Positions 1 to 36,245 of a DNA stretch of 36,245 bases are shown in pieces. Each line of letters opens with the position of its first letter. The stretch's first letter is position 1. The position numbers and the translations under genes were made by a program. The notes beneath the pieces were generated by a model. That model ran no database searches and had not been told where the DNA came from. It saw nothing but the letters and a program-made list of their open reading frames with translations. The stretch spans positions 1-36,245 of IMG/VR virus record IMGVR_UViG_3300022693_002348; one strand, 5' to 3'. The DNA comes from a virus.

Positions 1-84
1 GTGTTCAGCGATGCGCCTGCGCTGCCAGGGATCGATATCAGGGGAAGGGCGATCTGCCCGCCTCACTTCCTTCCATTCACACCG
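1..84 (+). repeat. 84-bp perfect inverted repeat, left copy
   Basis: Bases 1-84 are the exact reverse complement of 2216-2299. The match breaks at base 85 against 2215 and may continue beyond the left edge. On the minus strand this copy lies within the partial ORF that starts at 132 and is read in the same codon frame as the right copy. Either a real inverted duplication or a chimeric contig end would give this pattern. Confidence 0.9.
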
Positions 85-132
85 CTGGCCTTGCGCCTGG
101 TGGCACGCATCGTGCATCGATCGGGCAATCAT
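1..132 (-). CDS. Partial leftward ORF, unknown product, runs off the left edge
   Basis: An ORF starts with ATG at 132 and overlaps the stop of the upstream gene (TGATG), so the two are probably translationally coupled. Forty-four codons are visible and the frame is still open at base 1. The last 28 visible residues are identical to part of a small ORF at 2207-2344 because the DNA is an exact inverted copy. The part unique to this gene is only 16 residues, too short to recognise. If the molecule is circular, the gene lies upstream of the terminase genes at the right edge, so a small packaging or regulatory protein is possible. If the inverted repeat is an assembly chimera, everything left of base 85 is not the true continuation of this gene. 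Confidence 0.5.
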   Translation of the reverse strand, partial: MIARSMHDACHQAQGQRCEWKEVRRADRPSPDIDPWQRRRIAEH

Positions 133-734
133 CAGCTGTATCCTTCCTGCCTCATGCGCTTGGCAAGCTGGCGCTGTGCTTCCTGGGCGAACGTGGCTGC
201 CACATCCAGGGCGACTTCCTCAAAGCCCAGCATAGGATCCCACTGGGGATCGGTCACATAGGCCACCAGCAGCCGCACCCCGCGCCTGCCAGCCTCACGC
301 GCCCATATGCCGCTATATCCCTTGATGGTGCCCTCGAACGTATCCCTGCGCCGTAGCAGGCGCTGCCGCCCTGTGCGCCCCAGGCTGCCGTATCGGTCGC
401 TGATCGATGGGTCTGCGATGCCCAGGCCGCGCTGCTCATTGCCGCCGAGTTCCAGCCTGGTCAGGGTGGCGTTCATGGCAGGCAGGGCATAGACCCGGGA
501 TTCCCACCCATCATTCGTCCGCCTGGCGGTCTGTGCTGCGATCGACTGCAGTGTGAAGCGCTTGGGCCTATCCAGCCGATCCTGAAGGTTGCCGCGTTCC
601 GCCTTGCGTGCCCTGTAGGCCAGGACGGTCAGGGCTTCCTGGATCGCACCGGGCAAGGCCCTGCGGCCAACGCGTCCAAGCCTTGCAGCTGCGCGCTGGA
701 TATCACCGGTCTGGAATTCGATCTCGTATGCCAA
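132..734 (-). CDS. Putative tail completion / minor tail protein Z-like protein
   Basis: The protein is 200 residues from a TTG start at 734. An AAGGAG lies 7 bases upstream of that TTG, while the longer reading to 893 runs through the dyad region and lacks a ribosome site, so the shorter start is preferred. A pattern seen in phage tail-completion or GpZ-type proteins is visible: an N-terminal acidic strand (YEIEFQTGD), an Ala-rich helix, then DRPKRFTLQSI, which corresponds to the family's 'DRPTxFT' segment, and a GG element about 35 residues later. Such proteins normally help finish the tail-head junction. Here the gene is not between the FII-like and tail terminator genes, which overlap directly at 29163-29166, but sits alone next to the control region and reads leftward. 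The family assignment is by motif memory only. Confidence 0.55.
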   Translation of the reverse strand: MAYEIEFQTGDIQRAAARLGRVGRRALPGAIQEALTVLAYRARKAERGNLQDRLDRPKRFTLQSIAAQTARRTNDGWESRVYALPAMNATLTRLELGGNEQRGLGIADPSISDRYGSLGRTGRQRLLRRRDTFEGTIKGYSGIWAREAGRRGVRLLVAYVTDPQWDPMLGFEEVALDVAATFAQEAQRQLAKRMRQEGYS

Positions 735-814
735 TGCGCCGCTCCTTGAAAACCCTGCCCATATATAAACTGATTTAGTCGCGTAGAAAACCAAAGGTAG
801 AATATATCTATATA

Positions 815-836
815 CCGGTAACCGTAGGGTAACCAG
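815..836. promoter_or_regulatory. Dyad operator/iteron-like site 1 (divergent copy)
   Basis: A 22-bp site of the form C-C-GGTAACC-GTA-GGGTAACCAG resembles the three tandem dyads at 915-1002, with several substitutions. It lies next to AT-rich DNA at 765-814, which contains runs such as TATATA and would suit a leftward promoter for the gene starting at 734. It begins 100 bp before the first tandem copy, close to three times the 33-bp period plus one. Likely a binding site for the same protein that binds the array. Confidence 0.6.
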
Positions 837-914
837 ATGTGCCGCAATGTGCATTGGCTGATTTCCGCCATTTCCGCATTTCACCCCTGCCACATTCCTG
901 CCGTATTCAGTGCC

Positions 915-1002
915 CTGGTTACCGTATGGTCACCAGATCGGAATGCCCTGGTTACCGCTCGGTCACCAGATTGCAGTGCCCTGGTTACCGTATGGTCACC
1001 AG
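915..1002. repeat. Three tandem 33-bp units, each with a 22-bp dyad (iterons or operators)
   Basis: Near-identical dyads start at 915, 948 and 981, exactly 33 bp apart. Each consists of CTGGTTACC, a 4-bp centre (GTAT, GCTC, GTAT) and GGTCACCAG. The half-sites are inverted repeats of each other apart from one base (GGTTACC against GGTGACC). Dyads spaced by about three helical turns would put bound dimers on nearly the same face. The array lies 43-201 bp upstream of the first rightward promoter and gene and beside a putative initiator gene. Both an operator array for divergent promoters and a replication origin iteron set are consistent with this; the sequence alone does not decide. Confidence 0.85.
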
Positions 1003-1044
1003 TTAAGCCGTATGCATCTTTTTTCGCCCATCCTCATTTTCCTG

Positions 1045-1072
1045 TTGAACATTCTGCGGGTAAAGCTATATT
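1045..1072 (+). promoter_or_regulatory. Putative rightward early promoter
   Basis: TTGAAC at 1045-1050 and TATATT at 1067-1072 are separated by 16 bp, a good sigma-70 pair. They lie 43 bp after the last dyad and 44 bp before the first rightward ATG at 1116. The downstream leader carries GCTAGACAGAAAGG at 1097-1110, a motif shared with three other early leaders. The promoter would drive the operon from 1116 onward. Confidence 0.6.
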
Positions 1073-1115
1073 ACCAATCACCTGCCCACCACGGCAGCTA
1101 GACAGAAAGGCACCC

Positions 1116-1346
1116 ATGACCCCTAACCAATTCAAGAACCACGCCCGCTATCTGTGGGGCGGTCACTGGTATGTTGCACTGGCCAATAAGCTGGGCATCA
1201 CCCCTGATGACGTGCGCTCCATGATGGATGGCGATGCCATGCCGATCGCTGCCACCCGCATCCTGATGGAAGGCATGATGGACCGGCGTGACGGGTGCGC
1301 AGATCGCGTCCGTGAGATTGCCCCGCACACCCTGCAGGCGGCATGA
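1116..1346 (+). CDS. Small Cro-like helix-turn-helix protein
   Basis: The protein has 76 residues from ATG 1116, with AGAAAGG upstream. Residues 17-50 (HWYVALANKLGITPDDVRSM, then a short turn and MPIAATRILMEGMM) fit the pattern of small phage/XRE-type HTH proteins: an aromatic lead, L-A-x-x-L-G-I-T-P, a recognition helix, and a Pro-Ile-Ala segment before the last helix. It is the first gene after the dyad array, where a Cro or autoregulator would be expected, so it is a candidate for binding the dyads. The recognition helix is not a textbook match, so the DNA-binding call is an inference. The next gene follows after 3 bases. Confidence 0.55.
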   Translation: MTPNQFKNHARYLWGGHWYVALANKLGITPDDVRSMMDGDAMPIAATRILMEGMMDRRDGCADRVREIAPHTLQAA

Positions 1347-1349
1347 TCC

Positions 1350-1982
1350 ATGAACGGGGAAGGGCCACCTAAACAGGACGGGCAATTCGCCCGCATATCA
1401 TACGACCTGTTGCTTTCAGATGCATTCACCACCCTGCCGCCGATGGCGCTGAAGCTGTTTATGGCTGTGGTCAGCAGGCACATGCGGGAAGGATACACAT
1501 CTGCCAACGGCTGGATCAGCATGAGCACGGCAGAAGCCTGTGAGGCATGCGGCATCAAGAAAAAGGCCACCGTTCTGGATGCATTCGCGCTGCTGGTCAG
1601 GCGTGGCCTGCTGGTGCGCACCTATAAGGGCAGGCGCATCAATGCGGTGCAGCGTATCGCATCCAAGTGGGAAGTGACCGATTGGCCCAGCCGTGATGCA
1701 GCTGGTGACTGGCAGGAAGCGACGAAGGAATACAGGAACTGGAAGCCGGCCAAGGATGATCCGGTGCAGGGCATCGATGCCAGTGCTGATGCGATCGATG
1801 TGGAAAAGTTGGCAAGCTATGCGCCGAAACAGCGCCCCAGCCGGGCCAAGATGGGCCTGAAGGTGCTGGGCAAGGAAGGCAAGGATTTCACCCCCGATGA
1901 TCGGCCGTGGGAAGAGATCGAACAGGAAATGGGCCGTGAACGTGTGAAGGAGCCGGATTATGGCGATGATATCCCTTTCTGA
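1350..1982 (+). CDS. Winged-helix replication initiator-like protein with SSB-type acidic tip
   Basis: This 210-residue protein has an N-terminal domain (about 12-112) resembling phage and plasmid winged-helix initiators: helix 31-44, NGWISMSTAEACEACGIKKK as the helix-turn-helix (54-73), a following helix ending LLVRRGLLVR (81-90), and a basic wing leading to SKWEVTDWPS. Residues 115-200 are a polar linker. The last residues are D203-Y-G-D-D-I-P-F210, almost the C-terminal tip of bacterial single-strand-binding protein (DDDIPF), which host replication and repair proteins bind. No SSB or OB-fold is visible in the protein. It follows the Cro-like gene after 3 bases and lies 350 bp from the iteron-like dyads, supporting a role in origin recognition or replisome recruitment. 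It could instead be a transcription factor. Confidence 0.65.
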   Translation: MNGEGPPKQDGQFARISYDLLLSDAFTTLPPMALKLFMAVVSRHMREGYTSANGWISMSTAEACEACGIKKKATVLDAFALLVRRGLLVRTYKGRRINAVQRIASKWEVTDWPSRDAAGDWQEATKEYRNWKPAKDDPVQGIDASADAIDVEKLASYAPKQRPSRAKMGLKVLGKEGKDFTPDDRPWEEIEQEMGRERVKEPDYGDDIPF

Positions 1983-2223
1983 TCTGGACCGCATCGGCCC
2001 GGATCTTCCCCTGGCAGCGACCAAGGTGCTCATCACCATCATGAGGCGCGCCAATCACCTGCGCAGGGCCCGCGTATCGCATTCCACGATCATGGAACTG
2101 GCGGGCATCAGTAAGCCCACCCTGATCGATTCGGTGAACACCCTGGTGGAAGCCGGGCACCTGAAAGTGATTGAGAAGGGCACAGGATCGAACGGCGGCA
2201 CGCTGTATGAAATCCCGGTGTGA
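1960..2223 (+). CDS. Winged helix-turn-helix DNA-binding protein
   Basis: The 87-residue protein starts at ATG 1960 inside the end of the preceding gene (23-base overlap, different frame), with GAAGGAG 7 bases upstream. Residues 37-72 contain a clear helix-turn-helix with wing: VSHSTIMELAGISKPTLIDS, then VNTLVEAGHLKVIEKG, ending in a short strand pair (LYEIPV). This is the MarR/DnaD-N or plasmid Rep style of small winged helix. It resembles the HTH part of the preceding protein, so the pair could have arisen by duplication or act together at the same DNA. It has no second domain. Role inferred as replication accessory or regulator. Confidence 0.6.
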   Translation: MAMISLSDLDRIGPDLPLAATKVLITIMRRANHLRRARVSHSTIMELAGISKPTLIDSVNTLVEAGHLKVIEKGTGSNGGTLYEIPV

Positions 2224-2344
2224 ATGGAAGGAAGTGAGGCGGGCAGATCGCCCTTCCCCTGATATCGATCCCTGGCAGCGCAGGCGCATCGCTGAACACG
2301 TAGAAGGAAAGGCACGAAATCATGGAAACGTTCAAGGAAAATAG
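2207..2344 (+). CDS. Possible 45-residue ORF inside the inverted repeat
   Basis: ATG 2207 opens a frame of 45 codons to TAG 2342-2344. It overlaps the end of the winged-helix gene by 17 bases and the start of the next gene by 23. It fills an otherwise empty gap of about 100 bases. It is rich in Arg and charged residues (RRADRPSPDIDPWQRRR). Twenty-eight codons are identical to the partial ORF at 1-132. There is no convincing ribosome site before 2207, so expression would rely on coupling. It may be a non-coding passenger of the repeat. Confidence 0.35.
   Translation: MKSRCEWKEVRRADRPSPDIDPWQRRRIAEHVEGKARNHGNVQGK
2216..2299 (-). repeat. 84-bp perfect inverted repeat, right copy
   Basis: Exact reverse complement of bases 1-84. 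It starts just before the stop codon of the winged-helix gene (2221-2223) and ends 22 bases before the ATG of the gene at 2322. Together the copies bracket the leftward Z-like gene, the dyad array and the replication genes, a span of about 2.1 kb. Confidence 0.9.
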
Positions 2345-2594
2345 CCTCGAGGTCAGGCTGGCATACACCCAGGATGGCGATGACGATGTGATGATTTATC
2401 TTTGCGTCAATGGCACTGGAAGCATCGAAAAGGCTGCTGAAATCGTGCGCTCCGGCATAGGCAGCGATAAGGACATGGATCTGCTGATCTACATGGTGAA
2501 AAAGGAAATGGGTCTGGGTGACGATTGCAAAGTCACACGAATTCAAGTCGATCGCACGGAGCAGGTCATCACCAGATATCAGGGCGCCAACTGA
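2322..2594 (+). CDS. Small protein of unknown function
   Basis: The protein has 90 residues from ATG 2322, preceded by GAAGGAAAGG. It is acidic in the first half (DGDDD at 19-23) and predicted to form a compact alpha/beta fold: strand EVRLAYTQ, strand DVMIYLCVN, helix SIEKAAEIV, and a C-terminal strand VTRIQVDRTEQVI. No motif is recognised. Its stop overlaps the start of the RusA gene (TGATG at 2592-2596), which suggests coupling and a possible role in DNA metabolism. Confidence 0.6.
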   Translation: METFKENSLEVRLAYTQDGDDDVMIYLCVNGTGSIEKAAEIVRSGIGSDKDMDLLIYMVKKEMGLGDDCKVTRIQVDRTEQVITRYQGAN

Positions 2595-3085
2595 TGAAAC
2601 GCTTCAACGCCATTGATCTGGTCATCAAGGGCAGGCCCTACGCCCAGAGCAGGCCGCACATGAACACCGAAACCGGCGTGGTCTATGCCAATGCCAGCGC
2701 CAATCTGAAGCGGTGGCGTTCCAGGGTGGCAGCGGTGGCCCGTGGTAGGCGCCTCGAGCCCGGCCCGGTGGCCTGCCAGATCATATTCGGCATGCCCACG
2801 AATGACCGCAGCCGGTGGTTCAAGCTGCACAGCATCGTTCCCGATTTCGATAATCTGGGGAAGGCGGTGTGCGATGAACTGCAGGGCAAGTCCCACCCGC
2901 TGGATGACGACGGCCAGATCGCATCCGGCGATATCCTGAAGATCTGGTCGCCCGTGGGATTCGCCCGCGTGATGATGCAGGCCACCGATGACGTGGCCGA
3001 GGTCATCGAATTCAAGCGCCGCGCCATACAGGTGCTGGAAGAACTGCTGGCCACGAACGCCAGCCAATATAAGGAAAGGAAATGA
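2594..3085 (+). CDS. rusA: RusA-family Holliday junction resolvase
   Basis: The protein has 163 residues. RusA enzymes are small homodimers that cut four-way DNA junctions; in phages they process replication or recombination intermediates before packaging. The family's metal-site acids are visible: P83-DFDN-L88-G-K-A-V-C-D94-E-L, then L103-DDDGQI, with K116 after it. The N-terminal strand with KGRPYAQSRPHMN also fits the family. The start at 2594 overlaps the upstream stop and is preferred to an in-frame ATG at 2525, which lies inside the previous gene. Its length is somewhat above the 120 residues of E. coli RusA because of extra C-terminal helices. The next gene overlaps by ATGA. Confidence 0.88.
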   Translation: MKRFNAIDLVIKGRPYAQSRPHMNTETGVVYANASANLKRWRSRVAAVARGRRLEPGPVACQIIFGMPTNDRSRWFKLHSIVPDFDNLGKAVCDELQGKSHPLDDDGQIASGDILKIWSPVGFARVMMQATDDVAEVIEFKRRAIQVLEELLATNASQYKERK

Positions 3086-3588
3086 GCATGCAGAAGGATA
3101 ACCGCCCCTGGGCCGTGCTGAACTATGCCGGCATGGCCACCCGTGCCATCGAACAGGAAAAGGCCCGTAAGGCTGAAAGGCCTACTCTGGCCGATATGAA
3201 ATCCCAGGCACGCCGGGAAGGCCTGCAGGGTGCATCGGTTGGCGCGCTGCGCAGGATCCACCTGGGTGACGTGATGGCCGAAAAGGTGAAGGCCGAACTG
3301 GATGCCACCCGCACCGATGGCAACCCGGTCGACTACATCATCGATGACGAGGGCCACCGCTACGATCGCAATGAGTATGCGGCCGAAAAGGGATCCAGCC
3401 GCGCCGATGGTGCGCTGGTGACCATGGGCATCGACAAGATGTATCGCACGATGCACCGCGGTGCCCTGATCGATGCCATGGCCGATATGGCAGAGGAACA
3501 GGAAGCCCAGGAAGATCGGGCGGCCGTGAAGATCGATGCAGCAAAGCAGCGCCGGGAAAAGCGGGCTGCGAAAAGGAAAGGGAAGTGA
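3082..3588 (+). CDS. Unknown basic protein
   Basis: The protein has 168 residues from ATG 3082, overlapping the RusA stop by four bases. It is largely helical and charged. A middle segment (DYIIDDEGHRYDRNEY, near 104-119) is acidic and the C-terminus (from 150) is strongly basic, ending KQRREKRAAKRKGK, which suggests nucleic-acid contact. No domain is recognised. Its position between resolvase and other early genes points to DNA metabolism, but this is only context. Confidence 0.65.
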   Translation: MSMQKDNRPWAVLNYAGMATRAIEQEKARKAERPTLADMKSQARREGLQGASVGALRRIHLGDVMAEKVKAELDATRTDGNPVDYIIDDEGHRYDRNEYAAEKGSSRADGALVTMGIDKMYRTMHRGALIDAMADMAEEQEAQEDRAAVKIDAAKQRREKRAAKRKGK

Positions 3589-3590
3589 CC

Positions 3591-3905
3591 ATGTTCAAGC
3601 GTATCCGCGATGCCGTCACCGGGCGGTTCACCACTGCAGCTGAAGCGAAAAGGCGGCCGAACGAAACCGTGGCCGAGCGGGGTATGCCGCAGTCCCGCGT
3701 GCCGGTTGGCAAGCATGAGCCCATCAGGATGCCGTTCGACATCTACGTGCATAAGGATCACATGAATCCGGACGTCCACGTTCCCGTGGTCAATGTTCTG
3801 CAGCTGAACCTGACTGACAAGGAAATCGGCAGGCTGATGAACGTCGCGTGTTATGCCGATGCGATCGTGATCTGTGGAGCATATTTCGTGAAGGATAAGC
3901 CCTGA
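3591..3905 (+). CDS. Unknown small early protein
   Basis: The protein has 104 residues from ATG 3591; a GTG at 3585 overlapping the previous stop is an alternative, but GGAAG is better spaced to 3591. The N-terminus is basic (FKRIRDAVTGRFTTAAEAKR), similar to short motifs seen at the start of phage proteins that bind DNA. The C-terminal half has alternating strands and ends ADAIVICGAYFVKDKP. No family is recognised. The stop overlaps the next ATG (TGATG). Confidence 0.55.
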   Translation: MFKRIRDAVTGRFTTAAEAKRRPNETVAERGMPQSRVPVGKHEPIRMPFDIYVHKDHMNPDVHVPVVNVLQLNLTDKEIGRLMNVACYADAIVICGAYFVKDKP

Positions 3906-4384
3906 TGAACATCTGGCAGAAGCACATGATCACCGGCCTGCAATTCGCCCGCGTGCGGGCCGTGGAGGCCGATTTCATCAAGGACCTGGTGAAGGCCAAG
4001 GATCGGGCGGAACGTGGGCTGGGCGGCTCATTGTCGCCCGGCCAGGATGCCTACCTGATCAAGCTGGCGTATCGATATCGCGGCCAGATCAGCGCAGGCA
4101 TCGCGCCGCCCAGCGAAACGATCGCTGCCAAGGATCACCGGCGTATCACCAGGGCGATGTGTGAGCGCATCGAAAAGGAACGCCTCGAGCGGGAAGCCCA
4201 GGAAGAAAAGGAACGGAAGGAAGCGCAGAAGGCGGAAATCACCGGTGCTGATGTGTTCCAGGCCCTGAAGTCCGTTGGCCCTGATGGTTTCTTCAGTTCC
4301 GCCGATGGCATGACCGGCGCGGTGATAGACGGGAAATTCGATCTGGAACGGGTTGCCCGTATCCTCATGGGAAAGGAAAGCTGA
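3905..4384 (+). CDS. Unknown helical protein with coiled-coil segment
   Basis: The protein has 159 residues. Two-thirds is helical, with a long charged stretch near 90-112 (ERIEKERLEREAQEEKERKE) typical of a coiled coil or single alpha helix. The C-terminal part, GADVFQALKSVGPDGFFSSA and VARILMG, looks like a small separate helical unit. The first half contains SPGQDAYLIKLAYRYRGQI, a pattern seen in several uncharacterised phage early proteins. Coupled by TGATG to the upstream gene. Function unknown. Confidence 0.6.
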   Translation: MNIWQKHMITGLQFARVRAVEADFIKDLVKAKDRAERGLGGSLSPGQDAYLIKLAYRYRGQISAGIAPPSETIAAKDHRRITRAMCERIEKERLEREAQEEKERKEAQKAEITGADVFQALKSVGPDGFFSSADGMTGAVIDGKFDLERVARILMGKES

Positions 4385-4385
4385 A

Positions 4386-4649
4386 ATGCCGAAACTGACC
4401 GCACGTGAAAAGCGCTATCACCTGGCGCTGATCGAGGACAGCATCTGCGTGTGCGGATGCGGAAAGCAGGCCACCCTGGTGCACCACCCGCTTCAGGAAC
4501 ACCCGGATCAGGGCACCAGGCGCAATCATGAATACGTGGTGCCGATGTTCTGGGAATGCCACGATAAGGTGCACCGCAAGGGCAGCGATCAGTATGCTAA
4601 CGCGGCGGCTGGATACCGTGCACAGGCCATTGCGGCCGGGATCCTGTGA
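4386..4649 (+). CDS. HNH-like zinc-finger nuclease family protein
   Basis: The protein has 87 residues from ATG 4386, preceded by AAGGAAAG. Closely spaced cysteines C21, C23 and C25 are followed by LVHH (H33-H34), a basic loop, and a C-terminal H59-x-x-x-H63. This ordering matches small treble-clef HNH proteins in phage recombination loci such as Ref or DUF968-like proteins. These cut DNA, in some cases guided by RecA-type filaments. Its place just after RusA and before the methyltransferase supports a DNA-processing role. The exact subfamily is not certain, and activity is inferred from the motif alone. Confidence 0.65.
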   Translation: MPKLTAREKRYHLALIEDSICVCGCGKQATLVHHPLQEHPDQGTRRNHEYVVPMFWECHDKVHRKGSDQYANAAAGYRAQAIAAGIL

Positions 4650-4650
4650 C

Positions 4651-5244
4651 ATGATCGGCACGCATACATGGGAATTCGATGCGGCACGGTTCACCTGCGA
4701 TGGCGCCGTGATCACATCGGAATTCCATGGCGGGCCCACTCACGTGGATGATTTCGGCCCGTTCATCGCGAATGAATGGCAGTGGTGGCTGGCGCATCAA
4801 TACGGATACGGGAACGATTATCTGCGGTATTTCCAGGAGCATGATTTCGTGCATCACTGGCTTGCGCAGGAACTGGGGCACGGGTTCAGCAGATCGCTGC
4901 GCTACGGAATGACGCTGGATGAAGCCGCAAAGGTAGAGAAGGCCAATCCCGATGATCCGCGCCTGAAGTTTTCCGGATTTCCGCAGCACATCAGGTATGA
5001 AGAAAACATGGTGCACTGGTGCCAGGTGGCGCTGCGAACGGATCCCAGCTGGGAAGCGCACGTCGAGCCGCATATCTGCAGCGGTGATTTCCTGCTGGCC
5101 TATGAGGGCAGGCCCGATGGCAAGGATATCCTGGAAAGGCTGAAGGCCGATCTGACCGAATTCGCGGGCGGATGGGACCTGTATCCGAACGTGAAAGCGC
5201 AGCTGCTGTTCACGCGAAAAATGAAAGGCGAATGGAATGAGTAA
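4651..5244 (+). CDS. Unknown protein with EHDFVHH motif
   Basis: The protein has 197 residues from ATG 4651, directly after the HNH stop. An in-frame ATG at 4528 lies inside the HNH gene and is not used. The protein is rich in Trp and His. Residues 63-69, EHDFVHH, in a helix context (FQEHDFVHHWLAQELG) could bind a metal as in HD-type hydrolases, but the second half of such a site is not clear. The gene ends inside the methyltransferase start (8-base overlap), so the two are probably co-translated. No family is recognised with confidence. Confidence 0.6.
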   Translation: MIGTHTWEFDAARFTCDGAVITSEFHGGPTHVDDFGPFIANEWQWWLAHQYGYGNDYLRYFQEHDFVHHWLAQELGHGFSRSLRYGMTLDEAAKVEKANPDDPRLKFSGFPQHIRYEENMVHWCQVALRTDPSWEAHVEPHICSGDFLLAYEGRPDGKDILERLKADLTEFAGGWDLYPNVKAQLLFTRKMKGEWNE

Positions 5245-5998
5245 GGCAATGACGATACTGGAAAGGCCGGCGGTGCAGCGCATCGAGATCATCGGCAACG
5301 CAATCCTGATCCTGGGTGACTGCCAGGAAATCGTGCTGGCCGGTGATGAACTGGACGGCGAATTCGACTCGATCATCACAGATCCGCCCTATGGCATCGG
5401 CGCTGAAGGCGGTGTCGGGCGGTATGGCCGCATGAACCACGGCGGGAAGGATTCCGGCAAGTCCTGGGATAACGTGGCACCGGCCGCGATGATCGACCGG
5501 CTGCTGGCCATGAAGCTGCCCACGGTCATCTGGGGCGGTCACTACTTCACGCTGCCGCCCTGCCGTGGGCTCATGATCTGGGATAAGGGCGCCACCTTCA
5601 AGGGCCGCGATTTCGCGGAATGCGAGGTCGCCTGGTGTTCCATCGATCGGCCGGCGCGCATCCTGAAGTATGATCCCAGCGCCAAGCAGGACTACCGCAA
5701 GGGCAATAAGCACCACCCCACCATGAAGCCGCTGGCGGTCATGGACTGGTCGATCCTGGCGCTGCCGGCATCGATCACCACCGTGCTGGATCCGTTCATG
5801 GGATCTGGATCCACTGGCATCGCGGCCACCAGGGCAGGAAAGGCGTTCATCGGGATTGAGAAGGACCCGGAATACTTCGAGCGGGCCGTGGCACGGTTCC
5901 AGGCTGATGTAGATGCCCCCAGGCTGTTCCAGATGGACCCGGCGATCGATCCGGGTGCGCTGCCCCAGATGCTCATTCCGGGAATGGAGGAAGCCTGA
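5237..5998 (+). CDS. Beta-class DNA methyltransferase (N6-adenine or N4-cytosine)
   Basis: The protein has 253 residues. It transfers a methyl group from S-adenosylmethionine to an exocyclic amino group in DNA. The catalytic motif DPPY is at 49-52, H160-PTMKP165 follows, and the AdoMet-binding motif DPFMGSGSTG is at 185-194 with IEKD at 207-210. This order, catalytic motif before the AdoMet motif, defines the beta class that includes CcrM and M.RsrI. There is no partner restriction gene nearby, so it is an orphan enzyme, often used to hide phage DNA from host nucleases or to affect transcription. The target sequence cannot be read from the protein. It overlaps the upstream gene by 8 bases and the downstream gene by 1. 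Confidence 0.9.
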   Translation: MSKAMTILERPAVQRIEIIGNAILILGDCQEIVLAGDELDGEFDSIITDPPYGIGAEGGVGRYGRMNHGGKDSGKSWDNVAPAAMIDRLLAMKLPTVIWGGHYFTLPPCRGLMIWDKGATFKGRDFAECEVAWCSIDRPARILKYDPSAKQDYRKGNKHHPTMKPLAVMDWSILALPASITTVLDPFMGSGSTGIAATRAGKAFIGIEKDPEYFERAVARFQADVDAPRLFQMDPAIDPGALPQMLIPGMEEA

Positions 5999-6351
5999 TG
6001 CGCCTGGTCATCATCGAGTCGCCCTATGCTGGCGATGTGGAACGCAATACGGCCTATGCCCGGGCGGCCATGAAGGATTGCCTGGAACGCGGGGAGGCGC
6101 CCCTGGCATCGCATCTGCTCTATACGCAGGTGCTGGATGACGATGTGCCGGCGGAACGTGCCATGGGCATTGAAGCCGGGCTCGCATGGGGATCGCTGGC
6201 ATGGGTCAGCGTGATCTACGTGGACCTCGGCATCACCAGCGGAATGAAATACGGAATTGAAAGGGCCAAGCGTGAAGGAAGAACAGTCGAATACCGATGC
6301 CTGGGCGGCGAATGGGAAGCCGGTGGCAGTCATCAATTGGCACAGGCCTGA
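5998..6351 (+). CDS. DUF7768-like protein, nucleoside deoxyribosyltransferase-type fold
   Basis: The protein has 117 residues. It begins with a strand and the motif ESPYAGD (7-13), followed by ERNTAYARAAM, ASHLLYTQVL, RAMGIEAGLAW and DLGITSGMKYGIERA. This set matches a phage protein family that I recall as DUF7768, thought to have the fold of nucleoside 2-deoxyribosyltransferases; its reaction is not known. The gene starts with the last base of the methyltransferase stop. An enzyme acting on nucleotides or modified bases would fit beside a DNA methyltransferase, but that is inference. Confidence 0.7.
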   Translation: MRLVIIESPYAGDVERNTAYARAAMKDCLERGEAPLASHLLYTQVLDDDVPAERAMGIEAGLAWGSLAWVSVIYVDLGITSGMKYGIERAKREGRTVEYRCLGGEWEAGGSHQLAQA

Positions 6352-6628
6352 AGATCGATCCAGCGCGGTGCGCAAGCTGATGCAGGACGGGAACATCCTG
6401 GATGCCTGTGATGCCCCGATCATCGCCGATGCAGCTGGATGCGATGAAAGGCGGGCCCAGCGCATCATGGATGGCCGGCAGGCGCCCAGTCTGTGGGAAA
6501 CGCGCGGCGTGCTGCGATTGGCCAGCACGCTGGCCGTCAGTATCCAGATGCAGCTGGAAGCCGCCTGGCCGGTGCTGATGCAGTTCACGGCCGAAACCGA
6601 TGCCCTGCTGGATAGGGATCACGATTAA
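6272..6628 (+). CDS. Unknown protein with possible HTH, nested start in upstream gene
   Basis: The protein has 118 residues from GTG 6272, overlapping the end of the previous gene by 80 bases in another frame; GAAAGGG lies upstream. A TTG at 6257 is a weaker alternative. The central part, IIADAAGCDERRAQRIMDGR, then QAPSLWETRGVLRLASTLAV, has the form of a small HTH or Cro-like fold. The C-terminus is helical. It is the last gene before a strong terminator, so it closes the first rightward operon (1116-6628). Confidence 0.6.
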   Translation: MKEEQSNTDAWAANGKPVAVINWHRPEDRSSAVRKLMQDGNILDACDAPIIADAAGCDERRAQRIMDGRQAPSLWETRGVLRLASTLAVSIQMQLEAAWPVLMQFTAETDALLDRDHD

Positions 6629-6729
6629 CCGCCTGGGGGCTGACATGACCCAGGCCGGGCAGCTGGCAGGTCCCGTAAAACAGCCGGCAGCATGAGCGTG
6701 GCCGCCTTTCCGGGCTGCGTGATCAGGCA

Positions 6730-6763
6730 GGGGCGATCTTTTTTGAAGGTCGCCCCATTTTTT
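6730..6763 (+). terminator. Rho-independent terminator after first early operon
   Basis: GGGGCGA (6730-6736) pairs with TCGCCCC (6750-6756), followed directly by ATTTTTT. It lies 100 bases after the stop at 6628 and 12 bases before the next promoter. Confidence 0.85.
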
Positions 6764-6775
6764 CATCGATTGCAC

Positions 6776-6806
6776 TTGCGACTCGGACTTCATCGTGCTA
6801 CATAAT
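6776..6806 (+). promoter_or_regulatory. Repeated early promoter, copy 1
   Basis: TTGCGA (6776-6781), 17-bp spacer, extended -10 TGC-TACATA (6796-6804) followed by AT. The same sequence with little change occurs at 7221 and 9997. GACTC at 6780-6784 overlaps the -35 box. The +1 region continues with GTTTACCGGCAGG, also conserved. Confidence 0.85.
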
Positions 6807-6854
6807 GTTTACCGGCAGGGAAAAGCCCAGCCGCTAGATAGAAAGGCCAAGACC

Positions 6855-7175
6855 ATGAAGACCGCTACCACCATCCTCGCCACCGCCGCTGCCAACCTGG
6901 GCATGGACGTTTCCGATGAACAGACCGCTGCGCAGCTGGAAGTGCTGAACCGCCGCTATGACCGTGCCGCCGCCCTGCTGGGTGACGATCACTGGGAAAA
7001 GGTGGCCTGCCGGGCGATCACGGAACGCGAGAGCATCGAAATCCTGAAGGCAGCCGTGGCAGTCATCGCAGCCCAGGATGCCCTGCACGATGCACGGTTT
7101 TCGAACGACCAGACTTACCGCGCTGATTTCATCGACCTGCAGCACGCCCGGGCCCGCGAGGCGGTTGGCGCCTGA
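6855..7175 (+). CDS. Small helical protein, single-gene early unit
   Basis: The protein has 106 residues from ATG 6855, 9 bases after the leader motif GCTAGATAGAAAGG. It is mostly helical and slightly acidic: AATTILATAAANLGMDV-type N-terminus, then charged helices with many Ala. No domain is recognised. It sits alone between its own promoter (6776) and terminator (7183), which suggests a product made early in quantity, such as a host take-over or anti-defence factor. That role is inferred from transcription layout only. Confidence 0.65.
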   Translation: MKTATTILATAAANLGMDVSDEQTAAQLEVLNRRYDRAAALLGDDHWEKVACRAITERESIEILKAAVAVIAAQDALHDARFSNDQTYRADFIDLQHARAREAVGA

Positions 7176-7182
7176 ACCGATC

Positions 7183-7213
7183 GGGCGGCCTGAAAAACGG
7201 CCGCCCTTTCATT
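7183..7213 (+). terminator. Rho-independent terminator
   Basis: Perfect 8-bp stem GGGCGGCC (7183-7190) with GGCCGCCC (7199-7206), loop TGAAAAAC, then TTTCATTT. It starts 8 bases after the stop at 7175 and ends 8 bases before the next -35 box. Confidence 0.85.
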
Positions 7214-7220
7214 TAATCGC

Positions 7221-7251
7221 TTGCGACTCGGCATTGCCCATGCTACATAAT
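7221..7251 (+). promoter_or_regulatory. Repeated early promoter, copy 2
   Basis: TTGCGA (7221-7226), 17-bp spacer, TGC-TACATA (7241-7249). The flanks TTGCGACTCGG and TGCTACATAATGTTTACCGG match copies 1 and 3, while the middle of the spacer differs, which shows the conserved blocks are under selection. GACTC lies at 7225-7229. Confidence 0.85.
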
Positions 7252-7299
7252 GTTTACCGGCAAGGAACTAACCGAGTCGCTAGATAGAAAGGCACTACG

Positions 7300-7497
7300 A
7301 TGAACATGACCCTCGGAAACTATCAGGTCACCGCCACGAACATGGAAACCGGCCAGCAGGCATCCTTCGAGATCTTCGCGATGGATGCAGGTGAAGCGCT
7401 GTGGAAGGTCGAAAAGCACGGCATTTTCGCAGCTGATGAAGCGGTTTTCATCGGTGACGCTGAAGAGCGTCAGCACGCTGAATTCGTATCCTACTGA
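7300..7497 (+). CDS. Small protein of unknown function
   Basis: The protein has 65 residues from ATG 7300, 8 bases after the leader motif. It has a beta-rich pattern (NYQVTATNMETGQQASFEIF, then a helix DAGEALWKVEKHG and EAVFIGDAEE) and is acidic. This strand-helix-strand arrangement is common in short phage proteins but gives no function. It is the first gene of the second insulated unit (7300-9939). Confidence 0.6.
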   Translation: MNMTLGNYQVTATNMETGQQASFEIFAMDAGEALWKVEKHGIFAADEAVFIGDAEERQHAEFVSY

Positions 7498-7526
7498 TCC
7501 CACCACGCAAGGAAAGGCACAACACC

Positions 7527-7688
7527 ATGCGCAAGTATCCGAAACTCGCCGACCAGATCCCCCACCTGATGGCCCTGGAAATGGGCCGCGCCAACAGCAT
7601 CCGCAACGCCAATCGCAAGTGCAGCGGCGCGATGATGCAGGGCCAGCTGCCCACGAACCGCACTCGCAAGGGAAAGGTGCTGGGCTGA
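7527..7688 (+). CDS. Very small basic protein
   Basis: The protein has 53 residues from ATG 7527, with AAGGAAAGG upstream at good distance. It is rich in Arg, Lys and Asn (NSIRNANRKCSG and NRTRKGKVLG) and overlaps the next ATG by one base (TGATG). The spacing and ribosome site support a real gene despite its length. A basic peptide this small could bind nucleic acid; no family is recognised. Confidence 0.55.
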   Translation: MRKYPKLADQIPHLMALEMGRANSIRNANRKCSGAMMQGQLPTNRTRKGKVLG

Positions 7689-8005
7689 TGGCTACGAAAC
7701 TGAAGATGGCCGACCGCATCGTCGACGCCCTGCACGCCGCCCAGGATAACGTTCCACCCATCGAACCGATCGGCTCCGGATGGCGCCAGGTCAGCTACGA
7801 TGAACTGCGCAAGACCTGGGAATGCACCGATGAAATGCCCTATCAGGAAGCCCGTAGGGCTCACGCCAAGGCGCTGGCAGCACGGGCACTGGAACTGATG
7901 GGCGCCAAGCCCCAGGACGCCAGACTCGCAATCGATGCCAGCCAGGCCTGCCGCGGTGCATTCGAAATGGCCCGCAATGGCCGCCGGATGCTTGGCATCC
8001 AGTAA
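7688..8005 (+). CDS. Unknown helical early protein
   Basis: The protein has 105 residues from ATG 7688, coupled to the preceding small gene by TGATG. A longer in-frame reading back to 7385 crosses the two previous genes and is not used. The protein is helical with aromatic residues in the middle (SGWRQVSYDELRKTWECTDE) and a C-terminus rich in Ala and Arg. No motif is recognised. Confidence 0.6.
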   Translation: MATKLKMADRIVDALHAAQDNVPPIEPIGSGWRQVSYDELRKTWECTDEMPYQEARRAHAKALAARALELMGAKPQDARLAIDASQACRGAFEMARNGRRMLGIQ

Positions 8006-8012
8006 TTCAACC

Positions 8013-8035
8013 GGGCGGGCTCACTGGGTCCGCCC
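8013..8035 (+). other. Hairpin between early genes, no T-tract
   Basis: GGGCGG (8013-8018) can pair with CCGCCC (8030-8035). It lies between the stop at 8005 and the ATG at 8058 and lacks a following T run, so it is more likely an mRNA stabiliser or weak attenuator than a terminator. Confidence 0.4.
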
Positions 8036-8057
8036 ACCATCACCAGAAAGGAAAAAG

Positions 8058-8339
8058 ATGGCAATCCCCGCACGCAGGCACGATGGCCGGCAGACGTTCA
8101 ACGAAAGACCCGGCCAGATGAAGGGAATGTTGCCCTTCAGAGGCCCGGTTGTAGAATTCGATGCGCCAACAATCACCGGCGATGACCTGGCCCGCGCATT
8201 CAAGCGCTACAGCCGCACAGATGAAGATTTCAGCGGCTACGTGGATGGCGATGAACTGGACGGCACGTTTGATTTCGATGCCGTGCTGGAGCACGCCTAC
8301 CAGATCGCCGAAAATCGCGATGAAGAGGAGTATGACTGA
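8058..8339 (+). CDS. Acidic small protein, possible DNA mimic
   Basis: The protein has 93 residues from ATG 8058, with AAAGGAAAAAG upstream. The first 28 residues are basic, but from residue 35 on it is strongly acidic: a segment near 48-60 (RTDEDFSGYVDGD), ELDGTFDFDAV after it, and the end NRDEEEYD. High Asp/Glu density on a small fold is typical of DNA-mimic anti-restriction proteins, though many acidic phage proteins do other things. The stop overlaps the next ATG. The role is a hypothesis. Confidence 0.6.
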   Translation: MAIPARRHDGRQTFNERPGQMKGMLPFRGPVVEFDAPTITGDDLARAFKRYSRTDEDFSGYVDGDELDGTFDFDAVLEHAYQIAENRDEEEYD

Positions 8340-8491
8340 TGAAGCGCACCGTTTTCCTGACCGGCATCGCATCGGCCCTGATCGGCATTGCCGGAGTGGC
8401 CTATGCAGCTGGCAATGCCATTGCGGATTTCACCGCTGAAACCAATGCCACCCAGCAGGCCATGCTGGATAAGTGGGCTGACCAGCTGTGA
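8339..8491 (+). CDS. 50-residue membrane or secreted peptide
   Basis: ATG 8339 overlaps the previous stop (TGATG), with GAAGAGGAG upstream. The 50 residues start MKRTVFLTGIASALIGIAGV, a positively charged start followed by a hydrophobic stretch (5-24) ending AYAAG, which could be a signal peptide or membrane anchor, then a polar helix. The next gene overlaps by GTGA. Function unknown. An inner-membrane early peptide could serve in superinfection exclusion. Confidence 0.55.
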   Translation: MKRTVFLTGIASALIGIAGVAYAAGNAIADFTAETNATQQAMLDKWADQL

Positions 8492-8736
8492 CCGATCAGC
8501 TGGATTCCAACCGGAACTGCCTGAACATCCATGAGGCAATCACCTTTTTCTGCATCGAAAACGACTGCGCAATGCGATTCGGAGACCTGATCGCCGGCAA
8601 TGCCAGTGATGGTGAAGCGGTGGCTATCATCTACGATGCCGCCGCAAGGGAAATCGCCAGGCGCGGCGTGAAGGATGCCAGGAAGATCAAAAACAGGCCC
8701 ATCCTGTGGTGGGCAGGTGAAAGGATTGAAGCATGA
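8488..8736 (+). CDS. Unknown small protein
   Basis: The protein has 82 residues from GTG 8488, overlapping the previous stop by four bases. Sequence features are an N-terminal helix with paired Cys/Phe (AITFFCIENDC) and a C-terminal basic part (ARRGVKDARKIKNR) ending PILWWAGERIEA. The tryptophans and Cys suggest a compact fold. No family is recognised. It overlaps the next ATG (ATGA). Confidence 0.55.
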   Translation: MTDQLDSNRNCLNIHEAITFFCIENDCAMRFGDLIAGNASDGEAVAIIYDAAAREIARRGVKDARKIKNRPILWWAGERIEA

Positions 8737-8948
8737 CCATGCCCCCGCCCATGAGCGCTGACGATCTGAAGTCGATCCGCGCCCACCTGGGCATCACCCA
8801 GAAACAGATGGCAGATGCGATTGGCGTGGCACGCCAGACCATCTACCGATACGAACGTGGCACCGAGTCGATACCGGCCGGCAAGGCGCTGCTGATCCGC
8901 CACGCGGCGGAATCGATGGCCGGGAAGGAGACTGCAAGTGAACGATGA
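8733..8948 (+). CDS. XRE-family helix-turn-helix regulator
   Basis: The protein has 71 residues from ATG 8733; ATG 8751 (MSADDLK) is a possible shorter start. Residues 20-44 hold a standard Cro/CI-type HTH: G-ITQKQMADAIGVARQTIYRY-ERG, with the classic Gln, Ala, Gly-Val and Thr-Ile-Tyr positions. It binds DNA as a dimer in related proteins. No dimerisation or cleavage domain is present, so it is not a full CI repressor. It is the best match in the window to a classical phage repressor fold, but it sits in the middle of an early unit, far from the dyad array. Confidence 0.85.
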   Translation: MTMPPPMSADDLKSIRAHLGITQKQMADAIGVARQTIYRYERGTESIPAGKALLIRHAAESMAGKETASER

Positions 8949-9120
8949 AAAGCCCACCGCACCTGAAGGATATGCTGCCCTGCGCACGTGCTATCCCGAT
9001 GGCTCATGCATCTGGATCATGGTGCCCGAGGCGGAATATGACCGCCTGGCCACCATCGGACAGCTGCCCCTGATGATCACCGCCAGGATGGATGACCAGG
9101 CCGCCGCAGATCCGGAATGA
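8938..9120 (+). CDS. Small unknown protein
   Basis: The protein has 60 residues from GTG 8938, with AAGGAG 7 bases upstream; it overlaps the XRE gene by 11 bases. It is acidic, with APEGYAALRTCYPDGSCIWI and VPEAEYDRLA. The two Cys around a Tyr-Pro-Asp-Gly turn could be paired or bind metal. No family is recognised. Confidence 0.55.
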   Translation: MNDEKPTAPEGYAALRTCYPDGSCIWIMVPEAEYDRLATIGQLPLMITARMDDQAAADPE

Positions 9121-9159
9121 TCTGCAACACGCGAAAATCTCAATGAAGGAGTGAAGGAA

Positions 9160-9939
9160 ATGAATTTCGGAAATATCATCATCGCATTCGTGCTGCTGTC
9201 CCTGATCGTCACCGGCCTGGTCATCTGGATCGGGCACCGGCACGGCAAGGGCAAGCTGCTGGACGAGGCCCAGGTGAAGCTTAAGGCCTACTGCCAGGGC
9301 CTGGGATCGGCGGAAAGCGCTACCAGCCGCGCCTACAGCATCCTGCGGAACATCGCAGCCGAATCCAAGGCCAACGCCGGTCAGATCAATGCCCTGGATG
9401 CATCGGCACCCGGTATCCGCCTGGCGATCGCCCGGCACTTGGATATGGCGGAACTTCAGATGATGGCGCTGGCACGCACCATGAACCTGAAGACCGATGA
9501 CGTTCTGAACGCGCTGGCCAACCTGAATGAAGGTGACTACCTGCAGGCAACCAGGATCCGGACGGAAAGCTACGGCAAGGCCGATCTGCCCCGCGAACTG
9601 GATGAATCGGAACAGGAGCAGGTGATCGGCGGCCGCACCATCGACTCCATGCCGGAAGCTGCTGATGCCGCCCTGGAAGCGGCTGCAGCTGGTGAGACGG
9701 TGCAACCATGGGCTGAAGGCAATGAATATCCGCACGGAACCAGGGTGATCGACGGCGAAATCGAAATGGTCAGCAGGGAAGATAAGCTGGCCAGCCCGGT
9801 ATCGTATGAATACGAAACGCCGCCGGCCGGCATGAAGCGGATTTTCATCAATCTGCAGACCAAGCGTTTCGCATCGCGCGCATTCGCTGAAGCCAACCCG
9901 GATCAGGTTGAAGCCCGCCTGGTGCCCGCCCTGAACTGA
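9160..9939 (+). CDS. Membrane-anchored unknown protein
   Basis: The protein has 259 residues from ATG 9160, preceded by AAGGAGTGAAGGAA. Residues 4-27 (IIIAFVLLSLIVTGLVIWIG) form one transmembrane helix, followed by His, Arg and Lys, so the rest is likely cytoplasmic (positive-inside rule). The long helical middle (about 40-150) and acidic region (about 155-200) are followed by a C-terminal part with PPAGMKRIFINLQTKRFASR. No enzyme motif is visible. It is the largest gene of the second insulated unit and ends just before terminator 9949. A membrane site suggests a role against superinfection or in host control, not shown by sequence. Confidence 0.6.
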   Translation: MNFGNIIIAFVLLSLIVTGLVIWIGHRHGKGKLLDEAQVKLKAYCQGLGSAESATSRAYSILRNIAAESKANAGQINALDASAPGIRLAIARHLDMAELQMMALARTMNLKTDDVLNALANLNEGDYLQATRIRTESYGKADLPRELDESEQEQVIGGRTIDSMPEAADAALEAAAAGETVQPWAEGNEYPHGTRVIDGEIEMVSREDKLASPVSYEYETPPAGMKRIFINLQTKRFASRAFAEANPDQVEARLVPALN

Positions 9940-9948
9940 TCGGCGGTG

Positions 9949-9984
9949 AAAAAAAGGGCCGTGGCGATGCTGCGGCCCTTTTTT
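9949..9984 (+). terminator. Rho-independent terminator, possibly bidirectional
   Basis: GGGCCG (9956-9961) pairs with CGGCCC (9973-9978), extended by a run of A before and T after, ending TTTTTT. The A/T flanks make it usable in both directions. It lies 9 bases after the stop at 9939 and 12 bases before the third repeated promoter. Confidence 0.88.
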
Positions 9985-9996
9985 AATCGAAATGCC

Positions 9997-10026
9997 TTGC
10001 GACTCGGACTGCATCGTGCTACATAA
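9997..10026 (+). promoter_or_regulatory. Repeated early promoter, copy 3
   Basis: TTGCGA (9997-10002), 17-bp spacer, TGC-TACATA (10017-10025), followed by ATGTTTACCGGCAGG. It is nearly identical to copy 1. GACTC at 10001-10005 overlaps the -35 box. It drives the third unit from 10072. Confidence 0.85.
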
Positions 10027-10071
10027 TGTTTACCGGCAGGATGAACCAGCCGCTAGAGAAAGGCCAAGATC

Positions 10072-10347
10072 ATGAACACCACCCGCGCAAAAAACATCGT
10101 ATCACCGGCATCACGCGCTGAAGCCCGCGAATTCCTGGACGCACAGTTCAGCATCAGCGGCGGCGGTCACAGTGTCACCGGACACGGAAGCGATGCCATC
10201 AGCGAATTCCGCCGCCTGTGTGATGAAGATACGGCAGCCGCGATCATCGCCGGCAGGAAGCCCGCCCAGATCGTCATCAGCTATTTCCGCAATGGCGTTC
10301 CGGTTTCGGGCGTGGCAGTCAATACCGCGATGTTCCGGACCCGCTAA
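10072..10347 (+). CDS. Unknown small protein
   Basis: The protein has 91 residues from ATG 10072, 8 bases after the shortened leader motif (10052-10063). The sequence contains SISGGGHSVTGHGSDAISEF, a Gly/Ser/His-rich turn, and C-terminal strands QIVISYFRNGVPVSGVAV. It may form an alpha/beta fold. No family is recognised. First gene of the third insulated unit. Confidence 0.6.
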   Translation: MNTTRAKNIVSPASRAEAREFLDAQFSISGGGHSVTGHGSDAISEFRRLCDEDTAAAIIAGRKPAQIVISYFRNGVPVSGVAVNTAMFRTR

Positions 10348-10358
10348 TCAGATCCCGA

Positions 10359-10379
10359 GCCCGGCCGGGGAAGCCGGGC
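10359..10379 (+). other. Hairpin between first and second gene of unit 3
   Basis: GCCCGGC (10359-10365) pairs with GCCGGGC (10373-10379), loop CGGGGAA. No T run follows. It could attenuate transcription after the first gene or protect its 3' end. Confidence 0.45.
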
Positions 10380-10403
10380 ACCTTCAAAATGAAAGGCATG
10401 AAT

Positions 10404-11129
10404 ATGGATAAGATGAACGACTCGACCGATGGCCGTGAAGCCATGTGCAACTATGCGGCCCAGATCGCCAGTGAGGCATACGGCATCGATTTCGGCGATC
10501 TGAAGCGGGTTGCCCTGCGCAGTTTCGACGATCACTGGGAAAGGCAGCAGGCCTATGAGGAAACCGGATGCTGCACCACCGATGGCCCGCCGGCAAAGAT
10601 GGAAAACCACCTGAAGGAAAAGATGCGCGAGCACGCATGGCATGAGGGCAACCGCCTGAAGGTCCTGCTGGAAGGCTGGCACATGGCCCTGGGTGCGCTG
10701 GAGCGTGTTTATGTGGGCATGGAAGGCTTCAACCCGTTCTCGCCGGCTCATCCGCTTTTCGGGTGCCCGGTGCTGCTGGTGGGTGAAGACGATGGTCCCG
10801 ATGACGATGGAGTCGTGGGTGAAGTCACATTCATGACCCTGCCGCAGATCCTGCGCACTCTGGGCGCGATGATGAACCGTGAACGGGATCACATGGCGCT
10901 GGATCCCGATGTGCTGCCCGATGCGATCGTGGAAATGCTGGGACTGGGTGGTGCCAGCCGGCGTGAAGCATTCGAATCGATCTGGACCTGGGCAATGGCT
11001 GAAGCTGAAGATGGCTTTATGACCTGCCGCGGCAAGCTGGAAAAGCTTGCCAATGCATTCGAAAACGATCTGGAATTTGACGAGGCTTTCATCCTGCGGT
11101 CGAATAACAGCGGGCCGGTCCTGCACTGA
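10404..11129 (+). CDS. Unknown 241-residue early protein
   Basis: The start at ATG 10404 is preferred because AAAGGC lies 8 bases upstream; ATG 10389 and 10398 are in-frame alternatives. The protein is acidic and helical, with a segment VGEDDGPDDDGVVGE near residues 130-145 and paired Cys (CC) in the first third. No catalytic motif or membrane segment is seen. It overlaps the following ATG by one base. It is the largest of four consecutive unknown genes (10404-12743). Confidence 0.6.
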   Translation: MDKMNDSTDGREAMCNYAAQIASEAYGIDFGDLKRVALRSFDDHWERQQAYEETGCCTTDGPPAKMENHLKEKMREHAWHEGNRLKVLLEGWHMALGALERVYVGMEGFNPFSPAHPLFGCPVLLVGEDDGPDDDGVVGEVTFMTLPQILRTLGAMMNRERDHMALDPDVLPDAIVEMLGLGGASRREAFESIWTWAMAEAEDGFMTCRGKLEKLANAFENDLEFDEAFILRSNNSGPVLH

Positions 11130-11572
11130 TGACCGAAAAGGCGGATATCCAGCCGCCTATGGCATGGCGCCGGGTGGGCGATCACCTGGCGCCGGCCTGT
11201 GAGCGCAGCGCGGCATTCGTGCGGCGCCTGAAGGATGGCGATCTAGCCAAGGGCGATTTCACGAAATCCCGCAGCCTGGGTCACCATCGGAAATACTGGA
11301 AGCTGCTGGCGATCGTGGTAGACAATTCGGATGCCTTCGACTCGCCGGAACAGGTCCACCTGTTCATCAAGGCAACGCTGGGCAGGGGCACGTGGTGGAA
11401 ACCGGAAAAGGCCACCAGGGCCATATTCATTCCCGATAGCACCAGCTTCGGCAAGATGGATCAGGAAGCCTTCCAGCGCTTCTACAATGAGGCGGTGCAA
11501 GTCATAATCAGGCACATGCTGCCGCATCTGGATGCGGATCAGCTGGATGCCATAGTGGAGAATTTCGCGTGA
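11129..11572 (+). CDS. DUF1367-like phage protein
   Basis: The protein has 147 residues. The segment KGDFTKSRSLGHHRKYWKLL (about 42-61) and the later SFGKMDQEAFQRFYNEAV resemble the conserved pieces of DUF1367, a lambdoid early family (NinX-region type) of unknown role: a basic 'R-x-H-R-K-aromatic' motif followed by an 'F-x-K-M-D-x-x-x-F' motif. It is coupled to both neighbours (TGATG before, GTGA after). The family link is from motif memory. Confidence 0.5.
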   Translation: MTEKADIQPPMAWRRVGDHLAPACERSAAFVRRLKDGDLAKGDFTKSRSLGHHRKYWKLLAIVVDNSDAFDSPEQVHLFIKATLGRGTWWKPEKATRAIFIPDSTSFGKMDQEAFQRFYNEAVQVIIRHMLPHLDADQLDAIVENFA

Positions 11573-12360
11573 GAAAGGCCAACCTATTCGATCATGAGCA
11601 GATACCCAGGCAGCGCAGGAAGGCCGATGAATCGAATGTGCTGCAGTTCAAGCCCGATGCGCTGGATGATGACCAGAAGGCCGCTGTGGCCGCAGGAACG
11701 GCAGCCCAGAAGCGAAAGCGCTATGACCTGATGGCCGATCACGAATGCATCGCCACGGTCATCCTGCGGCGCGCTAGGCGGCCCGATGGCACCGGCGGTG
11801 GCTTCAAGCTGGAAGACGGCACGCTGGAACTGGTCACCAGCAAAGGCGCCATGTGGATCGATGCCAGGCTGGTTCTGGAAGGCAAGCACCGCAATCGCTG
11901 GGTGCACCCGCGCTTCATGTTCCAGGGTGCCAGCAGCACGGCCCTGAAGGCGGTTCAGGAAACGCGTGAACAGGTGCGCAGGGCCAAGTCCTATGCCGAT
12001 GACGATCTGAACGGCATTCCCGATGTTCTGGCCATGCTGGATGGCCTGCGGGTGGCGGTGGCAGTCAGGCAGGAACCGCATTGGCAGCATGGCGATCTGG
12101 TCAACACGGCCAGCATCATCAGCTGCCAGCCGGGCACCGACAGCTGGCACCTGTATGAAAAGATTGCCCGCCGGCGCAAGGTGGAAAAGGTAAAGGATGC
12201 AGATGGTCAGGAATCGCTTCTGATCGATATGCCGGGATGGGATCGCTTCCCATTCTCACCGATCGCCAAGCTGTATCAGGACAGGCTGGCGGAATACAAC
12301 GCAAGGCGGCAGCGGAACTCGATCCGGGCCGTGGAAAAAATGGAAAGGAAGGCACGATGA
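11569..12360 (+). CDS. Unknown 263-residue protein
   Basis: Starts at GTG 11569, overlapping the upstream stop by four bases. The protein is basic overall, with Arg/Lys-rich ends (RQRRKADE near 14; ARRQRNSIRAVEKMERKAR at the C-terminus). The middle, ALDDDQKAAVAAGTAAQKRK, then RRARRPDGTGGGFKLEDGTL and WHLYEKIARRR, suggests a helical DNA- or RNA-binding protein. No family is recognised. It overlaps the next ATG by four bases. Confidence 0.6.
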   Translation: MRKANLFDHEQIPRQRRKADESNVLQFKPDALDDDQKAAVAAGTAAQKRKRYDLMADHECIATVILRRARRPDGTGGGFKLEDGTLELVTSKGAMWIDARLVLEGKHRNRWVHPRFMFQGASSTALKAVQETREQVRRAKSYADDDLNGIPDVLAMLDGLRVAVAVRQEPHWQHGDLVNTASIISCQPGTDSWHLYEKIARRRKVEKVKDADGQESLLIDMPGWDRFPFSPIAKLYQDRLAEYNARRQRNSIRAVEKMERKAR

Positions 12361-12743
12361 ATAAGCAGATCATGATCACGCCGGCCGAATGGCTTGAGCC
12401 CTACAGCCCAGGTGAAAGGGCAAGCCTGAAAGCGCGCGCCATGAAGGCGGATGAAGAATTGGGCGTCTACCTTATGGAAACCGGGCATTCGGTGGATGCA
12501 GAAGGCTGGGTGTATGTTACGCCGATCCACCGGACCAAGATCTGGATTCGCGGTGACCAGAAGTTCATGCAGATCCTGCCTCTGGAATTCACCGGCGAAC
12601 GCATCACCATCATCACCCGCACCGGGCCCATCGATGTTCAGCAGGTCACCATGCCCTTTGCCATCGGTGAAGGCGGAACCCGGGTGGAACGTGAAAGCGA
12701 TACCCTGGCCGTTTTCAACGTGGGGAATCTCGATGCGGCGTAA
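12357..12743 (+). CDS. Unknown 128-residue protein
   Basis: Starts at ATG 12357 within the previous gene's stop region; GGAAGGCACG is upstream. The first third is helical, the rest beta-rich (WVYVTPIHRTKIWIR, FMQILPLEFTGERITII, TGPIDVQQVTMPF), consistent with a small beta-sandwich or OB-like unit, though no known signature is seen. It overlaps a 34-codon ORF downstream. Confidence 0.6.
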   Translation: MNKQIMITPAEWLEPYSPGERASLKARAMKADEELGVYLMETGHSVDAEGWVYVTPIHRTKIWIRGDQKFMQILPLEFTGERITIITRTGPIDVQQVTMPFAIGEGGTRVERESDTLAVFNVGNLDAA

Positions 12744-12837
12744 GGTCATCACCGGCATCATCGCCCTGGTGGCACTGGATATCATCGGTGCCCTGATCGG
12801 GATCGGAACCGTGGTGGCATGGCTTGGATGGCCGTGA
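12733..12837 (+). CDS. 34-residue membrane peptide
   Basis: ATG 12733 overlaps the end of the previous gene by 11 bases, and TGA ends at 12837. The peptide is MRRKVITGIIALVALDIIGA plus 14 more residues: a basic start then one continuous hydrophobic segment, ending WLGWP. It is the last rightward gene before the bidirectional terminator. No strong ribosome site (GGGG at 12722-12725), so expression probably depends on coupling. Confidence 0.45.
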   Translation: MRRKVITGIIALVALDIIGALIGIGTVVAWLGWP

Positions 12838-12870
12838 GGCTGCCGACGTTGGCCAGACAGCGCGAATATG

Positions 12871-12906
12871 GAAAGGGCGGCCACATCGGGCCGCCCTTCT
12901 CGTTTC
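12871..12906. terminator. Bidirectional terminator between rightward and leftward genes
   Basis: AAGGGCGGCC (12873-12882) pairs with GGCCGCCCTT (12889-12898), loop ACATCG. The rightward strand continues TCTCGTTT. The leftward strand continues TTCC. It sits in the 94-base gap between the last rightward gene (to 12837) and the last leftward gene (12932). Confidence 0.8.
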
Positions 12907-12931
12907 GTCAATCCTGGGGCATCCTGGCGGC

Positions 12932-14143
12932 TTATGCCACCTTGAGCCACGGAGCCAACAGCGGCCCGCTGGACTCGGCCTTGGGGACGGCCATGTGCGT
13001 TGCCTGATTCACGGCCGGAATCACCGAGGTAAAGACGTTGCCGCCAGTAGCGGTGTTCAGCGTTACCATGATGGTGTTATTGGTCACCACGAAATTGGAA
13101 ACACCCGTCGCTCTGGTGGTGCCATCCTTGCGCATCAAGATATGGCTTTCATAGGTTTCCATGTCCGGGCTGGTGATGAACACCGACTGACCATCCAGGT
13201 TACGGGTAACGGCCGCCACCATGTAGAGGCCCAGATCCTCAATCCACTTGATGCTGCCAGGCTGATTGATGCCCGGATCAAAAACTCCATACTGCACAGA
13301 AACGCCATCTGGCGAGTTGACCATGCGACCGCTGGTGCCAAGCGCAGTCCAGCGCTCATTGGCATAGGTTACGCAATACAGGGTTGACGTATCGGTGGTG
13401 GCCACCTCGCGGAGGTTGGTTACCGCATTGGTATCGAACATGGCAATCTTGCCGGCTGCGCCCACCAGCATGAACTGGTCAGCATCCGGATTGTAGCCGA
13501 TATCGTAAATGATGCCGATGAACGGCACTGCGGTGTAGGCCCAGGCAAGCCCATCTGCGCTGTGCCAGATACCACCGCTACCCAGAGCCCAGTGCTTTCC
13601 GCCATAGTAGCGCGTGCCATAAAATGTGCCTGTCTGCCCAGAGCTGGTGGCGATGGTATCAGGGGCCGTGCTGAATGTGCCATCCAGCGCCATAATCTCT
13701 GGCTTGTAACTGGCAGAATTCGGAATCACCACCAGCTTATCTGCCGTGGTATTGATGCCGATGCTGCGGAATCCGTTAGCAGTAATCTGCTTGCGCCAAT
13801 GGCGAGTCCAGGTAATGCGATCCACCGACGAAAGCAGCTGGCCGTAATCCGAATTGCTGTAGCCATCGTCATAGTTGTGGACATACCACTTGCCATTGAA
13901 GAACGCGGCGCTGGGGTATTCTGCCGATCCGGCGGCCGAGCTGATCATCGGTTCTTCCACCTGGGCGATTCCCAGCTGCGGCGCCACCAGAGGCTGGGCC
14001 ATGGCATCGTAGTCTGGATATGTGCCAAGAGGCACCGGAACGCCATTTGCGCGGATCCAGTCCGGCCCAGGATTCACATTGATCGGAAACTCGACGATGG
14101 CGCCAATTGGCACGCTACCACCGCCGCTGCTGACCAGTTCCAT
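12932..14143 (-). CDS. Tail fibre / receptor-binding protein with Asp-box repeats
   Basis: The protein has 403 residues. Residues 11-52 (VPIGAIVEFPINVNPGPDWI, then RANGVPVPLGTYPDYDAMA) resemble the tail-collar domain found near the N-terminus of fibre proteins. After this come repeats with the S-x-D-x-x-x-W Asp-box pattern or a variant: S106-VDRITW, S195-ADGLAW, S277-PDGVSV, S325-PDMETY. Asp boxes mark beta-propellers of sialidase type, which bind or cleave glycans; no catalytic triad is evident. The gene is last in the leftward late region, right after the lysis genes and just before the bidirectional terminator. Function inferred: host surface recognition. Confidence 0.7.
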   Translation of the reverse strand: MELVSSGGGSVPIGAIVEFPINVNPGPDWIRANGVPVPLGTYPDYDAMAQPLVAPQLGIAQVEEPMISSAAGSAEYPSAAFFNGKWYVHNYDDGYSNSDYGQLLSSVDRITWTRHWRKQITANGFRSIGINTTADKLVVIPNSASYKPEIMALDGTFSTAPDTIATSSGQTGTFYGTRYYGGKHWALGSGGIWHSADGLAWAYTAVPFIGIIYDIGYNPDADQFMLVGAAGKIAMFDTNAVTNLREVATTDTSTLYCVTYANERWTALGTSGRMVNSPDGVSVQYGVFDPGINQPGSIKWIEDLGLYMVAAVTRNLDGQSVFITSPDMETYESHILMRKDGTTRATGVSNFVVTNNTIMVTLNTATGGNVFTSVIPAVNQATHMAVPKAESSGPLLAPWLKVA

Positions 14144-14149
14144 ATTCCG

Positions 14150-14536
14150 TTATCCTTCCACTGCGTAGACGTTGCCACCATCCACGCTAAGCGCGGAAAG
14201 GGCACCATTGCCAATCACCTTGCCCTGCTGACCTGCAGGGATCATGACGGCTGAAATTCCATCGACGGCGGCCTCATTGAATTCATCGATCCACAGGTCG
14301 CCGGTGGTTTTGTTGTGCACCAGTCCATAGCGGCGCTGTGGATTGGCCGGCATGAGCTCGACCGGCACACCCGCTTCCAGGGTAGCGCTGCGATTGGTCA
14401 GCTGCGGCAGAGCAGGCTGCTTGGAAAGATCGATGGGCGTCCCATCGCCTCCAGCAATGAACACACCTTCAGCCTTTTTCGGCCCGGTTGCACCGCTATC
14501 ATATTCAGGGCGCACATCGCCGTATTTATCTGCCAT
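14150..14536 (-). CDS. Small virion-like beta protein
   Basis: The protein has 128 residues from ATG 14536, with GGAGG 6 bases upstream; ATG 14539 is too close to that site. It overlaps the o-spanin stop by 11 bases. The C-terminal 70 residues (NPQRRYGLVHNKTTGDLWID, then MIPAGQQGKVIGNG and VDGGNVYAVEG) form a strand-rich pattern similar to small decoration or fibre-accessory proteins in phages. It lies 7 bases before the fibre gene, so a fibre partner is likely. No firm family. Confidence 0.5.
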   Translation of the reverse strand: MADKYGDVRPEYDSGATGPKKAEGVFIAGGDGTPIDLSKQPALPQLTNRSATLEAGVPVELMPANPQRRYGLVHNKTTGDLWIDEFNEAAVDGISAVMIPAGQQGKVIGNGALSALSVDGGNVYAVEG

Positions 14537-14819
14537 CATCGACCTCCGGGTTCTGGGCATTGCGCTTCACAGCGCCTTCACGCCATTCACGTAGCCCATC
14601 CACGGTGGCAGAGCAAGAATTGCGCTGCTGGCGGCATTGCTGCAGCTGGTCAACGATATCACCGGTGGTGAAGATCGCAGAGTCGTTCACATCACAGGGC
14701 TGCACCAGCGATGCATCGGGCAGTTCAGCGACTGTCCTGATCTGAACCGGTTGCAATCCCGGCGTTGAGCACGCCGCGCACAGGATCAGGGGCAGGCTGA
14801 TCGAGATAATCCTTAACAT
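14526..14819 (-). CDS. o-spanin-like outer membrane lipoprotein (Rz1-type)
   Basis: The protein has 97 residues from ATG 14819, preceded by AAGGAACG. It begins MLRIISISLPLILCAACSTP: a short hydrophobic signal and a Cys at 17 with a lipobox-like CAAC (position -3 is Cys rather than Leu). The rest is polar and Cys-rich. The gene starts inside the i-spanin gene, in another frame, and continues past its end; overlapping spanin genes are common in Gram-negative phages. Spanin pairs link inner and outer membranes and fuse them in the last lysis step. The call rests on context plus lipobox. Confidence 0.75.
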   Translation of the reverse strand: MLRIISISLPLILCAACSTPGLQPVQIRTVAELPDASLVQPCDVNDSAIFTTGDIVDQLQQCRQQRNSCSATVDGLREWREGAVKRNAQNPEVDDGR

Positions 14820-15120
14820 CTGGGTCGTTCCTTCTGGCTTCTGCGATCGCTGCACGCCCTTCCTGGGTGCGCACCGTGATTTCCATCTTGCGGCCGGCAA
14901 CCGCCTCGGCAATGGCTGCATTCGCTTCAGCAGCTGCCTGCAGGCGCACCATCTCCTTTTCGTTGGCCGTATTCGTGGCCTCGAGCACCGTCACCTTGGC
15001 CTTTTCCGTTTCCAGATCAGCCTGGGCATCGAGCATCTTACCGCGATAGAACAACACCATGATGATGGCAGCGGCCACCAGGGCCGCCACCGCCAGGATA
15101 CGGGCCAGGAGCGGGCTCAC
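14725..15120 (-). CDS. i-spanin-like inner membrane protein (Rz-type)
   Basis: The protein has 131 residues from GTG 15120, which overlaps the holin-like gene stop (GTGA). An N-terminal transmembrane helix (about 5-24) is followed by a long helical coiled-coil region (about 28-90) rich in Ala and Glu (KMLDAQADLETEKAKVTVLE). This is the layout of Rz proteins: anchored in the inner membrane with a periplasmic helix that meets the lipoprotein partner. The o-spanin is encoded in an overlapping frame at its 3' end. Confidence 0.75.
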   Translation of the reverse strand: MSPLLARILAVAALVAAAIIMVLFYRGKMLDAQADLETEKAKVTVLEATNTANEKEMVRLQAAAEANAAIAEAVAGRKMEITVRTQEGRAAIAEARRNDPDVKDYLDQPAPDPVRGVLNAGIATGSDQDSR

Positions 15121-15527
15121 AGGGTCACCGCCACCGCTGCGCCGATACCGATGGCAAGAACCGCCAGCGATGCCAAGTAAGCCCACCACAGCCACGAAAT
15201 ACGGCGCTCCTTCTCATCGGTGAACACAACCCAGATCAGGACCAGCTTGCTCATCAGGATCATGCCCATGAACGCTGAAACGCCCAGCGCATCCGCGATG
15301 CTGGTGGAAACAGGGTGCATCCACGTATCAATGGCCCGATACCCTGCGCCCATGACCATTCCAGCGGAATGCAGGGCCAGGCCCGCGGCGATCAGAAAGC
15401 GCTTGCACCACCGCAGGGGCCCATCGGTGGGCCGATTGAACTGGGCAGCGATGCCACCCCAGGAAACCAGCATGATCACGCTGGAAAGCGCGACCGCCGC
15501 ATAAAGGAAAACCACGACCCCAATCAT
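15117..15527 (-). CDS. Holin-like four-helix membrane protein
   Basis: The protein has 136 residues from ATG 15527. Four hydrophobic segments are seen: about 2-24, 44-62, 80-105 (LGVSAFMGMILMSKLVLIWV), and 112-135. Short charged stretches such as DEKERR separate them. It lies between the coiled-coil protein and the i-spanin in the lysis cluster, so a holin or pinholin role is likely. Four-helix proteins are less usual than classic holins with one to three, so it might instead be a holin-associated membrane protein. Confidence 0.6.
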   Translation of the reverse strand: MIGVVVFLYAAVALSSVIMLVSWGGIAAQFNRPTDGPLRWCKRFLIAAGLALHSAGMVMGAGYRAIDTWMHPVSTSIADALGVSAFMGMILMSKLVLIWVVFTDEKERRISWLWWAYLASLAVLAIGIGAAVAVTL

Positions 15528-15530
15528 CTT

Positions 15531-15749
15531 CTACATCCTTCCGGCGATATCGGTAACTGCATCCGCCATCTGGTTATGGGCTGCTTCCAACCGTTCCGTG
15601 CGCTCATCGATGCGGGCGGTCACATCATGAATGCTCGATACGGTGCGGCGAATTTCTTCCAGTTCACTGGCCGTGTCCGGAATATCGAAATAGCGGCGCA
15701 GGAAGGCGCCGATCCAGCCGTATTCGGTGGACTTGCGATTAGCGGCCAT
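15531..15749 (-). CDS. Small coiled-coil lysis-cluster protein
   Basis: The protein has 72 residues from ATG 15749, overlapping the end of the next upstream gene by 11 bases. Residues 27-65 (ASELEEIRRTVSSIHDVTAR and on to ERTERLEAAHNQM) give an amphipathic helix. There is no hydrophobic membrane segment. The motif resembles haemolysin XhlA-like or holin-accessory proteins, which have a helical part next to a membrane partner. Role unknown. Confidence 0.5.
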   Translation of the reverse strand: MAANRKSTEYGWIGAFLRRYFDIPDTASELEEIRRTVSSIHDVTARIDERTERLEAAHNQMADAVTDIAGRM

Positions 15750-16116
15750 TGGTCATCATCCTTTCCAGGTGATCCAATGCGGGCTCGATCCTGTTAAGCG
15801 CAGACTCGACGCGGGCATCGTGCTTGATGGAATCCATATGCCTCAAATCGATGAGCTCGGTCAAACGATCCACGGCACCGGCCAGCCGATCGGTGGCCTT
15901 CATGTATTCCAGCCTGGCAAGCCGGTTTTCGCGCCGATCCAGGGTGCGATTGATGATGGCGAAAACCTGGGTGCCGAACAGCAGCGCGATCATCACCATG
16001 AGGATCGCACGCCATTCATCCAGATCGCCGATCATGCGCCCGAATTCGATCACATCGGATCCGCTGATTGGCGCGGCCTTCATCGCGCCGGCAGCTGCCA
16101 GGATTGCCAGCATCAT
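15739..16116 (-). CDS. Membrane protein with coiled-coil tail, lysis cluster
   Basis: The protein has 125 residues from ATG 16116 (ATG 16113 also possible). Residues 35-55 (WRAILMVMIALLFGTQVFAI) form one transmembrane helix, and 60-120 is a charged amphipathic helix. A hydrophobic start (MLAILAAAGAM) could be a second membrane segment or signal. This is an XhlA- or anti-holin-like layout. It is encoded 4 bases after the endolysin stop. Confidence 0.5.
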   Translation of the reverse strand: MMLAILAAAGAMKAAPISGSDVIEFGRMIGDLDEWRAILMVMIALLFGTQVFAIINRTLDRRENRLARLEYMKATDRLAGAVDRLTELIDLRHMDSIKHDARVESALNRIEPALDHLERMMTNGR

Positions 16117-16119
16117 TGA

Positions 16120-16989
16120 TCAGGCCCCAGCGCGTTCCAGGATCTTCTTGCGTTGCTCCCAGATCACGAAACCGATGCCAGCCAGCACCAGAAGCATGAA
16201 CAGCAGCGTTGCCATCTGGCCAACCCAGTCACCACGCGCTGCATGGGGCTCGATGATTTCGCGGGCCTGCATGGCACTAGCTGCCACGGCACCTGCACCG
16301 GCCAGACTGGCCGATCCGCCGACCTTGGTCTTCGTCACCGCCAAATCGGTTTCAGCCGCCTTCGCGGGCTGCTCTTCCGGCATGGTGCCGACCGCAGCGG
16401 GCGCGGGCAGCTTTTCCGCCAGATGCGGCGCCTGGGCCTTGCGGTGGATGTTGATGGCATGATCAATCACGCCATAATCGTTTTCCTGGTAACCATCCTT
16501 GGCGCCCATGACGCGGCGGCTCCAGCCCTTGCCGAACGTGCTCCAGGTCTTCAGGGCCTTCATGAAATTCAGGCGCCTGGTGCACAGCGCGGTGATCAGA
16601 TCCTCGGCCGGCATGCGGCACACCTTCGTCAGCGTTTCATTGCCGATCACGCCGTCCACGCCGGCACCGATGACGCGCTGAAGATCCTTGATGGCCCGGC
16701 CCGGCCCGGAATTGACCGCGTAGTCGAACACGGCATAATCCACGCCATCGGGCAGCTGATCGCCGCGCACCTTGTCCCAGTAGCCTTCCTTGTAGATGGC
16801 CGGAACCTCGGTGGTCTTCGCGATATCCTTCACGCTGCGCGTCGGCTTGCCGTTCCGATTGCGCCAGGAATTGTAGACTGCCTGGGTAACGCCGAAATTG
16901 GTGGCACCGCCGGGATCCTTGGGGTGGTTCACATATCCGCCCTCATGGGCAAGCACCAGCTTCAGCGATTCCTTGAAATTGCCCTTCAT
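16120..16989 (-). CDS. GH108-type endolysin with C-terminal transmembrane anchor
   Basis: The protein has 289 residues from ATG 16989, with AAGGAG 7 bases upstream; a longer in-frame start at 17034 is not used. Residues 13-35 (LAHEGGYVNHPKDPGGATNF) are the GH108 (ZliS/Mur) signature with catalytic E16. The segment GAGVDGVIGNETL (108-120) is the PG_binding_3-like part. It cleaves peptidoglycan glycan strands. After a Pro/Ala-rich linker (about 195-250) a hydrophobic helix at about 259-276 (LLFMLLVLAGIGFVIW) is followed by a basic end, so the enzyme may be membrane-tethered. This tail anchor is unusual; it might also act as a holin. Confidence 0.88.
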   Translation of the reverse strand: MKGNFKESLKLVLAHEGGYVNHPKDPGGATNFGVTQAVYNSWRNRNGKPTRSVKDIAKTTEVPAIYKEGYWDKVRGDQLPDGVDYAVFDYAVNSGPGRAIKDLQRVIGAGVDGVIGNETLTKVCRMPAEDLITALCTRRLNFMKALKTWSTFGKGWSRRVMGAKDGYQENDYGVIDHAINIHRKAQAPHLAEKLPAPAAVGTMPEEQPAKAAETDLAVTKTKVGGSASLAGAGAVAASAMQAREIIEPHAARGDWVGQMATLLFMLLVLAGIGFVIWEQRKKILERAGA

Positions 16990-17013
16990 GAGCCTTCTCC
17001 TTGTGTTGCAAGG

Positions 17014-17042
17014 TCTATGCCAGAAGCTGCGCATCAGGGCAA
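17014..17042 (-). promoter_or_regulatory. Possible leftward lysis promoter
   Basis: On the minus strand TTGCCC (17042-17037) and CATAGA (17019-17014) are separated by 17 bp, 25 bases before the endolysin ATG and just after a terminator. The -10 is a modest match. Confidence 0.4.
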
Positions 17043-17046
17043 CATA

Positions 17047-17078
17047 CGAAAAGGCCCGGCTGGATCACCAGCCGGGCC
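17047..17078 (-). terminator. Leftward rho-independent terminator before lysis genes
   Basis: On the minus strand GGCCCGGCTGG pairs with CCAGCCGGGCC (17053-17078), loop TGAT, followed by TTTTCG. It divides the structural operon (ending 17121) from the lysis genes, which then need readthrough, antitermination or their own promoter. Confidence 0.85.
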
Positions 17079-17120
17079 ACCGGGAAGCAAGCAAGGAGAC
17101 GCTGTATGCGCCTGGCCTTG

Positions 17121-17552
17121 TTACGTGGTCGGGTTGGGCGCGTCAACTGCCGGCGCGCTGGGCAATTCGCCATCCGCCTTGCCCAGAAGATCGGCCGGGA
17201 TTTCCTTCGTAACAGGCTCACCTTCCGATTCATCGGCCTTGGCACGCTTGGCCGCCGCAATGGCAGCCTTGCCGCGTTCCTTGGCGCCGGCGCTGAAATC
17301 ATCCATGCCGCTGCGAACGGCATCCAGATCAGCCTTGCCGATGCCGGCAACATCGAAAATGCTGCGGCCGGTTACCACAGCTGCGGTGGCGCTTTCCACC
17401 AGCATGTCGCCTTCATCGATCTCGATGGTGGCCTCGGTGGACTTGGCACCGAACTTGGCTGCGATGCGCAGCGCACCGCGCACGATGCCGGTCGACTTCG
17501 AAATCACCAGATACCGCTTGCCGGCATCCACCATCACTTTTTGCTTGGACAT
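17121..17552 (-). CDS. Unknown late protein downstream of tail genes
   Basis: The protein has 143 residues from ATG 17552, with AAGGAG 8 bases upstream. The first half (MSKQKVMVDAGKRYLVISKS, then a strand-rich stretch) is beta-like, and the second half is Ala/Lys-rich and low in complexity, ending in an acidic Pro/Ala tail. It contains no enzyme motif. It is the last gene before the terminator at 17047-17078. Possibly a minor virion or tail-tip partner. Confidence 0.55.
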   Translation of the reverse strand: MSKQKVMVDAGKRYLVISKSTGIVRGALRIAAKFGAKSTEATIEIDEGDMLVESATAAVVTGRSIFDVAGIGKADLDAVRSGMDDFSAGAKERGKAAIAAAKRAKADESEGEPVTKEIPADLLGKADGELPSAPAVDAPNPTT

Positions 17553-17581
17553 GTCACTCACTCCTTCTTGCGTTGAAACCG

Positions 17582-18457
17582 TCATGCGATCTTGACGAAA
17601 TTCAGGAACACATCGGCAAGCAATATGCCTGCGGTCTTGTTCCTGATGCGCATCTGCATGCGCTTTTCGGGCTCACCGTTCAAGGGATCAGGAAAATACC
17701 GCAGAATGATCGAACCCTGAAGCGCGGCATGACCGAGGGACACCCGGCCTTCGTAAAGCGATCCGCCACCATCCTGGAAAATTTCCACTTCCAGCTTGGT
17801 CATCGGATCAGCGGTGTAGCTGCTGATATCCCAGGACATGATGTAAAGGCCGGGATCCAGCAGGATGATGGTATTGTCACCAGCCTTGTTTTTGCCGGTC
17901 GGGCGGTTGGCATTGCCATCGATGAAGGTGGTATTGCTGCGCACCAGCGGCATAGCCGTTGTCGCATTCGCAGGAAGATTCAGCGATCCATTGAAGCTGG
18001 CATTATCCAGCGGGAAATCCACTGCACCCAGCGCCACGTTGTAGGCATTCTGGGCCAGCGTGCGGGCATAGGAATCGACGGCAGCACCGGCGATCTGATC
18101 GCCCAGCGATACCAGGAAGCGCGGGGAAACCCGGTCGCTGTAGTCCCAGCCTTCCACCACTCCGATCGGGGTTCCGCTGAAGATGGAAAGCGCCAGGAAA
18201 CGGATATCGCCCATGGTCTGGATCACGCTGGCATACAGCGGCCCGGTGTAGCCCTCGATGATCGCCGGATAGCCACGACCCAGCAGCGATACGGTGCCGC
18301 GCTTGACGGCAGCGAGCTCATCGCCTTCCGCCTGGTCACGTGCGATCACACCGGCGCGGTCATCGATCATGACGAATTCGCCGGCTTCCACATCACGCGG
18401 GCATTCGCGCAGATGGAACATGTCCCCTTCAGCGGTGTGGATTTCAATCATCTTCAT
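17582..18457 (-). CDS. Tail-associated virion protein, unknown
   Basis: The protein has 291 residues. The first 55 residues (MFHLRECPRDVEAGEFVMID, then a basic RGT turn) resemble an attachment-type beta domain. Later parts are beta-rich, with LYIMSWDISSYTADPMTKLE near the middle of the second half and a C-terminal strand (ILLADVFLNFVKIA). TNF-like or fibre-head folds fit this pattern but no family is proven. It follows the 436-residue protein in the late operon. Likely part of the tail tip or fibre. Confidence 0.55.
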   Translation of the reverse strand: MKMIEIHTAEGDMFHLRECPRDVEAGEFVMIDDRAGVIARDQAEGDELAAVKRGTVSLLGRGYPAIIEGYTGPLYASVIQTMGDIRFLALSIFSGTPIGVVEGWDYSDRVSPRFLVSLGDQIAGAAVDSYARTLAQNAYNVALGAVDFPLDNASFNGSLNLPANATTAMPLVRSNTTFIDGNANRPTGKNKAGDNTIILLDPGLYIMSWDISSYTADPMTKLEVEIFQDGGGSLYEGRVSLGHAALQGSIILRYFPDPLNGEPEKRMQMRIRNKTAGILLADVFLNFVKIA

Positions 18458-18471
18458 ACCCAGGGGCTCCT

Positions 18472-19782
18472 TCAGATCTGGATCTCGTCAGCTTCCATAG
18501 CAGCACGAATGCCGGAACTCACGCGAAAATCATGGGCGATGCTGGACTGGCCCGCATATTCGACCGCCAGATCAGTAAGCTCGGGCGGCAGGCTTGTCCA
18601 TGCCCCGCCCTGGTTCCGCGAATACTGCCAGGTGAAGCGCGTCTGGCCCTGTTGCTGGAAGGTGCGCAGCTTGCGCAGCCAAAGCTGGGGCGTCACCTCC
18701 ATGTAGCCAGCCGGCGCGGCTGTCATCTGGGCGACGCTGGCATTCCACGGGATCCGCGATTGCACCAGGCCGCCGGCCGTCATCATCGCCGCAGTCAGCA
18801 CATCGCCCTGGCCGGTCATTTCCGCATCATAGATTGGCGGCACATCCTCACCATTCGGGCCTGCGCCATCGCCAGTGCCATCGCGCAGCACCCATTGCCC
18901 GGTAACCGATGCAGTCAGCTGGGCATTGACCATGGCGCCACCGATCAGCTGCACCTGGTAGACGCGGCACTCATTGATGGGCTCGGTGCGCTTGCCGCCA
19001 AAGCTGTTTTCATTCGGGCTGGGGATCGACTGCAGGGTGATGACGATCGCCAGCGCCAGATCAGGGCCAAGCACTGCAATGGGCCTACGGGCCGCGACGT
19101 TGCCCGTCAGGCCGATATTCAGAGCCTGGGGCTGCTCACCATCATCGCCGGTGAAGGATTGCCCCAGCGGGCTTCCGTAGCCCAGCGCATAGCATGCCGC
19201 CCTGGTGGCGATCAGCCGGTCGTATGCCAGGCCGCCATCCTTGGCATTCGACCACAGGGTGAAGGCATCCTGATTCTGCGATGGCGATCCGTAGAATGCG
19301 AAATTGGCCTCGCCGATGCGCGCTGCCTGCCATTGCTGCCCATCGCTGTAGCGAATGAAGGTGGCCGGCTCATTGTTCTGGCTCGAGGTGGATACCGCGC
19401 ACAGATCGGCCGCCTGCACGATCTGAAGGCTGCCGAACTGGTATGGGATAGGATGCGAAACTAGCGGCTTGCGCTTGGCAGCGTATTCGCGAACAGCCAG
19501 GATATCCGGATTGGGCCAGCGGTCGGTGATCGCCAGCCTTGCCTGGTCATCATCGATCTTGTGCACATCGCCATGGATCCTGCGGCCGCTGGGGCCGATA
19601 TCCGCGATGGTTTCACGGCCTTCGCGATCGAATCCAATGCGCGATAGGTTGCCCACATAGGCCGGTGGCGTGGGCTCATCATCGGTGGCAGGTGCCTGGC
19701 GCACATACAGCCCCAGGCTGGTCAGGTGCAGGTTCCTGATCAGGATGCCTTCATTTCCGTTTGGCCACAGCGCGGGGAACAT
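18472..19782 (-). CDS. Large distal-tail virion protein
   Basis: The protein has 436 residues from ATG 19782 (TGATG with the previous gene). The extended in-frame start at 19818 lies inside the previous gene. The protein is beta-rich, with repeated turns and a Gln/Pro/Gly-rich composition. Two Trp/Tyr-rich segments (FTWQYSRNQGGAWTSLPPEL near the end) are typical of tail-tip or fibre domains. No catalytic motif is evident. Its place after the hub gene supports a distal-tail role. Confidence 0.6.
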   Translation of the reverse strand: MFPALWPNGNEGILIRNLHLTSLGLYVRQAPATDDEPTPPAYVGNLSRIGFDREGRETIADIGPSGRRIHGDVHKIDDDQARLAITDRWPNPDILAVREYAAKRKPLVSHPIPYQFGSLQIVQAADLCAVSTSSQNNEPATFIRYSDGQQWQAARIGEANFAFYGSPSQNQDAFTLWSNAKDGGLAYDRLIATRAACYALGYGSPLGQSFTGDDGEQPQALNIGLTGNVAARRPIAVLGPDLALAIVITLQSIPSPNENSFGGKRTEPINECRVYQVQLIGGAMVNAQLTASVTGQWVLRDGTGDGAGPNGEDVPPIYDAEMTGQGDVLTAAMMTAGGLVQSRIPWNASVAQMTAAPAGYMEVTPQLWLRKLRTFQQQGQTRFTWQYSRNQGGAWTSLPPELTDLAVEYAGQSSIAHDFRVSSGIRAAMEADEIQI

Positions 19783-20450
19783 CAGGCCCCCGTATCCGGC
19801 ATGCAGTTGGCACCCCATAGGCCGCCGAAAATATGCGTAACGGCATCCTGGCCGGTGCCGAACCGCAGCGCCATGAAGGACAGCACATGCATGCCACCAG
19901 GCGCCGGCGTCAGATCGGGCTGCACGCCATCGGGCCAGCGGATCTGATCCGCGAATGTGATTTCGTTGCCCTTGTGATCGATCACCAGCTGCATGAACAG
20001 CTGGCGCATCACCCTGATGTTGCCGCGCTCGCTTCCGGCCATGTCATCGAATTTCGACCAATCGAATGTGATCTCGGTGCTGGGATTCGCTAGCGTGATG
20101 AAGAATGCATTGGCATCGGCCGCGCTGTAGGGCTCCTGGGCAGTGATGGGGCTATTCGCCAGGCCATCACCGATGCCACGCGGCATCAGGAACAGGCTGG
20201 CCCCGCGCAGTTCCATGTGGCGCTGCTGGTTGCCTTCGAAAGAGTTTGCCGCACCCTGCCGCAGGTGCTTGTCGCTGGATCCTGGCGAGCTCCTGCTCAC
20301 CTGCGATTGGCCGGCGCTGCCCTTCGACGGCGCGCTCACCTTCAGCACCTGGACGCGATTCGTGGCATCGGCCTTGCCGGTGGACTTGCGATCCACGCGG
20401 CGCGGATCCTTGCCCTGGATCTTGCGGAACTGCTCGTCGACTCTTGCCAT
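19782..20450 (-). CDS. Tail protein, unknown
   Basis: The protein has 222 residues from ATG 20450, coupled to the hub stop (TGATG). The first 75 residues are basic and disordered-like (Arg/Lys/Ser/Gln: RKSTGKADATNRVQVLKVSA). From 80 on the sequence is beta-rich and may fold, with ANPSTEITFDWSKFDDM and PGGMHVLSFMALRFG. Similar beta-domain proteins sit at the tail tip next to the hub in siphoviruses. The function is inferred from position. Confidence 0.55.
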   Translation of the reverse strand: MARVDEQFRKIQGKDPRRVDRKSTGKADATNRVQVLKVSAPSKGSAGQSQVSRSSPGSSDKHLRQGAANSFEGNQQRHMELRGASLFLMPRGIGDGLANSPITAQEPYSAADANAFFITLANPSTEITFDWSKFDDMAGSERGNIRVMRQLFMQLVIDHKGNEITFADQIRWPDGVQPDLTPAPGGMHVLSFMALRFGTGQDAVTHIFGGLWGANCMPDTGA

Positions 20451-22846
20451 CACACATGCACCTGCTTGGGGCCGCGCCAGCCATAGGTAACAGGCACCTG
20501 CACCAGCGTCGGGCGCGCATCTTCCTCATTCCCATCATCGATGGCAATGGTGATCTCGGTCTGGTGGTTTTCCAGCCAATCCTGGCCGCCCTGAAGCGTG
20601 CTGAAGAATGTGGTGCGGGCCGGATATTGACCATCAGGGCCGGGAATCGTGCCGTAAGGATCCCAGACGTATTCGCCAGGGTGTTCCATCGCCCACTGCT
20701 GTTCCACGCCCAGCCAATTCACCTTAGCGCGCACCATCTGCTGGGGATCGCGCATCTGGGGCACCGCGTAGATGGGCAGCTGGTATCGCACGATATCCCA
20801 GTCGCCGCCTTCCGTTGCAGCCGGGATATCGACGCCTGGATCGCTGGGATCATCATAGCCACCACCATCGCCGCCTGGCGCATAGTATGCGAACAGATCA
20901 TTTTCGCGATCGGGCGGCCAGGGAAGCGGGATCACGGACTCGTAGGTCGCGCCACCCAGATCGATTTCATAGCGATAGGCAGGCCACCAGGCAGGCGCTT
21001 CCTCCGGGAAGACCACGTCGTATGGATCGGAATCGAACGCAATGCCGGGATTGCCATAGGGGCGATACTGATCCAGCGGATCTTCCTCGGCCAGCGGCGG
21101 CCAGCTGTAGATGTTGGGCCACCAAGAAGGGCGCACGGGCCATCCATCCTGCGGCTCGGCATACAGGTTGTCCGGATCCTTAGGATCCTCGATGTTGCCT
21201 GCGGTAACCGGCAGATTGCCGCCCCCCGCCGATGCACCGTTGCCGAAATCGCCGTCCGAATTGCCGGATCCGATTGCACACGCCAGCTGCACCTTGGCTT
21301 CCGCGAAACCGCCCTGAAGATCCCATATGAATTCAACCTCCGCGACCTTGCCTTCAACGATTCCGCCCTTGATCTGGCGGCCGGTGATGCGAACGGTGGT
21401 GCCGGTATCGATCACCCATGCCTTGTCGATGGTGGTGCGGAAGCTGTAATTGCCCGACCGGATTTCCGGCGCGGCTTCCTTGATGCCACGGCGGATCGCA
21501 TAGTCGATGCAGCGCCGGCCGAACCCGGAAAGCGCGGCCTGGGCCGTATCCTGATCGCGCAGCGGCGCGTTGGTCACCAGCACCGGATCCCACAGCTTTT
21601 CGCCATAGTGCGTGCTTTCCGTATCGGTCACGAATGAATCAGGCAGGAGGCCCACGTCCGATCGGTGATTGATCGAATTCTGGAACACCATGCCATTGCT
21701 ACTGGCGCGCTCACCGGCGCCATATTCGGTGTCGGTTTCCCACTGATCGACCGTGGGATCCTCATCCAGGCCCTGCGCGGAAAGCGCCACATACAGCGGC
21801 TCTTCATTGCCGGGCTTCAGTTCTTGGCAAGCGATCGGGATCACGATGCGCACCACCTCGCGCATGGGCTTGGCCTGCACACCGTAGATATGCAGAAGCG
21901 GATAGCTGAAGCCGGTGGAATCCATCGAAACCGTGGTGGCACCGCCGGAATTGAAATCAGCGGCATCTTCCGGAAGGCCGGAGACGTCTTCGCTCAATTC
22001 GGTAACCAGCAGGGGCCGGCGGCCGGATACGCTGGGCGGATTGGCATCGGGGCCATCCACCTTCACCAGCGCGGAATAGGTCACCACGAAACTGGAGCCG
22101 ATCGTCGTGCCCTGTTCCGGCCAGGAATCGGTGAAGCCTGGCGTGAAGGTGTAATTGCCGGCATAGAAGCCGGTCTCGCCGTAGTGTTCCGCGATCCGGT
22201 CAATCTCATCCTGCACATGATCGCCGATGGAAAGGGCAACAGCGCGGCGGCGAACCCATTCCAGGTTCAGATCCACCACTACGGCACGCGGCGGAATCGA
22301 CTCGAACGTCACGTCGAAACTGGCTGCATCGATATCAGCAGTGGTCAGATTCACCACGCGGCCGGGATCGCCGAACATGCTGCACAGATACGGGAAACCC
22401 ATGGCATCGAATTCCAGCTGCCTGGTGGTGGCAGCAAGGATCACACGGGCATCCAGTGCATCCTGCGCTTCCTCGATCTGCGGAATGTAGAAGGCAGGGT
22501 CTGCGGCGATCTGGGCCAGCACGTTGGCTTGCAGCTGCACATCATCGGGCCGCTGGGAATCGAACTCGAACACCGTGCGGGATCCGCGCAGGCCATTGGT
22601 CATCTTCACGACCACGCCATAGAACAGGTGGCGCACCTGCCCATTCACCAGCGTGCTGATGTGGCAGGCTTCACGGCCTTCCAGCGCATCATCGCCGTCG
22701 ATGTAATCGGTCACCACGGTGGCGATCCTGCGGCCGAATTCAGCGTGCTTCACGTTCATGGAAGCAATGCGCATATCCATCCTGGCATGCGCCACTGGAT
22801 CGAATTCAGTGCCTGGTGCCACCCAGGCGAAATACGGCCTACTCAT
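20450..22846 (-). CDS. Tail tip / baseplate hub-like protein
   Basis: The protein has 798 residues from ATG 22846 (the 22912 start lies in the previous gene). The first ~200 residues are strand-rich, with EFDPVAHARMDMRIASMNVK and FGRRIATVVTDYIDG, in the position and style of hub or host-specificity proteins (lambda gpJ region). A stretch at about 560-645 is extremely rich in Trp and Pro (PSWWPNIYSWPP, PAWWPAY, PLPWPPD). A segment around 490-540 (RTTIDKAWVIDTGTTVRITG) is beta-sandwich-like. It is the largest distal-tail gene and follows the tape measure and a 187-residue tail protein. Confidence 0.65.
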   Translation of the reverse strand: MSRPYFAWVAPGTEFDPVAHARMDMRIASMNVKHAEFGRRIATVVTDYIDGDDALEGREACHISTLVNGQVRHLFYGVVVKMTNGLRGSRTVFEFDSQRPDDVQLQANVLAQIAADPAFYIPQIEEAQDALDARVILAATTRQLEFDAMGFPYLCSMFGDPGRVVNLTTADIDAASFDVTFESIPPRAVVVDLNLEWVRRRAVALSIGDHVQDEIDRIAEHYGETGFYAGNYTFTPGFTDSWPEQGTTIGSSFVVTYSALVKVDGPDANPPSVSGRRPLLVTELSEDVSGLPEDAADFNSGGATTVSMDSTGFSYPLLHIYGVQAKPMREVVRIVIPIACQELKPGNEEPLYVALSAQGLDEDPTVDQWETDTEYGAGERASSNGMVFQNSINHRSDVGLLPDSFVTDTESTHYGEKLWDPVLVTNAPLRDQDTAQAALSGFGRRCIDYAIRRGIKEAAPEIRSGNYSFRTTIDKAWVIDTGTTVRITGRQIKGGIVEGKVAEVEFIWDLQGGFAEAKVQLACAIGSGNSDGDFGNGASAGGGNLPVTAGNIEDPKDPDNLYAEPQDGWPVRPSWWPNIYSWPPLAEEDPLDQYRPYGNPGIAFDSDPYDVVFPEEAPAWWPAYRYEIDLGGATYESVIPLPWPPDRENDLFAYYAPGGDGGGYDDPSDPGVDIPAATEGGDWDIVRYQLPIYAVPQMRDPQQMVRAKVNWLGVEQQWAMEHPGEYVWDPYGTIPGPDGQYPARTTFFSTLQGGQDWLENHQTEITIAIDDGNEEDARPTLVQVPVTYGWRGPKQVHV

Positions 22847-23402
22847 CGCGCAGATCCCTGTCCTCGCGCCACGCCCATTCCCAGGACGCGGACTTGGAAT
22901 TTTCGCTGCCACTATAGCTGGAAGATTCCGGCGCGGCCAGCAGCTTGGGGCGCCAGGCGGTCAGATGCACATCGGGATCAGCCGCCATGCCTTCCAGACC
23001 AACCGTGCGGGGCCTGAACTCACCCGGGCTGGCTTCCACCATCTTCATGTAGCGAATCGATCCAGGAACATGCGGCCGGATCAGATCAGCAGGCGCAACC
23101 TGGCCCACCATGTAGAACGGCACCGCGCACTCGATCTCGATGCGCTGCCACTTGCGGAAGGTGAAAAGCTGGGGCGCGAAAAGGCCCTCGCCGCTGATCG
23201 TGAACTGAAGCCTGAAGCCCAGGTCGGGGATCCCGAAAAACAGCAGACCGCCATCCAGGGCGCGCACGTTCTCACCCAGATCCTCTTCCTGGAACTGCAT
23301 GTCCACGCCGCTGCACGCGCCATATGGCAGCTTCTGGCCGCCGATGCGCAGAAGGCTGTCACGCGGCCCCCATTCGGCCACCTCGATCGGAAAACGCATC
23401 AT
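22839..23402 (-). CDS. Distal tail protein-like
   Basis: The protein has 187 residues from ATG 23402 (or 23399), coupled to the tape measure stop (ATGA). It starts MMRFPIEVAEWGPRDSLLRI and has several strands in the first 120 residues (FFGIPDLGFRLQFTISGEGL, then FRKWQRIEIECAVPFYMVGQ). This is the position of the Dit or minor tail protein (lambda gpM/gpL area). The C-terminus is polar and Ser/Trp-rich. The call is from gene order. Confidence 0.55.
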   Translation of the reverse strand: MMRFPIEVAEWGPRDSLLRIGGQKLPYGACSGVDMQFQEEDLGENVRALDGGLLFFGIPDLGFRLQFTISGEGLFAPQLFTFRKWQRIEIECAVPFYMVGQVAPADLIRPHVPGSIRYMKMVEASPGEFRPRTVGLEGMAADPDVHLTAWRPKLLAAPESSSYSGSENSKSASWEWAWREDRDLRDE

Positions 23403-26400
23403 CGCATGCTCCCTGGGGCACCGCGCACCCTGCCACGGTTATGACGGCGCGCAGCTGCCTGAAGATCCGCCTCGCTGGCATCGGTGTAGAACGGAATGCC
23501 ATCCATGAACCGCTGGCCGTTGAAGTAGGCATTGAACTGCCGCATGCCCATTCCAGCGCCGCCAGGGCCACCAGCAGTGCCAGCAGGCCGCAGGCGCGGC
23601 ATCATGACGGTGCCACCATTGGCGAATGCCGGCATGCCCATCTTCATGCCCATCAGCGATCGCGCACGGCTTCCACCATAATTGATCGCATCCAGCAGCG
23701 GCCTGAACATGCGCGCCGCAGCCGCATTGATCACATACTCGCCATTGGAAAGCCAGGCCAGGATGGAATCGCTGCGCGGGCCACCCCTGCCACGGATCGG
23801 GCCGCCGGTTGCATAGCCAGGCGCACCGGCACCAGCATCGCCGCCACCGGAATCCCAGGTGAAGAAATTGCGAACCTTGCGGCCCAGGCTGCGGAACTTG
23901 TCACCGATCTTCGACAGCGTGGCGCTGAAGCCATCCGTAAGGATCGAATGGATGGTGTCCATGATCCCGTTCCAGATCGCCCTGATGGGCGCGGTCAGGA
24001 AATTGAAGGCGCTGGCGATCGCATCGGCAATGCGCGTGCCGAAAAGCGACTGGAAGATGCCGTAGATGAAGTCGCCGATGCCCTTGAAGAATCCCTCGAT
24101 CTGATCGCGGAACTTGTAGGCAAGCGCGAACACAGCCGCGATGATGGCGGTGATCAGCACCACGGTTGCAACAGGTGCGGCCGCGAATGCCGATGCGATC
24201 AGGCCGCCGATGGTCGCCAGGCCCGTGCCGATGGCGCTGATGGCCGGCACGATGAGAGCCTGGCCGATCCGCTGCACGATGAAGCGGAAGATGAAGCCAA
24301 CCGACCTGGAAACCAGCTGCACCAGGAATCGGCCGCCAACGCGGAACACATTGATGGCACCACCCATCGCCACCCGCGCACCGCGCAGGAAACTGCCGAA
24401 CAGGCCGCGCCCCAGGCTGGTCTTGATGGCATTCCCCAGAGTCTTGAACGCGTCGATGAGCGGCTGAAGGCTGCCCTGTTTGAATACCTGGAACAGCGCC
24501 TTGGCGCCACCGATGCCGATCTGGAAGAACGACCGGATGATGCTGATGCCCAGCTTCACCGTGCCGATCAGCAGCTGGAGAATCGTGAACGGCAGGCCGA
24601 ACATGCGCTGAAGGATCTGGCCGGTGCCAACGCGGCCCAGCTGGGAAAGCGCCTGGCTGAAGGTCAACGCACCGGTCGAGAGGCCGCTGATGATGCCCAG
24701 CACCGTGAACAGAAGGCCGATGAGCCCGGCGAATGCCAGGCCCTTGCCGATCATCGAAAGGATGCCGAACAGGATCTTGAAGCCGCCGATCAGCTGGAAG
24801 ATGATCAGCAGCAAGAGCACCTGCTTGCCATTCTTCACACCCAGGATCGGCGCGAACTTATCCAGGAAGCGGATCAGCGCGTCGTAGGCATCCTTGATGG
24901 CAGGCCCCCATTCGGCCCAGAAGCCCTTCACGGCGCGATAGCCTTCCTTCAGGGTATCGATCACCACGAAAAGCACGCTGCGCACATCGATCATGGCCTG
25001 GCCGGCTTCACCGAACGAGGCCACCAGCTGCGCATCATTGGCCGCGCTGGGGCTGAACAGCAGCTTGAGCGCGAACACCACCTGTTCAATGAAGGCAAGC
25101 ACCTTTTCCAGGCCATTGCCAACCGACTTCGCGAACCGATCGACGCTGCCATTGGCGACGCCACCGTTGAGCACGCGGGCGAACGCCAGGAACGGGCCGG
25201 CAAGGCCATCCTCGCCTGCCGTGCTGGCCTGGAAGGCTGCCTGGATGGCGCGGCCCAGCGTGCCCATGCGGCTGGTGATAGGATCCAGCGCAGGCCCCAT
25301 GGCGCGCAGCACGTTCAACACCGCCTTGAAGGCCTCGGCGATGCCATATGCCAGCTGCCGGATAGGCTTAGGGATCAGACCGATGATGAAGGCCAGCGTG
25401 CGCCGGGCAGCTTCCTTGGGCTCATTCAACGCCAGTGAAACGGCGCTGGCGACCTGGTCATAGATCGCCCGCACGCGTGCACCATAGGCCGCGAACACAC
25501 CGGTGTCGGCATATTCACGGAACCGCTGCGACAAGGCCTTCAGCTTGGCAGAAACGGCCTCCAGGCCATCGCTGAAGCTGTTCAGCGCATTCTGACGGAA
25601 GAAACCCTGGATGAAGTCCGTCACGGCCTTCAGCGCGCCCCTGGCGCCATTGCCGAATGCTTCGAACAGATTGCCGGCGATGCGCTTGGTCTTCAGCAGC
25701 GCAGCCGCGAATGAAGAAAAGCGCTGGGAATCGGCGAATGCATTGGCGAATTTCATCGTCGTGAATTCACCGACACCGATGCCCTGGAAGCCGGTTTTCA
25801 GGCCGTCATCGTTGAGCTCGGCAAGGGCCTGCATGTAGGCCTGCGGGCCACGCGCCAGCAGCACGAAACCAGCCGTCAGCTTCTTCGCATTGCCATTGAT
25901 GAAGGCAGTCAGGCGCTGGATCCGCTTCGTAAGGATCGCGCCGAAATCCTTGGCACCGGTGCGGGCGAAACCGTCAATGGCCTTCGCGATCGCATCGAAA
26001 AGATCCTTCATGGCATCTGCCACGCCGGACTCGGCAATCGCCAATTTCAGCCTGCGGATCGCATTCCTGATGCGCGCACCAGACGACTGGAAATCGTCAG
26101 CAGCCTTCGCCGCGGTGCCTGCGAACCTGCCCTGAAGGGCCACGCCGAACTTTTCCAGGAAGGGCAGCGCCTCGAGGTTGCCGGCGCTCACCAGCTTCAC
26201 GAATTCGCCGGTCGTCATGCCCATGGCTTCAGCAGCAAGGCCAAGCGCACCGGGCAGATTTTCGCCCAGCTGGCCGCTGATCTCTTCCAGGCTCACCCGG
26301 CCCTTGGAAGCCACCTGGGAAACCGCCACCAGGGCACGTTCCACCTGGTCACCGGTGCGGCCCAGCGCCTGGCCGGCCTGCACGATGCCAAGGAAATTGG

Positions 26401-26923
26401 CGCGGGCCAGTTCCAGATCACCGCCAGCTGCGACCACGGCATTCGCCATATCCGCGAACGGTTGCCCGATCGATTCCACCGAGACGCCCAGGTCATCGGC
26501 CAACTTCTGGATGAATTCGAGCTCCTGGGAAGCCTTGGCTGCGGATCCCGTTGCCGATTCCAGAGCCAGCTTCAGCGCTTCCACGCCCTGGCCGGCATCG
26601 GCCGCACTCTTCGCCACCTTGATGCCCAGCACCGTGGCAATGGCACCACCGGCCACAGCCAGGCGGTTGGCGCTGATCGCAGTGCGGGCAAGGCCAGTGC
26701 CCACGCGGGCAGTCAGGCCAACGACACGGCCCATGGCACCAGCTGCACGGCCGATACCAGTGGCAAGGAAGGTGAAGCCCGATCCCGCAGCCCTGTTGCT
26801 GCGGTTGACCGAATTCATGCGCCGTTCCAGGGATCCCAGGCGCGCAGCGATCCGGTTCAGACTGGAAACGACCGCCTGATCACCGCGCACCCGGTAACGA
26901 AATTCAAGATCCTGGTTTGCCAT
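23399..26923 (-). CDS. Tape measure protein
   Basis: The protein has 1174 residues. It sets tail length and later helps DNA entry. The N-terminal tape measure domain is visible (about 100-300): GVSVESIGQPFADMANAVV, the 'GQLGENLPGALGLAAEAMGM' segment followed by TTGEFVKL, which is conserved in this family. Several hydrophobic stretches follow between about 680 and 960 (LLLIIFQLIGGFKILFGILS and the Ala/Val-rich part near 950). The C-terminal part is Gly-rich (AGAPGYATGGPIRGRGG), with the SNGEYVINAAAARMF motif, common near the end of such proteins. The start overlaps the upstream frame by 20 bases. At roughly 0.15 nm per residue a tail near 175 nm is expected. Confidence 0.9.
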   Translation of the reverse strand: MANQDLEFRYRVRGDQAVVSSLNRIAARLGSLERRMNSVNRSNRAAGSGFTFLATGIGRAAGAMGRVVGLTARVGTGLARTAISANRLAVAGGAIATVLGIKVAKSAADAGQGVEALKLALESATGSAAKASQELEFIQKLADDLGVSVESIGQPFADMANAVVAAGGDLELARANFLGIVQAGQALGRTGDQVERALVAVSQVASKGRVSLEEISGQLGENLPGALGLAAEAMGMTTGEFVKLVSAGNLEALPFLEKFGVALQGRFAGTAAKAADDFQSSGARIRNAIRRLKLAIAESGVADAMKDLFDAIAKAIDGFARTGAKDFGAILTKRIQRLTAFINGNAKKLTAGFVLLARGPQAYMQALAELNDDGLKTGFQGIGVGEFTTMKFANAFADSQRFSSFAAALLKTKRIAGNLFEAFGNGARGALKAVTDFIQGFFRQNALNSFSDGLEAVSAKLKALSQRFREYADTGVFAAYGARVRAIYDQVASAVSLALNEPKEAARRTLAFIIGLIPKPIRQLAYGIAEAFKAVLNVLRAMGPALDPITSRMGTLGRAIQAAFQASTAGEDGLAGPFLAFARVLNGGVANGSVDRFAKSVGNGLEKVLAFIEQVVFALKLLFSPSAANDAQLVASFGEAGQAMIDVRSVLFVVIDTLKEGYRAVKGFWAEWGPAIKDAYDALIRFLDKFAPILGVKNGKQVLLLLIIFQLIGGFKILFGILSMIGKGLAFAGLIGLLFTVLGIISGLSTGALTFSQALSQLGRVGTGQILQRMFGLPFTILQLLIGTVKLGISIIRSFFQIGIGGAKALFQVFKQGSLQPLIDAFKTLGNAIKTSLGRGLFGSFLRGARVAMGGAINVFRVGGRFLVQLVSRSVGFIFRFIVQRIGQALIVPAISAIGTGLATIGGLIASAFAAAPVATVVLITAIIAAVFALAYKFRDQIEGFFKGIGDFIYGIFQSLFGTRIADAIASAFNFLTAPIRAIWNGIMDTIHSILTDGFSATLSKIGDKFRSLGRKVRNFFTWDSGGGDAGAGAPGYATGGPIRGRGGPRSDSILAWLSNGEYVINAAAARMFRPLLDAINYGGSRARSLMGMKMGMPAFANGGTVMMPRLRPAGTAGGPGGAGMGMRQFNAYFNGQRFMDGIPFYTDASEADLQAAARRHNRGRVRGAPGSMR

Positions 26924-27200
26924 CTGGCCGGGCGTCCATTTCCATTCCTGCTCGGCCCATGCTTAGCTGAAATAGCTTAGCCATGCCAGATGCTATAGGG
27001 CTGTCCTCATCGCCTTCCTTGGATCCCAGCGATCCCACCAGCATGATCAGGCCCTGAAGCCCATCCATGCGATCCTGCGCCTCCAGCGCCTGCGCTTCGA
27101 TGGCATAGGCCACCGCCTCATGCAGGGGCCATTCCTGGGCAGCCTGTGGCCGGCCATTCCTGGAACAGATCACATCGACCCGATACAGGATGCCGGCCAC
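26904..27200 (-). CDS. Tail assembly chaperone, T-type frame (possible -1 frameshift product)
   Basis: The frame is open from at least 27410 to 26904 and lies -1 relative to the G-type gene; overlap with that gene would be 193 bases. If it is an independent gene, GTG 27200 gives 98 residues but has no clear ribosome site. The more likely expression, as in lambda G/GT, is a -1 slip near the end of the G-type gene to make a fused chaperone. No canonical X-XXY-YYZ heptamer is visible by eye. The encoded part (HEAVAYAIEAQALEAQDRMD, then LIMLVGSLGSKEG) is helical and ends within the tape measure start. Confidence 0.6.
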   Translation of the reverse strand: MAGILYRVDVICSRNGRPQAAQEWPLHEAVAYAIEAQALEAQDRMDGLQGLIMLVGSLGSKEGDEDSPIASGMAKLFQLSMGRAGMEMDARPDGKPGS

Positions 27201-27217
27201 GAAATGCCGCAGGAAGA

Positions 27218-27787
27218 TCAGGCGCCCGGCGGCAGTTCCGAGCCTTCCACGATCGCCCGCGCCGTTTCCGGATCCACCGGCTGGCGATCGGGGCTCGGGG
27301 ATGAGGTCACCCCACTGGTCGTATCGCGGCTGGGCTGGTCGAGCCGGTTTTCGGGGATCGCGATCGCCGTTTGGCTGAACATACCAGCGAGGCCCGAACG
27401 CTTGCCCCATTCGGCGAAAAAATCCGCCGGATCCTGGCCGTTGAACGTGGCGTCCAGCACGGTGCCGGACAGTTCACGCATATCGGCCAGCGGCAGATCC
27501 AGGATGCCCTGGAGCGTTTCATCGTCATCGGGCTGCCCAGTCGATTCCGCGATGATGGTGGCGATGGCCTTGGGCGCATCTTCCAGCAGCCGGCGCGCAA
27601 CCGGCATCAGGTTGCCATCGGCGGCACCCTCGGCCAGATCGGCCAGCTGGTCATCGCTGATGAAGCGGGCGATGGAATCGCGAACGGTATCCAGGCTGAT
27701 GCCGTAGGCCTTGCCGGTGATGCCGGTGTCGGGCAGCGTGAAATCACGGCCCTTCCGCTTGGACTTCGAATTGGCGAAAATGCTCAT
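27218..27787 (-). CDS. Tail assembly chaperone, G-type
   Basis: The protein has 189 residues. It begins MSIFANSKSKRKGRDFTLPD and has alternating acidic helices (ISDDQLADLAEGAADGNLMP; DDETLQGILDLPLADMRELS). This matches the usual position (between tube and tape measure) and character of gpG-type chaperones that coat the tape measure during tail assembly. The C-terminal part is Pro/Ser-rich and overlaps the T-type frame. Its ATG has AAGGAAAAGG upstream. Confidence 0.7.
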   Translation of the reverse strand: MSIFANSKSKRKGRDFTLPDTGITGKAYGISLDTVRDSIARFISDDQLADLAEGAADGNLMPVARRLLEDAPKAIATIIAESTGQPDDDETLQGILDLPLADMRELSGTVLDATFNGQDPADFFAEWGKRSGLAGMFSQTAIAIPENRLDQPSRDTTSGVTSSPSPDRQPVDPETARAIVEGSELPPGA

Positions 27788-27825
27788 GGTGCCTTTTCCT
27801 TCATGCGCCTTTCAGGAGTCGTGAA

Positions 27826-27864
27826 GGGGCGACGGCCAGGAAAGGCATAACCGACCGCCGCCCC
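27826..27864 (-). other. Hairpin between tail tube and chaperone genes
   Basis: On the minus strand GGGGCGGCGG (27864-27855) pairs with CCGTCGCCCC (27835-27826), with one G-U pair in the RNA and a 19-base loop. No T run follows. It could be a partial terminator reducing expression after the highly expressed tube gene. A second short perfect hairpin (GCCACCT-ATC-AGGTGGC) covers the tube stop at 27872-27888. Confidence 0.45.
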
Positions 27865-27879
27865 AGATCGGGCCACCTA

Positions 27880-28671
27880 TCAGGTGGCGATGCTGGCAGG
27901 CTTGTGCTTGCGATACGTGAACAGGCCGTAATTGGCCGGCTGGGTCTCGTCCTGTTCCAGGGTCAGGGTGAAGGAACGCGTAAGCGGATCCTGCCCATCC
28001 TGGATGACGCCCTGCTCGCCGTCAGCGGTCACGCGCACCTTGTGCACCACATAGGTGCCATTGTTGTTTCCGCCCTCATTCTCACGAATGTAGAGCGTGC
28101 CCAGGACACCGCCGGCGATGCTGAAGCCGCCAACGGTGGCAACGGTCTGCGCGGCCGCGTTGAAGGTGATCTTGCCACTGGTAACGCCATCGGGAAGCGC
28201 GATGATCTTGATGAAGCCAGCGTCCTTGTCCAGCTTGTAATCGGGGATCGCCGCACCGTCACCGGCAACGCCGCCGGCGAATTCGGTCACATCGGTGATG
28301 TTCTGCCAGCCTTCCAGGTAGTAGACCTTGCCGGCTTCGAGCTCATCGAAAGCGATCTCGATGGCGTTACCGGCCGGCTGGACTTCATCTTCCTGAAGGC
28401 CCTGAAGGCTGAAGATTTCGGTAACCGGATTGTGATTGCGGGCAACCATCGAAATGGTGGCGCTGGTCACGCGGGTGTTGGTTTTCACAGGGATCGGCAG
28501 GTCGTCCTCGTTGGTATCGACCGTGGTGGTATCGGTTTCCACGCCGATGCTGGCCGACTCCAGGTTGCCCAGATCATGCAGATCCTTCATGCCCCAGAAG
28601 CGGAAAAAGGCCTTGGCCTTGCCGGTCTTCAGAAGCTCGGCACTCTGCCGGCCAATCTCATTCTGATTCAT
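27880..28671 (-). CDS. Major tail tube protein
   Basis: The protein has 263 residues from ATG 28671, with AGGAG 7 bases upstream; the in-frame TTG at 28689 is not needed. It has the strand-rich, acidic composition of gpV-type tube proteins: an N-terminal helix (NEIGRQSAELLKTGKA), then strands such as SIGVETDTTTVDTNEDDL and TNTRVTSATISMVARN, and an Asp/Gly-rich middle. It polymerises into the tail tube around the tape measure. It lies between the tail terminator and the G/T chaperones, the expected place. Confidence 0.8.
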   Translation of the reverse strand: MNQNEIGRQSAELLKTGKAKAFFRFWGMKDLHDLGNLESASIGVETDTTTVDTNEDDLPIPVKTNTRVTSATISMVARNHNPVTEIFSLQGLQEDEVQPAGNAIEIAFDELEAGKVYYLEGWQNITDVTEFAGGVAGDGAAIPDYKLDKDAGFIKIIALPDGVTSGKITFNAAAQTVATVGGFSIAGGVLGTLYIRENEGGNNNGTYVVHKVRVTADGEQGVIQDGQDPLTRSFTLTLEQDETQPANYGLFTYRKHKPASIAT

Positions 28672-28689
28672 CGTCGGACTCCTGTTCAA

Positions 28690-29166
28690 TCAGCCGGTGA
28701 TGCGGGTATTGCCGCCACGGGCCATCCTATAGGTGAAATTGAAGATGGGTGCAACCAATACGAATGACTGCTGATCAGGCTTGCCAGCCGCCAGCTGCGT
28801 CGTTTCATAGGTCAGGCTGTCAACCATCGATCCCAGCTGCTCATCGGCCTCGATGGCAGCACGGCAATTCGCGGCCAGCTGCATCGCGGACAGCATGTCA
28901 TCGCCGCGCCTCACCACCTCGATCGCGACGCCATAGGTGATGATGTAGATGATCGGTGCCGCAAGCGTTTCACCAGGCCAATCATCGGCACCCTGCCCAT
29001 CGACTGGATTGTTGAAATCGGGAAGCGGAAGGATGTTGGCCTCGAACTGCGGCGGCAGGCGCTTCAGATCGGTGGCGCCAACGCGGACTGCCTCAATCCC
29101 TTCCACATCGGCCAGGATGGCCTGGAAGCGCTGAAGGATAGCGATGTGATGGGCATCCAGGTTCAC
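28690..29166 (-). CDS. Tail terminator (gpU-like)
   Basis: The protein has 158 residues from GTG 29166, overlapping the previous gene's stop by GTGA. Segments DAHHIAILQRFQAILADVEG near the start, IIYIITYGVAIEVVRRGDDM in the middle, and QSFVLVAPIFNFTYRMARGG at the end match the alpha/beta pattern of gpU-type proteins that cap the tail tube before head joining. It lies between the head-tail joining gene and the tube gene. Confidence 0.7.
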   Translation of the reverse strand: MNLDAHHIAILQRFQAILADVEGIEAVRVGATDLKRLPPQFEANILPLPDFNNPVDGQGADDWPGETLAAPIIYIITYGVAIEVVRRGDDMLSAMQLAANCRAAIEADEQLGSMVDSLTYETTQLAAGKPDQQSFVLVAPIFNFTYRMARGGNTRITG

Positions 29167-29507
29167 GCGAACACCTCGTCCAGATAGCACTGCCACAGAT
29201 CGCCCAGATCCGGCTGCGGGCCTTCCACCTTGAAGGTGCGGGCACCCCAGACCACCAGATCGCCATCCTTGGCATCAGGATAGCCGCGCAGGCCCATTTC
29301 CAGATCATCGTGCTGAAGGAATCCGGCGATCACCTTGGCATTGGCAATCGCGATTCCGCCCTCGCCGTTGGGATCCACCAGCTGCGGCATCTCATCGATG
29401 ATCATGTCGATCGGAAACGGATCGGCGCCGGAAACCGGCCTGTATTCCACCTCGTCACCGAGCGCGGATATCAGGCTGCCACCGGCGCCATCGAAAATGG
29501 CGAACAT
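29163..29507 (-). CDS. Head-tail joining protein (gpFII-like)
   Basis: The protein has 114 residues from ATG 29507, with AAGGA 8 bases upstream; an in-frame ATG at 29588 lies inside the previous gene. Central features are ALGDEVEYRPVSGADPFPID, then MRQ-like helix (IDEMPQLVD), and the C-terminal FKVEGPQPDLGDLWQCYLDE. The length, strong beta pattern and position match gpFII-type proteins at the connector. The tail terminator gene overlaps its stop. Confidence 0.65.
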   Translation of the reverse strand: MFAIFDGAGGSLISALGDEVEYRPVSGADPFPIDMIIDEMPQLVDPNGEGGIAIANAKVIAGFLQHDDLEMGLRGYPDAKDGDLVVWGARTFKVEGPQPDLGDLWQCYLDEVFA

Positions 29508-29518
29508 CGCCAGGATCC

Positions 29519-29893
29519 TTACTGGGGCGGAAGGCGAACGGCCGTGCGCTTGGTCGAATTGATCGCCACGCCCTTCGGATCCATGCACCAGCCGAACAGG
29601 AAGATGCCGTTGGCTTCATCCGGATCGCCGGCGGTCACTTCGCCGGTGGCCTGATCGATCACCAGGGCAGTGCCCATTTCGATCGCTTCCGCGCCAGCCG
29701 TCACATCGGCATTGACGTGGCCGCGAACGATCAGCGGGAACAGCTGGTCTTCCTCGAAACCGCCCTCGTTGCACACGCCCACCAGGGTGATAGCCGCCAG
29801 GGTCACGGCCATGGAAGCGCCGCCTACGGTGCGGAGCGGGCCGGGATTCGGCACGTCAACGACGTCGCCTTCCTGGATCATCTTGGGATACAT
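29519..29893 (-). CDS. Capsid decoration protein, DUF2190-like
   Basis: The protein has 124 residues. It starts MYPKMIQEGDVVDVPNPGPL and contains the family's beta pattern: a strand VTLAAITLVGVCNEGG, then LFPLIVRGHVNADVTAGAEA, TALVIDQATGEVTAGDPDEA and a final strand. DUF2190 proteins often coat or stabilise the capsid, like lambda gpD. The location after the capsid gene fits this. Its ATG has GGAGTGAAGTGAA upstream. Confidence 0.75.
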   Translation of the reverse strand: MYPKMIQEGDVVDVPNPGPLRTVGGASMAVTLAAITLVGVCNEGGFEEDQLFPLIVRGHVNADVTAGAEAIEMGTALVIDQATGEVTAGDPDEANGIFLFGWCMDPKGVAINSTKRTAVRLPPQ

Positions 29894-29930
29894 TTCACTT
29901 CACTCCTTCGCAGAATCCTGGGGCCGTATC

Positions 29931-29962
29931 GGGGCTGCACCCATGGGGATAGATGCAGCCCC
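29931..29962 (-). other. Hairpin between capsid and decoration genes
   Basis: On the minus strand GGGGCTGCA (29962-29954) pairs with TGCAGCCCC (29939-29931), 14-base loop. No U-tract. It lies 10 bases after the stop of the capsid gene and 38 before the decoration ATG, and may stabilise the capsid mRNA or attenuate downstream genes. Confidence 0.5.
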
Positions 29963-29971
29963 TTCCGGGGG

Positions 29972-32140
29972 TTATTCGATCACGTCGCCGATATCGCTCG
30001 ACTCGTAGTTGGCCTCGTCGCCGTTGGGCAGCTGCGCGGGCTCATCGCCGGTGAAGGCAAGGAAGGCCGCACGCGGATCACCGTGGGCGATACCCCGGTC
30101 GAGGTAGGCCAGCAATTCGAAACCATCGAACTGCGCGGTTTCCACGATCTTCTGCTGCGTGGTTTCCTGGCCGCTGCGAACCATGCGCAGGAAGGCAGGA
30201 AGCACGCGGGGATCGGTGATGAACATCATGGCATCCTTGGGGAAGCCGTAGATGTAGACCGGCTGGAACTTGCCCGCGAACGGGTTGTAATTCGCCGGGT
30301 TGTCACCGCCACCGGTGTTGCCGCGAGCCGTCAGGGTGTCCAGCAGCGTAGTGTGGATCGGGTTGGCGATGATCACGCCATAGTTCACACCAGGGCCGCC
30401 GGGCCGCATCGCAGTCGCCTGCACCAGGCCGAAACCTTCCTTGTCCATCGAAACGCCGGTCGCCACGTTCAGGCGGCTGCCGTGGAAGAACGGAACCTTG
30501 TCGCTCATGACCGGGTTGGTCAGGATCTTGTTCCGCAGGGCGGTGTTTTCGGCATTGATGCCGGCATTCGCCAGGGCGATCGCCAGGTCGTTGAAAAGGC
30601 CCGTGCCGTTGCCCGACCACAGCTGGCGGCTGATCGGATAGCGGCGGTTGTAGGTCACCGGCTTGCCGTCCGTATCGAACAGGCTCATGCCGCCGGCCTT
30701 CACCTCGGATCCAGCCGGGGTTTCCAGCAGGGCATCCAGCACGATGGCGCCCAGGAACTGACCACCGAGGAAATCGGTGAATTCGGTGCGCCGGGTGATG
30801 CCGTCACCCCAGTAGGGCAGCTGCTGTGCCTGGAGTTTCACCAGCTGGGCAAGACCCTTGTTGGCGAGGTGCATGAAGTCGGCGATGACCATCGGGGCCA
30901 CAGCGCGGATCTGCATGAACTGCTCGGGGCTCATGTCCAGATCCTGCGGGCGCTGGTAGCCATTGCGCTGCATCGCCAGCGTCATCAGGTCGCGGGCGTT
31001 GAAGCCGCCATTGGCATTCAGGATGCCACGGAACTGATCCGTCTGCACATCGGTGATCTTGCCGGTTTCTGCGGCAACCAGGGCGCGCACGGCCAGGTCG
31101 CCCTGGATTTCGCGGTTACCCGCACCACGGATGGGAGAGGCAGGCATTCCGATATCCCTCTGGCTGCCAGTGGCATCGGCCAGCTGGGCGTGGAACTGGC
31201 GCGTCATCTGCGCCGGGGTGGTGGCAGTGCCCAGATAGCGGCCCAGGAAGGCATCGTCGGCCCCCAGAGTGCGGGCGCGCCGCTGAAGCGCCAGGTCGTT
31301 GCCGGTCAGGCTGCGCTGGCCTTCGCCACCGTCATTGCCGTCATCGTCATCTTCCTGAAGGTCGTCATTGGCCTGGAGCTCATCTTCCAGATCCGCCGGA
31401 TCATTTTCCGGCTCGTTCTCGGGGGCACCTTCCGGGGCACCACCAGCCGAACGCTGCTGGCCCTTGGCAGGCTTCTGGGGCTTGCCACCCTGGGCACCCT
31501 TGGCACGAACCGTCATCTGATCTTCTCCTTCGTAAACCGGAACCAGCGCCCTCACCTGGCACTCGTAGTCCGCTGGAACTGGAACGTTGCTGCACTCATA
31601 GACCAAAGTGCCCATGGCGCGCAATACCCCATCGTCACCTTCGTTTTCTTCGCGATACTGGGGCACGAAATAGCCCGCGCTGAAGTCGGGGCTGATGCCA
31701 CGGGCGATGCGGCTGCGAATGGTGGCAGCGTCATCATCGCCAGCCACGCGGCCGCGCCCGATCAGGCAGGGGGTGCCGTCATCCAGCGTGCTGCGCTTGA
31801 TCTTCGTGATAATCCCGATGCGCGCCTCGGCAGTCCACCGGTTGTGATTCATCAGCAACGGCAGGCCCTTCTTGCACCGCGCCAGATCCAGCGACTTCAC
31901 ATCGATGATCTCGCGGAAGCGGTGCCAGCCCTGGCCGGGCACATACGCTTCCATATCGACTTCGCGTTCCGTCAGGATGATCAGGTCGAACTCGAGCTCG
32001 CCCGTTTCCTCATCGATCTGCATGGTATCGGAAACCATGCTGATTTCGCGCAGCCGCAGTTCAGGCAGCGTGCCATCATCGGCGGCACGGGTGCCAAGCC
32101 TGGCTGGAACCGAAACCGGCGCGAACGTGCGAACACTCAT
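29972..32140 (-). CDS. Prohead protease / major capsid protein fusion
   Basis: The protein has 722 residues. Residues 30-200 look like a prohead protease of the S78-type fold: conserved 'LLMNHN' with H99, then IGIITKI, and GISPDFSAGY with S154 (S150 is an alternative). This part matures the head. Residues 235-276 are a very acidic linker (LEDELQANDDLQEDDDD and similar), and 310-722 is the major capsid part, with helical GRYLGTATTPAQMTRQFHAQ and strands such as VNYGVIIANPIHTTLLDTLT. Fused protease-capsid proteins are known in phages. It overlaps the portal gene by ATGA. No separate scaffold gene is visible. Confidence 0.88.
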   Translation of the reverse strand: MSVRTFAPVSVPARLGTRAADDGTLPELRLREISMVSDTMQIDEETGELEFDLIILTEREVDMEAYVPGQGWHRFREIIDVKSLDLARCKKGLPLLMNHNRWTAEARIGIITKIKRSTLDDGTPCLIGRGRVAGDDDAATIRSRIARGISPDFSAGYFVPQYREENEGDDGVLRAMGTLVYECSNVPVPADYECQVRALVPVYEGEDQMTVRAKGAQGGKPQKPAKGQQRSAGGAPEGAPENEPENDPADLEDELQANDDLQEDDDDGNDGGEGQRSLTGNDLALQRRARTLGADDAFLGRYLGTATTPAQMTRQFHAQLADATGSQRDIGMPASPIRGAGNREIQGDLAVRALVAAETGKITDVQTDQFRGILNANGGFNARDLMTLAMQRNGYQRPQDLDMSPEQFMQIRAVAPMVIADFMHLANKGLAQLVKLQAQQLPYWGDGITRRTEFTDFLGGQFLGAIVLDALLETPAGSEVKAGGMSLFDTDGKPVTYNRRYPISRQLWSGNGTGLFNDLAIALANAGINAENTALRNKILTNPVMSDKVPFFHGSRLNVATGVSMDKEGFGLVQATAMRPGGPGVNYGVIIANPIHTTLLDTLTARGNTGGGDNPANYNPFAGKFQPVYIYGFPKDAMMFITDPRVLPAFLRMVRSGQETTQQKIVETAQFDGFELLAYLDRGIAHGDPRAAFLAFTGDEPAQLPNGDEANYESSDIGDVIE

Positions 32141-33873
32141 TGATCAGTTCCTTCCTTGGCGGCCTGGTCAGCTGCATCTGCCGCAGCCTTCATGGCGTCC
32201 AGATTGATGTTGCCATTAGCACCGCTGAAGATGAAGGTCAAAAGGTCGATATCCTGCTCATTCGCCAGGCCAATCGACTTCGCCATCTTGCGATAGTGCT
32301 GCGCAGGATCGATGCCACGCTGCTGAAGCATGTCACCGTGCTCCAGAGCGCCGATCTTCAGCAGAAGCTGAAGGACTTCGGCCTCACCCTTGGGATCTGC
32401 GGAATCGGGCGTGGGCAGCACCCAGGAAACCTCGGCAGGCGTGATCTGGCCTGGCGTCCAATAGCGGTTGTCGCCCATATCCCTGGCGATGTAGCCAGCG
32501 CGAATGAAGGCATCCCAGATCCGGCTTCCGACCGTGCTCACCCATGACCACTGCATGCGGCGGTTGGCGCGGTTCACTGGCCCCTTGGCAAGGCGGCCGG
32601 CGATGAAGGAAACCTGGCTGTAATCGGCGCTGATCGACTCATAGGTCTGGCCGGTTGCAAGCGCGATCCGGCGCATGCCATTGCGATAGACGGGCTCGTA
32701 AACCTGGCTGGGCTGGGCCGTCAGCTGGTGCAGCTTGGCACCCTGGCGCATCTTGCCAACCTGGCCGCTGCGCAGGTATTCGATAGACCGGCCATAGGAG
32801 TCATACAGGCCGCTGCCCATGGTGCCTGCGGTGCCGTATTGCGCCTCACTGCCGTAGTGGAAGTCGCCGGACTCACCCAGGTTCACTTCGCCATCCAGGG
32901 TGCCATCGGGCACCTCGACCACGGCATTCTGGGTGGTATCCACCTGGGCACGCTTCAGGCCTAGGCTGTTCAGCAGCTTCAGATCCTGGAAGCTGGTCAC
33001 GATAGGCGCGAAAGGCGACCAGCCGCGCATCTGCAACGGGCGATCGGTGTAGGTGTCATGGATGACGAACTTGGCCGGGATCCGGCGCGACTGGGAAGGG
33101 CCACGCGATGGATCCTGGGTGAAGATGTGGAAGAACAGCGGCTCCTTGGAGTCAGGATCGATTTCCACGCCACCGATCACCGGACGGAAATAGCCCGTGC
33201 GATACTCATAGCGGGTGATAGTCCAGTCCAGCCAATCGCATTCCAGCAGTTCATACTGCACCGGAATCGAAAGGCCGCGCTGCTTCATTTCGGTCGGGCT
33301 GTTCCAGTATTCCAGCCACAGGACTTCGCCATCGGTTTCCTTGACGCCACCCGCGATGTGCTGGAGCTCGGCCATGGTGTGCCGGCGGCTGCGGTGGCAC
33401 TGGCGCGGATCTTCCGCCCACTCATACCACCGGCCCTGGACGTTGCCGTCAATCCGATCCTTCGTGGCCGCAGCGGTTTTCAGGCTATCCGGGCGCGGAG
33501 CCAGGTTCTCACCGAAAATGCCGTCCACCTTCACGCGGCGCGCATTGATGGCGGCCTCGTCATTCATCATCGAATCGCGCACCAGGCGGCGCGCCGTATC
33601 GATCGCGCCCATGATATCGTCATTCGGGTTGCCGTTCATGTAGCTGATCGGATCAATCGTGGGATCCGGCTGGGCCACGTTGTAGAGCCGGGCCATCTGG
33701 GCACCGGCCATGTTGATCTGATCCTGCATGGCGCGCAATTCGCTGCGGCGCTCATCTGCCCATGCCATGCGATCCTGGGAAGCCCTGATGGCTGCCAGGC
33801 GTTCCTTCGCCAGGGTGCGATTGACGGCAGCGCCTGGCGATACCGATTCGATGATGCGGTCGATCATGCCCAT
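32137..33873 (-). CDS. Portal protein (lambda gpB-type)
   Basis: The protein has 578 residues from ATG 33873, with AAGGAAGGGC upstream. It forms the dodecameric portal through which DNA enters and leaves. Features fit the lambda-type family: N-terminal helix with ERLAAIRASQDRMAWADERR, DTARRLVRDSMMNDEAAINA (the 'R-D-L-x-R-N' region), EYRTGYFRPVIGGVEIDPDS, and the conserved TYESISADYSQVSFIAGRLA region. The end is Ala/Asp-rich. Gene order (gpW-like, portal, protease-capsid) is that of lambda. Confidence 0.88.
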   Translation of the reverse strand: MGMIDRIIESVSPGAAVNRTLAKERLAAIRASQDRMAWADERRSELRAMQDQINMAGAQMARLYNVAQPDPTIDPISYMNGNPNDDIMGAIDTARRLVRDSMMNDEAAINARRVKVDGIFGENLAPRPDSLKTAAATKDRIDGNVQGRWYEWAEDPRQCHRSRRHTMAELQHIAGGVKETDGEVLWLEYWNSPTEMKQRGLSIPVQYELLECDWLDWTITRYEYRTGYFRPVIGGVEIDPDSKEPLFFHIFTQDPSRGPSQSRRIPAKFVIHDTYTDRPLQMRGWSPFAPIVTSFQDLKLLNSLGLKRAQVDTTQNAVVEVPDGTLDGEVNLGESGDFHYGSEAQYGTAGTMGSGLYDSYGRSIEYLRSGQVGKMRQGAKLHQLTAQPSQVYEPVYRNGMRRIALATGQTYESISADYSQVSFIAGRLAKGPVNRANRRMQWSWVSTVGSRIWDAFIRAGYIARDMGDNRYWTPGQITPAEVSWVLPTPDSADPKGEAEVLQLLLKIGALEHGDMLQQRGIDPAQHYRKMAKSIGLANEQDIDLLTFIFSGANGNINLDAMKAAADAADQAAKEGTDQ

Positions 33874-33888
33874 TGCGGGTGCCCTTCC

Positions 33889-34116
33889 TTAGCGGCCGCG
33901 AACGACGAGGCGGACGGGCCGCAGCGCGCCCCTGGTCAGCCCTTCCAGGCGATCGGCGCGCTGGTCAGCCTGTTCAGCTGCATCCAGCAGATCCTTCACC
34001 GACTCGCGCCGGATCATCTTGCCGTTCCACATGTATTGGATGACGCCGCCGCCCTTGGCGGCCTGGGCGCGCAGCGTGCGGGCCAGGTTACGGTATTCGG
34101 CAGCGCTCGGCCCCAT
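33889..34116 (-). CDS. gpW-like head-tail connector protein
   Basis: The protein has 75 residues from ATG 34116, coupled to the terminase stop (TGATG). It has helix ARTLRAQAAKGG, strand-turn-strand GVIQYMWNGKMIRRESV, then a helix to LEGLTRGALRPVRLVVRGR. Length and pattern match gpW, which stabilises packaged DNA at the portal. Its position between terminase and portal is identical to lambda W. Confidence 0.8.
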   Translation of the reverse strand: MGPSAAEYRNLARTLRAQAAKGGGVIQYMWNGKMIRRESVKDLLDAAEQADQRADRLEGLTRGALRPVRLVVRGR

Positions 34117-36245
34117 CAGAAGTCTCCTTTTCGCATTCCGGGCCTTGTAGCACCATATCGGCCAGCATTTCCAGCGCGATGTTGCCCAGGCCTTGCGCCG
34201 GGATCCTCACCGGCCCCGACAGGGGCGAATTTCCACTTGCGCGGCGGTGTGGGATCCTGATCGACAGGCTGGGGATGCGGTTTGCGCGATGGTGAAAGGG
34301 AAGGGGCGTCCAGCTGATCCAGAAGCGCCATCACTCGGGGGTCGGTGGCCGCGATCCACTGGTCGGGCACATGCTCAATGTGCATCACGTTGTGGATCTT
34401 CATCATCTTGCGGGCACCGCCGTTGCAGTAGTTCAGCAAGTCCAGCGCTTCCTGGCGCACGGTGGTATCCACGTCCGTCCATTTCGTGCGGGCCTGGCCG
34501 GTGCGCCGGTCATAGACCAGCCCTTCCTGGAAATTCGTGGCCTGCTCAAAATATCCATCGGTGTAGCCGGTGTCGATCAGCACCTCGCCGGTCTGGCGAT
34601 TGAAGGAATCGGCAGGCCAGTGCATCATGCCCGGCTTGGCCGTGGTTTCCGGCCGCTCATCGCCCTTGTAGCGCAGCTTCATGCGCATCAGCAGCACGCG
34701 CTTGGCCTCATCGGTGCCGATCACATCGTGCCTGGTCTTGTGCTTCATGCGGCTGGGATCATAGGGCTGGAACAGATCGCCACGGGAATCGCCGCGCAGC
34801 GCGTAGACGCCGCTGCCCTTGTTTGGCGTCACATAGGCCATCGCAGCCTTCGCCAGATCGCCGCCTTGGCCGATATCGATACCGCACAGGCTCACCGGAT
34901 ACATGCGCCCATCGACGCCCACATAGGGCCGGATCCGCACGCGGTGCAACGCCATCCAGGCTTCCTTCTGGGTTGGCGGAATGCTGATCACACCGAATGC
35001 GATGCCCCAGGACTCTTCGCCAGCACCATAGCCGCGAATTTCCCACTCCAGGCGGTCGCCCTGCACGTCAACGGCCATCACCAGGAACTTCACCGGGCGC
35101 GGCACCTGCACGCCAGGCCCCCAGATCGATTGATAGTCCAGCCGCCGGCCTTGCAGATCCTTCGCCAGATCGCCGGCCGATCCCATCGGTTCAAAATTCC
35201 GGGCCAGGGTCTGGTTGTAGAACTGCATCAGATCCGCGATGCTGCCCTGGGCATCGATCCACAGCTTCACCAGATCGGCAAGCGCGACGCGGGTGGAATA
35301 CAGGGCGCCGCAGCGATAGGACTTGTGCGATTGATCGGAAAGCGAGCCGCATTCCGGGCACTGGTGCGATCGGCCAATGGGATCTTCAGGCCCCCAGCTG
35401 CCAGTCTGCGCGGGATCCCAATCCACGCCGCAACAGGTGTGGATCGCCATGCTGCGCCATTCGACTTCCTGAAGCATGACGAATCGCTGCGCATCGGAAT
35501 GCGCATGGGCGCACTTGGGGCACCGGTATTCGTGCCCTTCCGCGATGAGCTCACCCTTGCCGTTCCGCTCTATGTGCACGTTTTCCCATTCCAGGGTGTG
35601 ATCGTGCTGGCAGGCCGGATTCTGGCATTTCACGAAAGGAATGGACTGGTCGCCCTTCATGTAGGCCAGCGTGGTCAGGCAGGTCTTGGCGCTGCCCTTG
35701 GGCGTGGAAGCGCGAACGAACTTGGCATTGGGGTATTCGCGCTGGCGCTGGAAAAGCGCCATTTCGATCGATCCGGCGGCATTGTGGCCGCATTCCGCGT
35801 GCTCATCAATGAACACATACATGGCCGGGCTGGCCTTCACGCGGCTGTAGGATTTCGCCGATACGAACCGCAGCCAGCCATCGGGGAAGACCCAGCGGGT
35901 GTTCCGCGACTTGGCCTTGCGCCGGCCCTTCATGGGCTTCAGCTTCTCTTCCGGATCCGGCATGAGTTTTTCGCGCAGGCAATCGGTGGCATTCCACCCA
36001 GGCACGAAATCCTCGTCGCGCTTCGTTTCCGCCGTTTCATCTTCCGGATAGACCATGGTGATCGGGCCGGGCGCCCAATCGATGGCCCAGCCCACCATGT
36101 TCCAGATCGACCGCGACTTGCCCACCTGGGCACCGATCAGCAGGGTGATCTGGCGCACGCGGGGATCGCTGAAGGCACGCTGCGGCGCACCCATCACCGG
36201 GCCGTTTTCTTCGCGATACTTGCCAGGACGCGGCTGGCCCTCACC
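34116..36245 (-). CDS. terL: Terminase large subunit, GpA family (5' end cut)
   Basis: 709 residues are visible; the frame continues past 36245, so the N-terminus is missing. The ATPase and nuclease of the packaging motor: Walker A-like G38-AQVGKS44 (numbering of the visible part), VFIDEHAECG as the Walker B region, four zinc-binding Cys clusters (CQNPACQHDH, YRCPKCAHAH, CCGVDW, CPECGSLS), and the nuclease segments FLVMAVDVQGDRLEWEIRGY and LCGIDIGQGGDLAKAA with the acidic residues of the GpA family. A polar Pro/Lys tail ends the protein. Followed directly by the gpW-like gene. Confidence 0.93.
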   Translation of the reverse strand, partial: GEGQPRPGKYREENGPVMGAPQRAFSDPRVRQITLLIGAQVGKSRSIWNMVGWAIDWAPGPITMVYPEDETAETKRDEDFVPGWNATDCLREKLMPDPEEKLKPMKGRRKAKSRNTRWVFPDGWLRFVSAKSYSRVKASPAMYVFIDEHAECGHNAAGSIEMALFQRQREYPNAKFVRASTPKGSAKTCLTTLAYMKGDQSIPFVKCQNPACQHDHTLEWENVHIERNGKGELIAEGHEYRCPKCAHAHSDAQRFVMLQEVEWRSMAIHTCCGVDWDPAQTGSWGPEDPIGRSHQCPECGSLSDQSHKSYRCGALYSTRVALADLVKLWIDAQGSIADLMQFYNQTLARNFEPMGSAGDLAKDLQGRRLDYQSIWGPGVQVPRPVKFLVMAVDVQGDRLEWEIRGYGAGEESWGIAFGVISIPPTQKEAWMALHRVRIRPYVGVDGRMYPVSLCGIDIGQGGDLAKAAMAYVTPNKGSGVYALRGDSRGDLFQPYDPSRMKHKTRHDVIGTDEAKRVLLMRMKLRYKGDERPETTAKPGMMHWPADSFNRQTGEVLIDTGYTDGYFEQATNFQEGLVYDRRTGQARTKWTDVDTTVRQEALDLLNYCNGGARKMMKIHNVMHIEHVPDQWIAATDPRVMALLDQLDAPSLSPSRKPHPQPVDQDPTPPRKWKFAPVGAGEDPGARPGQHRAGNAGRYGATRPGMRKGDF

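Follow-up and report, generated by a model that had tools for sequence, protein, structure and literature searches.

The protein encoded at positions 1350-1982 (+) of the window, by which we mean the whole analysed stretch of 36,245 nucleotides, is probably an O/RepA_N-like replication initiator; it has 210 aa and ends in an SSB-type tip, YGDDIPF. This tip is real and lies beyond what chance would provide; tips of this type are a common tag of phage proteins, here placed on an initiator-like body. We consider it an even prospect (probability of roughly 0.5) that the dyad repeats at 815-1002 are bound by the protein, whose tip imitates the SSB C-terminus and docks host partners of SSB, with the host machinery assembling at the phage origin.

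The tip-bearing protein and its fold

The frame of 210 codons terminated in GRERVKEPDYGDDIPF and a stop codon at 1980-1982, and the last residues of the protein were KEPDYGDDIPF. Upon re-reading of this region, the reading frame, coordinates and C-terminus YGDDIPF given in a first-pass annotation were all exact. The tip itself comprised residues 204-210 (1959-1979, +). It was preceded by a low-confidence linker of residues 111-203 (1680-1958, +), where pLDDT was mostly below 50 and only one short helix (residues 187-196) was modelled; on the basis of this model, the linker is probably disordered. Residues 13-110 (1386-1679, +) formed a predicted winged-helix DNA-binding domain, which was the sole part common to the homologues. 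We also observed that the decapeptide at the end of the initiator contained four acidic residues and no basic residue, and that the extreme C-terminus had the form of an SSB-Ct, namely acidic residues followed by I/L-P-F, on a tail with pLDDT below 50.

The identification of the protein as an SSB was rejected, as it has no OB fold. In particular, neither Pfam nor PHROGs provided an SSB or OB-fold family match for the 210-aa protein, and a winged helix was found instead in the AF2 model, which was consistent with the earlier statement that an OB fold is lacking.

Using the window's own amino-acid composition, the probability that a given gene ends in DDIPF by chance was estimated at about 5e-7, which amounts to about 1.6e-5 for the 33 likely genes together, and that of the looser pattern [DE][DE][ILV]PF was 1.8e-4. 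A PF end was absent from every other reading frame of the window longer than 50 aa. Additionally, the start of the next gene was found to overlap the tip, a point that was absent from the first-pass annotation: the Shine-Dalgarno sequence AAGGAG of that gene lies inside the initiator gene at 1947-1952 (+), and its ATG at 1960 overlaps the tip codons.

To place the body of the protein, we compared profile and fold matches. The N-terminal ~100 residues showed a weak match to the O-like family phrog_18020 (E 7e-4), and the Pfam family Phage_rep_O (PF04492) scored 13.9 bits (E 0.084), which is below its cutoff of 28.7. Among the homologues, O-like and initiator PHROGs predominated; phrog_678 was matched in four of seven members, and phrog_270 (5.7e-5) and phrog_391 were matched as well. 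The AF2 model calculated from three sequences had a mean pLDDT of 44.5, with values of about 55-70 in the winged-helix part, and the single-sequence model had a mean pLDDT of 37. The best PDB folds for the low-confidence three-sequence model were RepA_N N-terminal domains, with 4pql showing a Z-score of 8.9 and an rmsd of 2.9 over 91 aligned residues and 4pt7 showing a Z-score of 8.6. Foldseek gave an E-value of 1.1e-3 for this RepA_N match, which was obtained from a low-confidence model and without a significant sequence match. The top viral fold match of the AF2 model was the lambda GpO N-terminal protein, and many generic winged helices and regulators aligned to the model at a Z-score of about 7. 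A profile search of PDB sequences using the A2 profile revealed only weak matches, which were generic winged-helix regulators. The AF2 model is too poor for detail, but the profile ranking and the fold ranking, which are independent, point the same way. As modelled, the first ~100 residues form a winged helix that is nearest to phage O-type proteins by profile and to RepA_N N-terminal domains by fold.

Dyad repeats, homologues and genomic setting

Three 22-bp dyads of the form CTGGTTACC-N4-GGTCACCAG, which are putative iterons, were located at 915-1002 (915-936, 948-969 and 981-1002) with an exact spacing of 33 bp, and a degenerate outlying 22-bp copy, CCGGTAACCGTAGGGTAACCAG, was located at 815-836 with one mismatch to CTGGTNACC-N4-GGTNACCAG. 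The latter pattern had four matches in the window compared with 0.1 expected, and four were reached in 0 of 100 shuffles; the iteron-like dyads described in the first-pass annotation are thus real. Their arms of 9 bp surround GTAT or GCTC centres and recur with a 33-bp period, as in semi-palindromic direct repeats, and the centre is not a pure A-tract. The dyads lie upstream of the initiator gene with one ORF intervening, which encodes a 76-aa protein (1116-1346, +) matching phrog_3626 (unknown function; E 1.1e-4), and a repeat scan found no array inside the initiator gene of the window. We infer that the initiator binds these dyads. A weak promoter-like site, TTGAAC-N16-TATATT, was present at 1045-1072 (+) ahead of the rightward operon, and such sites were no more frequent than in shuffles. 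The DNA fold of the stretch past the dyads was unremarkable. The gene layout about the dyad region was divergent, with late genes running leftward (132-893, - and 34116-36197, -) and early genes running rightward. The sign of the GC skew flipped at around 1 kb and again at around 13 kb, which fits either an origin or gene orientation.

The gene following the initiator (1960-2223, +) encodes a second winged-helix protein of 87 aa, which matched HTH_36 (3.8e-7) and the O-like initiator family phrog_678 (2.8e-7) and is possibly a paralogue, a regulator or a second initiator subunit. Elsewhere in the window, a nucleoside 2-deoxyribosyltransferase-like protein (5998-6351; phrog_355, 7.7e-24) was found beside an N6/N4 DNA methyltransferase (5237-5998). 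Bases 1-84 of the contig were an exact inverted copy of 2216-2299. The most likely cause is an artefact of assembly or amplification in which the contig end folded back; the alternative would be an inverted repeat on either side of the origin segment. Judging from the relatives of the lysozyme and the initiator, the host would lie among the Alphaproteobacteria.

The record is a linear fragment in which a small terminase and an integrase were not recognised; the contig looks incomplete, and claims on genes absent from the phage are therefore weak. PHROGs and Pfam recognised no helicase, primase or SSB in the early region, and no P-type loader was recognised among the ORFs scanned. The earlier statement that no SSB is encoded in the window held for the early ORFs scanned with these two resources, but several of these ORFs have no assignment and the contig looks incomplete, so that the absence of SSB from the whole phage does not follow. 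For the same reason, the proposal that the missing helicase and primase genes need the tip as their explanation was weakened; moreover, such an absence is ordinary in lambda-type phages, which use the helicase and primase of the host.

Single-protein searches of viral contigs, genome contigs, phages and plasmids revealed no close homologues of the initiator, a terminase search of viral contigs revealed no sister phages, and a scan based on an alignment of P0001 with two relatives gave 599 pattern matches, none of which was confirmed. A 215-aa relative, which was met by chance among the loci gathered for the tip survey, was found on a prophage-like contig with an integrase (L095); it showed 34% identity over 129 residues by BLASTP and an E-value of 5e-8 by phmmer. 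From L095, we reached four more relatives, namely those of L277 (viral), L278 (a Methylobacterium plasmid), L279 (Sinorhizobium pSymB) and L280 (Azospirillum, with a broken frame). The 16-kb Pseudomonas element vB_Pae_U1 (L047) contributed one more relative, its 'replication protein O'. The homologue set therefore comprised five intact frames and one broken frame, with about 25-34% identity in the winged helix only.

The tip was present in none of these homologues, which ended in LTRMKGAA (L095), SRMRGAA (L277), APKALAG (L278), DQRAAA (L279) and TVPMEG (vB_Pae_U1), and their tails were unrelated to that of the initiator in both length and sequence. The first-pass annotation had named a conserved DDIPF end with a variable linker among homologues as support for a borrowed tip and homologues without it as evidence against. 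The DDIPF end was kept in none of those found, which are distant relatives with unrelated tails and not close orthologues; their tipless ends count against the proposal for the family and are silent on the phage's own lineage. Because the homologues lack the tip, it appears from these sequences to be lineage-specific.

The homologous loci were found to carry repeats of their own. In vB_Pae_U1, four copies of GGTACAG-AAA-CTGTACC, with an AAA centre, were present at 3875-4002 (0.01 expected), at the end of the gene at 3459-3926. L277 contained five copies of GGGGCG-N4-CGCCCC at 3394-3599 within its gene (3001-3648); this count, with two mismatches allowed, was matched in 3 of 200 shuffles, so the argument is one of position and not of count. 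The same motif was found in L095, and L278 contained GGTCCA-N5-TGGAC dyads without mismatches at 3462 and 3555, past its gene (2869-3441). A clear repeat array was not seen in L279 and L280. At the four homologous loci, the dyad clusters were thus located in the 3' part of the gene or just past its end, although L277 and L095 are 88% identical and the four loci amount to about three independent cases. In iteron initiators of the lambda O type and of the RepA_N type, the repeats are located within the rep gene and meet at an A/T centre. Since the repeats of the homologous loci show this iteron-initiator anatomy, we conclude that the winged-helix domain family is very likely an initiator family. 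The description of the 210-aa protein as initiator-like was accordingly upheld by the O-like PHROG, the RepA_N N-terminal folds and the palindromic iterons near the homologues.

Repeat arrays in or after the 3' end of the gene were a shared feature of the winged-helix proteins of L276/L095, L277, L278 and L047, which belong to alphaproteobacterial prophages and plasmids and, as the O protein, to vB_Pae_U1. These proteins probably form an unrecognised family of iteron initiators, and winged-helix proteins of alphaproteobacterial prophages and plasmids that are annotated as hypothetical would thereby gain a function, probably as iteron-binding initiators. A primase gene comes directly after that of the tipless vB_Pae_U1 protein, in contrast to the window, where a primase was not recognised; this difference is suggestive only.

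SSB-type tips on other viral proteins

The sequence YGDDIPF followed by a stop was found in at least 45 stretches among 2.9 million viral contigs, in contrast to none for the scrambled YGDDPIF-stop with the same codons. Most of these matches were Neisseria-type (prophage-type, phage-encoded) SSBs ending in the identical heptapeptide. A scan of genome contigs for DYGDDIPF-stop revealed none. Two wider tip scans provided at least about 190 non-redundant proteins, and the non-SSB carriers among the matches listed included Sak4 (E 2e-50), RecT, Erf, Cas4-domain and PD-DExK exonucleases, AEP-TOTE primases and SF2 helicases. The tip was also observed, among the matches listed, on several ssDNA-binding families, including DUF669-type and Gp2.5-like proteins. 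Viral loci with DDIPF on a Sak4, RecT, Erf, exonuclease, primase or helicase were L005, L019/L024, L055, L068/L078, L075, L083, L089, L100, L136, L137, L208 and L267.

We rejected the possibility that the tip is peculiar to the 210-aa protein among non-SSBs, as Sak4, RecT, Erf and others end in DDIPF. The earlier notion of a borrowed SSB tip thus stood insofar as the tip is genuinely of the SSB type and far from chance, but the tip is shared with many non-SSB phage proteins. Its occurrence on non-SSB phage DNA-metabolism proteins is apparently a broad and undescribed form of tagging, and the survey suggests that SSB-type tips serve as a general tag on such proteins. No initiator family was found among the tip-bearing proteins classified (the best 25 of 50 families in the first set), and phmmer searches with three winged-helix queries revealed no match ending in the tip among the matches listed. 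The placement of the tip on an initiator stays unusual. No SSB-Ct mimicry by phage initiators was found in the open-access papers searched, which does not prove its absence.

Proposed mechanism and comparison with known systems

In the preferred reading, the winged-helix N-terminal domain would bind the dyads at 815-1002 and mark or melt the origin, and the flexible charged linker of about 90 residues would present YGDDIPF in imitation of the SSB C-terminus. Host proteins that have a pocket for the SSB-Ct would dock on the tip, the most plausible being DnaG, PriA and Pol III chi of the primosome/replisome set, and the host machinery would gather at the phage origin with no need for a helicase or primase of the phage. 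Dyad binding, tip binding and the identity of the partners are the steps that we infer. An interaction of chi with the SSB-Ct is known. DnaG is reported to bind the SSB-Ct (PMC5872125), and SSB-Ct interactions are likewise reported for RecO, RecG and PriA. The C-terminal domain of the pSK41 RepA_N protein binds DnaG (PMC5703833), and recruitment of DnaG by the tip would parallel this activity. Against the preferred reading, the tip is found in no homologue, the dyads lie upstream and not inside the gene, the similarity to named families is weak, and the AF2 model is of low confidence.

In a bolder and rather doubtful form of the proposal, replisome assembly would depend mainly or solely on the tip, by which the origin-bound initiator would capture host primase or PriA directly and bypass DnaA, a loader and a phage primase, and DDIPF would be a portable docking tag across origin-binding, annealing, nuclease, primase and helicase domains. 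The authors of the PLE RepA study noted that it is largely unknown how the host replisome is recruited by single-protein phage and plasmid initiators that lack a loader or primase. If the proposal were true, the recruiting device would be a five-residue and easily mutated SSB mimic, and the question would be directly testable with defined partners.

The tip could also dock a recombination partner, either the phage-encoded NinB/lambda Orf homologue (11129-11572, +; phrog_319, E 1.5e-20), whose family consists of recombination mediators, or host RecO, RecQ or RecJ, and thereby link the firing of the origin with replication that depends on recombination. Recombination proteins (Sak4, RecT, Erf and exonucleases) account for most of the other non-SSB tip carriers among the matches listed, but the tip carrier here is initiator-like and not a recombinase. 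Orf-family proteins bind SSB and YbcN requires the SSB C-terminus, although lambda Orf binds SSB with or without the tip (PMC4118853), and we consider a recombination partner unlikely. It would be similarly improbable that the protein is a transcription regulator of two divergent operons, with the dyads as operators and the tip anchoring it to SSB-partner complexes or having no role in replication. The dyads do lie between divergent genes with the promoter-like site nearby, winged-helix regulators align to the AF2 model at a Z-score of about 7, and regulators are the only, albeit weak, PDB sequence matches of the A2 profile. However, initiators rather than regulators rank first by both fold and profile, dyad arrays in or after the coding region, as at the homologous loci, are typical of origins and not of operators, and an SSB tip at the end of a repressor would be unusual.

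A functionless coincidence, in which the next gene dictates the last codons through its overlapping Shine-Dalgarno sequence and start, would account for the AAGGAG and ATG within the last 12 initiator codons and for the relatives without the tip. This explanation is quite improbable: a DDIPF end by chance is rare, as estimated above, SSB tips with the identical heptapeptide exist, and the occurrence of the tip in phage genomes is highly non-random. Additionally, the overlap constrains some of the bases, as it fixes the Shine-Dalgarno sequence and, after it, the ATG at 1960 but nothing more, without dictating IPF-stop in the initiator frame. The tip might instead be a decoy that competes with host SSB for its partners and disturbs host replication or repair rather than recruiting at the origin. 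SSB-Ct peptides can compete for SSB partners, and the tip is natural-like and placed on a flexible tail in the AF2 model, but an origin-bound initiator would be expected to be low in copy and a poor competitor against abundant SSB tetramers, and a decoy is very unlikely.

Upon comparison with known systems, the protein was found to be similar to bacterial and phage SSBs in carrying DDIPF on the acidic end of a flexible tail, and the exact YGDDIPF occurs on phage-encoded SSBs; in contrast to SSB, it has a winged helix and no OB fold. Sak4, RecT, Erf, Cas4-domain and PD-DExK exonucleases, AEP-TOTE primases and SF2 helicases likewise carry DDIPF on an unrelated DNA-metabolism domain, but these are enzymes or annealases and not origin-binding proteins. 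DdrB of Deinococcus also differs from the initiator, as it is an annealing protein whose motif is dispensable for radioresistance. The similarity to lambda O-type proteins (Phage_rep_O, phrog_678/18020) includes a winged-helix N domain by weak profile, the early-operon position, four dyad repeats nearby and the lack of a recognised phage helicase. Unlike those proteins, the initiator scores below the Pfam cutoff, has no recognised P-type loader, lacks the O C-domain and bears an SSB tip, and whereas lambda O-type origins have dyads inside the initiator gene, the dyads of the window lie upstream at 815-1002. Compared with RepA_N initiators (Rep of pSK41 and pTZ2162, and PLE RepA), the low-complexity tail with its SSB-type tip replaces the DnaD-like C-terminal domain, a Pfam RepA_N match is lacking, and the dyads are upstream. 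The two are nevertheless similar in their semi-palindromic iteron dyads and may share the winged-helix N-terminal domain, as suggested by PDB matches of a low-confidence model to 4pql, 4pt7 and 5kbj. In RepA_N initiators, a host-specific C-terminal part recruits the host machinery, as does the DnaG-binding C-terminal domain of pSK41, and the SSB-type tip alone suggests that the C-terminal part of the present protein may act likewise.
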